64,000 nt of DNA from NCBI RefSeq assembly GCF_030684675.1, contig NZ_JAUXXZ010000059.1:1-64000 (forward strand). The letters run 5' to 3'. The position numbers were made by a program, and so were the translations under genes. The notes beneath the pieces are model-generated. The model was not told the origin of the DNA, ran no database searches, and saw only the letters and a list, made by a program, of their open reading frames with translations. Of this stretch, positions 1 to 64,000 are shown piece after piece. Within the stretch, counting starts at the first letter, position 1. The number at the start of each line of letters is the position of its first letter. Source of the DNA: Daejeonella sp. GTDB taxonomy: Bacteria; Bacteroidota; Bacteroidia; Sphingobacteriales; Sphingobacteriaceae.

Positions 1-171
1 AAGACTATATCGATCTAAAAAGGAGTAGCGCACTAAGCCAAAAGGATCAGTACGCTACACAGACTGGTTCTTGACCGTCTTAAAGAACAAAGATAAAAAT
101 AATTTTATTTGGAAATCAACACAGAATCTCTACGGATTGTCCAATATTGAGGAGTCGGGAGTCTCCTCTTC
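1..171. other. Unassigned left edge of window
   Basis: No gene could be supported here. One + frame is open from about 29 to 181 (preceded by a stop at 26-28) but has no start codon and no family that I recognise. Another + frame is open only from 3 to about 71. It could be the decayed 3' end of a gene lying outside the window. Confidence 0.3.
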
Positions 172-300
172 CTATATATAAACAATATCAATTAAACCTT
201 TCCGATTTCCATAATAATCGATTCCAGAGGAATAAAGATAATCCTGTTCAAATCTCACAATCCCGGCCCTTACCGGATTTTCATGTAAACTGTACAACAG
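172..300 (-). pseudogene. C-terminal remnant of REP-associated tyrosine (Y1) transposase
   Basis: About 42 codons on the minus strand read as the end of a RAYT/Y1_Tnp transposase. The fragment contains HENPVRAGIV followed by YLYSSGIDYYG and a GLIDIVYI end, which matches the usual C-terminus of this family (asparagine-proline-valine, arginine-alanine-glycine, then a tyrosine/serine-rich stretch). An in-frame stop lies immediately upstream (301-303), and the catalytic HUH and tyrosine regions are absent, so it cannot be active. Its broken end abuts the palindrome at 302-346. Family RAYTs act on palindromic REP sequences, so the pairing is suggestive. Identity is seen in the translation; the origin as a relic is inference. 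Confidence 0.8.
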
Positions 301-301
301 C

Positions 302-346
302 TATTAAACTCATCTGATGACTTCAAGTCATCCGATGAGTTTAATA
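302..346. repeat. REP-like palindrome, 20-bp arms
   Basis: Arms at 302-321 and 327-346 are complementary with one mismatch and enclose a 5-nt loop (TTCAA). The element begins one base after the stop that truncates the RAYT remnant. There is no T-tract, so it is a poor intrinsic terminator. A REP/REPIN-type target of the neighbouring transposase family is the likeliest reading, though only one copy is visible in this window. Confidence 0.6.
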
Positions 347-416
347 ATTAATGTTGTGCTAAAAAATCAATTTTCGTAATCGATGGAAACTCTACGGACA
401 GTAACTACAAAAACCA

Positions 417-476
417 AATTCTATAAACATTTCAAAAAATTATATAAAATATATCAAAATTTTATCCTAATCTTTG
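417..476 (+). promoter_or_regulatory. Predicted copper-regulon promoter with tandem AraC half-sites
   Basis: Two direct repeats, AATTCTATAAA at 417-427 and AATTATATAAA at 438-448 (one mismatch), start exactly 21 bp apart. A near-consensus Bacteroidota -7 element, AATCTTTG, lies at 469-476. The same arrangement precedes copA (8853-8913). A 21-bp direct-repeat spacing, about two helical turns, is typical of AraC-family activator sites. The HMA-AraC protein encoded at 8265-8837 is the obvious candidate ligand. The start codon at 488 leaves a very short leader, as is common in this phylum. Confidence 0.6.
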
Positions 477-487
477 CATGAAATTAC

Positions 488-883
488 ATGAAAAAGCTTT
501 TAATCACCGTTTTAGCTGTATTCTACCTGAGTGTTTCATCCGGGGCGACTGTGCATTTCCATTATTGCATGGGAGAGCTGATCGAGTGGGGGCTTTCTAA
601 TGACAAGTCAGAAAAAGCATCCGATTGCAGCAATTGCGGCATGAAGAAGGGTCTTTCTGAGGACTGTTGTAAAGATCAGAAGCAGGAATATAAGCTAAAA
701 AAATCTCAAAAAGCTCTGCTAAGCACCTTTCAACCTGTTGTTTTTGCTTTAGCACCAGTCTCTTATCCTGACCTTACCCAAATCTTATCGGGCACTCCTG
801 CGAATCTGATCCCTGAGAGCAATGCTCCTCCACGAACATTGAAAACTGCTATTTTCATTCGAAACTGTAATTTCCGTATCTGA
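488..883 (+). CDS. HYC_CC_PP family protein
   Basis: A 131-residue exported protein with an N-terminal hydrophobic signal (MKKLLITVLAVFYLSVSSGA). It shows the three signatures that name the family: HYC (residues 25-27), CC (60-61) and PP (114-115). Two further cysteines sit at 47 and 50. The biochemical role of this Bacteroidota family is not established. Its conserved Cys/His pattern and its place as first gene of the copper island, directly behind a promoter shared with copA, suggest periplasmic or surface metal handling; that is inference. The ATG at 488 follows the -7 element by only 11 nt. Confidence 0.8.
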   Translation: MKKLLITVLAVFYLSVSSGATVHFHYCMGELIEWGLSNDKSEKASDCSNCGMKKGLSEDCCKDQKQEYKLKKSQKALLSTFQPVVFALAPVSYPDLTQILSGTPANLIPESNAPPRTLKTAIFIRNCNFRI

Positions 884-1020
884 TTTTTATTTCCTTCTGG
901 TCTGATTTCCTTTCGGACTGATTTCGTATGTTTTTTATTCTGATAGACTCATCGGAATATTAATCATTCGATGAATTATCGCATCTATTCATTTAACCAT
1001 TAACAATAAATATTATCGTC

Positions 1021-1284
1021 ATGAGAAAATTAATTTATTCAATCGCAATTTTGGTTCTTTTATTCAGCGCTGCCTGCAATAGCTCAGAAAAGCCTGCGGC
1101 CGTAGAAACTGATTCATTATCCACTCAAACTGCAGGAGTAGGATATACCTGTCCGATGCACCCTGAAATAAAGAGTGATAAGCCGGGTACTTGTTCAATC
1201 TGCAAAATGGATCTTGTTAAAGATTCGGATCTTGAGTCGGACAGCATGATGACTGATAGCAGCAGTCACGATCATAAGCACTAA
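1021..1284 (+). CDS. Heavy-metal-binding-domain (HMBD) lipoprotein
   Basis: An 87-residue lipoprotein. A signal peptide ends in the lipobox FSAAC, so Cys19 would be lipidated. A single HMBD follows, with Cys44, Met46, His47, Cys58, Cys61 and Met63 in the YTCPMHPEI...PGTC..CKM pattern, and the tail is His-rich (SHDHKH). The same domain is found at the N-terminus of both adaptors further downstream (5733 and 7058). This stand-alone copy probably collects Cu/Ag at the periplasmic face and passes it to the pump. It ends 5 bp before the CusA start, consistent with one operon. The metal is inferred from context. Confidence 0.85.
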   Translation: MRKLIYSIAILVLLFSAACNSSEKPAAVETDSLSTQTAGVGYTCPMHPEIKSDKPGTCSICKMDLVKDSDLESDSMMTDSSSHDHKH

Positions 1285-1289
1285 GCAAA

Positions 1290-2594
1290 ATGGTTGAAAA
1301 GATCATTTCCTTTTCATTAAGGAATCGTTTCATTGTCTTGCTTTTTGCTGCTGGATTCTTTGGATTGGGACTTTATTCGGTCAAGACGAGTAAGATTGAT
1401 GCCATCCCTGATCTTTCGGAAAATCAGGTCATTGTATTTACTGAATGGATGGGACGGAGTCCGCAGATCATTGAAGATCAGATCACTTACCCTCTGGTTA
1501 CTAATCTTCAGGGATTGCCCAAAGTAAACTATGTACGTGCCAATTCAATGTTCGGGATGAGTTTCATCTATATCATTTTTGAAGATGATGTGGATGTTTA
1601 CTGGGCACGATCCAGGGTATTGGAGCGCCTCAATTCAATCGGCAATGTTTTGCCCGAAGGAGTTAGTCCGACGCTTGGCCCTGATGGGACCGGAGTCGGT
1701 CATGTACTCTGGTACACCCTCGAAGCTCCGGGCATGGACCTTGGAGAGCAGCGGGCTGTTCAGGACTGGTACATAAAGTTTGCCCTACAGAATGTAGCAG
1801 GGGTGAGTGAGATTGCCTCATTTGGTGGTTTCCAGAAACAGTATCAGATCAGTATTGATCCCAATCGCCTGACTTATTATAAGCTGGGCATTCAGGATGT
1901 GATGCGGGCAGTTAAGAGTAATAATAATGAGGCCGGAGGTAGGAAGTTTGAGATGAGTGGCATTGGTTATATTATTAAAACCAGTGGTTACCTTAAATCT
2001 ATTGAAGAGATCGAAAACCTGTCTTTACGTACTCAAAACTCTATTCCTGTGAAGATCAGGGATATCGGAACCGTTCAGATGGCCGGAGAAAGCCGTCTCG
2101 GTATATTCGATTATAATGGTGAAGGAGAAGCGGTGGGGGGGATTGTGGTATTACGTTATGGTGAGAATGCCGATGAAGTGATCCGCAAAGTGAAGACAAA
2201 AATGACTGAAGTAGCTAAGGGGTTACCCCAGGGGATGAAGTTCAATATTGTTTACGACCGGGGTGAATTGATCGCAGAATCAATATCTTCCATTAAAACT
2301 ACCCTGATCGAAGAGATGATTGTGGTATCGTTGATCGTGATCATTTTCCTGTTTCACTGGAGAAGCGCAATCAGTATCATCATCCAGATCCCAATCACCA
2401 TTGCTGCCAGTTTTATTTTGCTTAATGCATTTGATATTTCATCGAATATCATGTCATTAACCGGTATCGCACTGGCGATTGGTGTGATTGTCGATAACGG
2501 AATCATCATGGCAGAGAATTCTTACAAAAACCTTGCAGTCAGGCAGGCAGAATTAAATGAACAAAGAAAAGGAGGAAATGCAGATGTGGAATAA
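1290..2594 (+). CDS. cusA: CusA/CzcA-type heavy-metal RND pump, N-terminal part (frameshifted)
   Basis: This is the N-terminal 434 residues of an inner-membrane RND proton/metal antiporter. The first transmembrane helix (about residues 13-32) is followed by the first periplasmic porter half and by TM helices 2-4. GVIVDNGIIMAEN contains Asp402, equivalent to the TM4 proton-relay aspartate (Asp405 in E. coli CusA). The frame then runs into a TAA at 2592-2594 in the loop before TM5, about 600 residues short of the family length near 1050. The rest of the pump is in the +1 frame from 2557. The switch must lie in 2557-2594, a purine-rich tract. It may be a real frameshift, a sequencing indel or a coupled split gene. 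Confidence 0.85.
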   Translation: MVEKIISFSLRNRFIVLLFAAGFFGLGLYSVKTSKIDAIPDLSENQVIVFTEWMGRSPQIIEDQITYPLVTNLQGLPKVNYVRANSMFGMSFIYIIFEDDVDVYWARSRVLERLNSIGNVLPEGVSPTLGPDGTGVGHVLWYTLEAPGMDLGEQRAVQDWYIKFALQNVAGVSEIASFGGFQKQYQISIDPNRLTYYKLGIQDVMRAVKSNNNEAGGRKFEMSGIGYIIKTSGYLKSIEEIENLSLRTQNSIPVKIRDIGTVQMAGESRLGIFDYNGEGEAVGGIVVLRYGENADEVIRKVKTKMTEVAKGLPQGMKFNIVYDRGELIAESISSIKTTLIEEMIVVSLIVIIFLFHWRSAISIIIQIPITIAASFILLNAFDISSNIMSLTGIALAIGVIVDNGIIMAENSYKNLAVRQAELNEQRKGGNADVE

Positions 2595-4521
2595 ATCGAA
2601 ACTAAACAAAAAGCATGATGATTACGTTAAACTTTCTAATGAGGAAAGACTAAGTATTATCGAAAAAGCCTGTCAACAGGTATCAAGAGGTGTATTTTAT
2701 TCAACAATCATTATTATTACCTCTTTTCTACCGGTATTTTTACTGACCGGGCAGGAAGGAAAATTATTCCATCCGCTGGCCTATACCAAAACCTTTATTC
2801 TGATAATCGATGCGGTACTGGTGCTTACACTGGCTCCTGTAATTATTTCATTTTTCATGAAAGGGCGTTTCCGCCAGGAACATGAAAACCCAATCAACAG
2901 AGGTTTGGAGACGGTTTATCTTCCGGTGATCCGTGCCTGTATCAGAAACAGAAAAACTACACTTGGAGTTAATATTCTGGCCTTACTGATCTCTGTTCCA
3001 ATGATGATGAGCCTTGGACGAGAGTTCATGCCGCCGCTGGATGAGCAATCGATTTTGTTTATGCCGGTTACATTGCCTGATGTTTCCAATTCAGAGATCA
3101 AGCGAATTCTGCAGGTTCAGGATAAGATCATCAAATCAGTGCCGGAGGTCGACCATGTTTTGGGCAAGGCAGGCCGGGCAAGTTCAGCAACTGACAATTC
3201 ACCAATCAGTATGATCGAAACGATCATTTCGCTGAAACCAAAAAGCGAGTGGAGGCCAGGAATCAGCAAAAAGGACATCATTGATGAGCTTGATACCAAA
3301 CTTCAGATCCCCGGTGTAGTGAATGGTTGGACACAACCCATCATCAACCGTATCAATATGCTATCTACCGGTATCCGTACCGATGTTGGCGTCAAGGTAT
3401 ATGGTCAGGATTTGAAACAGATCAGCCATATCTCTGAAGATGTGCATACTATGCTGAAGAATATTGAAGGAGTGAAGGATCTGTATGTGGAGCCTGTTAG
3501 CGGTGGTAAATACCTGGAGATTGAGATCCGACGCGATCAGTTGGAGCGTTACGGATTAACTGTGGATGATATTAATGCGACAGTTGAATCAGCAATTGGG
3601 GGTACACCTTTTGCATCAACGGTTGAAGGCCGGCAACGTTTTAATATTCATTTGCGCCTGGGTCAGGAGTACCGGAACAGCATCGACCGTTTGAAAAGAA
3701 TTCCACTGACTTCCCCCGATGCGGGAACTATACCATTATCAGCCGTTACAACCATCCGTTTTGTGGATGGACCACCGATGATCAGTTCTGAAAATGCAAT
3801 CTTACGTGGTGCAGTGATGTTCAATGTGCGTGAGCGCGATCTGGGACATACAGTTCAGGAGGCTATTGATAAGTTGAATAAGGATCTGAAACTGCCTAAT
3901 GGATATTTTGTAGAATGGAGCGGTCAGTACGAAAATCTGATCCGCGGACAGCAAACCCTGGTCTATATTCTGCCGGTAGTGATCTTTATCATCTTTCTGG
4001 CACTATATCTTGCTTTTAAATCGATCAGAGAGGCATTTTTAAGTCTGGTGACCATTCCTTTCGCCCTAATCGGAGGTGCTTTCCTGGTTTATTTCTGGGG
4101 TGTGAATCTTTCAGTCGCAGTGGCGGTTGGCTTTATTGCCCTTTTCGGGATTGCCGTTGAAACAGGTGTTGTGATGGTGATTTATTTGAATGATGCGATG
4201 CGTCAGTTGGTTGCTATGAAGGGCAATTCCAGTGAAACAATTACAAAGGAGGATCTCAGAGAATATGTGATCAATGGAGCTGCGAAACGTTTACGGCCCA
4301 AGATCATGACGGTTTGTGTTGCATTATTTGGTTTGATACCTGTTTTATGGTCGGGAGGGGTCGGTAGCGATGTGATGCAGCCAATTGTTCTGCCCATGAT
4401 TGGGGGAGTTCTTACTTCTTCCACTCATATTTTACTGGTTACACCGCTGATCTTTCTGATGACTAAAGAATATGAATTGAGAAAATTTGGAAAACTGGAG
4501 GTACATGATGTTCAGCATTAA
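2557..4521 (+). CDS. cusA: CusA/CzcA-type heavy-metal RND pump, C-terminal part
   Basis: This 654-residue frame carries TM5 onward, the second periplasmic half and the last helices. Met169 (FMPVT), Met219 (SMIETI) and Met268 (RINMLSTGI) are spaced 50 and 49 residues apart, exactly as are Met573, Met623 and Met672 of E. coli CusA, the Cu(I)/Ag(I) ligands. Glu535 and Lys582 match the proton-relay residues. Substrate is therefore most likely Cu(I)/Ag(I) rather than Co/Zn/Cd. An in-frame TAA sits directly before the ATG at 2557. An AGGAGG at 2570-2575 lies 8 nt upstream of an alternative ATG at 2584, so independent translation is conceivable. It overlaps the following outer-membrane gene by 17 bp. 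Confidence 0.85.
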   Translation: MNKEKEEMQMWNKSKLNKKHDDYVKLSNEERLSIIEKACQQVSRGVFYSTIIIITSFLPVFLLTGQEGKLFHPLAYTKTFILIIDAVLVLTLAPVIISFFMKGRFRQEHENPINRGLETVYLPVIRACIRNRKTTLGVNILALLISVPMMMSLGREFMPPLDEQSILFMPVTLPDVSNSEIKRILQVQDKIIKSVPEVDHVLGKAGRASSATDNSPISMIETIISLKPKSEWRPGISKKDIIDELDTKLQIPGVVNGWTQPIINRINMLSTGIRTDVGVKVYGQDLKQISHISEDVHTMLKNIEGVKDLYVEPVSGGKYLEIEIRRDQLERYGLTVDDINATVESAIGGTPFASTVEGRQRFNIHLRLGQEYRNSIDRLKRIPLTSPDAGTIPLSAVTTIRFVDGPPMISSENAILRGAVMFNVRERDLGHTVQEAIDKLNKDLKLPNGYFVEWSGQYENLIRGQQTLVYILPVVIFIIFLALYLAFKSIREAFLSLVTIPFALIGGAFLVYFWGVNLSVAVAVGFIALFGIAVETGVVMVIYLNDAMRQLVAMKGNSSETITKEDLREYVINGAAKRLRPKIMTVCVALFGLIPVLWSGGVGSDVMQPIVLPMIGGVLTSSTHILLVTPLIFLMTKEYELRKFGKLEVHDVQH

Positions 4522-5755
4522 GAAAATAATTTTGTTGTTTGCATTCCTGAGTTCTTTTACTGTCTACGGGCAGCAGATCATGAACCTGGAGCAAATATTA
4601 GCAGAAATTAACGCCAATAATTCCTCTTTGAAGTCCTATGCAAACCGGATTCAAAGCAAGGATTCTAAAGTGGAAGGTGCCGGCTCATGGATGGCTCCAA
4701 TGGTAGGAGCAGGAACATTTATGAGTCCTTACCCAGCACAGGGGATGATTGCTGAGGGCGACCGCGGGGCATTTATGATCTCTGCCGAACAGGATATTCC
4801 CAATCCCGCAAAGATCAGGGCTAAAAAAGAATACCTTAAAACTCAGTCGCAGACTTATGAGTTTGGTAGAAATGAGCGTTTTAACCAGTTAAGAGCCAGT
4901 GCAAAGTATTTGTACTTCGGACTTTTGGTTGCTCAAAAGCGTATCGTCTTCCAGAAAGAGAATCAGCAGATTATGCAGACGATGAAAAAGCTTGCAGAGA
5001 TTCGTTATCCCTTTAATCAGGGTGGATTGAATCAGGTTTTTAAAGCTGAGGGAAGGGTCTATGAATCAGAGAATATGATCCTGATGACCGAGGCAGAGAT
5101 TCGTTCAAAAAAGATTGCCTTGAATGCATTGATGAACAGATCAGCAACAGCTGAATTTGAAATTGAAACCGAATATAAGGTTAAGTTTAGTCCTAAAGCA
5201 GATCTTGACACTGCTTATCTGGCCGGTGCCCGGAGCGATATTTTGCACATGGAACATGACATTCATGCTATGGAAAGGAATATTGATCTGATGCGGCAGG
5301 AGTCAAAACCCGATTTTAAAATTCGTTTTGACCATATGTCTAATTATTCGGCAATGATGCCAAGGCAATTTACGGTGATGGGTATGCTTTCCATTCCAAT
5401 TGCTCCCTGGTCCTCGAAAATGTATAAATCGGAGATCAAATCAATGAATTTTGAGAAGGAGGCTATGAGGCTGGAAAAAGCGGCAATGCTTACCGAGATT
5501 TTGGGGATGAGTAAGTCTATGGAAAATGATCTTCTCAACATGCAGCAGCAGTTAACTAATTATGAGACTAAGATTTTGCCTTCATTGGAGAAATACCTCA
5601 AGGTTTCAATGATATCCTACCAGGAAAATAAATCAGATCTAAATACGGTCATTGATGGGTGGGAATCAATCAATATGTCGCAGATGAATTACCTGGATCA
5701 GTTACAGAAATATTATCAAATGATTGTGGAATATGAGAAGACTATTGAACGCTAG
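4505..5755 (+). CDS. TolC/CusC-type outer-membrane efflux protein
   Basis: A 416-residue outer-membrane factor (OEP family) expected to form the exit duct for the CusA pump. The signal peptide (MMFSIKKIILLFAFLSSFTVYGQ) has no lipobox, unlike E. coli CusC. Long helical, Met- and Gln-rich segments follow, typical of the alpha-barrel. I place the start at 4505 rather than at the upstream in-frame ATG (4487), because GGAGG stands just before 4505 and the signal peptide then begins properly. It overlaps the end of cusA by 17 bp and the next gene by 23 bp, indicating translational coupling. Confidence 0.8.
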   Translation: MMFSIKKIILLFAFLSSFTVYGQQIMNLEQILAEINANNSSLKSYANRIQSKDSKVEGAGSWMAPMVGAGTFMSPYPAQGMIAEGDRGAFMISAEQDIPNPAKIRAKKEYLKTQSQTYEFGRNERFNQLRASAKYLYFGLLVAQKRIVFQKENQQIMQTMKKLAEIRYPFNQGGLNQVFKAEGRVYESENMILMTEAEIRSKKIALNALMNRSATAEFEIETEYKVKFSPKADLDTAYLAGARSDILHMEHDIHAMERNIDLMRQESKPDFKIRFDHMSNYSAMMPRQFTVMGMLSIPIAPWSSKMYKSEIKSMNFEKEAMRLEKAAMLTEILGMSKSMENDLLNMQQQLTNYETKILPSLEKYLKVSMISYQENKSDLNTVIDGWESINMSQMNYLDQLQKYYQMIVEYEKTIER

Positions 5756-7058
5756 AATTGCATTATTCCTGATCATCGGATTATCAATTTTGGCTTGTAA
5801 TTCTGATAAAAAGGCTAGTTCCGGGGGACAGGTTCAGAAATACACCTGCCCGATGCACCCGCAGATAGTAAAGGATGCACCAGGTACCTGCCCGATCTGT
5901 AAAATGGATCTGGTGCCTCGGCATACTGCTGATACACACGGCGTTGCGGATACAAGTTTAAATTCCTTAGTAAAGCCTGGCAATGAGTTGGTTATATCAG
6001 GAATCAAAACGATCAGGGTAGAGAAGGGTCTTAAAAAATCTGAAATCATCCTGAAAGGTATCATAAACTACAATACGAATAACTGGAGGTCTGTATCGGC
6101 AAGGGTCAGCGGCCGCATTGAAAAGCTGTTTGTGAAATACAATTATGAGCCGGTGAGTAAGGGACAAAAGATAATGGAGATTTACAGTCCTGATCTAGCA
6201 AATGCCCAGCAGGAATTGCTCTTTTTGAAAAACAATAACGAAACAACACTTCTTGAATCTGCCAAAAAGAAATTGGTACTTCTTGGATTGAGCATGGCCC
6301 AGATAAACAGGGTTCTGAGTACTGGAAGAATCGAGGATAGAATTGCTGTTTACAGCCCCTATTCAGGTTATGTGGCTGAATTGGGTTTAAATACCTCAGC
6401 TTCTCAGGGTCAGGTAAGCCAGGCAGGTGGAACAAAAATCAGTTCAGGAAGCGGAGTTGGGATGAATTCAATGAATGCTTCTGCTTCATCAGCAATAGTT
6501 CCGGAAATACCGGATATCCCGACGGGTGGGGCTTTGCAAATCAGGGAAGGGCAATATATCAATGCAGGCCAGAAGTTATTTGATCTGATCAATACAGATC
6601 AGGTTTGGGCCGAGTTCTTTGCCCGCCCTGATCAATTACAGGAGTTTAAGCAGGGAAAAAATGTACTGGTGCAATCCATAGATCTTGCAGATCAGCGTTC
6701 TGAAGTTGCCGTGAGCCTTGTTCAGCCCTATTTTAAGGATGGTACCAATTATTCCCTTATCAGAGCCAATCTGCCAAACAGTACTAAAATCTGGAAGGTG
6801 GGTCAACTGATTTCAGTAAGCCTGGAGGCCGCAGTTGAAGGTTACTGGCTACCAGCTACAGCCCTTGTTCAGGTTGGAACACAATATGTGGTATTTATTA
6901 AGAAGGATAATGCATTTGTACCAGTTTTTGTGAAACTGAAGCATCAGTCAGATCAGTGGATCGATATTGGTGATAGTCTGAAAGCGGATATGGAACTGGC
7001 ATTGAACGCCTGGTTTTTGATAGATAGTGAAAGTTTTATAAAAGCAAAGCGTTTATAA
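5733..7058 (+). CDS. cusB: CusB-like efflux adaptor with N-terminal HMBD (first copy)
   Basis: A 441-residue periplasmic membrane-fusion protein. It is a predicted lipoprotein (lipobox ILAC, Cys22) with an HMBD at residues 37-62 (Cys39, Met41, His42, Cys53, Cys56, Met58), then barrel-sandwich/lipoyl and beta-barrel regions of the HlyD_D23 type. A Gly/Ser/Met-rich insertion at roughly residues 215-255 interrupts the lipoyl half-motif. The start is ATG 5733; a TTG at 5724 would place extra residues before the signal peptide. It shares a TAATG junction with the next gene, a second adaptor of the same class. It would link CusA to the outer-membrane channel and deliver metal. Confidence 0.85.
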   Translation: MRRLLNARIALFLIIGLSILACNSDKKASSGGQVQKYTCPMHPQIVKDAPGTCPICKMDLVPRHTADTHGVADTSLNSLVKPGNELVISGIKTIRVEKGLKKSEIILKGIINYNTNNWRSVSARVSGRIEKLFVKYNYEPVSKGQKIMEIYSPDLANAQQELLFLKNNNETTLLESAKKKLVLLGLSMAQINRVLSTGRIEDRIAVYSPYSGYVAELGLNTSASQGQVSQAGGTKISSGSGVGMNSMNASASSAIVPEIPDIPTGGALQIREGQYINAGQKLFDLINTDQVWAEFFARPDQLQEFKQGKNVLVQSIDLADQRSEVAVSLVQPYFKDGTNYSLIRANLPNSTKIWKVGQLISVSLEAAVEGYWLPATALVQVGTQYVVFIKKDNAFVPVFVKLKHQSDQWIDIGDSLKADMELALNAWFLIDSESFIKAKRL

Positions 7059-8260
7059 TGAGAAAAAAAATAGTTTTAGGGCTGATCATTCTTTGTTCAG
7101 GATTCATTTTCTCTGCCTGTACAGAGGGGCATGAAAAACATGCGGAAGCAGGGAAATACACCTGCCCAATGCATCCTCAGATAGTAAATAATGGTCCGGG
7201 TACATGCCCGATCTGTAAAATGGATCTGGTGCCGGTAAATTCTGCAGGCGGTAAAAATGAGCTATCCCTGAGTGAAAGTCAGATTCAGTTGGCTAATATT
7301 CATACTATGGTAATCAATCGTACTGACTTCAGTACTTCAAAAGTATTGAATGGCCGATTGATAGTAAATCCGGAGCAAACCGAAGTTATTTCAAGCCGCT
7401 ATGCCGGAAGAATTGAGAAGTTGTTTGTGAAAGAAATGGGCCGGTCTGTTAGTAAAGGCCAGCCGATTTTTCAGATCTACAGCGAGGAACTTCAGACCTT
7501 GCAGCAGGATTATTTATTGCAACTGAAGCAGGTTGCGGCATTTCCGGAGGAGAAGATCTATCAGTCGATGCGGGAGGCAGCAAAAAATAAACTTCGATTG
7601 TTTGGCTATTCTGATGCTCAAATTCGAGTGCTGACTGCTGCAGGAAAAACAGCACCACTGCTCACTGTCTATTCATCAGCATCAGGAATTGTCACTGAGC
7701 TGAATGTTTCTGAAGGACAATATTTATCCGAAGGCAGCCAGATTTTAAAGCTTGAAAATTTCACACAGCTCTGGCTGGAAATGGATGTCTATCCGAATGA
7801 ATTAGGAAATATCCGTCTGGGTACAAAGGTACAGGCTTCTATAAATGGGATCAGTGATAAAGAACAGACTCTAACTATAGATTTCATTTCTCCGCAGATG
7901 GACCCATCCTCACAGATTCTGAAAGTAAGGGCCCCGGTTAAAAATCCTGGAAATTTACAGGCAGGAATGCAGGCTACGGTATTTTTACCGCTTGCCGAGA
8001 TATCAGATGCTTTGAGTTTACCATTGGATGCGGTAGTGCGGGATGAAAAGGGGGCACATGTCTGGATCAAAACGGCAAAGAATACTTATTCCCCAAGGAT
8101 GGTACGTACGGGTGAGGAGGATGCTGAACAGATCATTATCCTTTCGGGTCTTGAAAATGTGAAAGAGGTAGTAGTGAGCGGGGCATATTTGTTATCAAGT
8201 GAATTTATTTTGAAAAAGGGTACAGATCCAATGGCGGGACATGACATGAACAAAATGTAG
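7058..8260 (+). CDS. cusB: CusB-like efflux adaptor with N-terminal HMBD (second copy)
   Basis: A 400-residue paralogue of the preceding adaptor. It has lipobox FSAC (Cys21), an HMBD at residues 34-57 (Cys36, Met38, His39, Cys50, Cys53, Met55), and lipoyl and barrel domains; the C-terminus is Met/His-rich (MAGHDMNKM). It lacks the Gly/Ser/Met insertion of the first copy and is about 40 residues shorter. Two adaptors for one RND pump suggest either a mixed hexamer or a duplication retained for different metal states. Both ideas are inference. Its stop lies 4 bp before the regulator gene. Confidence 0.85.
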   Translation: MRKKIVLGLIILCSGFIFSACTEGHEKHAEAGKYTCPMHPQIVNNGPGTCPICKMDLVPVNSAGGKNELSLSESQIQLANIHTMVINRTDFSTSKVLNGRLIVNPEQTEVISSRYAGRIEKLFVKEMGRSVSKGQPIFQIYSEELQTLQQDYLLQLKQVAAFPEEKIYQSMREAAKNKLRLFGYSDAQIRVLTAAGKTAPLLTVYSSASGIVTELNVSEGQYLSEGSQILKLENFTQLWLEMDVYPNELGNIRLGTKVQASINGISDKEQTLTIDFISPQMDPSSQILKVRAPVKNPGNLQAGMQATVFLPLAEISDALSLPLDAVVRDEKGAHVWIKTAKNTYSPRMVRTGEEDAEQIIILSGLENVKEVVVSGAYLLSSEFILKKGTDPMAGHDMNKM

Positions 8261-8264
8261 AATT

Positions 8265-8837
8265 ATGGAATTATATATCAAAAACATGGTATGCAACAGG
8301 TGTATCACGGCAGTTCAAAATGAGCTGTTAAAACTTGATTTGCATCCCATAGATGTTCAAATGGGTATTGTGAAGTTAGAGGAGGAGAAACTTGATGAAG
8401 AAAAACTTCTGATCCTGAATAAGCATTTGAATGCTCTTGGATTTGAGTTACTGGATAAGGGTAAGAGCAGGGTAATTGAACAGATCAAAAATCTAATTAT
8501 TGAAAAGATCTTCCACACAGAGTTTCTGGAACAAAAAGTAAACTGGTCAGGGTTTATTGCTGATAAGATATTTCATGAGTATGGTTATTTAAGCTCCTTA
8601 TTTTCTTCCGTTGAGGGTATTACTATTGAACAATACATTATTCGCCAGAAAATTGAGCGGGTTAAAGAGCTCTTGTTTTATGATGAATTGAATCTCAGTG
8701 AAATTGCCAATAAATTAGGTTACAGCAGTATTGCTCATCTATCTGCCCAGTTCAAGAAAGTAACTGGCCAAACCCCATCTCAATTTAAAAATAGCAGGTC
8801 TATGGATGGGCAAAGAAGATCAATAGACAAGGTTTAA
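8265..8837 (+). CDS. HMA-domain AraC-type transcriptional regulator
   Basis: A 190-residue regulator with an unusual make-up. Residues 1-65 resemble a heavy-metal-associated (HMA, ferredoxin-like) fold with a CxxC pair, Cys10 and Cys13 (NMVCNRC). Residues about 90-180 form an AraC HTH (EQYIIRQKIERVKELL, then LNLSEIANKLGYSS and a second helix-turn-helix ending TPSQFKN). There is no cupin sensor. A metal-binding input domain fused to AraC output, at the end of the Cus operon and just before copA, strongly suggests a Cu(I) sensor controlling both units. Tandem 21-bp-spaced half-sites before 488 and 8931 support this. It would be autoregulated if transcribed from the 488 promoter. Confidence 0.85.
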   Translation: MELYIKNMVCNRCITAVQNELLKLDLHPIDVQMGIVKLEEEKLDEEKLLILNKHLNALGFELLDKGKSRVIEQIKNLIIEKIFHTEFLEQKVNWSGFIADKIFHEYGYLSSLFSSVEGITIEQYIIRQKIERVKELLFYDELNLSEIANKLGYSSIAHLSAQFKKVTGQTPSQFKNSRSMDGQRRSIDKV

Positions 8838-8852
8838 TCTTTTTAAACACTG

Positions 8853-8913
8853 AATTCTATAACTCTTTCCAGTAATTCTGTAAAGCCTTTAGCACCTCTA
8901 TATCATAATTTTG
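8853..8913 (+). promoter_or_regulatory. copA promoter with tandem AraC half-sites
   Basis: Direct repeats AATTCTATAAC (8853-8863) and AATTCTGTAAA (8874-8884) start 21 bp apart. A perfect Bacteroidota -7 element, TAATTTTG, is at 8906-8913, so the proximal repeat begins 32 bp upstream of it. The sequence and spacing match the repeats ahead of the gene at 488. Position overlapping the expected -33 region fits an AraC activator that replaces a weak -33 box; no good TTTG is seen at the usual distance. Confidence 0.65.
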
Positions 8914-8930
8914 TATTGTAAATCAAGATT

Positions 8931-11195
8931 ATGAAGGTAAAACCAGAATCTCAAGTAAAAGAGGCTTCCAGCACAACAATCAGAGCAGTATTTCCGGTAA
9001 CAGGCATGACCTGTGCCGGATGTGCAATCAGTGTTGAATCTATGCTTAAAGCCACAGCAGGAGTAATTGATGCAGGAGTAAATTTTGCTAATAATACAGC
9101 ATGGGCAGAGTATGATACGCTGAAAACCAATCCGCTAGCTTTACAAAAAAGTATTCAATCAATTGGATATGATATAATTATCGATACTGAGAATTCAGCA
9201 GAGCTGCAGGAGGGTTTACAGCTTAAAAACTACCGGGAGCTAAAAATCCGGACGATATGGGCTTCAATTCTTGCCTTACCTGTATTTGTAATCGGGATGT
9301 TTTTCATGGACATGCCATATGGTACCTGGATCTCTATGATACTGAGTGCTCCCGTCCTGTTCTGGTTTGGCCGAAACTTCTTTATTAATGCCTGGAAGCA
9401 GGCAAAGCATGGTATGGTGAATATGGACACTTTAGTAGCTCTGAGCACCGGAATCGCTTTCATTTTTAGCGCATTTAATACGATCTACCCTGAATACTGG
9501 CATAGCAGGGGGATACATCCGCATGTATATTATGAGGCTGCTGCTGTGATTATAGCATTTATTTCTTTCGGAAAATTACTGGAAGAGAAGGCTAAGTCAA
9601 ACACGACAACAGCCATTAAAAAATTAATGGGATTACAGCCTAAAACGGTCCGGATTCTCCAGGGTGATAAGGAAGAGGAGATTCCTGTTTCACAGGTCAT
9701 GCCTGGTCAGATTATAGTCCTGAGGCCAGGGGAAAGAGTCTCAGTAGATGGCATTGCCGTTTCAGGATCATCCTATCTGGATGAAAGCATGATCAGCGGT
9801 GAACCGATCGCAGTATTGAAAGAAGTGAATGACAAATTATTTGCAGGTACAATTAATCAGAAGGGGAGTCTCCATTTTAAAGCTGAAAAAGTAGGGGCTG
9901 ATACCTTGTTAGCACATATCGTGAAAATGGTCCAATTAGCCCAGGGAAGTAAAGCTCCGGTGCAAAAGCTAGTGGATAAGATAGCGGGAATATTTGTTCC
10001 GGTAGTAATCGGTATTTCAATTCTGACATTTGCTGTCTGGATGTTAATTGGAGGAGAACAAGCATTTTCACATGCTTTACTTACATCGGTAACTGTACTT
10101 GTCATTGCTTGTCCCTGTGCTTTAGGGCTGGCAACCCCAACAGCCATTATGGTAGGGGTTGGTAAGGGTGCTGAAAATAATATCCTCATCAAGGATGCCG
10201 AAAGTCTTGAATTAGGCTATAAGGTTAATGCAGTCATTCTTGATAAGACCGGTACCATCACTGAGGGCAGGCCAGTGGTTACCGCCGTGAATTGGGCTCC
10301 TGAAATTAAGGATCAGGATCATTATTTAAAGATTCTTTTCAGCCTGGAAGTAAATTCTGAGCATCCTCTTGCTGATGCGATAATTAAGAAATTAAGAGAG
10401 GATGGAATTTCAGGTGTTCCACTGGATTCATTTGAAAGTATCACAGCCCGGGGAGTGAGAGGAATACATAATGGGATTGGATTTGTCGCCGGGAATCTTC
10501 ATTTTATGGAGGAGCAAAAGATATTTTTGACTACAGATCAGGTAAAATATGTGCAGAAAAAGCAACATGAGGCCAATACGGTAATCTATTTTGCTAATCA
10601 GGAAAAAGTACTGGCTATTATTTCTATTGCTGATAAGGTGAAGGATTCCTCAAAAGAAGCCATTCGTCAACTGCATGAAATGGGTATTGAAGTCTATATG
10701 CTTACCGGAGATAATGAGCAAACAGCATCAGCTGTAGCAAGTGAAGTGGGTATCAAAAGTTACAGGGCTGAGGTTATGCCCTCTGATAAGGCTGATTTCA
10801 TTAAACAGCTTCAGTCTGGTGGGAAGGTTGTTGCAATGGTAGGAGATGGGATCAATGATTCTCATGCCCTGGCGCAGGCAGATGTGAGTATTGCGATGGG
10901 TAAAGGTTCAGATATTGCCATGGATGTTGCCAAGATTACCCTTATCACCTCTAACTTACTGTCGATTCCCATGGCATTGAAACTTTCAAAAAGGACCGTT
11001 CAAACTATTCGCCAAAACCTGTTCTGGGCCTTTATTTATAATATTATTGGGATTCCGCTTGCGGCGGGTGTATTGTACAGCTACAATGGTTTTTTACTCG
11101 ACCCGATGATCGCTGGGGCAGCCATGGCACTCAGTTCAGTTTCTGTGGTCAGTAACAGTCTCAGATTAAAGGCTTTAAAACTCAAGTCTAATTAA
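8931..11195 (+). CDS. copA: Cu(I)-exporting P1B-type ATPase
   Basis: A 754-residue P-type ATPase that exports Cu(I)/Ag(I) from cytoplasm to periplasm. It has one N-terminal HMA domain (GMTCAGC, Cys28 and Cys31), the A-domain loop ending SGEP (289-292), the CPC metal motif in TM6 (394-396), DKTGT with phosphorylated Asp438, the SEHP motif (His478-Pro479), a TGDN hinge and GDGIND. In the last two helices, YN (FIYNIIG) and MALSS (AAMALSSVSVV) are the residues that mark the Cu(I) subgroup. It is complete and of normal length. Its own promoter lies at 8853-8913, and it is followed 27 bp later by a small HMA protein. Confidence 0.95.
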   Translation: MKVKPESQVKEASSTTIRAVFPVTGMTCAGCAISVESMLKATAGVIDAGVNFANNTAWAEYDTLKTNPLALQKSIQSIGYDIIIDTENSAELQEGLQLKNYRELKIRTIWASILALPVFVIGMFFMDMPYGTWISMILSAPVLFWFGRNFFINAWKQAKHGMVNMDTLVALSTGIAFIFSAFNTIYPEYWHSRGIHPHVYYEAAAVIIAFISFGKLLEEKAKSNTTTAIKKLMGLQPKTVRILQGDKEEEIPVSQVMPGQIIVLRPGERVSVDGIAVSGSSYLDESMISGEPIAVLKEVNDKLFAGTINQKGSLHFKAEKVGADTLLAHIVKMVQLAQGSKAPVQKLVDKIAGIFVPVVIGISILTFAVWMLIGGEQAFSHALLTSVTVLVIACPCALGLATPTAIMVGVGKGAENNILIKDAESLELGYKVNAVILDKTGTITEGRPVVTAVNWAPEIKDQDHYLKILFSLEVNSEHPLADAIIKKLREDGISGVPLDSFESITARGVRGIHNGIGFVAGNLHFMEEQKIFLTTDQVKYVQKKQHEANTVIYFANQEKVLAIISIADKVKDSSKEAIRQLHEMGIEVYMLTGDNEQTASAVASEVGIKSYRAEVMPSDKADFIKQLQSGGKVVAMVGDGINDSHALAQADVSIAMGKGSDIAMDVAKITLITSNLLSIPMALKLSKRTVQTIRQNLFWAFIYNIIGIPLAAGVLYSYNGFLLDPMIAGAAMALSSVSVVSNSLRLKALKLKSN

Positions 11196-11222
11196 ATAAA
11201 TAACATCAAAAAATCAGAAATA

Positions 11223-11429
11223 ATGGAAACAATTAAATTTAAAACGAATATCAAATGTACCGGATGTCTGGCTCAGGTCGGTCCGGCATTGAACGAGACT
11301 GCCGGTGAGAATAACTGGAAGGTAGATCTTGATTCAAGCGACAAAACATTAACTGTTGAGGGAGATCTTAAGGAAGCTGAAATAATTGCTACAGTGAATA
11401 GGGCAGGATATACAGCCGAAAGGGTCTAA
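11223..11429 (+). CDS. Small HMA-domain copper chaperone-like protein
   Basis: A 68-residue cytoplasmic protein consisting of one HMA fold with a CTGC metal motif (KCTGC, about residues 12-16) and the usual betaalphabetabetaalphabeta pattern (VDLDSSDKTLTVEG, then AGYTAERV). It is co-oriented with copA and followed directly by an intrinsic terminator. It probably delivers Cu(I) to CopA or buffers it, by analogy with CopZ/Atx1. The spacer residues (TG) differ from the common MxCxxC of CopZ, and no Met precedes the first Cys, so metal preference is less certain. Confidence 0.8.
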   Translation: METIKFKTNIKCTGCLAQVGPALNETAGENNWKVDLDSSDKTLTVEGDLKEAEIIATVNRAGYTAERV

Positions 11430-11434
11430 GTAGC

Positions 11435-11465
11435 AAAAAAAGGGTACACCAGCGTACCCTTTTTT
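11435..11465 (+). terminator. Intrinsic terminator closing the copper island
   Basis: Perfect stem GGGTAC/GTACCC (11442-11447 with 11454-11459) with loop ACCAGC. It is flanked by seven A on the left and six T on the right, so it can work in both directions. It separates the HMA gene from the convergent DUF4382 gene ending at 11484. Confidence 0.9.
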
Positions 11466-11483
11466 ATAATATCAAGATTAAAT

Positions 11484-12245
11484 TTATTGAGAAATTGTGA
11501 TCGTACCAAGATCTTTTACAGATCCAGTAACCACCGCAACATTCTCAATAGTTTTATTGATGTACGGACTTACAGGTTGAATCTCAACTTTATAAGTTCC
11601 GGCAGCTACACCAGGGAACCAAAATTTACCGGTCGCATCACTAACAGTCCCAAGAGTATCAGTTCCTGCGATCGCATAGATCTTAGGATTAGAAGCTGAG
11701 GGTGTAATGACACCTGTAATAGCTCCTGAAACAGCATTAGGAATAGCTCTGATTACAGGTTTTAAGATGTATTTGCCATTTCCAGTCTGAACAATAGATT
11801 TTGCAGCATCAAAGTCAAGCAACATAGTATAGGCAACACCTGCTTCCAGGCTTTCCTGAACTTTTAATTTTACTCCTGAACTCTGTCCGCTTGGTGTAGT
11901 CAAAGCATAGGTCACCCCATTGATCTTAACCTGATTTCCGGAATCATTTAATACAAGCCGTACTTCCTTAATATTTCCTGAAGGAATATCCTGAGAAGCA
12001 ATAAGCGTATCCTTACCCATTCTGAAATTAAGAATATTGAAAGGGGTAGAACCAACGGGCATTGTGCTTGTTCCATCAGATGTTAGAATCTGGATTTCTT
12101 TAACACTTAAATAAATAGCATCATAAGCACCGGGACTATCGGTGATCTTTACATTCATCCTGGTCATGCCCTCGTCGCTGTTCTTCTTACAGGCTGTAAA
12201 TCCCATTGCAAGGCCAATACAGCCAATGATCATTAATTTTTTCAT
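11484..12245 (-). CDS. DUF4382 lipoprotein with carboxypeptidase-regulatory-like tail
   Basis: A 253-residue predicted lipoprotein from the ATG at 12245 (MKKLMIIGCIGLAMGFTAC; lipobox GFTAC). The longer frame to 12302 adds residues that do not resemble a signal. After a short linker, residues about 27-170 fit DUF4382 (MNVKITDSPGAYDAIYLSV...), a beta-sandwich domain common in Bacteroidota surface lipoproteins. The last 80 residues (GAITGVITPSA...AAGTYKVEIQP) resemble a carboxypeptidase regulatory-like beta-domain. Function is unknown; surface binding is a guess. It is convergent with the copper island and not clearly part of it. Confidence 0.8.
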   Translation of the reverse strand: MKKLMIIGCIGLAMGFTACKKNSDEGMTRMNVKITDSPGAYDAIYLSVKEIQILTSDGTSTMPVGSTPFNILNFRMGKDTLIASQDIPSGNIKEVRLVLNDSGNQVKINGVTYALTTPSGQSSGVKLKVQESLEAGVAYTMLLDFDAAKSIVQTGNGKYILKPVIRAIPNAVSGAITGVITPSASNPKIYAIAGTDTLGTVSDATGKFWFPGVAAGTYKVEIQPVSPYINKTIENVAVVTGSVKDLGTITISQ

Positions 12246-12359
12246 AATATTTTTTCTTAGGTGTCTACTAGATGTACACTGATAAATCAATTGCCGTGCC
12301 ACTACATTTTTTGATTTGAAATAAACTGGCTTGGTTTATGTTGTATAGATCGTAACTAA

Positions 12360-12596
12360 ATGAAAATCAATATGAAAAGATTAATTAACTATGCTTCAAT
12401 CCCTTTACTAGTCATCGGGATTTTTTTAATGGGCTCTTGTACTAATAACGCTACAAAATCTGACGACTCAGAAGTTGTTGTAATGGATTCTGTTTCAAAA
12501 GATCTGGAACAAACCACTAAAGATCTTGAAGATAAAAACGCAAAGCTTGAGGCTTCCTTAGAAAAAGTTGACAAAGAATTTGAAACTGCTAAATAA
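12360..12596 (+). CDS. Small coiled-coil lipoprotein
   Basis: A 78-residue predicted lipoprotein: signal with lipobox LMGSC, then a charged tail whose last 40 residues (DLEQTTKDLEDKNAKLEASL) should form a coiled coil. An ATG at 12372 would give a slightly shorter signal and is equally plausible. It lies 8 bp before the next gene and is probably co-transcribed with it. I do not recognise a named family. By form it resembles small envelope-tethering or spacer lipoproteins, but nothing shows a specific role. Confidence 0.6.
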   Translation: MKINMKRLINYASIPLLVIGIFLMGSCTNNATKSDDSEVVVMDSVSKDLEQTTKDLEDKNAKLEASLEKVDKEFETAK

Positions 12597-12604
12597 AAGA
12601 TATC

Positions 12605-13471
12605 ATGAAAAGAAATAACATTTTAAGGATTAGTATCCTTCCATTAATTGTGCTTACAATTCTTGCTCTGGCTGATCCGCAAAAGGATAAGAATGGACAG
12701 GGTAAATCAGAAGGTAAAGAAAACGATGAGATTGGAAAAGGCAGGGTTAAAAATCAGGGAAATAATAATCAGGGACAGGATAATAAGAGGGGCAAGGATG
12801 ATGATGATCACGGAAAGGATAAAGACAATCGTGATGGTGAAAACGGAAGAGATAATGATGATAAGTACAATGGCAAGTATAATGACAATAAGGGCAATTC
12901 CGGCAAAAATAAAGATAGATCTGAAGGAGACAATTGGGAGATAAAAAAGGGAAAGGGTAATAGTAAGATGATGAATGGCAAGAGGGATATCGATATTGAC
13001 TGGGGCATTAATAATTGGGCACAGCGCAAACATCCAAAGAATCAAAAGAAAGTTAGTGTATGTCACAATCCTTCAGGAAATAATTCTGGAAATTCTGTGA
13101 CCATAAACATCTCTGAAAATGCAGTACAGGCACATTTGAACCATGGTGATATAATAGGGGATTGTTCCAATAATTATTCTGAGCGCTGGTCCCGGGAATA
13201 TATAAAATCACGTGAGATGGTTTATAATACCTATGAGCAAACCTATGAAACTATGTCTTACAGCGAATCACTTTTAAAGTACGCAATGGAAAAACTATTA
13301 GGCGTAAAAACAAATCTGAACACCAGCAGAGTAAATCTTAGTGCTCAGGAAGTTCAACGTCGTGAAGGTCTCATTCTGGATCTTCAGAATAATGTAACCG
13401 ATCTGGAAAACCAATTGGATTTAACCCGTAATAAGCTTGATTCTGATGTGAACATTATTGTTCAATTGTAA
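12605..13471 (+). CDS. Secreted low-complexity protein with CHNP...HLNHGD...C motif
   Basis: A 288-residue exported protein in three parts: signal (1-23); an extremely hydrophilic Asp/Lys/Asn/Gly-rich stretch (about 25-130) with many DN, GK and DDDDH runs; and a compact Cys/His module (VCHNPSG at 152-158, AHLNHGD at 176-182, Cys187). The module resembles the short CHxP...HLxHGDxxGxC motif found at the surface of many Bacteroidota proteins. A C-terminal coiled coil follows (about 225-285). The Cys/His set could bind a metal, and the acidic-basic stretch could bind ions; both are inference. Function is unknown. Confidence 0.65.
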   Translation: MKRNNILRISILPLIVLTILALADPQKDKNGQGKSEGKENDEIGKGRVKNQGNNNQGQDNKRGKDDDDHGKDKDNRDGENGRDNDDKYNGKYNDNKGNSGKNKDRSEGDNWEIKKGKGNSKMMNGKRDIDIDWGINNWAQRKHPKNQKKVSVCHNPSGNNSGNSVTINISENAVQAHLNHGDIIGDCSNNYSERWSREYIKSREMVYNTYEQTYETMSYSESLLKYAMEKLLGVKTNLNTSRVNLSAQEVQRREGLILDLQNNVTDLENQLDLTRNKLDSDVNIIVQL

Positions 13472-13532
13472 TAGATTTATAGACCTTATAGGTTTATACT
13501 AAACACTTTCATATCTTGTAGATTCATTAAAA

Positions 13533-14564
13533 ATGAAATCAGGATATGAAGGTGTTTTTTTATTTATATTTTTCTGCATTTCGGCCATGGGGCATTCAGC
13601 CTTACCTGAAACAATAATTCAGGGACAGCAACCAAAGCTTTCAATTGACTCCAAAGGAGTCATTCGCGTTACCTACGGGAACGGAGAAAAGATCTATTGT
13701 CTGACTTCAACAAATAATGGGATTAGTTTCTCTTCAGCAGTGCTTGTTGCTGAACTGCCCGGAATGCATTTGGGGAATACGAGAGGCCCGCAAATTGCAT
13801 CTTCCAGAAACTTTTCTTTTATCAGTGCAATGGATAAAGGAGGAAATATTCATTCTTACAGATTTAATCATTCAAAAGGAGGATGGACTCGGGTTGCAGA
13901 AATAAATGATAAAAAAGGTTCTGCTCCTGAAGGATTAATGGCTATTGCTGCTGATAAAGAGGATAATTTTTATGCAACCTGGCTGGATATCAGGGATGGG
14001 GGAAGTAATAATATTTATTATTCTTCAATCAATGGAAAATCTGTTAAATGGGATGCTAATTCCCTGGTTTATAAATCACCGGATAAGCATGTATGCGAAT
14101 GTTGTAAACCAAATATTGTACTGAACGGTAATAAGCTTGTCATTGGTTTCCGTAACTGGTTGATGGGTTCACGGGATATTTATTATTCAGTTTCATACGA
14201 TAAGGACAAATCTTTTTCAGAGGCCGCAAAATCAGGGACAGGTACATGGCAGTTAAATGCTTGCCCGATGGATGGGGGTAGTTTAGCCTTTAATTCTGAA
14301 GGAAAGGTTTCAGCAGCCTGGAGACGCAATGGGGATATATATTACTGGTCAGAAAATCAGGCGGAGTTGAAACTTGGCACAGGCCGTGATGTAAGTATGG
14401 CCCAAAAGAAGAATGAAATTTATATTGCCTGGCAGGATAAAAAGATGCTAAGTGCTATTAATTTATCGTTTAAGGATCAGATACCCTTTATTAAGCGCCA
14501 AAACCTTTTGGCCGTTTATCATCCGGTTTGTGGTGATGAGGTAATAATATACACCATCACTTAA
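13533..14564 (+). CDS. Sialidase-like beta-propeller protein with CxCC motif
   Basis: A 343-residue secreted protein with a signal peptide up to about residue 23. Repeated bladed motifs (PQIASSRNFSFISA, SAPEGLMAIAADKEDNFYATW, DIYYSVSYDKDKSF) are typical of exo-alpha-sialidase/BNR-type propellers. HVCECC (Cys188, 190, 191) and NACPMDGG (Cys244) are conspicuous and look like a conserved metal or disulfide site. No sialidase Arg triad could be confirmed, so enzymatic activity is doubtful. The last 34 codons lie antisense over the 3' end of the giant adhesin gene, a 102-bp convergent overlap. Confidence 0.65.
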   Translation: MKSGYEGVFLFIFFCISAMGHSALPETIIQGQQPKLSIDSKGVIRVTYGNGEKIYCLTSTNNGISFSSAVLVAELPGMHLGNTRGPQIASSRNFSFISAMDKGGNIHSYRFNHSKGGWTRVAEINDKKGSAPEGLMAIAADKEDNFYATWLDIRDGGSNNIYYSSINGKSVKWDANSLVYKSPDKHVCECCKPNIVLNGNKLVIGFRNWLMGSRDIYYSVSYDKDKSFSEAAKSGTGTWQLNACPMDGGSLAFNSEGKVSAAWRRNGDIYYWSENQAELKLGTGRDVSMAQKKNEIYIAWQDKKMLSAINLSFKDQIPFIKRQNLLAVYHPVCGDEVIIYTIT

Positions 14565-17500
14565 GGGAGCACTGGTATTCGAGAGCAATCCGGTATTAGC
14601 ATATCCGGAAAATACCCTGTCACTTTCATTATACCCCGGCATTCGGTAAACCTCATTCCCCCATCGATTGAAGATCAAAACCAGGTTGTCAGGAAATGAA
14701 ACTATATTCTCCACTTTAAAAAATTCGTTACCAAGTCCATCATTATTTGGGGACACCAAAGGATCGGGAAGGATATCCGGATTCAAAGGAGGATCATTTT
14801 TTGTGGTGATGGGAATTGTAGGTACAGGTGGATAGATATCATTAATAATTACTACGGCGCCGCTACCGATTCTTACCAGTGGGTCGGATGTTGATATGAT
14901 ATTGAGTATAACATCTTCATCACCTTCCTGTTCATTGTCTGTTAAAGCAGCCAGGGTGACCTTTTGAGTAGTTGAAATCTTCCCGCGTGGAATCTTGATA
15001 TCCAGGTACTGATCCAATAGTACATAATCAAGGTCTTTCTTCGCCCGGCCCTGATAGCTGAGCCTGATAGTTACATCATCCCTGAAGGGCCGCATTAATC
15101 TCGCGGATATAGCTGTTTTTTTACCCTCAGAAACATTGCTTGTTGAGGGCGTCAGACTAACAATTGTAAAAGGGATAACTTCAATAATCAGGGAGGCTGT
15201 AGCACACATTCCGGAAGTATTGCACACCCGGTAAGAGATTACTTCAATTCCCCAGAATCCAACATTTGGGGTATAGTTGAAGTTGCCATCGGGACTAAAG
15301 GTTATCGTCCCATTTTTGGCACTTGATGTAAGTGAAAAACTGATATTTTCTCCCTGACGGTCATAATCATTCAGGGCAACACTGCCTGATACAGGAATTT
15401 CTTCATCGGTTTTGAAACGATCATCTATGGCTATAGGTGGGCAGCTTCCCTGTAGCACTTCGGCAGAAACTATCAGGGAACATCCTTTAGCATCTTTTAT
15501 AACCAATTCATAGGTTCCCGGTGCAAGATTATCAATGAAATCGGTTTTAATTGGACTTCCTTTCCAAGTCAGATCATATGGTTTTGTACCCCCGGTGATT
15601 GAGGCAGAAATCATCCCATCGATTGATGTTTTACAGACCGTATTTTTTACAGTTAGTGCCGCCTTAAGGATATCAGGTTCAGATATTGGAATACTCATTG
15701 TTTCAGAACATCCATTTGCGTCAATCACCGACAGCGAATAGTTGATATTCGGGGCTAAATTCTGCAGGTTCTTTGTAGTTTCATTATTTGACCATTTATA
15801 AGTGTACGGTGAGGTACCACCAGTAACACTAATGTCAATACTGCCATCCCTGGCACCAAAGCAACTTGCATCCAACTTGGTAAAAGTAATCCTGAGAGGG
15901 ACGGATGGTTGCCTGATGGCTATAGATTCACTGTATTCACATCCCTTTGAATCTGTAATTGTCAGGGAATAAGTCCCCGCAACAAGGCCACTTATATCTT
16001 TTGTGATCTGTCCACCTTGCCATCGATAGGTGTATGGAGCTGTTCCTCCGGCTGCTGTAATTTTAATTGAACCGTTATTTCCACCAAAGCATGAAACATC
16101 TGTGCGGACGAAGCTTAATCCAAGAGGGGCTGCAGGTTGTGTAATAATATAGTCTGGAGATATTACTGTGATACACTCAGGACTAGCAGTATCCCTTACA
16201 TATAATTGATAGGTTCCCGCAAGAAGCCCGCTGAATTTTGTGCCGCTTTGCCAGTTTATTCCGCCATTTATACTGTATTCATAGGTGCCGAATCCCCCGG
16301 AAACAGATTCAACTTGAATAGATCCGGTATTCGAACCATAACAGCTGATGTTGATAAGTGAAGCACTGGCTTTTATGGCTGCCAATGGCTGAATAATTAC
16401 AGCAGTACCACTTCCTGTATTCGAGCACGAATTTGCATCAATCACTGAAGTAATTCTATAAGTTCTGGTGGAGTCTGAACTGACATTGAATGTATAGTCA
16501 CTAGTACCGATTCCACTAATGGTGTTTGAGTTTTTCCCGTCGGTATAGCTTATTGTCCAGGGAGCTTTACCGGTCAGTTTGACCCTCAATGTACTTGTTG
16601 CACCATAACAGGCATTTTTCCCTCCACTTAAGGTTGCAGTTGGAAGAGGGTTTACCATGATTGTGTATTTACTTTCAGGTCCGGTACAACCATTATTGAC
16701 CGGAATAATCGTATAGGTTACAAACTCAGGTGTTGATCCACTATTTGTTAGAAATTGAACAGGAATTTTATTAGTACCGCTACTTGTATATCCTGAAACT
16801 GTGGCCGGGGCACTTGCAGTCCAGGTGAAAGTAGTTCCTGGGATATTGGAAGTAAGTTCGACCTCTTTTGAACTGGATTGGGTACATAGCATTTGAGTCA
16901 AAGAATTACTAAGCCTGGGAAGTGGCTTCACGGTTATGATATAACTCGAAGAAGGCCCGGCACAACCGTTTAAGGTTGGAGTTACAGTAATCGATGCCTG
17001 AATTGTTGAACTTGTAGTATTAACAGCAGTAAATTCTGGTACATTTCCATTTCCGCTGGCTGCTAGTCCGATGGATGCATTTGAATTGGTCCAGGCATAA
17101 GTTACACCTGCAATATTAGCTCCGAAGGAAGATGCGGAAATCGGTGTTCCGGAGCATATCGTAAGGCTCAATGGAACAGCTACAGTGGGCTCAGGATTGA
17201 TTGTTATAGTAAAAGTATATGGTAGCCCATTACACCCATTTAAGCTTGGGATTGCAGTAATTGTTGCAGTAATTGGTGCTAAGGTATTATTTATAGCAGT
17301 AAATGCAGGTACATTGCCATTCCCGCTGGCTGCTAGTCCGATTGCCGGATTGGAATTCGTCCAGCTTATGGTGGCACCAGGTGGAGTGCTGTTAAAAATA
17401 CTTTCCGGCACCGTAACTCCTTTACAATAGTTTTGATTTTGAGGGACTACTAAGGTGGGAAGAGGATTTACTTTTATATCGAAGATTTTTGAAACACTGA

Positions 17501-20500
17501 CACAGGAGTTTAGGGTACCTGTTAAAGCATATGTTCCTGACATAGAGATATTTGAATTTGGACGTGTAACTGAAACACCGGTAGCTGTAAAACCCATTGG
17601 TCCCGTCCATTTATAAGTAACAAGAGGATCAGGATTAAGAATTGAAAGGACTAAAGGTTCGCCCTGACATACCGGACTAACATAAGGATTAATAGCCGGC
17701 TGAGGCGGAGCTCCGGGGCTTGCAATAGATAGTGTAGGACCAATTAATAAGCAACCGTTGGTATTCTTAATTACAACAGAGTAACTGCCGGCACTTAGGT
17801 TAATAAACTTACCCCCATTCTGAACAAAAGTGCTTCCCCCATTAATAGAGTATTCAAGAGGCTGTGTGCCAATTGCAGTAATCGTGATTGTACCGTCATT
17901 TAGATTACAAGCGGTTTCATTTGTTGCTAAAGCTGTTGTAATAACGGGCAAAGGATTAACTGTAATTGTATAACTTATTGGGTTACCCGCACATCCATTT
18001 AGTGAAGGTATTATGGTAATTGTAGCTGAAATAGCAGAGCCGGATGAATTCGTTGCGATAAAACTCGGGATATTTCCTGTTCCACTTGCCGAAAGTCCAA
18101 TAGCGGTATTTGAATTGGTCCAGCTATAGCTTGTTGCTGGTATATTGCTTATTAAATTTCCTGCTGGAATGGTCTCACTGGCGCATACAACAGAACTTCC
18201 GGGTCCAGTAATTGATGGTAATGGATTTACCGTAATTGTAAACGTATAAGTCTGACCCGGACACCCGTTCAGACTTGGAGTTATGTTAATACTTGCAGTA
18301 ATGGGGGTATTTGTATTATTTGATGCAATAAAAGAGGGGATGACTCCGGTCCCGCTGGCTGGAAGCCCGATCGCTGGATTTGAATTTGTCCAGCTAATAG
18401 TTGATCCCGGGGGAGTGCTGTTAAAAATATGTTCCGGAACGACAGCACCTTTACAATAGTTTTGATTCTGGGGAACAATTAAGGTTGGCTTCGGGTCTAC
18501 CTGAATATTAAAGATTTTAGAAGTGCTGACACATGCGTTAATTGTAGCAGTTACAGCATAGTTTCCAGACATGGAAGGATTTGAATTTGAGCGGATTACA
18601 GAAGTTCCTGAAGCAGAAAATCCCAGGGGTCCTGTCCATGTGTAGGTGGCTAATGGATTTGGGTTCAGGATAGAGAGAATTAAAGGTTCTCCCTGGCAGA
18701 CTGGACTGACATAGGCATTAATATCAGGTTGTGGCGGAGCTCCCGGACTAGAGACAGATAATGTTGGACCATTAATGATACATCCATTTGCATTGCGTAC
18801 TACTATTGAATAACTTCCTGCTGCCAGTCCTGTGAAGTTCCCCCCATTCTGAACAAATGTATTTCCCCCATTAATCGAGTATTCTAATGGTTGAACACCA
18901 CTGGCTGTTATTGTAATTGTTCCATCATTGATGTTACATTGTGATTCTGGAGTTGCTATGGCGGATGAAATCACAGGTAAGGGATTAATCGTTATGGTAT
19001 AGATTATTTGCTGACCGGGGCATCCATTTGAAACAGGTGTTACTGTAATTGTAGCTGAAATAGCTGATATTGAAGAGTTTATTGGGGTAAAGCTTGGAAT
19101 ATTTCCAGTCCCATTAGCCGAAAGCCCTATACCAGGATTTGAATTTGTCCAGCTATAGGTTGTACCTGAAATGTTGCTGGCAAAATTGCTTGCCGCTATC
19201 GTTGTTCCGGAACAAACCACCAAATTTGCAGGTTGACTCATCGCAGGCAATGGATTGACCGTAATAGTATAGTTCGATACTGGCCCGGTACAACCATTGT
19301 TTGTGGGTGTAACAGAGATGGTAGAAGTAATTGGAGACAGGGTGTTGTTTATGGCGGTAAAAGCTGAAACGTTTCCAATCCCACTTCCAGCAAGTCCAAT
19401 AGCAGTATTCGAATTGGTCCAGGTATAAGTGGCACCAGCCGGGATACTACTAAATACCGAAGCTGGAATAGTGGTACCAGAACATGCGATGATATTGGTA
19501 GGAGTAGTGATAGCAGGTAATGGATTCACTGTTATTGTATAAACCGAGCTTGGGCCAGCACAGCCATTGAGAAATGGAGTCACAGTTATATTTGCTGTAA
19601 TCATTACTGAACTGGTATTGGTAGCTATGAAAGCCGGCACAGCACCATTTCCACTACCAGGTAAACCAATGGCAGTATTTGAGTTGGTCCAGCTAAAAGT
19701 TGTTCCGGGCTGGCTGCTGCTGAAACTGGACGCAGGAATACTTGTTCCGGAACATACCGTAGAATTAACCGGTACAATAACATTGGGTAATGGATTGACT
19801 GTGATTGTAAAGCTGGAGGCAGTTCCGGCACACCCATTAAAATACGGAGTCACAGTGATGATTGCAGAAATAGGAGAAGTGCTGTTATTTACTGCGGAGA
19901 ATGCGGGTAAATTGCCGTTTCCGTTTGATGCCAGGCCAATAGAAGAATTCGAGTTGGTCCAGGTATAGGTAGTTCCTGAAATATTACTGCTGAATGTGCT
20001 AACCGGTACGGAGGCTCCACTACATATTGCAAAATCTGCCGGCAATATTACTGCAGGCCTGGGATTAACAGTTATAGTAAAAGTGGCTGGGGGACCTGTA
20101 CAATTATTTAGAGTTGGTATTACTGTAATTGTTGAGGTAATAGGAGATGTGGTATTATTAACAGCAAAAAATGGCGTTATATTACCGCTTCCGCTAGCAG
20201 CCAATCCTATAGCAGGATTGGAATTTGTCCAGCTATATGTTGCTCCGGCAGGAGTACTGATAAAGGCACCTTCCGGGATAGGTGATCCCACGCAATACGT
20301 CAGATTTGCCGGAACCGTCACTACTGGGAGAGGATTTACTGTTATCAAAAATGTACGGGCAGTACTCACACATGAATTCACAGTAGTCGTTACTCCATAT
20401 TCACCAGCCATGGAACTGGAAATGTTTACAATTGTACGGCTCGTTTCCGGGCCCGAATAAGAATACCCGGAAGGCCCTCTCCATGAATATATCGCTCCAG

Positions 20501-22319
20501 GCTGTGGATTTTGTATAGTTAATATAAGGTTACTGCCTTCGCAGACCGTACCTCCAATGGGAAAAATATCTGGTGTTGGTGGAGGGTTAGGACTGACAAC
20601 TGACAATGTTGGCCCAACAAGTATACATCCTGTAGAATTTTGCACCACTACCGAATAACTGCCAGCAGGTAAATTTGTAAAGATCCCGCCATTCGAAAAA
20701 AAAGTGGATCCTCCATCAATAGAGTATTGCAGGGGTGCAGAGCCAGTTGCACTTATTGTAATTTTTCCATCACTGATTCCGCAGCTTGTTTCTGCTACTG
20801 CAGAAGCTAATATATTTGCTGGAAGGGGGTTTACAGTGATGGTATAAGTGCTGGGAGTACCCGTACATCCGTTTAGAGTCGGTGTAACTGTAATTGTTGC
20901 AGAAACAGGAGAAGCTGTGTTATTGACAGCCGTAAAACTGGGTATATTCCCTGTTCCACTTCCCACAAGTCCGATTGAAGTATTGGAGTTGGTCCAGGTA
21001 TAGCTTGCGCCTATCGGAATACTGCTAAAGTTAGATGTGGCAACCGTTCCTCCAGAACAAATTGTAAAACTTGTCGGAAGGGTTACTACTGGGCTTGGTT
21101 TAACAGTTATGGTATAGCTGGAAGGTGTTCCGCTACATCCATTGAGTATGGGGGTAACTGTTATGGTTCCACTAATATTCGCACTAGTACTATTGGTGGC
21201 AATAAATGTAGGCACATTTCCTGTTCCATTTGTTGCCAGTCCGATTGCAGTATTGGAATTTGTCCAGGTGTAAGTTGCTCCAGCAGGGTTACTGCTAAAG
21301 GAAGTTACACTGGTTGAAGTACCCGGGCAAACAGAATAATTTGATGGAACGATCACTGTAGGTAATGGATTAACTACAACTATTGCTGGATTAGATATTG
21401 TAGACCCGCAACTATTGCTGACAATTACATCGTAAGAACCGGCATCGGTTGTTCCTATTGATGAAATCATTAATGTTGATGCTGTCTGACCATTAATATT
21501 TAACCCGTCTTTTCGCCATTGGTAGGATACAGGGAGCACACTTGTTGAAGTTACACTTAGATTGAGCATGCTTCCAAAACATAAGCTCTGATTTGAGGGT
21601 CCGCTGACGATAGGGACAGAGTTGACTATAACACAAAAAGTAGTTGAATATTCATCAAGCGCATCGATTACTCCGAAATCGCCACTGCAAATATTGTCGA
21701 TGAGCACCCTGTAACAAGTTGAGGCTGTTAAGTTTGAGTAGTTTAGAGTATTTATAACATTGCTTATAACAGTCCAGTCTTGGGTACCTAAAGGAGCAGA
21801 CTCCCATCTTAAAACGGGCCCCGTATTTCCGGCTACCATTAAGGAACCACTTGCAGGAGAACATTGAGTTGGTGTACCTGATATTGTTCCTCCAGAAATA
21901 CTTGATTGATTCTGAGAGTAATACAGAAATACAGGTTCTGAAACGCTAGAGCAATTTGGAGAATTGTCTGTAACGATCCTTCTTATCCGGTAATCACCAG
22001 ATGCAGTCGAATATGCTGCCAATACAAAATTAGTGATATCATTTTTAGGTAAATCTGCGGTTATTATTGGATTACCACCTCCATTTACAATAGTAGTATA
22101 TGCGGCACCACTAAATGAGACTTCCCAGCGGTAGGTTTGTCCACTCCCGGTAGGTGTAGAGCCCTTGATATTTTGATAGCTGCTGTTTCCACAAGCATAA
22201 TTGAAAATAGGCTGTCCTCCTAGAAATGCAAGAGTATTAGGCGCGCACTGACCAAATGCGTTTGAATAGGCAGCGATTATTAAAATTGGAAAAATTAATT
22301 TTCGTAAAATTTGCATCAT
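14463..22319 (-). CDS. Giant repeat-rich surface protein with gliding-motility C-terminal (T9SS) domain
   Basis: A 2618-residue exported protein. A signal peptide (1-24) is followed by a unique N-terminal region to about 240 and an Ig-like domain (about 240-322). Twelve PKD-like repeats of about 90 residues (323-1902) each carry a WTNSN-type core, degraded to WTASA in the last, and end near TITVNPLP. Three 165-residue SprB/Ig composite modules interrupt them. Then come SprB-like repeats (about 1990-2300), a cadherin-like domain (2300-2392), a Calx-beta domain (about 2393-2507) and a C-terminal CHU_C domain (2522-2618) with SPNNDGLGNEFF and ending YLILKR. This is the layout of a cell-surface adhesin exported by type IX secretion. 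Ligand unknown. Its 3' end overlaps the convergent propeller gene. Confidence 0.9.
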   Translation of the reverse strand: MMQILRKLIFPILIIAAYSNAFGQCAPNTLAFLGGQPIFNYACGNSSYQNIKGSTPTGSGQTYRWEVSFSGAAYTTIVNGGGNPIITADLPKNDITNFVLAAYSTASGDYRIRRIVTDNSPNCSSVSEPVFLYYSQNQSSISGGTISGTPTQCSPASGSLMVAGNTGPVLRWESAPLGTQDWTVISNVINTLNYSNLTASTCYRVLIDNICSGDFGVIDALDEYSTTFCVIVNSVPIVSGPSNQSLCFGSMLNLSVTSTSVLPVSYQWRKDGLNINGQTASTLMISSIGTTDAGSYDVIVSNSCGSTISNPAIVVVNPLPTVIVPSNYSVCPGTSTSVTSFSSNPAGATYTWTNSNTAIGLATNGTGNVPTFIATNSTSANISGTITVTPILNGCSGTPSSYTITVKPSPVVTLPTSFTICSGGTVATSNFSSIPIGASYTWTNSNTSIGLVGSGTGNIPSFTAVNNTASPVSATITVTPTLNGCTGTPSTYTITVNPLPANILASAVAETSCGISDGKITISATGSAPLQYSIDGGSTFFSNGGIFTNLPAGSYSVVVQNSTGCILVGPTLSVVSPNPPPTPDIFPIGGTVCEGSNLILTIQNPQPGAIYSWRGPSGYSYSGPETSRTIVNISSSMAGEYGVTTTVNSCVSTARTFLITVNPLPVVTVPANLTYCVGSPIPEGAFISTPAGATYSWTNSNPAIGLAASGSGNITPFFAVNNTTSPITSTITVIPTLNNCTGPPATFTITVNPRPAVILPADFAICSGASVPVSTFSSNISGTTYTWTNSNSSIGLASNGNGNLPAFSAVNNSTSPISAIITVTPYFNGCAGTASSFTITVNPLPNVIVPVNSTVCSGTSIPASSFSSSQPGTTFSWTNSNTAIGLPGSGNGAVPAFIATNTSSVMITANITVTPFLNGCAGPSSVYTITVNPLPAITTPTNIIACSGTTIPASVFSSIPAGATYTWTNSNTAIGLAGSGIGNVSAFTAINNTLSPITSTISVTPTNNGCTGPVSNYTITVNPLPAMSQPANLVVCSGTTIAASNFASNISGTTYSWTNSNPGIGLSANGTGNIPSFTPINSSISAISATITVTPVSNGCPGQQIIYTITINPLPVISSAIATPESQCNINDGTITITASGVQPLEYSINGGNTFVQNGGNFTGLAAGSYSIVVRNANGCIINGPTLSVSSPGAPPQPDINAYVSPVCQGEPLILSILNPNPLATYTWTGPLGFSASGTSVIRSNSNPSMSGNYAVTATINACVSTSKIFNIQVDPKPTLIVPQNQNYCKGAVVPEHIFNSTPPGSTISWTNSNPAIGLPASGTGVIPSFIASNNTNTPITASINITPSLNGCPGQTYTFTITVNPLPSITGPGSSVVCASETIPAGNLISNIPATSYSWTNSNTAIGLSASGTGNIPSFIATNSSGSAISATITIIPSLNGCAGNPISYTITVNPLPVITTALATNETACNLNDGTITITAIGTQPLEYSINGGSTFVQNGGKFINLSAGSYSVVIKNTNGCLLIGPTLSIASPGAPPQPAINPYVSPVCQGEPLVLSILNPDPLVTYKWTGPMGFTATGVSVTRPNSNISMSGTYALTGTLNSCVSVSKIFDIKVNPLPTLVVPQNQNYCKGVTVPESIFNSTPPGATISWTNSNPAIGLAASGNGNVPAFTAINNTLAPITATITAIPSLNGCNGLPYTFTITINPEPTVAVPLSLTICSGTPISASSFGANIAGVTYAWTNSNASIGLAASGNGNVPEFTAVNTTSSTIQASITVTPTLNGCAGPSSSYIITVKPLPRLSNSLTQMLCTQSSSKEVELTSNIPGTTFTWTASAPATVSGYTSSGTNKIPVQFLTNSGSTPEFVTYTIIPVNNGCTGPESKYTIMVNPLPTATLSGGKNACYGATSTLRVKLTGKAPWTISYTDGKNSNTISGIGTSDYTFNVSSDSTRTYRITSVIDANSCSNTGSGTAVIIQPLAAIKASASLINISCYGSNTGSIQVESVSGGFGTYEYSINGGINWQSGTKFSGLLAGTYQLYVRDTASPECITVISPDYIITQPAAPLGLSFVRTDVSCFGGNNGSIKITAAGGTAPYTYRWQGGQITKDISGLVAGTYSLTITDSKGCEYSESIAIRQPSVPLRITFTKLDASCFGARDGSIDISVTGGTSPYTYKWSNNETTKNLQNLAPNINYSLSVIDANGCSETMSIPISEPDILKAALTVKNTVCKTSIDGMISASITGGTKPYDLTWKGSPIKTDFIDNLAPGTYELVIKDAKGCSLIVSAEVLQGSCPPIAIDDRFKTDEEIPVSGSVALNDYDRQGENISFSLTSSAKNGTITFSPDGNFNYTPNVGFWGIEVISYRVCNTSGMCATASLIIEVIPFTIVSLTPSTSNVSEGKKTAISARLMRPFRDDVTIRLSYQGRAKKDLDYVLLDQYLDIKIPRGKISTTQKVTLAALTDNEQEGDEDVILNIISTSDPLVRIGSGAVVIINDIYPPVPTIPITTKNDPPLNPDILPDPLVSPNNDGLGNEFFKVENIVSFPDNLVLIFNRWGNEVYRMPGYNESDRVFSGYANTGLLSNTSAPLSDGVYYYLITTNRMINGQKVLALNKGYLILKR
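16614..21353 (-). repeat. Twelve PKD-like coding repeats with nested super-repeat
   Basis: About 270-bp units encoding 90-residue PKD-like domains occur in blocks of 2, 5, 2 and 3, separated by three about 495-bp SprB/Ig composite modules. The second and third composites are strikingly alike (both have SPGAPPQP, YVSPVCQGEPL and are followed by a unit starting VPQNQNYCKG), pointing to duplication of a composite-plus-repeats block. Such tracts are prone to recombination and to short-read assembly collapse, so copy number should be treated with caution. Confidence 0.85.
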
Positions 22320-22619
22320 TATGCGATTGCAATTTCATGAAACATTATTTAAGTGTTTAATGTATTCGTCTATTACGAAAAATAGGCATTAATGTTTCCT
22401 TAATTGCATTTTTGTAATTTATTGCGATAATGGAAAATTCTTCTAATATTAATTAAATGACAGTTTTTTTTCGAAAAAATATTAAGAAAAAGCCACTTTT
22501 TAGATTTGTAGATGGCTGATTTTGGGTGCTGAATAAATTGTTTGCACCATGAACCGCTTCAAATTAATGAGAAGATTACAGGATGTAGAATCAGGGATTA
22601 TAAGTTATAATTAAGAATT
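22320..22619. other. AT-rich intergenic region upstream of giant adhesin gene
   Basis: About 300 bp without a supported gene. It should hold the promoter of the adhesin gene (minus strand), but I see no clean TAnnTTTG element near 22320, and no hairpin worth calling. On the right it borders the 3' end of the response-regulator gene. Confidence 0.4.
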
Positions 22620-23054
22620 TTAAACCAACTCATCCGATAACAATGATCTTGGCAGACTTTCAAGATAATCAACACTCAGTGAGCTGGTCAGGAAGTCGAC
22701 TACAAAGGGATATTTCTTTGCACGCTCCGAATCTACCTCATCAATTGAATAGGAGGTAATGATCACTTTGGTATTCTTACAATGCGGATAGATTTCTGAA
22801 GAAAATCTATAAAGAAATTCCCAGCCGTCCATAACCGGCATATGCAGATCAAGCAGGATAAGACCCGGAAAAGTGTTCTGATTTTCAGTATTCCTATTAA
22901 TCAGGTTTTTATAGTACTCCAAACCTTCAAAACCATTGAACGCGGTTATTACTTCCTCTGAAAATTTAAATTTATTCAGAATCTGTTTTTGAATCCACAA
23001 TGTAACTTCATTGTCATTGATACAAAGCACCTTTTTTAATTGTTCGTAAGGCAT
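22620..23054 (-). CDS. Stand-alone response-regulator receiver protein
   Basis: A 144-residue single REC domain with no output domain. The acidic start is CINDNE (Asp at about 13), the phospho-acceptor is in LLDLHMP, and the Ser/Thr switch is in IITSYS. The usual C-terminal KP lysine is missing (the region reads VVDFLTSSLS), as in a number of small Bacteroidota receivers, so normal phospho-signalling may be altered. No histidine kinase is adjacent. It is divergent from the secreted subtilase across 170 bp. Confidence 0.8.
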   Translation of the reverse strand: MPYEQLKKVLCINDNEVTLWIQKQILNKFKFSEEVITAFNGFEGLEYYKNLINRNTENQNTFPGLILLDLHMPVMDGWEFLYRFSSEIYPHCKNTKVIITSYSIDEVDSERAKKYPFVVDFLTSSLSVDYLESLPRSLLSDELV

Positions 23055-23203
23055 ATTCTAAAATATTAACAAATCCTGCACTTATATACGGAATTGCGTC
23101 TGTGAAAGTTTCATAAATAATAGGCTTCATCCCCCTTATTAGATCTCTCATTTATCTGTATTTTATATTGAACAGCAGAGTGTGCATTCTTTGCTGATTT
23201 TGC

Positions 23204-23211
23204 TATTTTTG
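23204..23211 (+). promoter_or_regulatory. -7 element for the subtilase gene
   Basis: TATTTTTG matches TAnnTTTG exactly and ends 13 bp before the ATG at 23225. No convincing -33 TTTG is present at the usual 19-21 bp spacing. Confidence 0.45.
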
Positions 23212-23224
23212 GTAAACCCTACCG

Positions 23225-26032
23225 ATGAAGAGACTGTTATTCCTGTTTTGTTGCTTCCACGTTCTTACAGCGTTTGGTCAAAATGGTGCTGGAATTAACC
23301 GAAGGACTTCATTTAAGCTGCCTCAGGGAATAAGTCAAAGGGACTATTTACCGGATGTGATCATCGTTAAATTCCGCAAGGGGAGTACTGCAGCTCAGAT
23401 ACGTTCTGCAAGTTCAGCTTCAAGTTTAAGAAATATGAATATTAAAGCTTCTGAACTTAATATCAATCAGCTTTTTAAAAACTCAGTAAAAGCAATCAGT
23501 TCCGCGGCGATTCAGCGAATGGCAATTAAAGATACGGTTGGGCTTGACAGAATTTATGAATTGAGGTTCAGTTCAAAGCAGGGAATAGAGAAAGTAATCA
23601 ATGAATTACTGAAGAATCCCGATATTGAATACGCTGAGCCAAGCTACATTCATTATGTTTCCTATACTCCCAATGATCCGCTTTTTTCAGGCTTTCAAAG
23701 CCAGCTTAAGCAAGTGAAGGCAGAGCAGTCCTGGGATCTGATTAGAAATTCTTCCAATACAATCATTGCTATTGTGGATACAGGGACTGATATGGATCAT
23801 GTTGATCTGAAAGCAAACATTATATTTCCGGGAATAGACCTTGTTGGCTTAAGTGGGTCTAACCCGCAGGTGGATAACAATCCTGATGTGAGTAGTGATT
23901 CAACAGATCATGGGGTAAGTGTTAGCGGTATCGCCTCGGCCGTTTCAGATAATGGACTTGGTATCGCAAGTATCGCTTACAACGCTAAATTAATGATTGT
24001 AAAAGTATGCGCTGATAATAATGCTACAGTTATTTACAAGGGTTATGAGGGAATTAAATATGCAGCGGATAACGGTGCCCATATAATTAATTGCTCATTC
24101 AGTGGACCCAATGGTTCCTCCTTTGGCCAGGATATTGTGAACTATGCTGTATCAAAGGGAAGCCTTATTATTGCTTGTGCCGGAAATTCAAATAGTTCTG
24201 CACCCGAATACCCCGCCGCTTATGCAGGTGTGCTCGGAGTGTCGGCAGTGGATCTGAATGATAAAAAGAATGATTTTTCAAGTTATGGCAGCCATATTTC
24301 CATATCGGCACCCGGAGTAGTTTATTCAAGCAAAAATGGCAATAAATATGGTCTGGTTGCAGGAACCTCTTTTTCAACTCCAATGGTTTCAAGTGCAGCG
24401 GCATTAGTCAGGTCACGATTTCCAGCTTTTGATATGTTTCAGGTAGCTGAGCAATTGAAAGTTAGTTCAGATAATATTGATCAGCTTAATCCGGGCCTGG
24501 CAGGTCAATTGGGACATGGTCGGTTAAATGTATTCAGGGCACTTACCGAGACTTTACCTTCAATAAAATATCAGAAAATTACGCTTAATGATAAAGGTAA
24601 TGGATCAATACCTGCTGGTGATACCTTAGTTATTTTTTTGGATATCAGGAATTTTTTATCACCGGCCTCCGGACTTGCAATAAAGCTGCTTACGACTAAT
24701 CCGAATATTCAGATCATAAATCAGCAATATGTGGTCAGTAGCATCGGGACTAAAGAGTTGAAGACAATGATTGGACCTTTTCGGCTATATGTCAGACCTG
24801 GTACACCGGATAATGAACTTGTCAATTTCAGTATAAATTATTCTTCTGGCAGCAATTATCAGAGTACAGAGCAATTTCAGGTTCGTGTAGCCAGGGATTT
24901 CATGAATGTTAATGTAAATCAGGTCAGTTCTACCATTAGCAGTAATGGCCGTATCGGCTATGCTGATAGTGATGGCGAGGATGGCTTGGGATTTATTTAT
25001 AAGTCTGAGCCTCTACTAGTGGAGGCATCTCTGATGATTGGAAACTCTGCTTCGGCGGTTTCAAATAATACGAGGTCGGGTTTCGGAACTGCAGATCAAC
25101 ATTTTGTTAAAAAGCTTAGGGTTTTCAAAGATGATGTTACCAAAGCTGCATTTCTGGGACATTCGGAGTTTGATGATTCCGGGAGTCCAAATCGCTTGAA
25201 CCTGCATATCAGGCATAGCCAGACGGCCTATGCACCTATGCCGGATGATAAATATATTATTTCCGAATATGAAATTCGTAATGCCGGGCAAACAGTTTTA
25301 AACGGTATTTATGCTGGTTTATTTTCGGACTGGGACGTCGATCAGATTGGCAGGGATGTTACAAAATACGATGCTGCAAACAGATTGGCTTATGTTTACG
25401 GCAGGCATGGTGGAACATATTATGCAGGTGTTAAACTTCTTAGCACAACCGGACAAGCTGTTTACTACCCCCTTGCTAATCAGGTTCCGGCCGATCCGAT
25501 TTTTGCTGATGGTGAATTTAGTATTGCCGAGAAATATCAGACACTTTCTGCCGGAATTAAGAGTACAGGTTTGGGCGAGAATGTTCCTGACGGTTATGAT
25601 GTTTTACTTGTCAGTGGCTATGGGCCGTTTACTGTCCCGATAAATGGAATTGTTAAAGTAGCTTTTGCATTGATAGCTGGGGATTCACTGACTGATCTTC
25701 AAGCCAGCGCTGTTGCAGCACAAAAGAAATATGATGAATTAAACAAATCTGAAAGCGCTGATGTCGACTACGGATTTGTGCTCAGCCAAAACTTCCCAAA
25801 TCCAGGACTCGATCAAACGGTAATTGATTTTAGCCTGAGCCGCCCCGGTCTTACAAATCTGATCTTGTATAATGCAGCGGGTCAGCCGGTCAGAGAATTA
25901 ATCAGAGATAATCTGGCAATAGGTTCTTATCGTGTTAATTTGGATCTTTCTGAACTTCAATCTGGTTTATACCTTTACAAGCTGCAGTTTGAAGGCAAAG
26001 AAAAGACACTTAAATTGCTGGTTACAAAATAG
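23225..26032 (+). CDS. Secreted S8 subtilisin-like peptidase with T9SS sorting tail
   Basis: A 935-residue exported protease. Signal peptide MKRLLFLFCCFHVLTAFGQ is followed by a propeptide-like inhibitor region (about 40-145). The S8 catalytic domain has Asp185 (IVDTGTDMDH), His229 (DHGVSVSG), oxyanion Asn321 (CAGNSN) and nucleophile Ser382 (AGTSFSTP). All catalytic residues are present. A long beta-rich region follows, and a type A sorting domain ends the protein (about 855-935: NFPNPG..., YNAAGQPV, GLYLYKLQFEGK, LKLLVTK). The type IX system should secrete it and anchor it to the surface. Substrate is unknown. Confidence 0.9.
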   Translation: MKRLLFLFCCFHVLTAFGQNGAGINRRTSFKLPQGISQRDYLPDVIIVKFRKGSTAAQIRSASSASSLRNMNIKASELNINQLFKNSVKAISSAAIQRMAIKDTVGLDRIYELRFSSKQGIEKVINELLKNPDIEYAEPSYIHYVSYTPNDPLFSGFQSQLKQVKAEQSWDLIRNSSNTIIAIVDTGTDMDHVDLKANIIFPGIDLVGLSGSNPQVDNNPDVSSDSTDHGVSVSGIASAVSDNGLGIASIAYNAKLMIVKVCADNNATVIYKGYEGIKYAADNGAHIINCSFSGPNGSSFGQDIVNYAVSKGSLIIACAGNSNSSAPEYPAAYAGVLGVSAVDLNDKKNDFSSYGSHISISAPGVVYSSKNGNKYGLVAGTSFSTPMVSSAAALVRSRFPAFDMFQVAEQLKVSSDNIDQLNPGLAGQLGHGRLNVFRALTETLPSIKYQKITLNDKGNGSIPAGDTLVIFLDIRNFLSPASGLAIKLLTTNPNIQIINQQYVVSSIGTKELKTMIGPFRLYVRPGTPDNELVNFSINYSSGSNYQSTEQFQVRVARDFMNVNVNQVSSTISSNGRIGYADSDGEDGLGFIYKSEPLLVEASLMIGNSASAVSNNTRSGFGTADQHFVKKLRVFKDDVTKAAFLGHSEFDDSGSPNRLNLHIRHSQTAYAPMPDDKYIISEYEIRNAGQTVLNGIYAGLFSDWDVDQIGRDVTKYDAANRLAYVYGRHGGTYYAGVKLLSTTGQAVYYPLANQVPADPIFADGEFSIAEKYQTLSAGIKSTGLGENVPDGYDVLLVSGYGPFTVPINGIVKVAFALIAGDSLTDLQASAVAAQKKYDELNKSESADVDYGFVLSQNFPNPGLDQTVIDFSLSRPGLTNLILYNAAGQPVRELIRDNLAIGSYRVNLDLSELQSGLYLYKLQFEGKEKTLKLLVTK

Positions 26033-26184
26033 GTTAATAAACCTGTTAAGATTATGAAACATTTACAAGTCCATATAACCTGAGTTTGATATAAGGAAGG
26101 TTAAAATAATGAGGTTATAATTGGTTAGTTAAGCCTCTGGAGTCGCAATGATTAGGTTTTAGAAATCAATACCTGTGTGTTATA

Positions 26185-26325
26185 GGCTGGTTCAGCCCTT
26201 TCCTTTGGAGTAGTTCCGGCAAGAAATCGCGTTCTGATTCAAATTTCCGATAGCCGGAAGCTACCTCCTCCGGCAAGGTTTATTTTACCCGTTGCTGTAT
26301 TTCATTGGGACGGGCAGCCCAGCAA
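26185..26325 (+). ncRNA. Candidate structured RNA or structured repeat between convergent genes
   Basis: Four stem-loops follow one another. GGCTG/CAGCC is at 26185-26197. A 14-bp bulged stem pairs 26207-26220 with 26253-26268. GCAAGGT pairs with ACC..TTGC over 26273-26295. GGG/CCC-rich pairing covers 26306-26321. CCGGA at 26255-26259 can instead pair with TCCGG at 26269-26273, giving a mutually exclusive fold. The element lies in a 442-bp gap between the ends of the subtilase and tdk genes, so it is not a leader of either. It did not match the tmRNA, RNase P, SRP or common riboswitch motifs I know. Strand is uncertain. A dispersed palindromic repeat is the main alternative. Confidence 0.4.
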
Positions 26326-26474
26326 AAGGACTATCAACCATTTAAAATAGCCAAGCAAGATTTTATATTGGAACTCAGGTTATATTAAATATACCTTATC
26401 ATTACAGGACAAAAACTATGGAACAGACTCCTGCCGGAAATATATTAAGTAATGGAGTAAATTGTTTATGGGAA

Positions 26475-27053
26475 TCAGGCCTTGGTATTGAAGCAGATCC
26501 GGCAGCGCGGCTCATAACTCTCCTTTTCACCCAATAATATTTTCGATTCGCTTGGGACAGTACGGTATGAATAAGTTGCAGGTCCGCCACACTGCAAACA
26601 AACGGCATGCACCTTGTTTACCACTTCGGCAATTGACATCAGTTCGGGCATAGGCCCAAAAGGTTTACCCTGAAAGTCCATATCCAGTCCGGCTATAATT
26701 ACCCGGATTCCCCTGTTAGCTAAAGTGTTGCATACATCAGGCAATTGATCATCAAAGAATTGGGCTTCGTCTATTCCGACAACTTCAGTGTTTGAACTCA
26801 GGAGAAGAATCGAGGCGGCATTTTCAACCGGGGTAGATTGAATGGAGTTAAGGTCATGGGATACCACTGAGTTTTCATCGTAGCGGGTATCTGTTTTTGG
26901 TTTGAATATTTCAACGTTCAGTTTAGCGATCTGGGCACGTCGAAGTCTTCTGATCAGTTCTTCTGTTTTGCCTGAAAACATTGATCCGCAGATGACTTCA
27001 ATGCTTCCGCTAAGTTCTTTTCTCCGTTTAAAGTTGTGTTCGCTGAATAACAT
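26475..27053 (-). CDS. tdk: Thymidine kinase
   Basis: A 192-residue type II thymidine kinase of the dTMP salvage pathway. The P-loop is GSMFSGKT (23-30), DEAQFF holds Asp95 and catalytic Glu96, and a lasso/zinc region has Cys pairs CLQC and CRIC near the C-terminus. Length and motifs are normal for the bacterial TK1-like family. It is a single gene, reading away from the divergent gene at 27248. Confidence 0.95.
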
Positions 27054-27150
27054 TCTGCTTGTTTGTTCGTCTTTTTTCTTATCGCTAATATCCGATTTTA
27101 AATGGATTTAAGAGTACAGAAAAGCGATTCTATCACCAATAATTAGTCAA

Positions 27151-27177
27151 TATTTTTGATAAATGTGCTTATATTTG
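27151..27177 (+). promoter_or_regulatory. Two overlapping-range -7 elements ahead of the 27248 gene
   Basis: TATTTTTG (27151-27158) and TATATTTG (27170-27177) both fit TAnnTTTG. The second leaves a leader of about 65 nt to the ATG at 27248. No good -33 partner is visible for either. Confidence 0.4.
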
Positions 27178-27247
27178 ATTGTGGCTTTTTTGCCATGATA
27201 TCATTTTGGGGTTGATTCGATCCATTCGCCCCAATATTCGAATTAGA

Positions 27248-28153
27248 ATGAATAAGAAAGAAATTTTTAAGAAAGTTGCCGTCATTATTGCAGAATTAAA
27301 TGAGCAATATGAATATCTGTCCCAGGATCCTGAAAATCTGAATGAACTTGAACTCGAGCTTTTTGCTGCCAATGCAGATTTTTTATCCGATCATATTACA
27401 ATTCTTCAGAAACTTAGTCTTAATTTCAAATCGCATAAGCCTGATCCAGAGTCTGCTGAATCCGTAACTTCTGAGCCAATAATCTATGAGAAACCTGCTG
27501 AAAACCTTATAATTGAAGAGGAAACTGAATTGACTATTCCTGAGTGGAAATTTGAAATTAAGGATGAATCTGTCCAGTCATTCGAGTATGAAGAGAAGAA
27601 TGCACATGATTTATTTGATCGTCCACTCACTGAGGAAGAAATGGAAGTAATTGAGCAGAAAACTCAGTTGAAAGTCCAGCCTGAGAATGATTCTGAAATG
27701 AAAATTGAAGAATCTTCAGACTCAAAACAAATTGAAGAAGTACTACCTGAAGCTGATTTAAATCCTGTGTTCGGAATATTTGAAGAAAGTAAAATTCAAG
27801 AACAGACTAACATAACAACAGAGTCTGATGCTGAAGTACAACCACTTACAATCAATGAGATACTTGCATCCCAGGCTTCTCAAAGTACAGTCTCCAGCCA
27901 GTTTGCTCAACGGCAGATAAAAGATCTGAAAAGTCTGATCAATCTGAATGATAAATTATTATTTGTAAGAGATCTTTTCAATGGCTACAGTCTGGCTTAT
28001 AGTGAAGCCATCGAGATATTGAATCGTTTTGAAAGTTTTGAGTCTGCTGATAATTTCCTTAAGCAAAACTATTCTTCCAAGAATAACTGGGCTGAGAAGC
28101 AAAATGTTGCAGATAAGTTCTACGAAATTCTGAACCAGCGATTTTCTAGATAA
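27248..28153 (+). CDS. Uncharacterised acidic cytoplasmic protein
   Basis: 301 residues from ATG 27248; an upstream TTG start at 27179 would add a stretch unlike the rest. The N-terminal helical domain (MNKKEIFKKVAVIIAELNEQ...) is followed by a long Glu/Ser-rich, probably disordered middle (about residues 70-220). A compact helical C-terminal domain (LKSLINLNDKLLFVRDLFNG, then a LNRFESF helix) looks conserved and resembles C-termini of other unannotated Bacteroidota proteins. There is no signal, TM segment or catalytic motif. Function unknown. Its 3' end overlaps rodA by 8 bp, convergently. Confidence 0.7.
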   Translation: MNKKEIFKKVAVIIAELNEQYEYLSQDPENLNELELELFAANADFLSDHITILQKLSLNFKSHKPDPESAESVTSEPIIYEKPAENLIIEEETELTIPEWKFEIKDESVQSFEYEEKNAHDLFDRPLTEEEMEVIEQKTQLKVQPENDSEMKIEESSDSKQIEEVLPEADLNPVFGIFEESKIQEQTNITTESDAEVQPLTINEILASQASQSTVSSQFAQRQIKDLKSLINLNDKLLFVRDLFNGYSLAYSEAIEILNRFESFESADNFLKQNYSSKNNWAEKQNVADKFYEILNQRFSR

Positions 28154-29405
28154 TTCCCATTCTGTTAGAATCAAATTTAAGCAGGATAAATAGCAGGATC
28201 GTAAAACTCCATAAGGAAGATCCTCCGTAGCTTAAAAATGGGAGAGGGATACCAATCACCGGAATTAATCCGATGGTCATTCCAATATTGATAAAAACGT
28301 GGAAGAACAATATTGAGGCCACACCGTAGCCATAGATCCTCGCAAAGGAAGATCGCTGACGTTCCGCAATATTTACTATCCGTATCAAAAGGAAGAGATA
28401 TAAACTGATTACAAGGAAACAACCAGCAAAACCCCATTCCTCACCTACAGTGCAGAAGATGAAGTCGGTACTTTGTTCCGGAACGAAATCATATTTGGTT
28501 TGTGTGCCCTGAAGATATCCTTTCCCCCATAAACCTCCTGATCCGATTGCTATTTTAGATTGATTTAAATTGTATCCTATTCCACGCGGGTCATTTACCT
28601 TTCCAAGAATAACATCAATTCGGTTTTTTTGATGAGGTTTCAGGATCTTGTTATAGGCAAAATCAACAGAAAATATAAATAAGACAGAAAATAAAAAACC
28701 TGAACCGATGATAGTTAACGACTTTCTGCTTTTTCGATAAAAATAGATGAGGGTAGCTGCCAGGGCAATGACACCAACAAGCACTACGTATTTATTGTAT
28801 AAAACCGTAAGTACAAAGAGTACTATTGAAAGTCCCTCAATAACCAGAAAATAGCCTGAAAGCCCTTCGCGGTACAGTACCAAAATAAGCGAACTGAAGG
28901 TCAGTGCGGAACCAGCATCAGGTTGCAGCAAAATAAGCGCAGTTGGAAGGAGTATGATAAATGCCGCAGTTATTTGGGTTCTGAACTCCTGCACTTTAAT
29001 GGTACCCGAGCTAAGGTATCTGGCAAGTAATAAGCAGGTAGCAAATTTAGCAAATTCTGAGGGTTGAAGCCGGAAACTGCCGATAGGAATCCATGCCTGA
29101 TTTCCTCCTACATTACGACCAATGATCAGCACAAGTATCAGAAGTAAAATGGTAATACCATAGAATACCGGTGAAAAAGTATTGAAAAATTTGTTGTCAA
29201 ACAGCAGAATAGCGAAGCCAATAATGAATGCTGAAATAATGAAGATCAGTTGTTTACCATAATTTGTATCCAGATCAATAATACTCGGATTCATTGGATC
29301 ATAAACTGCAGCATGGATGTTGAACCAGCCAATAATGCACAGGGTTAGATAGGTTAATATGATAAACCAGTCTACATTAAAAAAGAGGCTGCGTTGATTA
29401 TTCAT
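28146..29405 (-). CDS. rodA: Rod-shape-determining peptidoglycan polymerase RodA
   Basis: A 419-residue SEDS-family inner-membrane glycosyltransferase with about ten TM segments. Family landmarks include the conserved region RLQPSEFAKF, PDAGSALTF (the catalytic aspartate loop) and the C-terminal GIPLPFLSYGGSS motif. It polymerises lipid II together with PBP2. It starts within the last codons of mrdA (8-bp overlap), so the two are translated as a pair. Confidence 0.95.
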   Translation of the reverse strand: MNNQRSLFFNVDWFIILTYLTLCIIGWFNIHAAVYDPMNPSIIDLDTNYGKQLIFIISAFIIGFAILLFDNKFFNTFSPVFYGITILLLILVLIIGRNVGGNQAWIPIGSFRLQPSEFAKFATCLLLARYLSSGTIKVQEFRTQITAAFIILLPTALILLQPDAGSALTFSSLILVLYREGLSGYFLVIEGLSIVLFVLTVLYNKYVVLVGVIALAATLIYFYRKSRKSLTIIGSGFLFSVLFIFSVDFAYNKILKPHQKNRIDVILGKVNDPRGIGYNLNQSKIAIGSGGLWGKGYLQGTQTKYDFVPEQSTDFIFCTVGEEWGFAGCFLVISLYLFLLIRIVNIAERQRSSFARIYGYGVASILFFHVFINIGMTIGLIPVIGIPLPFLSYGGSSLWSFTILLFILLKFDSNRMGII

Positions 29406-31305
29406 TGGATTTTACCCTCGCTTCTGTTAAAACTGTTTTATTCCTGGTGCTGTCTGAATCCTGCTTCCTGATCACTTTAGCTGAGCCTGGTAGCAGGTTC
29501 GCGTCAATCAGTCGATCCATATAAGCTTTTGGTCTGCTGATTTTTTTATTTATGTATTTTTCAACCATCAGGCTCGCAATTGGTGCCGACCAGGTTGCTC
29601 CGAACCCTGCATTCTCTACGACTACTGCAATTGCAATTTTGGGATTTTCTCTGGGTGCAAATGCCACAAAAACCGAGTGATCTTTTCCATGCGGATTTTG
29701 TACTGTACCAGTTTTGCCGCACATTTCAATTTCCGGAATTCGTGAGTACCAGGCTGTACCGCTGGGCTGGTTTACTACCGCACTCATTCCATCTATAATC
29801 ACATCAAAATACGCAGGATCAATACCTGCACTATTCTTTTTCAGAAATTCTTCTTTAATTACATTCTCATCACCAATTGCCTTAATAAGGTGTGGCTTAT
29901 AGAAAAAACCGCGGTTGGCAACAATAGCCATCACATTTGCCATTTGTAGTGGGGTTATTCCCAACTCGCCCTGACCAATGGATAAAGATATCGTAAAAGC
30001 AGAACCCCATCTGTCGTTTTTGAAGCGTTTGGTATAGAAATCCGAAGTAGGGAGGAGTCCATTGCGTTCTCCCGGTAGGTCAATTCCCAGTGCAGTTCCG
30101 ATCCCGAACGCAGAAACGGCTGCCCGCCATTTTTTATAGGCATTTACTGGCCGCATACCTGCCTGATCAATCATTCTGGCATAGGTATAACCATAATAAG
30201 TATTGCATGACTCTGTAATCGAACCTTTCAGCCCAATTGATCCATGGACGTGAGTACAGCCCATAAAACCCTGGCGGCCATAACGGTAGCCACCCGGACA
30301 AAAGAAATAAGTATTCTCATTAATTAATCCGAACTGTTGGGCAACCAGAGCGTTAACTACCTTAAAAATTGAGCCTGGAGGATATTCTGCCTGAATTGGG
30401 CGGACAAACATTGGCTTGTATGTATCGTTGAGCAGGGCCATGTAATTATTGCCTCGCTGACGGCCAACCATCAAATTTGGATCATAACCCGGGCTACTGA
30501 CAAATGATAATATTTCTCCTGTTGAAGGCTCGATTGCCACAATACTGCCAATCTTGTTCTTCATCAATTGCTCTCCCAGTTTCTGTAAATCCTTATCCAG
30601 GGAGGAGATCATATGCTCACCTGCAACTGCTACAGTATCATATTTTCCATCTGCATAATTTCCTTTTGGTCGGTTTAATGCATCAACCATCAGGTTTTGT
30701 ACGCCCCGCTGCCCCCTTAATAATTCCTCATAGGACTTTTCAATACCAGTAATTCCATGATAATCTCCCTGACTGTAAAAGCCTTTAGAATTCTCAATTA
30801 CTTTTTGATTAACCTCTCCGATATAACCCAGAAAATGGGCTGCGATACTATCCGGGTATCTTCTAACCGTTCTGTTTTGAACAAAAAATCCCGGAAAATT
30901 ACTCAGCTTCTCCTGAAAGGATGCATAAATCTGTACGGAAAGCTGCTTCTCAAAAATAGAGGCTTTGTATGGGGAATAGGATCGGGCCTTTTTGAATCTC
31001 CTGTCAAATCCTTTTTTATCAATTCCGATCAGATTACAGAATTCAATTGTATCGAATGGCTTTACTTCCCTGGGAATAACCATCAGGTCATAAACAGGCT
31101 CGTTTTGTACCAGGATATTTTCATTCCTGTCAAGAATAACTCCGCGTGCAGGATAAATGGGTAATCTTCTGATCACATTATTTTCTGCAGAGAGAATGTA
31201 CTCATCGCTGATCACCTGTATATAAAACAGACGCATGAGCAGAATTATGGTTATGGCGATGAAGATTCCCTGAACTACAAACTTTCTCGCAAAAAAACTA
31301 TTCAT
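29398..31305 (-). CDS. mrdA: Penicillin-binding protein 2 (elongation transpeptidase)
   Basis: A 635-residue class B PBP. It has one N-terminal TM helix (about 9-30), a pedestal/dimerisation domain, then the transpeptidase with Ser312-x-x-Lys315 (PGSIFKVV), Ser366-Cys367-Asn368 (ESCNTYY) and Lys531-Thr-Gly (CGKTGTVQ). All active-site motifs are intact. It cross-links peptidoglycan during side-wall growth with RodA and MreBCD. In this window it is cut off from mreBCD by two + strand genes (31597-32899) and so must have its own promoter; TATCTTTG on the minus strand at 31357-31364 is a good candidate. Confidence 0.95.
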   Translation of the reverse strand: MNSFFARKFVVQGIFIAITIILLMRLFYIQVISDEYILSAENNVIRRLPIYPARGVILDRNENILVQNEPVYDLMVIPREVKPFDTIEFCNLIGIDKKGFDRRFKKARSYSPYKASIFEKQLSVQIYASFQEKLSNFPGFFVQNRTVRRYPDSIAAHFLGYIGEVNQKVIENSKGFYSQGDYHGITGIEKSYEELLRGQRGVQNLMVDALNRPKGNYADGKYDTVAVAGEHMISSLDKDLQKLGEQLMKNKIGSIVAIEPSTGEILSFVSSPGYDPNLMVGRQRGNNYMALLNDTYKPMFVRPIQAEYPPGSIFKVVNALVAQQFGLINENTYFFCPGGYRYGRQGFMGCTHVHGSIGLKGSITESCNTYYGYTYARMIDQAGMRPVNAYKKWRAAVSAFGIGTALGIDLPGERNGLLPTSDFYTKRFKNDRWGSAFTISLSIGQGELGITPLQMANVMAIVANRGFFYKPHLIKAIGDENVIKEEFLKKNSAGIDPAYFDVIIDGMSAVVNQPSGTAWYSRIPEIEMCGKTGTVQNPHGKDHSVFVAFAPRENPKIAIAVVVENAGFGATWSAPIASLMVEKYINKKISRPKAYMDRLIDANLLPGSAKVIRKQDSDSTRNKTVLTEARVKSNE

Positions 31306-31356
31306 TAATTCTGATCAAATAAAGATTTTAATTTCTACCTAAAGGCCCTTTTTTAA

Positions 31357-31364
31357 CAAAGATA
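31357..31364 (-). promoter_or_regulatory. -7 element for mrdA-rodA
   Basis: On the minus strand TATCTTTG matches TAnnTTTG and lies about 52 bp upstream of the mrdA start. The same octamer occurs before purH (37116-37123) and purN (37858-37865). Confidence 0.5.
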
Positions 31365-31583
31365 CTATTCGGGCGGAACTACCCTTTTACATATAATCTG
31401 TTAAACCGTAAAAGTAAGAAAGAATTTATTCTGCGGACATACGCCATATCTAAATATTTAAGCTTATTTATTAAAAGGAATTATAAGGCCGTTAAACACT
31501 ATTAAATCTTCAATATCACAGTTATAAAGTAAAAAACACCATTAATACAATGAATTATGCCATAATAGGCTAGTTGCATTCAG

Positions 31584-31591
31584 TACATTTG
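31584..31591 (+). promoter_or_regulatory. -7 element for the AraC-DUF983 pair
   Basis: TACATTTG matches TAnnTTTG and ends 5 bp before the ATG at 31597, so the leader would be nearly absent. Confidence 0.45.
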
Positions 31592-31596
31592 TAAAT

Positions 31597-32496
31597 ATGA
31601 AAAGTGATATTCCTGTTTATGACATAACTTCGTTTTCGGAGTTTAGGCATGAGGATATTCTGGTAGCCCGTTTATCAGAATATTGGGATACTCATAAAGA
31701 TCTTTATTATTCACACCGTCACAATTTTTATCACATAGTTCTTTTTAAAGAAGGTAAGGGGACTCATAGTATCGACTTTCAAACATTCCCTGTGAAGGCG
31801 AATCAGATGTATTTCATGATTCCCGGGCAGGTTCATAACTGGAATTTTGAAGGGCCTGTTGAGGGTTATGTTATAAATTTTTCCATTTCTTTTTTTCAGT
31901 CGTTCTTATTAAAGCCTGATCTTCTGAATGATTTTATTTTTTTCAGTGGCGCTGCAGCAGATTCTGTGATACAAGTGCCGGATGAACTTGAATTGAAGGT
32001 CAGGCTAATTTTTGAGGAGATATTGGATGAAAATTTAGGAAACAGGTTATCCGGACTTACTCTCGTTCGGGCTTTGCTGATGCAAATTTTTATTCTTGTA
32101 TCACGATTAAATAACTTTCCACATCATGAGATAGTTGCTTCCAGGAATCATACTCTCCTGAAAAACTATAAAGTGCTTATTGAGAAGAATTATGCTGATC
32201 TGAAATTGCCCAAAGAATATGCTGAACTCTTGTTCATTACTCCCAATCATCTGAATGCTTTATGCAATCATTTATTGGGAAAATCTGCAGGTGAATTAAT
32301 CAGGGACAGGCTGTTTCTGGAAGCTAAAAGACTATTAATGAATCCCGACCTGACTATCAGCGAAGTTTCGAGTCATCTTAACTTTGTTGATAATTCCTAT
32401 TTCAGCAGGGCCTTTAAAAAAAATGTTGGGATTAGTCCCGAGGAATTCAGGCGAAAAAGTTTAAATAATCAATATGAAAACGATCAATCCAGGTGA
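31597..32496 (+). CDS. AraC family regulator with cupin sensor domain
   Basis: 299 residues: an N-terminal cupin (HRHNFYHIVLFKEGKG, FMIPGQVHNW) and a C-terminal double HTH of the AraC type (LPKEYAELLFITPNHLNALC, then LTISEVSSHLNFVDNSYFSR and GISPEEFRRK). The ligand is unknown; cupin-AraC proteins often respond to sugars or small aromatics. It overlaps the DUF983 gene by 23 bp. The pair sits on the opposite strand between mreD and mrdA, which are normally adjacent. Confidence 0.85.
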   Translation: MKSDIPVYDITSFSEFRHEDILVARLSEYWDTHKDLYYSHRHNFYHIVLFKEGKGTHSIDFQTFPVKANQMYFMIPGQVHNWNFEGPVEGYVINFSISFFQSFLLKPDLLNDFIFFSGAAADSVIQVPDELELKVRLIFEEILDENLGNRLSGLTLVRALLMQIFILVSRLNNFPHHEIVASRNHTLLKNYKVLIEKNYADLKLPKEYAELLFITPNHLNALCNHLLGKSAGELIRDRLFLEAKRLLMNPDLTISEVSSHLNFVDNSYFSRAFKKNVGISPEEFRRKSLNNQYENDQSR

Positions 32497-32899
32497 TGAA
32501 CCGAAAGCGGTTTCGCAAATTAGTGCTGTTATAAACTCGAAATGTCCCCGTTGCCGGAAGGGCGACATGTTTGTAAATTCTATGTATGGATTTAAAGCCC
32601 AGAAAATGCATACAAACTGTCCACATTGTGGCTTGAAATACGAAAGGGAGTTAGGGTATTTTTACGTTGCGATGTTTATCTCTTATGCATTAAATGTCGC
32701 ACAAATGATCATTGCAGGAATTCTGACCTATCTGATCACAGGGAATACGGAGAGCCCATGGTTATATATGGCTACAATTTTCCCCATAGTTCTTATTCTT
32801 GCACCTTTTAATTTCAGATACTCAAGAGTATTATTGCTTCATTATATGACTCCGGGTTTGAATTATGTTCCCGCCATGGGAGCAGACCAGAAAGTATAA
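32474..32899 (+). CDS. DUF983 zinc-ribbon membrane protein
   Basis: 141 residues. A CPRC...CPHC zinc-ribbon (SKCPRCRKGDMF and TNCPHCGLKYE) is followed by two TM helices (about 66-88 and 93-112). It matches DUF983, whose role is unsettled (sometimes linked to cytochrome oxidase or envelope functions). The start lies inside the end of the AraC gene, so they are probably co-translated. It ends 15 bp before the convergent end of mreD. Confidence 0.85.
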   Translation: MKTINPGDEPKAVSQISAVINSKCPRCRKGDMFVNSMYGFKAQKMHTNCPHCGLKYERELGYFYVAMFISYALNVAQMIIAGILTYLITGNTESPWLYMATIFPIVLILAPFNFRYSRVLLLHYMTPGLNYVPAMGADQKV

Positions 32900-32914
32900 A
32901 GATCCAACGAAAAA

Positions 32915-33430
32915 TTACCTGATTTTCTTGCGGAAGAAGGCAAACTCAGTGATCAGAATCAGGAAAACTGTAAAAAAAGTACTCAGAACAACGCGAATCA
33001 AAGTGAAACCAAGTTCTGAGAATTTGAAGGTTTCGAAACTGAATAAGATCAGATGGTGAAAGAAGGTTAGGATGACCGCATAAAAGATAAACCATCTGAA
33101 TCCCATTATTCCGAGGCTGGGTTCTGGTTCATTGTCAAAACCATCGCGCTGAACAGTTACAGAAATAAATACAATTCTTACAAAAGCCATTACGGTACAG
33201 GCAATAGCATTCAGACCAAGTGTGTCGTAAAAAACGTCGACTGTAATACCGGTAAAGAAGGCCAGCACGAAAAGCAGCGTATTGGGTATTCCGAATGGGA
33301 GCAAGAGAATAAACAGAATATAAAGATAGGGAATGCTTAGATTATAATACCCAATATTTTTAAACAGAAATACCTGTGTGGCAATCAGCAGAATAAAACG
33401 GATACTATTTATAATCACTGCCCGTCCCAT
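32915..33430 (-). CDS. mreD: Rod-shape-determining protein MreD
   Basis: 171 residues, several TM helices, little soluble sequence; typical MreD size. It shares one base with the mreC stop (TAATG junction). With MreB, MreC, RodA and PBP2 it forms the elongasome. Confidence 0.85.
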   Translation of the reverse strand: MGRAVIINSIRFILLIATQVFLFKNIGYYNLSIPYLYILFILLLPFGIPNTLLFVLAFFTGITVDVFYDTLGLNAIACTVMAFVRIVFISVTVQRDGFDNEPEPSLGIMGFRWFIFYAVILTFFHHLILFSFETFKFSELGFTLIRVVLSTFFTVFLILITEFAFFRKKIR

Positions 33431-34257
33431 TATTCAACTTTATTTTGAGCTTCCAAATTCAATTGTTCTTCAGAAAGCAGATTGATGATCACATAAACGT
33501 ACTGTAGTTTCGCAAAATCGATATCCAGTTTTACCTGAATGTTAAGGGCACTGTTTCCATCCCTTGTATCTGAGTCGGTTACATAACCGATATTTGTGCC
33601 CGGAGGAAAAAGTGAGAACTCTGAAGTGATTACTCTTGTCCCCTTTTTAATCGTTAAATGGCTTTGGATATCCTTCAAAAGGGCAAATCTGGAGTCATAA
33701 TTTCCCTCTCCCCAGACCAGGGAGCCGATATTTCCATCTACACTTGCACTGATTTTAGTTTCGGTGTGGAGCAGGGACCGTACTGTTGAAAAATTCTCGG
33801 AAACATTCAATACAATACCGACGACTCCGCTTGAAGCAATAACACCCATTCCTTTCTTTATCCCATGCTTGCTGCCCCGGTTGATTGTTAAATAATTGTT
33901 CTTTTGGTGTACTGAATTATTGATTACCCTCGCTACAGTGTAAGTATATTGTTGTTTAAGTACGCTGTCTTTTACTGTTATCTGTTTGACACTATCATCA
34001 TAATAAGATGATTTAAGGAGATTTCTAAGCCTGGCATTCTCTGCTGCCAGACTATCGTTGGTTTTTCCTAAAACTAGGTAGCTGCTGAACTCATTTACCC
34101 GTTCATAGGCAGTTCCAACTAACTGATTAGATGAGTTCCATACACTGGCACGCTGATATGAATTATTATTGATCAGCAGGATCAGTGAGATGGTGAAGAA
34201 GATTACGAGCAAAAAAAATGCGTTGTACTTACTGATGAAAAGCCAGAGGTTACGCAT
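33430..34257 (-). CDS. mreC: Rod-shape-determining protein MreC
   Basis: 275 residues. One N-terminal TM helix (about 12-28) is followed by a coiled-coil (about 55-90) and the beta-barrel core with KGMGVIASSGVVGIV and a second half ending in FPPGTNIGYV. It organises PBP2/RodA in the periplasm. The low-complexity segment 34262-34446 separates it from mreB. Confidence 0.9.
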   Translation of the reverse strand: MRNLWLFISKYNAFFLLVIFFTISLILLINNNSYQRASVWNSSNQLVGTAYERVNEFSSYLVLGKTNDSLAAENARLRNLLKSSYYDDSVKQITVKDSVLKQQYTYTVARVINNSVHQKNNYLTINRGSKHGIKKGMGVIASSGVVGIVLNVSENFSTVRSLLHTETKISASVDGNIGSLVWGEGNYDSRFALLKDIQSHLTIKKGTRVITSEFSLFPPGTNIGYVTDSDTRDGNSALNIQVKLDIDFAKLQYVYVIINLLSEEQLNLEAQNKVE

Positions 34258-34261
34258 ACTT

Positions 34262-34446
34262 AAAGTTATAGGTTATAAGTTGTAGGTTATAAGTTATAAG
34301 TTATAAGTCTTAAGTCTTGTTGATTAACAGTTCTACTTATGACTTTATATCTAAAAGTTTTCAAGCTATTGAAATAAGATACTTGAGTTTAATACTCAAT
34401 GAGTAGGATTTAAGAACTTATAACTTAAAACCTACTACTTAAAACT
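34262..34446. repeat. TTATAAGT-rich tract between mreB and mreC
   Basis: The tract opens with units of the type GGTTATAAGTT and closes with their approximate reverse complement (ACTTATAACTTAAAACCTACT). It therefore forms a loose inverted repeat of about 185 bp around a mixed-sequence centre. It is one of several low-complexity spacers in the window. No gene is seen in it. It could attenuate mreC translation relative to mreB, but nothing proves this. Confidence 0.5.
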
Positions 34447-35469
34447 TTATTGCATTAAAAATTTAAAGTTTCCAATATTCTTTAAGGCGATGCCTGTTCC
34501 CCGTACTACTGCACGCAGTGGATCTTCTGCTACATGTACAGGAAGTTTGGTTTTTGCACCAATACGTTTATCTAAGCCACGTAATAATGCACCACCACCT
34601 GTTAAATAAATACCAGTCTGATAAATATCAGCTGAAAGTTCAGGAGGGGTGATCTCTAATGCTTTCAAGATGGCTTCTTCTATTTTTGAAATCGACTTAT
34701 CAAGGCAATGTGCAATTTCGGTATACGAAACTGTGATTTGCTTAGGTACACCAGTCATCAAATCACGGCCTTGCACAGCATAGTCTGCAGGAGGATCCGA
34801 TAGTTCAGGCAGAGCAGCACCAACTTCAATTTTGATCTTCTCAGCGGTACGATCACCAATCATGATATTATGTTGTCTACGGATGTATTGAACGATATCG
34901 CTGTCAAAATTATCCCCCGCTACACGGATAGACTGATCACAGACAATTCCGGAAAGTGCAATAACTGCAATCTCTGTTGTTCCTCCACCAATATCAATGA
35001 TCATATTTCCCATCGGTTCTTCCACATCAATACCAATACCTACAGCTGCAGCCATTGGCTCATGGATCAGGTAAACTTCTTTTGCTCCGGCAATTTCAGC
35101 AGAGTCGCGTACCGCACGTTTTTCAACTTCAGTAATACCTGAGGGGATACAGATGACCATACGAAGGGATGGGAAAAACCAGCCTTTGCCGTTGTTAATC
35201 ATTTTAATCATCCCCCTGATCATGTATTCAGCCGCGTTAAAGTCGGCAATTACGCCATCTTTTAATGGCCTGACAGTTCGGATATTATCATGGGTTTTAC
35301 CTTCCATCTGCATAGCCTGTCGCCCGATAGCAATCACCTTATTCGTAGTACGGTCAAAAGCCACAATCGAAGGCTCATCTACCACAACTTTATCATTATG
35401 TATTATAAGAGTGTTTGCTGTACCCAGGTCAATTGCAATCTCTTGTGTAAACCAATTAAATAATCCCAT
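34447..35469 (-). CDS. mreB: Rod-shape-determining protein MreB
   Basis: A 340-residue bacterial actin. The phosphate-1 loop is IDLGTANTLI and the phosphate-2 loop is IDIGGGTTEIAV; the adenosine region is TGGGALLRGLD. Full length. First gene of mreBCD, starting 98 bp downstream of the purH stop on the same strand. Confidence 0.97.
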   Translation of the reverse strand: MGLFNWFTQEIAIDLGTANTLIIHNDKVVVDEPSIVAFDRTTNKVIAIGRQAMQMEGKTHDNIRTVRPLKDGVIADFNAAEYMIRGMIKMINNGKGWFFPSLRMVICIPSGITEVEKRAVRDSAEIAGAKEVYLIHEPMAAAVGIGIDVEEPMGNMIIDIGGGTTEIAVIALSGIVCDQSIRVAGDNFDSDIVQYIRRQHNIMIGDRTAEKIKIEVGAALPELSDPPADYAVQGRDLMTGVPKQITVSYTEIAHCLDKSISKIEEAILKALEITPPELSADIYQTGIYLTGGGALLRGLDKRIGAKTKLPVHVAEDPLRAVVRGTGIALKNIGNFKFLMQ

Positions 35470-35567
35470 TAGCTATTTCTTATCGTGTTGAAAATGTATT
35501 TACTAAGATAAACTCTTTTATCAATCATGGTAGTATAAAACCCGATGATTTTATTTAAAGAGTTCTA

Positions 35568-37094
35568 TTAATGTTTAAAATGTCTGATGCCTGTGGTGAC
35601 CATACCCACACCTTTGGTATTCGCCATATCAATTGATTCCTGATCTTTAATTGATCCTCCGGGTTGTAAGATCATTACAACTCCTGCATCGGCAGCAATT
35701 TCAACACAGTCGGGGAAAGGGAAAAATGCGTCAGAAGCCATAACGCTTCCTGCAAGATCAAAATTAAATGTCTTTGCCTTTACAATAGCCTGCTGAAGGG
35801 CATCGACACGGGAGGTTTGACCAACCCCGCTTGCAATCAAACAAGAATTTCTGGCAAGTACAATTGTATTTGATTTGGTATGTTTTACGATCTTATTTGC
35901 AAACACCAGATCTTTTACATGTTGCTCAGTTGGTTTACGTTCAGTAACAGGTTTCATCTCTGCGGCTGTTTCCATCAGCATATCTTTGTCCTGTTCAATT
36001 ACTCCATTCAACAATGTTTTAAACTGCTTTAAGGGCAGTTTAACATCATTTCTTTTAAGCAGAATGCGATTCTTCTTAGTAGTTAATAGTTGTTTTGCAG
36101 GCTCTGCAAATGAAGGGGCAATAAGCACTTCAAAAAACAGATTATTGATTTCAGCAGCTGTTTCTGCATCAATTTCACGATTGCAAATCAGGACGCCCCC
36201 AAAAGCAGAAACGGGATCACAGGCAAGCGCCGCCTTCCATGCCTCAATTATGGATTCATTGCTTGCAATTCCGCAGGCATTGGTGTGTTTAAGTATTGCA
36301 AAAGTTGGTTCATCAAACTCATCAATCAGTGCAACTGCAGCGTCGACATCAACAAGGTTATTATAGGAAAGTTCTTTACCATTTAGTTTGTCGAACATTT
36401 TATCCAAATCACCATAGAAAACACCATTTTGATGTGGATTTTCACCATAACGAAGTGTACTGGCCTTTTGTTCACTGTATTTGAAAACAGTTAAAGGATC
36501 TTCCTGATTAAAATAGTTGAAGATCGCGGTATCGTAGTGAGATGAAACATTAAATGCCTGACGTGCAAATGCCTTACGGTGACTAAGAGTAGTATAGCCC
36601 CCGTTTTCAGTTAAAATATCGCCTAAAGTTTTATAGTCGTCTTTAGAAGCAATGATGACCACATCATTAAAATTCTTGGCTGCAGCACGTATCAGCGATA
36701 TACCTCCGATGTCAATTTTCTCGATGATATCGGCCTCAGAAGCTCCTGATTTAAGAGTCTCTTCGAAAGGGTAGAGGTCAACAATTACCAGATCAATTTC
36801 CGGAATTTCGTATTGCCAGATCTGGGCTTTATCTTCCTTATTTTCCCTGCGGTTCAGGATGCCTCCGAAAACTTTTGGATGCAAGGTTTTTACCCGTCCG
36901 CCCAGAATTGATGGGTATCCGGTCAGATCTTCAACAGCAATCACATCTGTACCAAGTTCGCGAATAAATTTTTCAGTACCTCCTGTTGAATAAAATATCA
37001 CACCCTGTTCATGTAACTGGCGGATTAGAGGTTCTAAATTATCTTTGTAATAGACTGAAATTAAGGCGTTTTTGATCTTGACAGGATGGCTCAT
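35568..37094 (-). CDS. purH: Bifunctional AICAR transformylase / IMP cyclohydrolase
   Basis: A 508-residue bifunctional enzyme for the last two steps of IMP synthesis. The N-terminal MGS-like cyclohydrolase domain (NALISVYYKDNLEPL, GGRVKTLHP) is followed by the AICAR transformylase domain with KHTNACGIA and a C-terminal GGSIKDQE. Complete. A purine gene next to a cell-shape operon, with purN upstream, is a common Bacteroidota layout. Confidence 0.97.
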   Translation of the reverse strand: MSHPVKIKNALISVYYKDNLEPLIRQLHEQGVIFYSTGGTEKFIRELGTDVIAVEDLTGYPSILGGRVKTLHPKVFGGILNRRENKEDKAQIWQYEIPEIDLVIVDLYPFEETLKSGASEADIIEKIDIGGISLIRAAAKNFNDVVIIASKDDYKTLGDILTENGGYTTLSHRKAFARQAFNVSSHYDTAIFNYFNQEDPLTVFKYSEQKASTLRYGENPHQNGVFYGDLDKMFDKLNGKELSYNNLVDVDAAVALIDEFDEPTFAILKHTNACGIASNESIIEAWKAALACDPVSAFGGVLICNREIDAETAAEINNLFFEVLIAPSFAEPAKQLLTTKKNRILLKRNDVKLPLKQFKTLLNGVIEQDKDMLMETAAEMKPVTERKPTEQHVKDLVFANKIVKHTKSNTIVLARNSCLIASGVGQTSRVDALQQAIVKAKTFNFDLAGSVMASDAFFPFPDCVEIAADAGVVMILQPGGSIKDQESIDMANTKGVGMVTTGIRHFKH

Positions 37095-37115
37095 TGATAT
37101 TTAATTCTAAAAGCG

Positions 37116-37123
37116 CAAAGATA
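37116..37123 (-). promoter_or_regulatory. -7 element for purH
   Basis: TATCTTTG on the minus strand, 22 bp before the purH start; exact match to TAnnTTTG. No clear -33 box. Confidence 0.5.
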
Positions 37124-37261
37124 GTTTTTTTGATCGGTTTGCCATGAAAATTTTAGTGAAAAATCTGCTGCAGAGGATGATTTATAAGAAGAGGCAGGTG
37201 CTTCAGCTATTTCAAAAATATTTGTTGTTTGATGTTTCGATTAAGGCTTGAGAAAACTAAA

Positions 37262-37840
37262 CTAAGACTTCATCTTTTTCAGCAATTGCTCTACAACTTT
37301 CGGGTAGTGTAAATGCTCCAATTGTTGGCCCTTGAATTTGACCATTTCAAGATCATCACTTGCTTCTATCCTGAAACGCGACTGATGAATAATTTCACCT
37401 TCATCAAAATGTTCGTCAATAAAATGGATGGTGATACCCGACTCTTCCTCATGGGCATCAAGAATTGCCTGATGTACCCGGTCGCCATACATACCTTTTC
37501 CACCGTATTTGGGAAGCAGTGCAGGGTGGATATTGATAATCTTGTTTGGGAAGGCTTTTAATAGATTTTGTGGGATCAGCCACATAAAGCCGGCCAGAAC
37601 AATCAGGTCAATCTGAAGATTTTTTAAGAGATCAACCACATTGTTTGTTTTGTAGAATTCATGCTTATCAAATATATGCGATGGGATCTCAAAATTATCG
37701 GCACGTTGCAAAACGTAGGCTTCAGGATTATTGGTCAGAACAATGACAACCTCAGCATCCATGTGTTTTTTGAAATGCTCCATAATCTTTTGAGCATTTG
37801 ACCCTGACCCTGATGCGAAAATTGCGATACGTTTCTTCAA
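37262..37840 (-). CDS. purN: Phosphoribosylglycinamide formyltransferase
   Basis: A 192-residue enzyme adding a formyl group from 10-formyl-THF to GAR. GSGSNAQKI binds the phosphate, INIHPALLP holds the catalytic His-containing loop, and FDEGEII supplies the late aspartate. Complete. It is separated from purH by 167 bp, with its own -7 element at 37858-37865. Confidence 0.95.
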   Translation of the reverse strand: MKKRIAIFASGSGSNAQKIMEHFKKHMDAEVVIVLTNNPEAYVLQRADNFEIPSHIFDKHEFYKTNNVVDLLKNLQIDLIVLAGFMWLIPQNLLKAFPNKIINIHPALLPKYGGKGMYGDRVHQAILDAHEEESGITIHFIDEHFDEGEIIHQSRFRIEASDDLEMVKFKGQQLEHLHYPKVVEQLLKKMKS

Positions 37841-37857
37841 GATTATTCTATTTTTAA

Positions 37858-37865
37858 CAAAGATA
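37858..37865 (-). promoter_or_regulatory. -7 element for purN
   Basis: TATCTTTG on the minus strand, 18 bp upstream of the purN start; same octamer as for purH and mrdA. Confidence 0.5.
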
Positions 37866-37892
37866 TTATTTTGGAGGTTTTATGGAAATGAT

Positions 37893-38128
37893 CTTGATCA
37901 ATTTGTCAATTATCGATTTGTCAATTAGACAATTTGTCGATGTGAGGAATTAGCAAATTAGCAAATTTGAAAATTAGCAAATGATTGTGATTTGTCGATT
38001 ATGTTAATTAGTTAATTAAAATCAATCTGCCAAACTTATTCTGCTCCCATCTTCAAATCACCTCATCTTCAAATCTCCAAATTAATCACTCCATCTTCAA
38101 ATCACCTCATCTTCAAATCATCAAATTC
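37893..38128. repeat. Low-complexity tracts upstream of purN / downstream of hppD
   Basis: Two kinds of short tandem units occupy this spacer: ATTAGCAAATT/AATTTGTC units (about 37900-38015) and repeated CATCTTCAAATCACCT units (about 38048-38128). The second kind reappears between hppD and hmgA (about 39280-39310). No gene is supported. The tracts resemble degenerate microsatellites common in Sphingobacteriaceae intergenic DNA. Confidence 0.6.
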
Positions 38129-38129
38129 C

Positions 38130-39254
38130 TTACAGGTTCCCCCTTGCTTCCTGTTCTCTTTCCAAAGCTTCGAAAAGTGCTTTGAAATTTCCTGCTCCGA
38201 ATGATTTTGCTCCTTTGCGCTGAATGATTTCAAAAAACAGGGTTGGCCGATCCTCAACAGGTTTAGTAAAAATCTGGAGTAAATAGCCTTCTTCATCCCG
38301 GTCGACCAGAATTCCTAAATTCTTGAGTGGTTCGATATCTTCTTCTATCTTACCTACCCTTGCTTCCAGATCATCATAGTAGATGGCCGGAACCTTTAAA
38401 AACTCAACACCCCGGTCCTCCAATTTGCTTACGGTATCTACTATGTCATTGGTTGCAATTGCGATATGCTGAACTCCTTCATCCCCATAAAAATCGAGGT
38501 ATTCTTCAACCTGCGAACGTTTTTTACCCTCTGCAGGTTCATTTATCGGAAACTTTACATAGCCATTCCCATTACTCATCACTTTACTCATTAAAGCTGA
38601 ATATTCGGTAGAGATCTGTTTATCATCAAAAGTCAGGATATTTTTGAAGCCCATCACATCCTCATAGAATTTCACCCATTTATCCATTTGATTCCATCCC
38701 ACATTACCTACACAATGATCAACATAAAGCAGTCCGGTCGGTTCCGGATTATAGGTGCTTTCCCATTTCTCATATCCGGGCATGAACAGACCATTGTAGT
38801 TTTTGCGTTCGACAAACATGTGTACTGTTTCACCATAAGTATAGATACCACTCATCTTTACCTGCCCATAATCATCCTCCAGTGTTTGAGGATCCAGATA
38901 ACTTTCAGCACCGCGGGAAGTGGTTTGATGGTGTGCATCATAGGCATCGTCCACCCAAAGGGCAATGATCTTAACCCCATCACCATGGCGGGTCAATTGT
39001 TCAGAAATGGGGTGATCCGGGAATAAGGGAGTGGTCAGCACCAGTCTGATCTTGTTTTGAACAAGAACATATGACGCACGGTCTTTAACCCCGGTTTCCG
39101 GGCCGGCGTAGGCCAGACTTTGAAAACCGAAGGCCGTTTTATAAAAATGTGCTGCCTGTTTGGCGTTTCCAACATATAATTCAATATAATCTGTTCCTTT
39201 TAGGGGAAGAAAGTCTGTTGTCTGTATACCTGCTACTATCGTTCCTGTTTTCAT
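38130..39254 (-). CDS. hppD: 4-hydroxyphenylpyruvate dioxygenase
   Basis: A 374-residue Fe(II) dioxygenase converting 4-hydroxyphenylpyruvate to homogentisate in tyrosine breakdown. The iron ligands are His180 (YVDHCVGN), His263 (VQHIAIAT) and Glu342 (LFFEIIQR). The C-terminal helix GNFKALFEALE gates the site. Complete. It is co-directional with hmgA across a 69-bp spacer of short repeats. Confidence 0.95.
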   Translation of the reverse strand: MKTGTIVAGIQTTDFLPLKGTDYIELYVGNAKQAAHFYKTAFGFQSLAYAGPETGVKDRASYVLVQNKIRLVLTTPLFPDHPISEQLTRHGDGVKIIALWVDDAYDAHHQTTSRGAESYLDPQTLEDDYGQVKMSGIYTYGETVHMFVERKNYNGLFMPGYEKWESTYNPEPTGLLYVDHCVGNVGWNQMDKWVKFYEDVMGFKNILTFDDKQISTEYSALMSKVMSNGNGYVKFPINEPAEGKKRSQVEEYLDFYGDEGVQHIAIATNDIVDTVSKLEDRGVEFLKVPAIYYDDLEARVGKIEEDIEPLKNLGILVDRDEEGYLLQIFTKPVEDRPTLFFEIIQRKGAKSFGAGNFKALFEALEREQEARGNL

Positions 39255-39323
39255 AATTTTACTGTTGAATATTATTGTTCCTCATCATCAAATCATCAAA
39301 TCTTCAAATTGTCAAATCGGCAT

Positions 39324-40490
39324 TCACTCTACATTCTCCTGCCAGCTTTTATGATAATTTTCATCCTCAATACTTAACGCGTAATCTGTCAGCATCAATG
39401 GTTTAAAGGGATCAATCATCACTGCCAACTCTTCTGTTCTTTCCTTTCCAATTGATTTTTCAACTGTACCCGGATGCGGACCATGAGGTATTCCACCCGG
39501 ATGAAGGGTTATCTGTCCCTTAACAACACTCTTGCGACTCATAAAATCGCCATCCACATAATAGAGAACTTCGTCGCTGTCTACATTACTATGATTGTAT
39601 GGCGCCGGGATTGCATCCGGGTGATAATCATATTTTCGCGGACAAAAAGAGCAGATCACAAAATTATGACCCTCGAAAGTCTGATGAACGGGTGGTGGCT
39701 GGTGAATTCTTCCGGTAATTGGTTCAAAATCGTGGATCGAAAATGCCCACGGGTAATGAAACCCATCCCATCCTATAAAATCAAAAGGATGAGTGCCATA
39801 GGTATAGGGATAGATCAGACCTTGTTTTTTAATCAGTATTTTAAAATCTCCGGCTTCGTCATGAGTTTCAAGATCAGCCGGGCGTTTTATATCACGCTCA
39901 CAAAAGGGGGAATGTTCCATTAATTGTCCCCATTCATTACGGTAGCGTTTTGGGGTGCGTATCGGACTAAAACTTTCGATTATAAACAATCTGTTGTCTT
40001 CAGTGTTGAATTCCATCTGGTAAATCGTACCCCGGGGAACAACAAGATAGTCGCCATATTCAAATTTTATCTTTCCGAAACCGGTTTTCAAGGTTCCGCT
40101 GCCTTCGTGGATGAAAATAACCTCATCCGCCTGACTGTTTTTGTAATAATAATCCGTCATTGAATGGCGTGGAGCTGCCAGCGAAATATGAAGATCGCTA
40201 TTCACCAGTACGGGCTTTCGGCTCTCCAGATAATCATCCTCGGGTTTGATCTTAAAGCCGATCAGGCTCGTATGGCGAAGATGCTTTTCTCTGGCAATCT
40301 TCGGTTCAACTGAATAGGGTTCACCCAGTTCTTTTACAATAGTTGGAGGATGACAGTGATAAACCAGCGAATAAAGACTGGAAAAACCTTCAGTAGAGAC
40401 CAATTCCTCAGCATACAACACACCGTTTGCTTTACGGAAGGCAGTATGACGCTTATGAGGAATAGATCCTAATGTATGATAAACAGGCAT
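39324..40490 (-). CDS. hmgA: Homogentisate 1,2-dioxygenase
   Basis: 388 residues; opens homogentisate to maleylacetoacetate. The cupin-type core has conserved HQTFEGHNF, YNHSNVDSDEVLYY (His and Glu ligands) and LHPGGIPHGPHPG. Somewhat shorter than the Pseudomonas and human enzymes, as usual in Bacteroidota. Divergent from the fumarylacetoacetase-family gene at 40656. No maleylacetoacetate isomerase gene is seen in this window. Confidence 0.93.
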   Translation of the reverse strand: MPVYHTLGSIPHKRHTAFRKANGVLYAEELVSTEGFSSLYSLVYHCHPPTIVKELGEPYSVEPKIAREKHLRHTSLIGFKIKPEDDYLESRKPVLVNSDLHISLAAPRHSMTDYYYKNSQADEVIFIHEGSGTLKTGFGKIKFEYGDYLVVPRGTIYQMEFNTEDNRLFIIESFSPIRTPKRYRNEWGQLMEHSPFCERDIKRPADLETHDEAGDFKILIKKQGLIYPYTYGTHPFDFIGWDGFHYPWAFSIHDFEPITGRIHQPPPVHQTFEGHNFVICSFCPRKYDYHPDAIPAPYNHSNVDSDEVLYYVDGDFMSRKSVVKGQITLHPGGIPHGPHPGTVEKSIGKERTEELAVMIDPFKPLMLTDYALSIEDENYHKSWQENVE

Positions 40491-40619
40491 AAATTAGAAT
40501 TTATTGGTTTTATAATTGGTAATACAAAGTAAGCTTTTCTTTATTGGAAACTGAAATATGTTTGTGACGACTCTATCTTTGTTTTTTTGGTGAATGAATA
40601 AAGGATAAGCAAAATTCAT

Positions 40620-40627
40620 TAGTTTTG
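40620..40627 (+). promoter_or_regulatory. -7 element for the fumarylacetoacetase-family gene
   Basis: TAGTTTTG matches TAnnTTTG, 28 bp before ATG 40656. A second match, TATCTTTG, is at 40574-40581. The 165-bp gap also has to hold the hmgA promoter. Confidence 0.45.
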
Positions 40628-40655
40628 AATAGCTGCTAACCTAATTAGACCTTTC

Positions 40656-41660
40656 ATGAAATTAATTTCCTATAAAACCGAAGATCGCGAACACCTTGGC
40701 TTGTTCATTAACGGACATATTTACAATCTGAATTCCTGCGATAAGCTCATCCCCGACAATATGAATGAGTTTTTGAGTGGGGGTGAGGAGTTAATGGAGC
40801 GGGCCAAGAAGGTTAATGAAGAGATTAAATCGGGAAAGCAGAAAGCAAAAGAAGAAATATTCTTTGAAGTTTTGGCTCCTGTACCACATCCCAGTTCCTG
40901 TCGTGATGGTTATGCTTTCAGGCAGCACGTTGCTTCTGCAAGAAAGAACAGGCGGGTTGAAATGATTCCTGAATTCGATCAGTATCCCATATTTTATTTT
41001 ACAAACCATAATTCTATTCAGGGCATGGGCGATGTTGAATGTATGCCTGATCATTTTGAGAAACTTGATTTTGAATTGGAAGCCGCAATCGTTATCGGCA
41101 AAAAGGGACGAAATATCAGGGCATCAGAAGCCGATTCTTATATCGCAGGATATATGATTATGAACGATTTGAGCGCCCGTACCCTTCAGATGGAGGAGAT
41201 GTTGCTCAATCTGGGCCCTGCAAAGGGAAAGGATTTTTCAACAGTGATTGGTCCCTGGCTGGTTACCCCCGACGAATTAAAGAAATATAAAATACCTGCA
41301 AAATCCGGACATACCGGAAATGCCTATTCGCTTGATATGAAATGCTGGGTCAATGGTAAGGAAGTATCAACAGGATCAATGGCTGATATGGACTGGACCT
41401 TTGCCGAGATTATTGAACGTTGTTCTTATGGTGTGGATATTCTACCCGGAGATGTAATCGGATCAGGAACCGTTGGAACCGGATGTTTTCTCGAATTGAA
41501 TGGAACCGGATTGTTGAATGACCCGGAATATAAATCGCAGTGGCTCCAACCGGGTGATATTGTTGAAATGGAAATTACCGGATTAGGGCGTTTGACCAAT
41601 ACAATCAGAAAAGCAAATACAGACTGGTCTATTTTGAAATTAAAAAAGAAAAGTTCTTAG
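40656..41660 (+). CDS. fahA: Fumarylacetoacetate hydrolase family protein
   Basis: 334 residues of the FAH superfamily. Metal ligands are suggested by LDFELEAAIVIGKKG and the NDLSARTLQ segment. PGDVIGSGTVGTGCFLELNG is the usual C-terminal block. In the context of hppD and hmgA it is most likely fumarylacetoacetase, giving fumarate and acetoacetate. Family members also act on other beta-diketo acids, so the assignment is by context. A long hairpin follows 19 bp after the stop. Confidence 0.88.
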   Translation: MKLISYKTEDREHLGLFINGHIYNLNSCDKLIPDNMNEFLSGGEELMERAKKVNEEIKSGKQKAKEEIFFEVLAPVPHPSSCRDGYAFRQHVASARKNRRVEMIPEFDQYPIFYFTNHNSIQGMGDVECMPDHFEKLDFELEAAIVIGKKGRNIRASEADSYIAGYMIMNDLSARTLQMEEMLLNLGPAKGKDFSTVIGPWLVTPDELKKYKIPAKSGHTGNAYSLDMKCWVNGKEVSTGSMADMDWTFAEIIERCSYGVDILPGDVIGSGTVGTGCFLELNGTGLLNDPEYKSQWLQPGDIVEMEITGLGRLTNTIRKANTDWSILKLKKKSS

Positions 41661-41678
41661 TGAGTAGAAATTTCCCTT

Positions 41679-41741
41679 TGGTCGGTGTTATCACTGGACC
41701 ATAGCACTCATATATACCATGGTCGGTGATAACACCGACCA
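41679..41741. repeat. Long hairpin after fahA (23-24-bp arms)
   Basis: Arms at 41679-41702 and 41719-41741 are complementary over 23-24 bp with about one bulge and one mismatch; the loop is about 16 nt. The core GGTCGGTGTTATCAC and its inverse contain a run typical of dispersed palindromes. There is no T-tract, so termination would not be intrinsic in the classical sense; stabilisation of the fahA 3' end is possible. Confidence 0.65.
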
Positions 41742-41759
41742 GAGGGGCGGATTGCATAA

Positions 41760-41844
41760 GATTGCTTCATCGTACCTGCCCGTCCGATCAGGTGGGCCTC
41801 CTCGCAATAACAGTTACGGTGTCATTGCGTGGAGCGAAGCAATC
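41760..41844. repeat. Imperfect palindromic intergenic repeat
   Basis: Outer arms GATTGCTTC (41760-41768) and GAAGCAATC (41836-41844) and inner arms CCTCGCAATAACA (41800-41812) and TGTCATTGCGTGG (41820-41832, 11 of 13 complementary) give a two-part palindrome. The TCATTGCG...GAAGCAATC core resembles a repeat widely scattered in bacterial intergenic DNA. It lies just upstream of the next gene and supplies a false GTG start at 41829. Confidence 0.65.
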
Positions 41845-41897
41845 CCCAAACTAATCGTCGGGACTCTTCGCAAAGACATTCTATTATAGTTAATGAT

Positions 41898-42785
41898 ATG
41901 CTGACAATAAATACCGCCGATCTCAAGCCGGCTGAACTTCAGAATTATCTTCAATATGCGATCGCACCAAGGCCGATTTGTTTTGTTTCGACGATTGATA
42001 AGAAAGGCAATGTCAATTTAAGCCCTTTCAGTTTTTTTAACATATTTAGTATCAATCCACCGGTCTGCGTGTTTTCGCCTTCACGTCGGGTAAGGGACAA
42101 TACCACTAAACATAGCCTTGAAAATATTCTGGAAGTGCCTGAATGTGTGATCAATATCGTGAATTATGATATGGTGCAACAAACATCACTTACCAGTGTG
42201 GAGTATCCAAAAGGTGTAAATGAGTTTGTTAAAGCAGGATTTACGCAAATCTCTTCTGAACTGGTAAGGCCTCCGCGTGTTGCTGAATCTCCGGTGCAGA
42301 TGGAGTGTTTGATCAGGCAGGTAATTCCCTTGGGAGAGAATGCTGGTGCAGGTAATCTGGTTCTGGCAGAAATTAAACGAATACACATCAATGAAGACAT
42401 ACTGGATGATTCCGGAAAGATTGATCAGGCCAAAATTGATCTGGTCGCAAGATTAGGTGGGGATTGGTATTGCAGGGTAGGGGTTGACAATTTATTTGAA
42501 GTTGAAAAACCTGTCCGTACACTTGGTATTGGAGTTGATTCCCTTCCCGCGTCGATCCGAAACTCAGCGGTTTTGACCGGAAATAATCTGGGGCAGCTTG
42601 GCAATGTTGAAAGCCTGCCATCTGATGAAGAAATTGCTGCGTTCAGGACAGATCCGGAGCTCAGACAAATTCTTGATGCAACGATTGGTGATTCACTTAC
42701 AAGAGAAAGAGAACTCCATCAGTATGCCAGAAAATTGCTGAAATCTAAGGATGTAATAAAGGCCTGGAAGGTGCTTTTGAGTTAG
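41898..42785 (+). CDS. Flavin reductase-like domain protein of the tyrosine-degradation locus
   Basis: 295 residues from ATG 41898; the in-frame GTG at 41829 is inside the palindromic repeat and would add a non-conserved leader. The FMN-binding split barrel of the flavin reductase type runs over residues about 15-200 (APRPICFVSTIDKKGNVNLS, FSFFNIFSINPP). A C-terminal extension of about 90 residues contains DSLPASIRNSAVLTGNNLGQL. Its reaction is unknown. Close linkage to fahA suggests a role in aromatic catabolism. Confidence 0.8.
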   Translation: MLTINTADLKPAELQNYLQYAIAPRPICFVSTIDKKGNVNLSPFSFFNIFSINPPVCVFSPSRRVRDNTTKHSLENILEVPECVINIVNYDMVQQTSLTSVEYPKGVNEFVKAGFTQISSELVRPPRVAESPVQMECLIRQVIPLGENAGAGNLVLAEIKRIHINEDILDDSGKIDQAKIDLVARLGGDWYCRVGVDNLFEVEKPVRTLGIGVDSLPASIRNSAVLTGNNLGQLGNVESLPSDEEIAAFRTDPELRQILDATIGDSLTRERELHQYARKLLKSKDVIKAWKVLLS

Positions 42786-42868
42786 ATTGTCTGTTAGCAG
42801 TTAACTGTTGTCTGTTACCTGTAAAACGCCTCCCAACCATGGAATTCCATTCTCAACTGTCAATTAAC

Positions 42869-43609
42869 TTAAAGTCCCAATACCTGTCTCAATTTCGGAT
42901 ACCCTGTTTTGCTGACCGGAATCTTTTCCCCTGATTTCAGAATTGCGAGATGGGATTCTTTTTCATAAGGGTCAATTCTGGTAATTTCATTGATCCTGAC
43001 AATATAAGAACGGTGAACCCTGACGAAATCATCTTCTCCCAATAGCTTTTCGAAATACGCCATGGTTTTATTCTTAAGAAATGATCCTTCGGGTGTGTGA
43101 ATTTTAACATAATCATCATCCGCAGCAAGGAAAAGAATATCATTTACCGGGATGATCTTGATTTTGGTTCCTGTTTTAACTACTACACGCTCATTTCTGA
43201 GACTTGAGTTCTGAATATTGTCGAGGAGTTGTTTTGTGTTTTGCTTTGGTTCTGCAACCTGTCGCTGATCCATCCACTTTAGAACGGCTTTATTGAAGCG
43301 TTCTTTGGTAAAAGGTTTCAGTAGATAGTCTACAGCATGTTCTTCAAAGGCTTTAATGGCATATTCATCAAAGGCTGTGGTAAAGATTACCGAAGGGGGC
43401 TGTTCAATAAGTTCGAGCATCTCAAATCCATTGATCTTAGGCATCTGAATATCCAGAAAGATAAGATCCGGCTCATGCTGTGCAATTGCTTTCACTCCTT
43501 CAAAACCATCACTGCATTCCTGAACAATCTCCAGATCCGGCCAGGATTGAAGGTATTCAATCACTACTGAACGTGCCAGAGGCTCATCATCAATTACAAC
43601 TACTCGCAT
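42869..43609 (-). CDS. LytTR-type response regulator
   Basis: 246 residues: receiver domain (acceptor Asp53 in FLDIQMP; VDYLLKPF lysine) and C-terminal LytTR DNA-binding domain (ILFLAADDDYVKIHT, VRVHRSYIVRI). Starts 2 bp after the sensor-kinase stop, so it is co-translated. Targets unknown; the LiaF-like gene upstream is a likely envelope-stress partner. Confidence 0.93.
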   Translation of the reverse strand: MRVVVIDDEPLARSVVIEYLQSWPDLEIVQECSDGFEGVKAIAQHEPDLIFLDIQMPKINGFEMLELIEQPPSVIFTTAFDEYAIKAFEEHAVDYLLKPFTKERFNKAVLKWMDQRQVAEPKQNTKQLLDNIQNSSLRNERVVVKTGTKIKIIPVNDILFLAADDDYVKIHTPEGSFLKNKTMAYFEKLLGEDDFVRVHRSYIVRINEITRIDPYEKESHLAILKSGEKIPVSKTGYPKLRQVLGL

Positions 43610-43611
43610 AT

Positions 43612-44676
43612 TTATACCTGAGGAATTTTTACAATAGTTGTAAATATATGGCTATAAGATGTAGTTTCCAATAGGTCGGTTCTTCCAAATAATAAATGCA
43701 ATCTCCGTTTTACTCCGCTTAGTCCAAAGCCGGTTCCATGTTTAGGACGGGTAGTATCCGGATCATAAGGATTTTGAACAGTGATCTGAAGTTCATTTTC
43801 AAGGCATTCTGCAAAAATACTAATGGTAACTACGCCTGTTGTATCATAGAGGCCAAATTTAATTGCATTTTCTACAATAGGCTGAAGCAGCATTGGTGGA
43901 AGTAATTTTGATTTGCAGGCTTCATTATATGATATTTCAGTAGAGAGTCGGTGCCCAAACCGAACTTTTTCTATGTCCAGATATAATTCTAAATGTTCCA
44001 GTTCATCAATTAGCGAAACAGGCTGCTGATCCTCCTTTTTAAGAGTACCCCGAAGAAAATCTGATAATTGATGGATCATTTTCCTGGCTTCTTCGGGTCT
44101 GCTGCCTATCAATGCAGTAATTGAGTTTAAACTGTTAAATAGAAAGTGGGGTTGTAATTGTTGTCTCAAATTGTAGAGCTCGGCATCCCTGGCAAGAGTT
44201 TCAGCTTCAAGTTTTCTTTTTTCTGTCTCTTTTTGATCTTCCTGTGTATACCAGACCACACTAACCATGGCCATCAGGCCTATGATTAAGAGTCCGATAA
44301 AAAAACGGATAGGTAATGAATTGTATAAAAACTCAGCATAATGCGGGTCGTTTAAAATGATGCTGTCAAGAACCCAATTATTGATCAGCAGCCAAAGAGA
44401 AGCAAGAATCGAGCAATACATTAGCATTAGCAGGTACCTGTTTTTCTCTGGCCGGTAATATTTCAGGTTATTTCCGATCAGGTAACAGGCGATTGCAAGC
44501 AGTAAAATACTTACGGCACTGTCCAGTAATGAGGTCTGAAAACTGAATCCAAACCATAGCAGTATCGCTGTCTGAGACAAAATACTGGCAACAATACATT
44601 GGACAATGACAAGTAAGATCTTACTTCTTGACAAAACCCCGTTGTTAGGATTTGAATTAGATTGCCGTTGTGACAC
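43612..44676 (-). CDS. LytS-type sensor histidine kinase
   Basis: 354 residues. Four TM helices lie within residues 20-145, followed by a His_kinase (PF06580-type) domain with the acceptor His177 in LQPHFLFNSLN. The ATPase shows PPMLLQPIVENAIKFG and GTGFGLSGVKRRL. There is no periplasmic sensor domain, so it probably senses within the membrane. The start is GTG, inside the end of a small DUF4288-like frame (20-bp overlap), suggesting coupled translation. Confidence 0.9.
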   Translation of the reverse strand: MSQRQSNSNPNNGVLSRSKILLVIVQCIVASILSQTAILLWFGFSFQTSLLDSAVSILLLAIACYLIGNNLKYYRPEKNRYLLMLMYCSILASLWLLINNWVLDSIILNDPHYAEFLYNSLPIRFFIGLLIIGLMAMVSVVWYTQEDQKETEKRKLEAETLARDAELYNLRQQLQPHFLFNSLNSITALIGSRPEEARKMIHQLSDFLRGTLKKEDQQPVSLIDELEHLELYLDIEKVRFGHRLSTEISYNEACKSKLLPPMLLQPIVENAIKFGLYDTTGVVTISIFAECLENELQITVQNPYDPDTTRPKHGTGFGLSGVKRRLHLLFGRTDLLETTSYSHIFTTIVKIPQV

Positions 44677-44830
44677 TTGCTTGTTGATTTTGGCTTATCG
44701 ATAATGCTTTTCTAAGCGCTTCCTTTTCCCCTGAAGCACTGATCAGTCTGAGCTGCTCGTCAAATTGTGGTTGGTGATTTCCATTGCCACAGGTAATTCT
44801 GAAAATGAGTTTAGCAACATACCAGTTCAT
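44657..44830 (-). pseudogene. Truncated DUF4288-like gene
   Basis: A 57-residue frame beginning MNWYVAKLIFRITCGNG and continuing QPQFDEQLRLISA, which is the start of DUF4288 proteins. The family normally runs well past 100 residues. Here it stops after KALSISQ and a short unrelated tail, 20 bp into the kinase gene. It may be a decayed gene or a short leader peptide coupling translation to the GTG-started kinase. Motif recognition is from memory of the family. Confidence 0.6.
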
Positions 44831-44890
44831 AGCTGTATAATTTATAGGGTGATAGATGATGTTTTTTAACAGGAGAGCTTTCTGATTGGT

Positions 44891-45664
44891 TTAAAAGCTC
44901 TTAATATCTATTCCTCCAAATATGGATGTACCTTCTATAACCAGGATCTTGTCCGGAATTGCATTCAGCTGAGGAGGGCGTTTGTCTTCAATCCCCCCGA
45001 AAATGGCGACCATCTCTGAATGGATAGTCCAGTTTGCAGGTACAATGATTTTAGTACCACCAAAAACCTGTACAACTTCAATTTTTACCCTGCCTTTGAT
45101 GTCGGCCTGCATCAGATTAATCTCACAGCCTCCAAAGAAATTTACTATTTCTCCTCCCTGAAAATCTTTGGAGACAATATTCTTTTTTACTCCACCAAAT
45201 ATTGAAACAGATTCAATTTTGTCTTCAGTTAATGGTCCGGAAGCAGGTCTTTCCTGAGCTTCTCCTGTAAAATTAGTATCATTGCTTTCAGGGTCTACTC
45301 TTTTATCCCAGCTTGTAAAATCTTCAGCCTTAAAGCCCTTCTTTCGGCCAAATACTAACCAGGTTCCAAGACCAATGATCAGGAATGGCCAGAAAAATCT
45401 GCTAAGTTCCATGCCGGGTATTATCTTATTGCTCAGGAATAGTGCACCGATGGCAATAGGCATAAATGCAGATGGACGATCATATCCCTGACGAGAGCCT
45501 ATGAAAACACCAATCAGAATCAAGAATACAGGCCAGCTGAAAATCCATGATGGTATAAAGAAAATGTCTAAAGTACGCAGTAATAGTATGAACCCCAGGC
45601 CAAGTAAAACTAAGCCTACTAAGGCTTTACCTGATTTTTGATTTGAGCTGTTAAAATTTTGCAT
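44891..45664 (-). CDS. LiaF/LiaI-like membrane protein (cell-wall stress related)
   Basis: 257 residues. Four TM helices (residues about 13-120: KALVGLVLLGLGFILLL, then FFIPSWIFSWPVFLIL and two more) are followed by a C-terminal beta-rich domain with four FGG motifs (SIFGGVKK, FFGGCEIN, VFGGTKI, AIFGGIED) typical of LiaF-type cell-wall-active antibiotic response proteins. Next to LytS/LytR-like genes, it probably modulates an envelope-stress response. A -7 element TAGTTTTG lies just upstream. Confidence 0.85.
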   Translation of the reverse strand: MQNFNSSNQKSGKALVGLVLLGLGFILLLRTLDIFFIPSWIFSWPVFLILIGVFIGSRQGYDRPSAFMPIAIGALFLSNKIIPGMELSRFFWPFLIIGLGTWLVFGRKKGFKAEDFTSWDKRVDPESNDTNFTGEAQERPASGPLTEDKIESVSIFGGVKKNIVSKDFQGGEIVNFFGGCEINLMQADIKGRVKIEVVQVFGGTKIIVPANWTIHSEMVAIFGGIEDKRPPQLNAIPDKILVIEGTSIFGGIDIKSF

Positions 45665-45681
45665 GGCTATAATATTTGATT

Positions 45682-45689
45682 CAAAACTA
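45682..45689 (-). promoter_or_regulatory. -7 element for the LiaF-like gene
   Basis: TAGTTTTG on the minus strand, 18 bp upstream of the start; exact TAnnTTTG match. Confidence 0.45.
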
Positions 45690-45782
45690 AGGTCTTATGA
45701 TCTGATGTAAAATACTTATTAGGCGAGTTTACTACTCTTCTCGGTGAATGTCGTAAAAATGTCGGTGAAAAATAAATCAATA

Positions 45783-45857
45783 TTAGTTGAGAGTTGAGAA
45801 TTGACAGTTGACAACTTGTAATTTGCTTATTTGCTAATTTACTCATTTGCTAATGTC
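45783..45857. repeat. Low-complexity spacer of TTGAGA/TTTGCTAAT units
   Basis: AGTTGAGAATTGACAGTTG and TTTGCTAATTTACTCATTTGCTAAT tracts fill this spacer; related text occurs at about 42790-42860 and 48960-49010. No gene seen. Confidence 0.5.
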
Positions 45858-46643
45858 TTAATTTGTGCCCTTAAGCCTAATGTAAACATGTTTGATATTT
45901 CCTTTCCCGGATACCCTTTCATCAAATTCAAATTTATTCAGGTTTTTAATCAGGGGAAGTAGTTTGGGATAGTTATAATTTCTGGAGTCGAAATCAGGTT
46001 TCTTTTTCAGAAGTAAATTTCCAAGGTTTCCAAGATAAGCCCAACCATTCTCATCTTCAAGGTCAGAAATACTGTCGCTGATCAGTTTGATTAGCTCTTT
46101 ATCAATATTATTCAGAGGGGCATTTTTCTTCTTGAGGGGTTTCTTTGATTTTCTGTTTAGTGGGGTTTCATCAAAAGTAGCTTCCTCTGTGCTGCTTTCT
46201 TCTGCACTCAGAATCTCGATATAGATAAATTTATCACAAGCCGTGATAAAAGGGATTAAGGTTTTCTTCTCACCGATACCGATAACCATCATCCCCGCTT
46301 CCCTTAATCGGGTAGCAAGCCTGGTAAAATCACTGTCGCTTGAAACAATGCAGAATCCATCTACCTTTCCTGAGTATAAAATATCCATTGCATCGATGAT
46401 CATCGCACTGTCGCTGGCGTTTTTACCGGTCGAATAGCTGTATTGCTGAATAGGTGTAATAGCATTCTCCAGTAAAACCTTTTTCCAGCCCGAAACGGTT
46501 GGTTTTGTCCAATCGGCATAGATCCGTTTAAATGTTGGAGTGCCATATTTGGCAATTTCCTGAAACATAGGTTTTACATTCGCATAGGGGACATTGTCAG
46601 CATCAATGAGAACTGCGAGCCTAAGATCTTTGGTTATTTCCAT
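45858..46643 (-). CDS. NYN-domain ribonuclease-like protein with LOTUS/OST-HTH tail
   Basis: 261 residues from ATG 46643 (MEITKDLRLAV); the longer frame to 46688 lacks support. An N-terminal NYN (PIN-like) domain carries the acidic set in LIDADN, ASDSAMIIDAMD and SSDSDF. A basic linker (RKSKKPLKKKNAP) is followed by a LOTUS/OST-HTH winged-helix (NGWAYLGNLGNLLLKK, NYPKLLPLIKNL). NYN-LOTUS proteins are thought to bind or cut RNA. Substrate unknown. No nearby gene gives a pathway hint. Confidence 0.9.
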   Translation of the reverse strand: MEITKDLRLAVLIDADNVPYANVKPMFQEIAKYGTPTFKRIYADWTKPTVSGWKKVLLENAITPIQQYSYSTGKNASDSAMIIDAMDILYSGKVDGFCIVSSDSDFTRLATRLREAGMMVIGIGEKKTLIPFITACDKFIYIEILSAEESSTEEATFDETPLNRKSKKPLKKKNAPLNNIDKELIKLISDSISDLEDENGWAYLGNLGNLLLKKKPDFDSRNYNYPKLLPLIKNLNKFEFDERVSGKGNIKHVYIRLKGTN

Positions 46644-46850
46644 GCTGTATAAATTCTTGTATTTTAATTGGCCGAAAGCCATACACATAAAGGTAGGCCT
46701 TTTATGCGTTAAAATTTAATGCCTGTTTTGAATTTTAGCTGAATTTTCCTTCAGGATCCGCTTTAATTAATCAGATTTTCCAATCGGCTGACACGATTTT
46801 TCCCCTGTTTAGGGAGACATTATCCAATTCAAAATTGTATTTTGCACTTA

Positions 46851-46883
46851 AACGCAGACAGGGTTCAAAACCCTGTAAGCGTT
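46851..46883 (+). other. Strong hairpin in the leader of the GH18 gene
   Basis: Outer stem AACGC/GCGTT, a 2-nt internal loop, and inner stem ACAGGGTT/AACCCTGT with loop CAA. A smaller GATCC/GGATC hairpin follows at about 46885-46899. There is no T-run. It may act in the 5' leader of the gene at 46943, or be a dispersed palindrome. A tRNA T-arm was considered and rejected. Confidence 0.5.
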
Positions 46884-46942
46884 GATCCGAAGAAGGATCG
46901 CAGAGGTGTAAATTTAAATCTCTTCCACTTAATAACGATTCT

Positions 46943-48004
46943 ATGAAAATTTTAATGATTTTTTTTCTGTTTCTGTTGGGCATTTCCACAGAAAATTATG
47001 CCCAAAGCAGGTCAGAGAACCTATTTTATATGGTTAATACCCCCGAATCATTTGAAAGTTTTAAGGCCAATGTCGCTCAGATCTCCATCGTTTGCCCCCA
47101 AACATTCCTTGTCAGCAAAGAAGGTGTTCTTTCGGGTTCAGTAGACCCCCGGGTGCTTGCTCTGGCAAAGGCCAATCATGTCAAAGTAATGCCTTTGATT
47201 GTAAACAGTGGCTTCAATCAGAAACTGCTACACGATATTGTTTCAAATCCGGTGGCGCGTAAACGTTCCATTGAAATGATGCTCGAGTATGCGAGAAAGT
47301 ATGATCTGGATGGATGGCAATTTGATCTTGAGGGCCTGCATATCTCTGATATGGATAATTTTACCCTCTATTTTAAAGAAACAGCTGATGCATTGCATAA
47401 AGCAGATCTTCAACTATCTGCAGCCCTGGTTCATGCAACAGAAAATGTGGGTGGACCCACTGCTTATCATCTTTTCCTATATGAAAACTGGCGTGCAGGA
47501 TATTCACTGAAAGAGCTTTCAGAAATTGGCGACTTTATATCTATCATGACCTATGATCAGCATACCAGGCGTACCCCTCCTGGACCTGTTGCCAGTCCCG
47601 AATGGATGGGAAAAGTGATTGAACATCTTCTTGCTCAGGGAGTAGCACCGGGTAAACTGTCTATGGGAATTCCGAATTATTCGGTTCATTGGTTTACAGA
47701 TTATACTGAGGAAAGAGGAGGTTTCGCAAACGGCCGGAGTGCTAAATATCCTATGGTTCAGCATCTTCTCGGACAGTACAATGCTATAAAACAATGGCAT
47801 GAAAAAGCACAGGTTAACTGGGCCATGTGGGATAATGACGGGGTATTTGAGTATTTATTTATCGAGGATGCCCGATCATTAAAACCAAAATTAGATGTTC
47901 TGAAGAAATACAATTTAAGAGGTATTTCTGTATGGGTACTTGGAAGCGAAGATCCGGAGTTTTGGAGCGTGCTGAAGAGGGAAGTGGTCAAGACCATACG
48001 GTGA
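46943..48004 (+). CDS. Secreted GH18-type glycoside hydrolase
   Basis: 353 residues with a signal peptide (ends about 20, NYAQ). The GH18 barrel shows DGWQFDLE (Asp123, Asp128, catalytic Glu130), a variant of the DGxDxDxE motif in which the second aspartate is Gln126. SIMTYDQH and the C-terminal GISVWVLGSEDPEFW fit the family, closest to the peptidoglycan/spore-type (YaaH-like) members. Likely acts on N-acetylglucosamine polymers in the envelope or environment. Confidence 0.88.
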   Translation: MKILMIFFLFLLGISTENYAQSRSENLFYMVNTPESFESFKANVAQISIVCPQTFLVSKEGVLSGSVDPRVLALAKANHVKVMPLIVNSGFNQKLLHDIVSNPVARKRSIEMMLEYARKYDLDGWQFDLEGLHISDMDNFTLYFKETADALHKADLQLSAALVHATENVGGPTAYHLFLYENWRAGYSLKELSEIGDFISIMTYDQHTRRTPPGPVASPEWMGKVIEHLLAQGVAPGKLSMGIPNYSVHWFTDYTEERGGFANGRSAKYPMVQHLLGQYNAIKQWHEKAQVNWAMWDNDGVFEYLFIEDARSLKPKLDVLKKYNLRGISVWVLGSEDPEFWSVLKREVVKTIR

Positions 48005-48067
48005 CCTGTGGTTATAGGAGGAACAAACAACACATAACTTAAGACATACAAATTACAACGCATACCC

Positions 48068-48979
48068 ATGTTAAAAATTGGTATCATCGGACTGGGAGAT
48101 ATAGCTCAAAAAGCATATTTGCCGGTATTAAGTGGCAAAGACCTTGAAATTCATCTTTTTACCCGTAACCAGGAGCGTCTTGCCCAAATAGGAAAGCAAT
48201 ACAGACTCAATAATCTTCATTTTAGTCTTGAATCTATCCTCGAAAGTGGTATCAAGGGTGCTTTTGTTCATACTGCAACCGAATCGCATGAAAGTATCAT
48301 AGAACAGCTTCTCAGTCATGATATTCATGTATATGTTGATAAACCTATAAGTTATGATTATGCTTCTTCTAAGAGGCTGATTGATCTCGCAGAAAGCAGA
48401 GGCCTGAATCTGATGGTTGGTTTTAACAGAAGGTACGCCCCGGCTTACCGGGAACTGAAACAGGTCGAAAATCCGAACATGATCATTCTTCAAAAGAATC
48501 GTCATTCCCTGCCAGGGGATATACGGACCTTTGTTTTCGATGATTTTATTCATGTTATTGATACCATGCGCGACCTGTTTACCTTGCCGATTAAAGAAGT
48601 TTTGGTGAGAGGAATGAAAAGGGATGGCTTATTAATTCATGTTGTGCTTCAACTGATTGCTGAGAATGGTTCAACTGCTATTGGAATTATGAACAGGGAT
48701 TCAGGAACCCTTGAGGAGAAAGTAGAAGTATTTAGCCCAGAAGAGAAGAAGACCGTTGTTAATATGACCAACTTGAGTACCATGCGTCAAAAAACCGAAA
48801 TTTCAAGCGGAATTAACGACTGGGAATCGACTTTATCGAAACGCGGTTTTGAAAGTATTATTCAGGATTTTCTACAGGCACTTGAAAATGGTACGAAACC
48901 TCAATTCAGTATGCAGGATGCCTTGCTGACTCATGAGATGTGTGAGAATGTGGTTAATCAATTGATAGTTGAGAATTGA
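48068..48979 (+). CDS. Gfo/Idh/MocA family oxidoreductase
   Basis: 303 residues. An N-terminal Rossmann fold (GIIGLGDIAQKAYL) is followed by VDKPISYDY, the usual EKP/DKP lysine motif, and a C-terminal alpha/beta domain. NAD(P)-dependent sugar or amino-sugar dehydrogenation is the family role; the substrate cannot be read from sequence. Ends in an intergenic repeat tract. Confidence 0.88.
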   Translation: MLKIGIIGLGDIAQKAYLPVLSGKDLEIHLFTRNQERLAQIGKQYRLNNLHFSLESILESGIKGAFVHTATESHESIIEQLLSHDIHVYVDKPISYDYASSKRLIDLAESRGLNLMVGFNRRYAPAYRELKQVENPNMIILQKNRHSLPGDIRTFVFDDFIHVIDTMRDLFTLPIKEVLVRGMKRDGLLIHVVLQLIAENGSTAIGIMNRDSGTLEEKVEVFSPEEKKTVVNMTNLSTMRQKTEISSGINDWESTLSKRGFESIIQDFLQALENGTKPQFSMQDALLTHEMCENVVNQLIVEN

Positions 48980-49017
48980 TAGTTGAGAATTGACAGTTGT
49001 CTGTTGAGAACGGGGAT

Positions 49018-49228
49018 CCGATAGCTATCCTATCGTGTGGACACATCTTCCATGTCGTTATACTTAGGCATCCAGTGTCCCCCGCTGGCGGGGGAATTAA
49101 AGGGGGTGGATCCTCCCCTTAGCCCCTCTAAAGGGGCACAGCATAGCGCCTAAATCCCTTCTTAATAATAAATTTTGATACTTAGACACCTGTTTAAAGA
49201 TGTGTCCGCACGATAGGATAGCTATCGG
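49018..49228. mobile_element. MITE-like element with 32-bp terminal inverted repeats
   Basis: Arms 49018-49049 and 49197-49228 are complementary at 31 of 32 positions (CCGATAGCTATCCTATCGTG... at the left). The 211-bp element has no open frame. Inside are CCCCCGC/GCGGGGG (about 49079-49094) and GCCCCT/AGGGGC hairpins. GTTGAGAA occurs at 49003-49010 and immediately after the element at 49229-49236, so it probably sits in a low-complexity tract. It matches no transposase in this window, so movement in trans is inferred. Confidence 0.8.
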
Positions 49229-49507
49229 GTTGAGAATGATGAATCTTTGTTTTTGACTTTATTTTTTAGTATATTGATAAATACTTCGGGTTATCAATTT
49301 CTTCATAAACAAATTCATGTAAGCTTATACCGACCTTATAGGGTCTTTATACGGACCTTATAGCGATACAGGAATAGTAGAGCAAGTGTGGAACAAGGCT
49401 CGAACAACGCTTGGGACCCGAAAAGAGATAGCCGCTAAGGTGTCGGGTGAGAATTGAAACCCAATAGCTATCGGGTTGGGCATGCAGAGTACCAATAGCT
49501 TATTGGT
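49229..49507. other. Repeat-rich gap right of the MITE
   Basis: No gene. ATAGCTATCGGGTTG at 49464-49478 is identical to the right end of the MITE (49218-49232), probably a decayed second end. A direct repeat of ACCTTATAG lies near 49330-49360. A perfect 7-bp hairpin ACCAATA/TATTGGT at 49491-49507 stands 10 bp after the DUF1801 gene end, without a T-tract. Confidence 0.6.
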
Positions 49508-49516
49508 TTAAAAATA

Positions 49517-49972
49517 TTACTTACGAAAATTTCTTTCATAAATACCAACCCAATCTGCTATGCTGATTCTTTTGACCAATTGCCCGATCAGTTCATATGG
49601 TATCTGCTCTGGTTTTTTAAACCGCAGACAACTTTTACCCATATCTTTTTTAGCCGAAGTATGTTTGGGATATTCTTCCAGAAACCAGTCCATTGTTTTT
49701 TGATCTGCATAAATTCCCATATGGTAAAACGCAATAAAATTTTTCTGGGAAGCAAGCCCCATAAATGGTAGCGGCAATTTAGGACTGCAATGATATCCTG
49801 CAGGATATATGGAATGTGGCACAACATAGCCAATCATTCCATAACTCATTTCCTCTGAAAATCCCTTGGGCAGATTATCGAGAATCACTTTTCTTAACTT
49901 ATTCATCCCTTCCTTACGGTCTGCCGGAAGGGAATCGAAATATTCCTGTGGGGTCATTGCTGTGGATTGCAT
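49517..49972 (-). CDS. DUF1801 (YdhG-like) protein
   Basis: 151 residues matching DUF1801: LRKVILDNLPKGFSEEMSYGM at the N-terminus and a C-terminal KKDMGKSCLRFKKPEQIP block. Cytosolic, small, function unknown. An inner ATG (M6) would also fit. Separated from the moaE stop by 5 bp and in the same orientation, so it may be the last gene of the molybdenum-cofactor operon. Confidence 0.85.
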   Translation of the reverse strand: MQSTAMTPQEYFDSLPADRKEGMNKLRKVILDNLPKGFSEEMSYGMIGYVVPHSIYPAGYHCSPKLPLPFMGLASQKNFIAFYHMGIYADQKTMDWFLEEYPKHTSAKKDMGKSCLRFKKPEQIPYELIGQLVKRISIADWVGIYERNFRK

Positions 49973-49977
49973 ATTTT

Positions 49978-50421
49978 TTATTTATTGACTTTCCATTGAT
50001 GAGAATTATCTTCCATGATCTCCCGTCCCCAGACTGGTAGTTCAGCCTTCAATCTTTCTACGGTTTCATTACAGGCGTCCATTGCAGCTTTTCGGTGTGC
50101 TGATGAGGTGAATACAAATAAGCAAATTTCACCTGCTGCTACTTCCCCAAGGCTGTGATGTACATGCATACAGGTTAGTGGGTATTTCGCAAAAATATCC
50201 TCCCTGATCAGATGCATTTTTTCAATTGCCATATCTTCAAAGGCTGTAAAATCAATGGCACGTACTTTCCCGTTTTCAGTATCATCTGCCCTTACCTGAC
50301 CCAGAAATATGCTGTGACCTCCAATAGCTGTCTGGGTACTGTGTTTTTGGATGCTTTGAGCAATGAATGTTGCAGGAATGGCGCCCTGGCTAAAGATGTT
50401 TTTAGGTTTTCTTTCTGACAT
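49978..50421 (-). CDS. moaE: Molybdopterin synthase large subunit
   Basis: 147 residues from ATG 50421 (MSERKPKNIF); the longer frame to 50460 would overlap moeB. MoaE transfers sulfur from MoaD to precursor Z. GGHSIFLGQVRADD and HHSLGEVAAGE are family blocks. Near the C-terminus LKAELPVWGRE keeps the first active-site lysine, but the second lysine position (WK in E. coli) reads Gly-Arg. Confidence 0.92.
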   Translation of the reverse strand: MSERKPKNIFSQGAIPATFIAQSIQKHSTQTAIGGHSIFLGQVRADDTENGKVRAIDFTAFEDMAIEKMHLIREDIFAKYPLTCMHVHHSLGEVAAGEICLFVFTSSAHRKAAMDACNETVERLKAELPVWGREIMEDNSHQWKVNK

Positions 50422-50428
50422 TACAGTA

Positions 50429-51538
50429 CTATTTGGATTTCTGCCAACCGGCGATTCCATCTTTCAAACTATATATTTTTCTGGACTTGCCAAAATGTTT
50501 TGATAGTATCTCAGCAGCACCTGCACTTCGTTTGCCACTCTGGCAGAAAAGAATAATCGTTTCGGCTTTAATATCAGGAATTTGATCTTTTAGACTGCTC
50601 AAAGGAATATTAATATGGTTAAAATCTTCTGGCTGAGCCGCTTCTCCTGCTTCTCTCACATCAACAAACTGGATATTTTTGTCCATGATCTTTTCTTCAA
50701 ACTCTTCCTGACTCAGTTCAAAAGCTGAATGAGCTGAACAAAACCAATCGTAGTTGAATGCCTGAAACGCCCTGGTATCTTTCGGAATCATTTTTCCGGT
50801 TTCAGGCATCGCCAGTAATTCCATCTCGAAAAAATGATTATTGAGGGAATTGTAGGTTAGCAAACGATTGATCAGAGCATTTCCAATACCGGTGATCAGT
50901 TTAATGGTTTCATTGGCCATCATGGTTCCAATGATTCCGGGAAGTACCCCGATTACACCGGCTTCCTCACAATTCAAAACTTCCCCATCTGCGGGTGCCT
51001 GAGGGAAAAGATCACGGTAATTGACTGCTATTTTTGCCTCTGAAGGATGATTGAAAATGGCTAACTGGCCCTCAAAACGGGATATTGCGCCATAAACCAG
51101 GGTTTTCTTCAGAATGACACAAGCGTCATTAATAAGGTATCTGCTCGCGAAATTATCAGTGCCATCCAGAATAATATCGAAGCCTTTGAGAATGTCAAGT
51201 GCATTGGCATTACTGAGTTTTTCGTTGAATACAATGATCTCAATATCCGGATTAATCTGTTCCAGCACATCCCCGGCTCTCAGAGCTTTTGAAAGGCCGA
51301 TGTCATGAACAGTGAATAAAACCTGTCTGTGAAGATTGCTCAGTGAAACCAGATCAAAATCTACTATACCAATTCTACCAACACCTGCACCTGCCAGGTA
51401 AAGCAAGGCAGGACAACCCAAACCTCCTGCACCTATTACCAGTACTTTTGCATCCTTTAGCTTTTGCTGGCCAATTTCACCAAGCTCTTTCAGGGAGATC
51501 TGGCGCTGGTATCTATCGTTTTTTGAGGGATTGCTCAT
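50429..51538 (-). CDS. moeB: MoeB/ThiF-type adenylyltransferase with rhodanese domain
   Basis: 369 residues. The E1-like domain (GAGGLGCPALLYLAGAGVGR nucleotide loop; NCEEAGVIGVLP with the reactive Cys) activates the C-terminal Gly-Gly of MoaD. The C-terminal rhodanese has its active loop at FCQSGKRS. Compared with E. coli MoeB, the zinc CxxC pairs are absent (YRDLF instead of CYRC), as in other rhodanese-fused forms. It starts 2 bp after the moaD stop. Confidence 0.92.
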   Translation of the reverse strand: MSNPSKNDRYQRQISLKELGEIGQQKLKDAKVLVIGAGGLGCPALLYLAGAGVGRIGIVDFDLVSLSNLHRQVLFTVHDIGLSKALRAGDVLEQINPDIEIIVFNEKLSNANALDILKGFDIILDGTDNFASRYLINDACVILKKTLVYGAISRFEGQLAIFNHPSEAKIAVNYRDLFPQAPADGEVLNCEEAGVIGVLPGIIGTMMANETIKLITGIGNALINRLLTYNSLNNHFFEMELLAMPETGKMIPKDTRAFQAFNYDWFCSAHSAFELSQEEFEEKIMDKNIQFVDVREAGEAAQPEDFNHINIPLSSLKDQIPDIKAETIILFCQSGKRSAGAAEILSKHFGKSRKIYSLKDGIAGWQKSK

Positions 51539-51540
51539 GA

Positions 51541-51774
51541 TTAACCTCCTGAAAATGGTGGTAATAATGCGATATTATTGTCTCCGCTAAGAATAGTGTT
51601 CTCTTTGATTACTTTTTTATTTAAAGCCATGGCATATTTGGCATTCGCCAAAGATGGGTACATTTCATTCAAGGTTTTAATCAGTGTTTCTGTGTCAGGG
51701 ACATCATGAAGGATCATTTCTGTTTTCCCTGTGATATCTGCGAGTTGCCCGAATAAAGTAAGATGTACCTGCAT
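51541..51774 (-). CDS. moaD: Molybdopterin synthase sulfur carrier
   Basis: 77-residue ubiquitin-fold protein ending PPFSGG, with the Gly-Gly tail needed for adenylation and thiocarboxylation. Lies between the TauE/SafE and moeB genes. Confidence 0.93.
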   Translation of the reverse strand: MQVHLTLFGQLADITGKTEMILHDVPDTETLIKTLNEMYPSLANAKYAMALNKKVIKENTILSGDNNIALLPPFSGG

Positions 51775-51789
51775 ATTATTCGTAATTTT

Positions 51790-52521
51790 TTATGTAAAAA
51801 TAAGCTTTATTCCGGCCAGCAGTAGTACAATCGCCAGTGTATTTTTTAAAATATTCTGATTAAACTTTAATGAACCAAAATAAGACCCGCATAAACCTCC
51901 TGCAAAAGCAATGGCTACATAGCTAATCATATCCGGACTAAACTGAATGCCCTTACTCACATGACCTGCCAGACCCGAGAAGGAGTTTACAAAAATAAAT
52001 AAAGCACTGATCGCTGCGGTCTGTTTCTGATCTGTCCATTTTAAAAGCAGTAGGACCGGTGAGAGAATGATTCCTCCACCTATTCCAATCAGACCGGATA
52101 AAAATCCAATAGATGAGCCAATCAGGATGGACAGGAAAAGATTGTTTTTCCGGATCTCTTCGGTTTGGAAGTTGGCAAAGAAAAGGAAGCGGATCACGGG
52201 AATGAATAGGAGTAAACCTAAGATTTTTTTGTAAAAATCAGCCTCTATACTGATCAATCCCCCGGCAAAGGCCATCGGTACTGATGCAATCGCAAGTGGC
52301 AAAAATATATTCCATTTGAAGTGCTTTCCTCTATAAAACTGATAAAATGAGGTTAGAGATACAAAGAGGTTTAGCAGCAATGCTGTAGGCTTCATCACCT
52401 CCGGTGAAATAGCATAAATAGCCATAAGTGCGAGATATCCACTTGCACCTCCATGCCCTACAGAAGAGTAGAGAAAGGCAACAATAAATAATAGAATGTA
52501 AAAGACGTAGATACTTTCCAT
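51790..52521 (-). CDS. TauE/SafE family anion exporter
   Basis: 243 residues, about eight TM helices, with duplicated GLIGIGGGIILSP-type motifs (GHGGASGYLALM at the N-terminus). The family moves sulfite, sulfonates or other anions. Placement inside a molybdenum-cofactor operon, 4 bp after moeA, suggests sulfite or sulfur handling tied to cofactor use. Substrate not provable here. Confidence 0.88.
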   Translation of the reverse strand: MESIYVFYILLFIVAFLYSSVGHGGASGYLALMAIYAISPEVMKPTALLLNLFVSLTSFYQFYRGKHFKWNIFLPLAIASVPMAFAGGLISIEADFYKKILGLLLFIPVIRFLFFANFQTEEIRKNNLFLSILIGSSIGFLSGLIGIGGGIILSPVLLLLKWTDQKQTAAISALFIFVNSFSGLAGHVSKGIQFSPDMISYVAIAFAGGLCGSYFGSLKFNQNILKNTLAIVLLLAGIKLIFT

Positions 52522-52525
52522 TCTC

Positions 52526-53725
52526 TCAAAATGAAGGTAAAATATGGATTTCTACTTCCTCTCCGGCCTTATATTCCGTACGATCCTCATCTAGTTTAAT
52601 CAGGCAGTTAGCTTTTGCAAAGGAACTTAGTCTGAAAGATTCCTGTGCTTTTAAGTCATTTACGGTTTTCCCGTCAAAATATGCTTTTAGAAATTGGGTA
52701 AGACCTGCCGGTTTTTTTATATCTGTTTTCAGAATTACATTCATCATGATCAAGTCTTTCTCATAGTTGCTTAGCAGTTGGATTGCAGGATAGACATATT
52801 CATAAAAGCAGCTTAATACTGATGCAGGATTTCCGGGCAAACCGAAAATACATTTATCACCCTTTTTTCCAAAATAGATCGGTTTGCCGGGCTTTTGTCT
52901 GATCTTATGAAAAACCTGTTCCACTCCGTTTGCTTCTGCTGCACGAATTACAAAGTCATAATCACCTACACTTACCCCACCTGTCAGCAAAACCAGGTCG
53001 CTTTGTTCCATAGCAATTGCCAATACTTCTGTCAGAATTTTAAGATCATCTTCGGCTGAAAATACATCTACATTCAATATTCCCAATTGCCTGATTGCAG
53101 CACTTAATGCATAAGAATTGGATTCATAAACCTGACCATAAGATAGAGGCAGTCCGGGTTGCTGGAGTTCATTGCCTGTGAGGATGATGCTAACTGTTGG
53201 CCGTGGGTGTACCATCAGTTCATGGATACCCAATCCGGCCAGAAAGCCAATTGCAGGCGCATTCAGCAAACATCCCTTTTCTAGTGCGATTTCACCTTTT
53301 TTTGCTTCAGAACCCTGAATTCTTACATTCTGGCCTGCTATTAAATTACTGTCTTTTATAATTAGTTTACCGTCCTGAATATCAACTTTTTCCTGCATCA
53401 CTACCGTATCTGCACCCGGAGGGATTGCAGCTCCGGTAAAGATCCTGCATGTGTTATTTGCTTGCAAAGGATCCTGTTCGGAAAGGCCTGCCTGAGCCAG
53501 ACCTTCAATTTTAAGCATATTATTTTGCTTCCAGCCTGCATAGTTCAAGGCATAACCATCCATTGAAGACTGATTGAAGGGGGGGACATCGGTTAATGAA
53601 TAAATGTCTTCAGCGAGGATTAAACCCGCAGCAACTGAAATAGAAACCTTTATAGAATCAAGGCTTTTAATATTTTCCCGGATCAATTTTTTTGCTTCCG
53701 AAACCTCAATAAATTCTGCCGGCAT
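52526..53725 (-). CDS. moeA: Molybdopterin molybdenumtransferase
   Basis: 399 residues. MoeA inserts molybdate into adenylated molybdopterin. Conserved PPFNQSSMDGYAL, GAAIPPGADTVVMQE, LTGGVSVGDYD and LPGNPASVLSCF are all present. Complete. Confidence 0.95.
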   Translation of the reverse strand: MPAEFIEVSEAKKLIRENIKSLDSIKVSISVAAGLILAEDIYSLTDVPPFNQSSMDGYALNYAGWKQNNMLKIEGLAQAGLSEQDPLQANNTCRIFTGAAIPPGADTVVMQEKVDIQDGKLIIKDSNLIAGQNVRIQGSEAKKGEIALEKGCLLNAPAIGFLAGLGIHELMVHPRPTVSIILTGNELQQPGLPLSYGQVYESNSYALSAAIRQLGILNVDVFSAEDDLKILTEVLAIAMEQSDLVLLTGGVSVGDYDFVIRAAEANGVEQVFHKIRQKPGKPIYFGKKGDKCIFGLPGNPASVLSCFYEYVYPAIQLLSNYEKDLIMMNVILKTDIKKPAGLTQFLKAYFDGKTVNDLKAQESFRLSSFAKANCLIKLDEDRTEYKAGEEVEIHILPSF

Positions 53726-53794
53726 TCCTGTTGAATTTGTTAAACAAATTTGAATTTCTATAAAATTGGAGGATTAGCAATCAGAGCAGCAATC

Positions 53795-54775
53795 TTATCC
53801 CCCAATACTGATCATACTTCTGTTATGAAGATCTTCTGTATGGATTTTTTCAAAATCTTTAGTGAACTGCCCTCCCAATTCTTTAGCTTTTGAGCGGATA
53901 CTCTCCTGAATCAGGGGCAGAACATCATCTCCTTTTCTAAGTGCAGTAAGCAGGTCGGTTTCTTCCTGAGAAAAAAGACAATTTTTCATTTTGCCATCGG
54001 CGGTAAGCCTCATCCTGTTGCAGCCCGAACAGAATGGAGAACTCATGGTACTAATAATGGCAAAAGTGCCTTTATGGCCCTCGATGCTATATTTTTTTGC
54101 TGTATCATGGATGTCGCCCTTCAGCGCTACCGGACTATATTTCCGGCTGATTTCCTCCAGCATTTCTTTCCAGGTAAATACCTGATTGCTGGTCCAGCGA
54201 TTACCTTCAAAGGGCATAAATTCTATGAAACGGACATGAACATTTACATCCTTTGTCCAGGCAACAAAGTCATTGATTTCGTGCTCATTCATTCCTTTCA
54301 TAACCACTACATTCACTTTTACATGAAAGTTTCGGTCGATCATCAGATGGATGTTGTCCATTACCCTTTTAAAACTGTCTCTGCGGGTGATGATGTTGAA
54401 TTTATCAGAATCAAGTGTGTCCAGACTAATATTTAAAGAGCTCACTTTTGCTTCTTCAAGTACGTTAACAAAATCATGAAGACGGGTAGCATTGGTTGTT
54501 AGGGTGAGTTTGACAGGCAGTTTAGCCAGACGAAGGATGATATCTGCTGCATCTTTCCGTACCAGCGGTTCACCACCCGTCAGCCGAATTTTGCTGACCC
54601 CATTATCGACAAAGAGTTTAGCTAATGATTCAATTTCTTCAGGCTGCATTAGCCTTGAATGGGGGGTAAATTCATAATCTTCTTCGGGCATACAATAGAA
54701 GCAACGCAAATTGCAATTGTCTGTAAGAGAGATTCTCAGATAATTATGAACCCGGTCAAATGAATCAATAAGCAT
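53795..54775 (-). CDS. moaA: GTP 3',8-cyclase
   Basis: 326-residue radical-SAM enzyme starting cofactor synthesis from GTP. The N-terminal cluster is Cys21, Cys25, Cys28 (CNLRCFYC). The C-terminal cluster is FCSGCNRMR plus a later Cys (KNCLFS). The C-terminal Gly-Gly (SIGG) is present. The partner gene moaC is not in this window. Confidence 0.96.
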   Translation of the reverse strand: MLIDSFDRVHNYLRISLTDNCNLRCFYCMPEEDYEFTPHSRLMQPEEIESLAKLFVDNGVSKIRLTGGEPLVRKDAADIILRLAKLPVKLTLTTNATRLHDFVNVLEEAKVSSLNISLDTLDSDKFNIITRRDSFKRVMDNIHLMIDRNFHVKVNVVVMKGMNEHEINDFVAWTKDVNVHVRFIEFMPFEGNRWTSNQVFTWKEMLEEISRKYSPVALKGDIHDTAKKYSIEGHKGTFAIISTMSSPFCSGCNRMRLTADGKMKNCLFSQEETDLLTALRKGDDVLPLIQESIRSKAKELGGQFTKDFEKIHTEDLHNRSMISIGG

Positions 54776-54788
54776 GGTTAAAAGTACG

Positions 54789-55394
54789 CTATTTCACTAA
54801 ATTTCTGTAATCCTCAATTGTATCAATATCAATACTGCCATGATCGAAAGGAATTGTCTCAATTGATTCGGTGTACTTTTTTATCAGAGATCTTGCTCCG
54901 GTATCTCCTTTCAGTTCGGAAAGCTCATCGAAATGATTTTTATGAAACAGGGCAGGAGTACCATGTATATTTTCATAGCTGCTGGCCACAATGAAGCTGC
55001 CACTTTCTTCCTGTTTTTTAATAAGGTTCTTCAATAATTTTGCATTGACAAATGGTTGATCACAAACCATCAGGATCGCAGATTCAGTATCAGGGTACAA
55101 ATTATTGATTGTATTAATTCCGCATACTACAGATGAGGCCATACCACTTTCCCAGTTTGGATTTTTAACAATAGTCAAAGGAACTGGATCTAGCCTGGAA
55201 GCAATTTCTTCCATATCTGAGCCCAGAATCACAATGATTGGTCCTATCTGACTTTCATGGGCAGCATCAATTGTATGCTGGAGAAGATTTTTCCCCTGAT
55301 ATGAAAGTAGCTGCTTCGGACTGCCCAATCGTGCCGATCGGCCTGCAGCCAGAATAATTAGCACATATTTTCCACTTAGCTCTTTTGAAGGCAT
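54789..55394 (-). CDS. Molybdenum cofactor nucleotidyltransferase (MocA/MobA-like)
   Basis: 201 residues. IILAAGRSARLGSPKQLL is the NTP-binding start, and MVCDQPF holds the metal-site Asp. It resembles MocA, which makes the cytidine-dinucleotide form for xanthine-oxidase-type enzymes, consistent with the adjacent XdhC-like gene. MobA (guanylyl) function cannot be excluded. Fourteen bp before moaA. Confidence 0.85.
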   Translation of the reverse strand: MPSKELSGKYVLIILAAGRSARLGSPKQLLSYQGKNLLQHTIDAAHESQIGPIIVILGSDMEEIASRLDPVPLTIVKNPNWESGMASSVVCGINTINNLYPDTESAILMVCDQPFVNAKLLKNLIKKQEESGSFIVASSYENIHGTPALFHKNHFDELSELKGDTGARSLIKKYTESIETIPFDHGSIDIDTIEDYRNLVK

Positions 55395-55401
55395 ATTCTT
55401 C

Positions 55402-56523
55402 TTAATTTCTTGAATGAATAGGTGATCTTCTTTCCCTTAGAAAGCTGCCATCCCTTCCTGAAAATGCAGCTCTGATTCCTGCAGCCAGTGATAAAGCGAT
55501 TTCTTCCGGATTAACGGCTCCAATATCGAGTCCAAGCGGGGCAAAGATCCTCGCCATTTCATCTCCTGTTACAGCTTGTCCTTCCTGCTCTAATTCGGCC
55601 CATATTCTTTCTGAGCGAACTCTCGGTCCGAGCATGCCAATATAGGAAGCGTTTGTGCTCAGTGCTTTAGGGAGATTTTTTTTATCCGTTTTATAATCAT
55701 GCGACATTAGAATGATTGCCGTATGTTCATCAATTATCAATTCCGGAAATTCAGCCGGCGTCTTGATTTCATCTGCGATCCCCTTTATTAATGAATTGAC
55801 CTTAATCAATTCGGCAACAATACTTACACGCCAGCCTAGCTCTTTAAACAAGCGGCTCATCGGATAAACATCGTACTGATGACCCATTAGAACCACATGA
55901 ATCTCCGGGGGTAAAATCTCGATAAAGAGATCAGCTGTTCGGCCGTTCTGACTCTCAAAGCTGTATGGAGCTGATTTTTTCTCAGCTATCTGGTGCTGAA
56001 TCTGCTTATCCATTTCAGCCTCAAGGATTCTGTCTCCAAAAATACTCAGACTGCCGGATCCTTTATATTTGATAATTTGGCCGGTTTTAGGCAATTGCCA
56101 TTTTCCGTTTAAACTTGTAATTGTAATCAGTGTGTGAATCTCCCTGCTTTCCTGAATGCATGATTTTAATACCTCAACCTGATTTTGAGGGTTGTTGAAA
56201 TCCAGGGGACAAAAGAGTACATCGATAATTCCATTGCAACCCAGGCCGACTCCAATCTGATGTGGATCATCTTCACTGGTATCATAGGTGATCAGAGTAG
56301 GGCGGGAGCTATTTATTGCCAGACGCGCCCTTTTTAATGCATCGCCTTCGAGGCAGCCGCCGCTGATACCACCAATCCAGGTACCGTTATCCATCACCAG
56401 CATCCGGGCTCCGGTACGCCTGTATGAAGACCCCTCAACCCGCACAACAGTTGCCAATGCAGCTTGCTGAGTGGCTTTATCCATTTCATCGTAAGCTTTA
56501 ATTATGGCTTTAATTTCTTTCAT
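55402..56523 (-). CDS. XdhC/CoxI family maturation factor
   Basis: 373 residues. The N-terminal XdhC_CoxI domain (RVEGSSYRRTGARML, GGISGGCLEGD) and C-terminal Rossmann XdhC_C domain (VVLMGHQYDVYPMSRLF, SYIGMLGPRVRSERIW) are both present. XdhC proteins sulfurate and insert cofactor into xanthine dehydrogenase/aldehyde oxidase-type enzymes. First gene of the cluster. No structural dehydrogenase gene lies in the window. Confidence 0.9.
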   Translation of the reverse strand: MKEIKAIIKAYDEMDKATQQAALATVVRVEGSSYRRTGARMLVMDNGTWIGGISGGCLEGDALKRARLAINSSRPTLITYDTSEDDPHQIGVGLGCNGIIDVLFCPLDFNNPQNQVEVLKSCIQESREIHTLITITSLNGKWQLPKTGQIIKYKGSGSLSIFGDRILEAEMDKQIQHQIAEKKSAPYSFESQNGRTADLFIEILPPEIHVVLMGHQYDVYPMSRLFKELGWRVSIVAELIKVNSLIKGIADEIKTPAEFPELIIDEHTAIILMSHDYKTDKKNLPKALSTNASYIGMLGPRVRSERIWAELEQEGQAVTGDEMARIFAPLGLDIGAVNPEEIALSLAAGIRAAFSGRDGSFLRERRSPIHSRN

Positions 56524-56666
56524 TATTCAATAATATATATCTTTCCAATTAATTATTGATCAGGTTTAATGAATCTAAGGATATAAGATTTGGGTCTGAT
56601 CTGAAATTACATTATTTTGAATAATATAAATTTAGATGAGCTTACAAAAATCTTAATTTTTTAATT

Positions 56667-57122
56667 ATGAAGAGCACATTATTTGCGGCGTTTTTAATGT
56701 TTTTTGCTTTGTTTACATTCGGGCAAAGCGATAATCCCAAGTATGATCAGGTTTTAGCCAAATCTCTGGGTGGGGATGATTATGGCATGAAAATGTATGT
56801 CTTTGTTATCCTCAAAACAGGAAGCTATAGTCCTGAGAAAAAGATCAGCGATAGTCTGTTCATGGGTCATATGCAAAATATTAAACGCCTGGTGGATTCC
56901 GGTAAATTGATCGTTGCCGGTCCGATGAGGAAGAACGACAAAAACTACCGCGGCATATTTATTCTGAATGCACCTAGTCTTGAAGAGGGAAGGCTTTTGG
57001 TAGATTCTGATCCGGCTGTTCAATCGAAATTGCTTGATGCTGAACTTTTTCAGTGGTATGGCTCAGCAGCGCTACCTCAGTATCTGAAATATCATGAAGT
57101 AGTCGAGAAAAAGAAAATGTAA
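56667..57122 (+). CDS. Secreted YCII-domain protein
   Basis: 151 residues with a signal peptide (MKSTLFAAFLMFFALFTFGQ). The YCII-like ferredoxin-fold domain shows MYVFVILKTG, HMQNIKRLVDSGKLIVAGP and a late DSDPAV block. Exported versions of this fold are common in Bacteroidota; activity unknown. Convergent with the gene at 57136, 13 bp apart. Confidence 0.8.
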   Translation: MKSTLFAAFLMFFALFTFGQSDNPKYDQVLAKSLGGDDYGMKMYVFVILKTGSYSPEKKISDSLFMGHMQNIKRLVDSGKLIVAGPMRKNDKNYRGIFILNAPSLEEGRLLVDSDPAVQSKLLDAELFQWYGSAALPQYLKYHEVVEKKKM

Positions 57123-57135
57123 CTGAACAGGAATG

Positions 57136-58170
57136 TCACTTATTTTCCAGTGCCTTTCTTACCGCTGGTGCAACCACCGAGCCATACAATTCGATCGATT
57201 TCAGGATGTTCTTATGAGGCATATCTCCCATACTCATTTGAGCCAGAAAACGGGTATGCCCAAAGAGTTCATGTTCATACAGAATCTTATCGATTACTTC
57301 CTGCGGACTCCCCACCAGTAATGCGCCTTTTGCTGATCGGGAATATTCAAATTGCTGCCGGCTTAATGGCGACCAGCCACGTTCCTGTCCGATACGGTTC
57401 ATCATAGTTGCATAAGATGGATATAATTCATCGGCCGCCTGTTGAGAATTATCTGCAATATAAACATGCGAATTAATCCCGATCTGAAGTTCTGCAGGGT
57501 TTTTTCCACTTTTTTCGGAGTTTTGTCGGTATAGTTCAATAAAGGGAACAAACTGTTCGGGCATACCGCCAATAATAGCCAATGCCAGAGGAAGACCTAG
57601 TTTAGCTGCCCTGACTGCGGATGCAGGTGTACCGCCGGCGGCAATCCAAACCGGAAGTGAATCCTGGTAAGGGCGGGGGTAGATGCCGCGATTATCAAAT
57701 GAAGGTCGGTGTTTACCATGCCAGCTGAGTACTTCATGCTGATTAATTTGCAGGAGCAGATCAAGTTTTTCTGAAAAAAGTTCATCATAATCCTGCAGAC
57801 TATGCCCGAATAAAGGATAAGATTCAATGAAAGATCCTCTTCCGACCATAATCTCCGCCCGGCCTCCTGATAGCTGATCTATAGTTGCGAAATCCTGAAA
57901 TACCCTGACCGGATCATCCGAGCTAAGCACAGTAACTGCACTGCTCAGTTTGATCGTTTTAGTCCGAACCGCTGCAGCTGCAAGAATAATTGCCGGAGAA
58001 GATACCGCATAGTCAGGCCGGTGATGTTCACCTATACCGAACACATCCAGACCAAGCTGGTCGACAAGCTCAATTTCTTCAAGCAAATCATTAATACGCT
58101 GATGGGTGTTTTTGCTTCTTGATGTATTATCAGGAAGCATATCAGCGAAAGTATAAAGGCCTAATTCCAT
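57136..58170 (-). CDS. Luciferase-like (LLM class) flavin-dependent oxidoreductase
   Basis: 344 residues of the bacterial luciferase-like monooxygenase fold: [30 protein letters not shown] and [12 protein letters not shown]. Uses reduced flavin; substrate unknown. Single gene. Confidence 0.88.
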
Positions 58171-58356
58171 ATCAATTTTTTCATTAATTCAGCGCTATTT
58201 TTTCATTGGAATAATCGGTTTTAAGAAAATTCCATCCTCATCGCTGCATGTTGCAAATTTCGTTTTAAATATGAAAGGGGAAAAATTGCTATGGGGAAAA
58301 ATTGTAATGAGGCTGTCAATTTATATTGGATTTATTACCAATTCGGATGAATCAAG

Positions 58357-59814
58357 CTACAGAAGAGGAGAAAAAAGTCTGACTGCTTTTTCCATGAATT
58401 TTTGAAGAACAGATCTTTTAGTCCATTCAGTTTGATTTAATTGTACAGAATCTTTCAAGTCATCATAAAATATACCAGCCAACTCATTAGCTACCTGCTT
58501 ATCATAGACTATTGCATTAACCTCAAAATTGAGATCAAAGCTCCTTGAGTCCATATTAGCGGTACCAACTATGGCTATTTTAGAATCGCAAACCATGGTT
58601 TTTGCGTGAATCAAGCCTTTAGAATATTGAAAAACTTCGATTCCTGCATTTAAGAGATCTGAATAATAAGATCTTACTGCATAATCAACAAATTTCGAAT
58701 CAGACTTCATGGGTACCAGGATTTTTACTTTTACACCTCCCAAAGCTGCGATGCACAGGGCATCTAAGAGGCTATCATTAGGGATAAAATAAGGACTTGT
58801 GATCAGAATTTCTTCGCTTGCAAGATTGATCGCCTGTAGTGTTGCATATAATATCACCGGGCTGGGAGAATCCGGACCACTTGCTGCAATCTGAGTAATT
58901 TTATTTCCTTTAACGGGAATGGAGCTAAGCGGAGGGAAAAATTTATCGTTAGGCTCCAGCTTTAGCTCAGCACAAAAATTCCAGTCGCAGAGAAAGAGGT
59001 ATTGCAGGTATTGCACTCCCGGTCCGTCAATCCGGAGGTGGGTATCCCTCCAGAAGAGTTTGTCAGGCTGCCTGATGTCATTGATATATCTATCGCTGAC
59101 ATTGATTCCCCCGACAAAAGCAGTGATTCCGTCTATTACAATGATCTTACGGTGATTCCGGTAATTCAGTCGGTTGGCGAGAGTAATGAAACGAATTTTG
59201 AAAAAAGGAAAGGATTCAATGCCATGAGATCTCATTCTTGGCACCATTGTTTTTCTAATGGCGCGGCTCCCATAATCATCGTAGATGAACCTGACATCGA
59301 TTCCTTCCCTGACTTTCTGTATCAGGATATTCTCGATCTCCCTTCCGATGTGATCATCTTCGAAAATATAATATTCGATGTGGATATGATCTTTCGCATT
59401 TTTTAAAGCTTCTAAAACATCCGGGAACTTATTTTCCCCATTGACCATCAGCTTTACCGCATTATCAGAAGTCAGAGGGCTAAGGGTATCTTTCAAAAGC
59501 AGGTTGGCCAGTTCTTCATTACTTTGAACAGTGGCATCGCTCAGATTAAAAGTCTGTTTAGAGTACTGGTAAATCTTTTCACGCAGTTTATCGGATAATT
59601 CACTGTTTTCAGTTAACTTTTTACTGTACATCTTCCGGTTTCGGTAGTTTATACCAAACGTGAAATAAAATATTATACCCAAAAACGGAACAAAAACAGC
59701 AAACAGGAGGTAGGCCAGACTTTTGGCATTAGTTCGGGTATCATAAATAATCCGGAAGCAAACCAGTACAAGAACCAGCAGGTAGACTATCTCAAAAATA
59801 AGCGTCCAGTTCAT
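58357..59814 (-). CDS. cls: Cardiolipin synthase-type phospholipase D
   Basis: 485 residues. Two N-terminal TM helices (about 4-22 and 33-53) are followed by two phospholipase-D HKD motifs: His221-x-Lys223 (NHRKIIVIDG) and His403-x-Lys405...Asp410 (HAKTMVCD). Condenses phosphatidylglycerol into cardiolipin. Complete. Confidence 0.95.
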   Translation of the reverse strand: MNWTLIFEIVYLLVLVLVCFRIIYDTRTNAKSLAYLLFAVFVPFLGIIFYFTFGINYRNRKMYSKKLTENSELSDKLREKIYQYSKQTFNLSDATVQSNEELANLLLKDTLSPLTSDNAVKLMVNGENKFPDVLEALKNAKDHIHIEYYIFEDDHIGREIENILIQKVREGIDVRFIYDDYGSRAIRKTMVPRMRSHGIESFPFFKIRFITLANRLNYRNHRKIIVIDGITAFVGGINVSDRYINDIRQPDKLFWRDTHLRIDGPGVQYLQYLFLCDWNFCAELKLEPNDKFFPPLSSIPVKGNKITQIAASGPDSPSPVILYATLQAINLASEEILITSPYFIPNDSLLDALCIAALGGVKVKILVPMKSDSKFVDYAVRSYYSDLLNAGIEVFQYSKGLIHAKTMVCDSKIAIVGTANMDSRSFDLNFEVNAIVYDKQVANELAGIFYDDLKDSVQLNQTEWTKRSVLQKFMEKAVRLFSPLL

Positions 59815-59971
59815 GTCTAAATATCGATTATTATTTGGTATGAAGATATAGTATTTCCATTGGAACTAAATATAGGTCTTGTTATTTAACCTGCTGGTAT
59901 TCTTCGGATTCCTGTTAACCGAAATCAACATAAATAGAGACCTGGGTCATATTCTTATACCTATATTAATG

Positions 59972-59979
59972 TAAATTTG
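59972..59979 (+). promoter_or_regulatory. -7 element for the ABC efflux operon
   Basis: TAAATTTG matches TAnnTTTG, 12 bp before the ATG at 59992. Confidence 0.45.
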
Positions 59980-59991
59980 TAAATATAATTT

Positions 59992-61077
59992 ATGCCGATG
60001 AACATCAGATTTTTAGCTTTATTATCAATGGTTCTTTTTTCCTGTGGAGATTCAGTCGAAACCATCAAACCGGCCATTGAATCTATTTCTCAATCAGTTT
60101 ATGCATCCGGGGTAATTAAAAGTCAGGACCAGTACCAGGCTTATGCTTCGGTCAGTGGAATTATTAATCAAATCTTTGTTATTGAAGGTGATACAGTAAA
60201 AAAGGGTGATCCAATTCTGACAATTTCCAATGAAGTTCAGAAGCTGAATACAGAAAATGCCAGGATTTTCTCCGATTATAATGCCCTCTCTGCGAATCAG
60301 GGTAAACTTAATGAAGCAGCATCTTTGATTGAATTTACCCGGAATAAGATGCGAAATGATTCTGCTTTATTTTACAGACAGAAAAATCTTTGGGAGCAGG
60401 AGGTAGGGACGAAGGTTGACCTGGAGCAGCGAGAACTGGCCTGGCAAAACTCAAAAAACACGTATAATTCAGCATTAATTAGGTATAATGACCTGAAACG
60501 GCAGCTTAATTTTGCAGCATCCCAGGCCCGGAAAAGTCTCTCGATTTCTCAAACACTTGCCAATGATTATACTTTGAAAAGTGAAATTGATGGTATTGTC
60601 TATAATATTTATAAGCTGAAGGGAGAGATCGTTAGTCCTCAAACCCCTGTAGCAGTAATTGGAGCTGCTGATAAGTTTACATTGGAGATGCAGGTTGATG
60701 AAAATGATATTCTCCTGGTCAGAAATGGGCAAAAGGTATTAGTTAATCTGGATAGTTATAAAGGGAAGGTATTTGAGGCTGTGGTAAGCCGTATCAATCC
60801 GCTGATGAATGAACGGAATAAAACGTTTATGGTTGAAGCTGAATTTATTCAAAAGCCTGAGCGGATTTATCCTAATATCACGTTTGAGGCTAATATTATA
60901 ATTCAGGAGAAGTCGGATGCATTACTAATTCCAAGGACTTATTTACTCAAAGACACCCTTGTGATTAAAAGCAGCGGGGATACCATTGTAGTAAAAACAG
61001 GGTTGAAAGATTATCAAAAGGTAGAAATTCTCTCCGGTATCAAGTCGGACGATGAGTTGGTAAAGCCTGAATTATGA
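59992..61077 (+). CDS. HlyD-type adaptor lipoprotein of an ABC efflux system
   Basis: 361 residues. The lipobox FSC (Cys18) is followed by lipoyl halves (ASVSGIINQIFVIEGDTVKKG and later DYTLKSEIDGIVYNI), a coiled-coil hairpin (about 80-185) and a beta-barrel/MPD region. An ATG two codons later is also possible. It overlaps the permease by 4 bp (ATGA), so the three genes form one operon of MacAB/Lol type. Substrate unknown; no outer-membrane channel is encoded here. Confidence 0.88.
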   Translation: MPMNIRFLALLSMVLFSCGDSVETIKPAIESISQSVYASGVIKSQDQYQAYASVSGIINQIFVIEGDTVKKGDPILTISNEVQKLNTENARIFSDYNALSANQGKLNEAASLIEFTRNKMRNDSALFYRQKNLWEQEVGTKVDLEQRELAWQNSKNTYNSALIRYNDLKRQLNFAASQARKSLSISQTLANDYTLKSEIDGIVYNIYKLKGEIVSPQTPVAVIGAADKFTLEMQVDENDILLVRNGQKVLVNLDSYKGKVFEAVVSRINPLMNERNKTFMVEAEFIQKPERIYPNITFEANIIIQEKSDALLIPRTYLLKDTLVIKSSGDTIVVKTGLKDYQKVEILSGIKSDDELVKPEL

Positions 61078-62333
61078 ATTACAAACTGATCGCCGACATT
61101 TCCCGTTCATTATTGTTTGCCCGATGGAAGCAGACACTGGTTGCTGCAATCGGGGTTACCTTTAGTATAACCATGTTTATCAGCCTTCTTAGTTTTATGT
61201 CGGGTTTAAATGATCTGCTTGATGGTTTAATTATTAACCGAACACCTCATATCCGCATGTATAATGAGATTAAACCTTCTGCTCAGCAACCGGTAAGCCT
61301 CTCAGAAGAATACAGGGATCACTATAATTTTATTAGTAAGGTTAAACCTAAAAAAGAGCGCCTCGAAATTTATAACAATGCTGCAATTATGAATTATCTG
61401 CAAAAGGATGACCGTATTCTTGGTATTGCCCCTAAAATTACTACTCAGGTATTTTATAATGTTGGTGCTATTGATTTGGCTGGGGCAATAAATGGCATAG
61501 ATGTTGAAGCTGAAAATAAATTGTTTTTATTTCAGAGTTATTTGACAGAAGGAAATTATGTGGATCTGAAAAATACCCCAAACAGCATTATTCTTGGGAA
61601 GGGATTATCAGAAAAGATGCTTGCGGATATAGGGGATGTGATTCAGGTCACAACATCCAGGGGAGAACGAATGCCATTGAAAGTTGTCGGATTTTTTCAA
61701 TCCGGATTGCAGGATATTGACAATACGCAAAGTTATGCCTCCATTACTACCACACAGAAACTTTTGGCGGAGTCGGGTTCCTATATCACAGATATTCAGG
61801 TCAAGTTGAAAGACATTAATTTGGCTCCGGAATTGGCATTGGAATATCAGAATTTATTTGATCTGGAGGCTATTGATATTCAAACAGCCAATTCTCAATT
61901 CGAAACGGGTAGTTCTGTCAGGACCATAATTTCCTATTCTGTAGGAATTACTTTGCTGATTGTAGCAGGCTTTGGTATCTATAATATCTTAAATATGATG
62001 ATTTATGAGAAAATGGATTCAATCGCAATTCTAAAAGCTACAGGCTTTTCCGGGAAAGATGTGAACCGGATCTTTATCACCATTGCGCTTAGTATTGGTA
62101 TTTTCGGAGGTATTCTCGGACTCATTTTTGGTTTCGGTCTTTCTGCATTGATTGATCAGGTTCCTTTCAATACACAGGCACTGCCTACCATTAAAACATA
62201 TCCTGTTAATTATAATCCTATATTTTATGTCATTGGAGCAGTTTTTTCAATTGTCACGACATATTTAGCAGGTTACTTCCCTTCCCGGAAGGCCAGTAAA
62301 ATCGATCCTGTAATTATTATAAGAGGCAAATAA
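61074..62333 (+). CDS. ABC transporter permease (FtsX/MacB type)
   Basis: 419 residues. TM1 (about 20-43), a large periplasmic domain (about 45-280) with a MacB-PCD pattern, then three TM helices in the FtsX domain (about 282-415; IYNILNMMIYEKMDSIAILK). Followed after 1 bp by its ATPase. Confidence 0.9.
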   Translation: MNYKLIADISRSLLFARWKQTLVAAIGVTFSITMFISLLSFMSGLNDLLDGLIINRTPHIRMYNEIKPSAQQPVSLSEEYRDHYNFISKVKPKKERLEIYNNAAIMNYLQKDDRILGIAPKITTQVFYNVGAIDLAGAINGIDVEAENKLFLFQSYLTEGNYVDLKNTPNSIILGKGLSEKMLADIGDVIQVTTSRGERMPLKVVGFFQSGLQDIDNTQSYASITTTQKLLAESGSYITDIQVKLKDINLAPELALEYQNLFDLEAIDIQTANSQFETGSSVRTIISYSVGITLLIVAGFGIYNILNMMIYEKMDSIAILKATGFSGKDVNRIFITIALSIGIFGGILGLIFGFGLSALIDQVPFNTQALPTIKTYPVNYNPIFYVIGAVFSIVTTYLAGYFPSRKASKIDPVIIIRGK

Positions 62334-62334
62334 A

Positions 62335-63015
62335 ATGGATCTGAAAATTCTCGAGGCCAAAAGTGTTACCAAATACTTTCACGATCCAATTACCTATCAG
62401 GTACTCAAAGAGATCAGTTTCTCTGTCAATAGAGGAGATTTCATTTCGGTAATAGGCAAATCAGGCTGCGGGAAATCGACATTATTGTATATACTTTCAA
62501 CAATGGATACCGACTATGAAGGAGATATTTTGATTGATGGTGAAAGTATGGTGAACAAAAAGGAAGCCGAGCTTGCAATGGTTAGAAATGAGAAAATAGG
62601 CTTTGTCTTTCAGTTTCATTATCTCTTGAATGAATTCTCTGTTTTAAAGAATGTGATGCTTCCGGGTTTGAAATCAGGAAAGTACTCAGAAGCAGAAGTG
62701 GAACACAGAGCCTTCGAAAAATTGAAAATCCTTGGAATAGAATCCGAAGCCTTAAAAAAGCCAAATCAGGTTTCAGGGGGACAAAAGCAGCGTGTGGCTA
62801 TTGCCCGTGCCCTGATCAATGATCCCTTAATAATCATGGGGGATGAGCCAACCGGAAATCTTGATAAAAAGAACAGCGAAATTGTTTTCAATATCTTTCA
62901 GGAACTGGCAGAAGTATATAATCAATCCTTGCTGATCGTAACTCATGATAATGAGTTTGCAGCCCGTACTCACCGGATTATAGAGATGGAAGACGGGCGT
63001 ATCATTAAAAAATAG
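62335..63015 (+). CDS. ABC transporter ATP-binding protein (LolD/MacB type)
   Basis: 226 residues. Walker A is GKSGCGKST, the Q-loop region is FVFQFHYL, the signature is [10 protein letters not shown], Walker B is [10 protein letters not shown], and the switch His is in VTHDNEF. Energises the permease upstream. Confidence 0.95.
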
Positions 63016-63029
63016 GGTAGATAATTCTG

Positions 63030-63050
63030 CCGTTTTATTCAGTAAAACGG
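63030..63050. terminator. Bidirectional hairpin between ABC operon and nuclease gene
   Basis: Stem CCGTTTTA/TAAAACGG (63030-63037 with 63043-63050), 5-nt loop. It overlaps the stop codon of the minus-strand nuclease gene and lies 15 bp past the ATPase stop. The T/A-rich arms are weak evidence for termination. Confidence 0.45.
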
Positions 63051-63886
63051 TTACAGAGATCTTCAACTTCGGAAATTATTTTTTTGATTCTGGGCTCTGA
63101 AATTTGAATTTCTTTCAGGACTTTTTCCTTGCCGATCAGGTTTTTACATAATATGATTCCTTTATCAAGCAATTGTTGTTTTTCAAATTTGCTTAAAGTG
63201 AGTAAGCTGGTTAAAGGGTGTAAACCCGATTGATCAATCAGCGATTTTAAACTTTTTCCTACTGGATAATCCCAGCTAAGCAGATACATTCCCATACAAA
63301 GGCCGTACTTAAGTGCATCACTCGAAAACCGGGTATTTGTAACCAGTCCGCCGATAAATATCGTGTCCTTATGCCCGGATTTCTTTTTTAGTTCCTGTTC
63401 TACATCCATGAATCTGGAATGGATATACAGGGGAACTTTTACATCGCAAAAACGACGCTGGTCACTGTGAAATTTACATTCCAGTAAGATGTGTCGATTA
63501 TCCCGCTCCGCAATAATGTCTATCTCATGACTTACACAATGCCCTTCAACTATATTTCCTACCTCTGTTCGATAGTTTTTAAATTTCAATAATTCACTGA
63601 TATAGTCTTCGAAAGGAAAGCCGGTTGGACCTAATTCAAGGATTGATTGTTTTAGTTTATATCTTGATGCGGAGTGGGAAGAACTCTTACGAAGATGAGC
63701 AAAAGCCATACGGTAGATTTCTTTCGTCGAAATGGAGTCCCTCAGTTCAGTCTTAACTTTTTCTACCACCTTATCAATAATATCATCTTCAGCTTTCGAA
63801 CGTTTTAATGAATTTCTTAGCTTTTCTTCGTCAAATATGGTTCTCTCACCCGACATCTTGGTGACATAGATTTGTTTGGAATTCAT
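63035..63886 (-). CDS. ATP-cone plus restriction-endonuclease (Mrr-like) fusion protein
   Basis: 283 residues. The N-terminal ATP-cone domain (about 5-90: YVTKMSGERTIFDEEKLRNS, then a helical bundle) is a nucleotide-sensing domain known from ribonucleotide reductases. Residues about 90-205 form a PD-(D/E)xK nuclease fold of the Mrr type with Glu121, Asp123 and Glu136-x-Lys138 (EIDIIAERDN..., LLECKFH). The C-terminal 80 residues are helical. It may cut DNA under control of ATP/dATP level. No methylase or other defence gene is adjacent. Confidence 0.85.
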   Translation of the reverse strand: MNSKQIYVTKMSGERTIFDEEKLRNSLKRSKAEDDIIDKVVEKVKTELRDSISTKEIYRMAFAHLRKSSSHSASRYKLKQSILELGPTGFPFEDYISELLKFKNYRTEVGNIVEGHCVSHEIDIIAERDNRHILLECKFHSDQRRFCDVKVPLYIHSRFMDVEQELKKKSGHKDTIFIGGLVTNTRFSSDALKYGLCMGMYLLSWDYPVGKSLKSLIDQSGLHPLTSLLTLSKFEKQQLLDKGIILCKNLIGKEKVLKEIQISEPRIKKIISEVEDLCNRFTE

Positions 63887-64000
63887 TAATAAGGGTCTTA
63901 ATTAATCATAAAATTCTTAATGCTCAATTATGTGCCCCGGCAAATTAAGAATGTTTTAGGGAAATTTAACGGCCATATTTTAAAATAATGGCTAATTGTC

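Follow-up and report, generated by a model that had tools for sequence, protein, structure and literature searches.

Tandem 21-bp-spaced half-sites as likely operators of an HMA-AraC copper regulator in Daejeonella and other Bacteroidota

Introduction

In a 64,000-nt stretch of Daejeonella sp. DNA (hereafter, the window), two tandem repeats precede a cus-type efflux operon and copA, and the gene of a 190-residue protein lies between them. The question is whether these repeats are the operators of that protein and whether, together, they make a copper switch. We consider it likely that the encoded protein, a one-component copper activator combining an Atx1/CopZ-like HMA domain with an AraC DNA-binding domain, acts through these repeats. 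The binding, the metal, and the sign of control are nonetheless inferred, and the pairing of protein and site in vivo is unsettled because the same architecture also fronts stress genes and the genome encodes a second CxxC paralogue.

Results

The operators and the copper locus

The features of the locus are listed in Table 1. The tandem half-sites repeat with the same 21-bp period in both promoters, and the second one starts 31 bp (operator 1) or 32 bp (operator 2) before the -7 region, for which the consensus TAnnTTTG was taken from PMC9723704. A preliminary description, made from the sequence alone, had claimed four half-site positions, this exact period, and these distances, all of which held in full. 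Its claim that the repeats are hard to ascribe to chance held as well, on the evidence of shuffles, reversed controls, and the spectrum of repeat lags. At up to 3 mismatches, the pattern AATTMTRTAAM-N10-AATTMTRTAAM matched the window three times against 0.12 matches expected from shuffles, and the two matches without mismatches were operators 1 and 2. The phylum matrix described below scored the operators at 19.3 and 20.9 bits, 23 and 24 bp 5' of TTTG, respectively, and its scan of the window returned no further site of at least 11 bits. Anchored on the -7 box, operator 2 is predicted to span about -65 to -34. As the last gene of the cus-type operon, the regulator gene is probably under operator 1, which is kept on contigs of three relatives (G109, G098, and G086). 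The split of the CusA-type pump is also present in relatives.

Table 1. Features of the copper locus in the window
Feature	Position	Strand	Basis or remark
Operator 1, tandem half-sites AATTCTATAAA (417-427) and AATTATATAAA (438-448), 21 bp apart	417..448	+	Precedes cus-type operon
-7 element of the operon promoter, AATCTTTG	469..476	+	One base off TAnnTTTG
HYC_CC_PP family small Cys/His protein, first operon gene	488..883	+	NF047658, 48.1 bits (cut-off 28)
Lipoprotein-like protein with heavy-metal-binding domain (YTCPMHPEI)	1021..1284	+	PF19335, 53.4 bits
Split CusA-type RND pump, N-terminal half	1290..2594	+	TIGR00914 positions 1-430
Split CusA-type RND pump, C-terminal half	2557..4521	+	TIGR00914 positions 424-1036
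Outer-membrane efflux protein, CusC-like	4487..5755	+	PF02321, 70.5 bits
Membrane fusion protein, CusB-like, with HMBD	5724..7058	+	PF16576, 144.2 bits; PF19335
Second membrane fusion protein, CusB-like, with HMBD	7058..8260	+	PF16576, 177.4 bits; PF19335
HMA-AraC regulator, 190 aa, last operon gene	8265..8837	+	Domains, motif, model fold
Operator 2, tandem half-sites AATTCTATAAC (8853-8863) and AATTCTGTAAA (8874-8884)	8853..8884	+	Precedes copA
-7 element of the copA promoter, TAATTTTG	8906..8913	+	Perfect TAnnTTTG
copA, Cu(I)-type P1B ATPase	8931..11195	+	TIGR01511, 595.6 bits (cut-off 397)
CopZ-like HMA chaperone	11223..11429	+	PF00403, 26.2 bits

The regulator protein

The regulator consists of an HMA-like fold carrying M8-V9-C10-N-R-C13, a linker helix (residues 67-84), and an AraC DNA-binding domain (94-181). 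The C-terminal domain, with two helix-turn-helix units, exceeded the cut-offs of PF12833 (62.1 bits) and PF00165 (44 bits), and residues 65-181 of the structural model matched the AraT, MarA, AdpA, SoxS, and AraC domains with Z scores of 9.9 to 11.7. The N terminus is modeled as a beta-alpha-beta-beta-alpha-beta fold (strands 2-6, 28-32, 35-38, and 61-63; helices 11-23 and 45-57), with pLDDT values of 84 to 96 across blocks of residues 1-70. It matched GolB, Atx1, CopZ, and the CopA N-terminal domain in a middling range (Z scores of 6.9 to 7.7); the fold alone cannot single out HMA, since ACT and AcuB domains, which have the same general fold, tie with the HMA proteins. Because the Pfam profile PF00403 (HMA) did not match this N terminus at an E value of 0.01, we call the domain HMA-like by fold and motif. 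The claim of a CxxC HMA input joined to an AraC output thus held, with the HMA part resting on fold and motif and not on a profile. Pfam and NCBIfam scans returned only AraC-type matches and no MerR/CueR, CsoR, or CopY domain.

The regulator is widespread in Bacteroidota. MxCxxC (M8, C10, and C13 here), which is a Cu(I) type of metal site, was present in all 41 regulators of one set and in 142/158 of a wider set that includes some duplicates, the other 16 carrying Ser for the first Cys. Cu(I) binding and copper-dependent transcription are inferred from genomic context only, without binding, expression, or metal data.

Conservation of the promoter architecture

Among 47 nonredundant copA promoters beside or near the regulator, a lag of 21 dominated the repeat spectrum (z = 11.1), followed by a lag of 33 (z = 4.6). 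Their consensus was AATNTTRYAA-N11-AATNNYRYAA, and it lay 23 to 24 bp 5' of the -7 TTTG in 34 of the 35 promoters with a TTTG in view. It is important to consider the scope of these comparisons. Five of the 47 promoters were excluded beforehand from the phylum matrix and a further three from several later scans, promoter L052 did not align, and one early comparison drew on 26/40 loci (L041-L080) with a CopA match near the regulator, not always adjacent to it.

A matrix built from one family recovered 20/24 held-out copA promoters, with a small leak, as the training sites had earlier been placed with the all-promoter matrix; letter-shuffled promoters passed the family matrix in 0.2% of cases. 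In a separate test, the family matrix missed four of 28 promoters (L121, L122, L150, and L152), and the phylum-matrix scan found the L150 and L152 sites farther upstream of the called start. TTTG, which is not part of the matrix, lay 23 or 24 bp away in 61/91 held-out matches versus 1/17 for the reversed matrix, and reversed controls were about 4- to 9-fold rarer. Related sites also precede HYC/cus, CopZ-like, ArsP-HMA, HMA-MauE, and multicopper-oxidase genes in Bacteroidota.

The preliminary description was to be refuted if relatives with this regulator lacked the repeats next to it. This comparison was run and the refutation was not borne out: in many Bacteroidota, the copA promoters that adjoin the regulator gene show the same spacing, nearly the same -7 distance, and a related half-site. 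Its half-site, AATTCTRTAAM, is amended to AATNTTRYAA, which is the better description, the former being a local dialect. The geometry of its binding model (two direct half-sites on one DNA face) held at the sequence level, and DNA binding is still inferred.

Sites across the genome and the genus

The Daejeonella genome (4.25 Mb) was scanned with patterns and not with the matrix. AATTMTRTAAM-N10-AATTMTRTAAM occurred at 10 places at up to 3 mismatches versus 24 for the reversed control; since the control is commoner at this level, only the class with 0 or 1 mismatch is meaningful. The three places in this class are operators 1 and 2 and C20:29992, which precedes an HYC_CC_PP-like/DUF3347 gene pair. 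All three thus precede metal-type genes, if DUF3347 is so classed by its recurrence in copper loci. A looser pattern added one 1-mismatch place (C8:35935). The best match outside the window to a composite pattern with a fixed 24-bp gap, which misses operator 1 (gap of 23), was C51:6814, without mismatches and upstream of a DUF2383 gene. A composite match with 2 mismatches, C84:31621, was taken as chance, as the reversed control gives three.

Across the genus, 22 places were found versus 6 for the reversed control. Sixteen precede copA (4), HYC (4), a His-rich HYC-like protein (7), or DUF305 (1); three directly follow a regulator paralogue and are followed in turn by the gene of a large ice-binding-type protein (Pfam was run on one of these), and three fall inside open reading frames. 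Metal-gene matches were present in 9/11 genomes with the regulator (E < 1e-40) and in 0/9 without it.

Co-occurrence of regulator and operator

In 395 genomes, the operator pattern was matched in 82/180 with the regulator versus 10/215 without it (p = 4e-23), and the control pattern in 19/180 versus 5/215. Conversely, a strict match is missing from 98 of the 180 regulator genomes and present in 10 regulator-less ones. At copA loci, the operator was found in 9/29 from regulator genomes, the other 20 scoring below 14 bits, and in 0/30 from regulator-less genomes; when TTTG was also required, the counts were 4/29 versus 0/30 (p = 0.05). For this test, 30 genomes were drawn from each group (215 without and 180 with the regulator), and those without it included all 10 that matched the pattern. 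The 30 regulator-less loci came from 26 genomes, the other 4 sampled giving no match; one of the 60 loci (L353) was left out, and base composition was unmatched between the two copA sets. Additionally, a site lay within 400 bp downstream in 38/67 held-out regulator loci versus 35/1340 random windows, and in 13/39 of those whose next gene is not copA. The p-values overstate independence, since the rows are related.

Discussion

In the mechanism that we propose, a rise in cytosolic Cu(I) would load the MxCxxC site, after which one protein would sit on each of the direct half-sites, which share a face of the DNA and are spaced by two turns of the helix. Predicted from the sequence anchored on the -7 box, the half-sites span roughly -65 to -56 and -44 to -35. 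The lower protein may touch the -33 region and, as class II activators do, contact sigma/RNA polymerase. The targets switched on would be the cus-type operon, copA-copZ, and, at another place in the genome, one or more additional genes for His/Cys proteins, with feed-forward through the regulator gene at the end of its own operon. The same regulator-operator pair would be a common copper switch in Bacteroidota, and paralogues lacking the metal-binding cysteines would control stress genes from promoters of the same layout in which one half-site letter differs.

Four other explanations deserve attention. The repeats could have arisen by chance in AT-rich DNA or be generic promoter (UP/-33) sequence, with no dedicated regulator involved. 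The half-sites are indeed AT-rich, and the control pattern is commoner in regulator genomes, perhaps via composition or size; against this, the rarity of the reversed controls, the single sharp lag of 21, and the absence of the operator from the copA loci of regulator-less genomes all but exclude this explanation. Another protein, either the second HMA-AraC paralogue (G000:C8) or a broader stress regulator, might bind the repeats, leaving the encoded regulator redundant or with targets elsewhere. In its favor, the genome has two full-length family members, the C8 paralogue is directly before a same-type site, and the perfect composite match at C51:6814 precedes a DUF2383 gene. However, the copper regulator itself adjoins a site in more than half of the held-out loci (38/67), and position 8 differs in family f4 (C in 13/13 copper-gene sites versus 6/44 other sites), a difference that separate sites for each branch would produce; we regard this alternative as improbable.

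The sign of control and the signal may also be read differently, although we find neither reading likely. The regulator could repress while bound to the operator, or have a dual role, and be released by Cu(I), as the repressors CopY and CsoR are; a protein bound at half-site 2 would extend to the -33 region and could also block polymerase there. On the contrary, placement upstream of -33 with a fixed -7 distance in 34/35 promoters fits class II activators, and most AraC proteins that use tandem direct sites activate transcription. Likewise, the input could be another soft metal (Ag, Hg, Cd, or Zn) or thiol oxidation, given that the CxxC sites of HMA domains can accommodate several such metals and that one paralogue branch has a single cysteine of the pair. 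Against this stand the Cu(I)-type MxCxxC motif and the neighbors, namely, copA, copZ, a cus-type pump, and a multicopper oxidase.

Our preferred reading, a Cu(I)-responsive activator, resembles several known systems in part. At araBAD I1-I2, Escherichia coli AraC occupies a pair of direct half-sites with 21-bp spacing on one face, the lower touching -35/-33. The regulator shares its family of DNA-binding domain but has an HMA-like metal domain instead of an arabinose-binding one, and a Bacteroidota-type -7 promoter. As proposed here, it would resemble CueR as a one-component protein that controls copA and efflux genes in response to Cu(I), but it lacks a MerR domain; CueR has a different fold and activates by DNA distortion from a palindromic site inside the promoter spacer. 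The HMA fold and MxCxxC are shared with the metallochaperones Atx1 and CopZ and with the CopA N-terminal domain, whereas in the regulator the HMA-like domain, without a PF00403 match at the E value of 0.01, is fused to a DNA-binding domain. CsoR and CopY also exert Cu(I)-responsive control of copA/copZ, as proposed for the regulator, but they are repressors of other folds, without a homologous domain in it. We found no description of an HMA-AraC copper regulator in the open-access literature searched, which is weak evidence of novelty, as subscription papers were mostly outside its scope; neither "AraC" nor "copper" occurs in the main text of PMC9723704.

If our reading is correct, many Bacteroidota of gut, soil, water, and marine habitats would gain a defined one-component copper switch, with an HMA-like sensor on an AraC output and an operator sharp enough for regulons to be read from genomes. 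Copper sensing in Bacteroidota and the command of a set of their stress genes would both become directly testable.

The preliminary claim of a copper regulon is supported for copper genes, but its copper-only scope failed. Family f4 has many sites per genome, and the sampled downstream genes are of stress types, so the copper-only reading was rejected. A bolder reading, for which the balance of evidence falls slightly short, is that Bacteroidota share one HMA-AraC activator family with one rigid promoter architecture, whose copper branch is a main cytosolic copper sensor of the phylum. Paralogues from that branch, or from a common ancestor, would have lost first one and then both cysteines (MVCxRC, MVSxRC, KFDxxxxC, or none) and would now direct a stress/envelope regulon (Dps, CsbD, YtxH, DUF2383, DUF4142, MlaE, and ice-binding proteins) through the same operator, mostly with T for C at position 8. 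A metal sensor would thus have become a stress master regulator, operator and regulator co-diverging to avoid cross-talk. With some branches retaining the cysteines and others lacking them, all on one promoter frame, the family would serve as a natural experiment on how a sensor comes to answer a different signal as the regulator and its site evolve in step. A third paralogue type, without CxxC, was excluded from the paralogue tree, and locus L282 did not contribute a reading. Paralogues without one or both cysteines adjoin stress genes (Dps, CsbD, DUF2383, and others) bearing the same promoter layout, and the second full-length member in the Daejeonella genome, the C8 paralogue, also has CxxC.

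The proposed operator within the copper locus

The preliminary description had claimed half-sites at 417, 438, 8853 and 8874, and these held exactly, with a spacing of 21 bp in either pair. The tandem pattern, with up to three mismatches allowed, has 3 matches in the window against 0.12 expected. At one mismatch or fewer it occurs at three places in the organism's own genome (4,254,550 bases, 84 contigs), namely the two window sites and C20:29992, on another contig, where it stands before genes for a His-rich protein and a DUF3347 protein. The first gene after the window's first site belongs to HYC_CC_PP, a poorly known family, and the His-rich protein scores 27.8 for it (cut-off, 28); thus, a protein of this type follows two of the three sites.

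After the first site, the gene order is HYC_CC_PP, an HMBD lipoprotein-like gene, a two-gene CusA-type pump, an outer-membrane protein gene, a pair of CusB-like genes and the regulator, after which come the second site, copA and a gene for a CopZ-like protein. The regulator gene, which ends the first unit immediately upstream of the second promoter, is inferred from the tight spacing to be cotranscribed with that unit. Judged by eye, the pump is split in the cytoplasmic loop following TM4. An identical split occurs in four other loci (L041, L042, L043 and L046), and the pump is also split in Dawidia (L105) and Paraflavitalea (L167), where the called ORFs do not overlap; since it is kept in relatives, it appears to be genuine gene fission. 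A DUF4382 gene adjoins copZ on the opposite strand. Such a site fronts a DUF4382 gene in another genome (L218), and none of at least 11 bits was found before the window gene.

Features of the copper locus in the window
Feature	Window position	TIGR00914 range
CusA-type RND pump, N-terminal part	1290-2594	1-430
CusA-type RND pump, C-terminal part	2557-4521	424-1036
DUF4382 gene	11484-12302	

Domains of the regulator

The AraC domain was the sole Pfam match on the regulator. An AlphaFold2 model built from 70 sequences (mean pLDDT, 89.4) predicts the HMA strand and helix order in residues 1 to 65, with a linker helix leading to an AraC DNA-binding domain. In structural comparisons (Foldseek, VIA-align), the C-terminal part resembled AraC-family domains (Z 9.9 to 11.7), and the N-terminal part resembled GolB, Atx1, CopZ and the CopA N terminus (Z 6.9 to 7.7). 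Because ACT and AcuB domains score in the same range as these HMA proteins, the feature pointing to HMA is the MxCxxC loop, present in 41/41 regulators first compared.

Conservation of the proposed operator beside the regulator

The survey covered the neighborhoods of 40 regulator loci within the same family and of 80 in named genome records, the latter being the top-ranking ones among at least 593 relatives. Almost all of the 80 bear the label Bacteroidota; a few are MAGs under Pseudomonadota or Ignavibacteria (L112, L149, L157 and L159). In 28 of the 80, copA lies no more than 600 bp downstream of the regulator. Five (L114, L125, L135, L138 and L165) have 40-mers in common with loci of family f1, which we take to be Sphingobacteriaceae, a possible hint of recent DNA transfer around these copper clusters.

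Promoters of copA genes adjacent or close to the regulator were pared to 47 nonredundant ones, whose autocorrelation peaked at lag 21 (z 11.1), ahead of lags 33 (z 4.6) and 9 (z 3.0). A matrix built on 42 of these promoters gave the consensus AATNTTRYAA-N11-AATNNYRYAA; of the 35 promoters with TTTG in view, 34 have this -7 element beginning 23 or 24 bp past the 33-base site. As the -7 box TAnnTTTG is placed at -12 to -5 (PMC9723704), the half-sites lie at about -65 to -56 and -44 to -35. Sites were not confined to copA: they also stand before HYC/cus operons and genes for CopZ-like chaperones, HMA-MauE and ArsP-HMA proteins, a multicopper oxidase and a DUF305 protein, as well as before CusB/CusA-like genes and the regulator's own gene in some loci.

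Controls and co-occurrence with the regulator

Over 121 sources, a matrix of 39 sites gave 128 matches of at least 15 bits, training sites included, 110 of them with TTTG at 21 to 26 bp; its reversed control gave 15 and 4. A hold-out matrix trained on 16 family f1 sites only found 22/26 copA promoters in loci named as neither Sphingobacteriales nor any family within it, and 20/24 once loci sharing a 40-mer with training loci were also removed, while 0.2% of letter-shuffled promoters passed. The training-site positions came from the joint matrix, a caveat for this test. Among held-out loci, a site lay within 400 bp downstream of the regulator in 38/67, versus 35/1340 random windows from the same loci, and in 13/39 where the next gene was not copA.

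Over 395 genomes of the phylum, the composite pattern, which adds the -7 TTTG spacing, was present in 82/180 with the regulator (E ≤ 1e-25) versus 10/215 without it (reversed pattern, 19/180 versus 5/215). The ten regulator-less genomes with a match are G208, G234, G285, G306, G387, G456, G460, G468, G483 and G550; chance or another regulator may account for these. No copA locus from 26 regulator-less genomes reached 14 bits (0/30; median, 0.6), versus 9/29 from regulator genomes (median, 9.1), and 0/30 versus 4/29 also had TTTG (p 0.05), with the base composition of the two sets unmatched. Within the genus, metal-gene sites were found in 9/11 genomes with the regulator versus 0/9 without it.

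Proposed mechanism

Domain make-up, site architecture, the fixed position relative to the -7 box and the link to regulator and metal genes are established by sequence. The mechanism is inferred: Cu(I) would be bound at C10/C13, two regulator molecules may occupy the site, activation would proceed through polymerase contact, and the regulator would activate itself via the cus promoter. The direct repeats of AraC at araBAD are similar. Each component has a known relative; taken together, they would form a variant of AraC-type regulation. No description of this combination or of the wide operator was found in the open-licence literature searched, which covered no other papers.

Stress-gene sites and regulator paralogues

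The phylum scan found as many as 13 sites per genome in one genus (g29) of family f4. Sampled genes behind sites there and in a neighboring genus matched Dps/ferritin, MlaE, DUF4142, pyridoxamine-oxidase-like, DUF4382, DUF1328, CsbD, DUF2383, YMGG-like glycine-zipper and outer-membrane barrel families, with no Pfam family for two of them. Other families have this layout before genes for YtxH, DUF2383 (in the own genome) and two ice-binding proteins. Within f4, the first half-site has C at its position 8 in 13/13 copper-gene sites versus 6/44 others; grouping was by gene similarity to window proteins, and the second group may contain some metal genes.

Paralogues with Ser for the first metal Cys (16/158 full-length sequences, 13/149 distinct) occur near several of these stress-gene clusters. 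In a tree of 98 sequences, all 11 such rows formed a single clade among Cys-bearing rows, implying one change (SH-aLRT 88), nested in a 13-row clade (SH-aLRT 99) that also contains the own genome's second paralogue; this tree was unrooted and made by a quick method, with 45/95 inner branches below 80. Sites precede the Ser-type regulator genes themselves in L243 (G337), L246 (G532) and L247 (G267), suggesting autoregulation. Among 25 paralogues read across ten genomes of f4, 9 were of a third type, without CxxC, and two of these 9 lie within site clusters (G282:C2:462071 and G300:C1:1994413).

The own genome's second HMA-AraC paralogue (G000:C8:35375-35995; L233, L260) keeps CxxC, and a tandem site starting at its stop codon fronts a Big_5/ice-binding protein, an order shared with two further species of the genus. 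Elsewhere in this genome, a perfect composite match at G000:C51:6814 (L264) follows a sensor-kinase-like ORF and lies 238 bp upstream of a DUF2383 gene.
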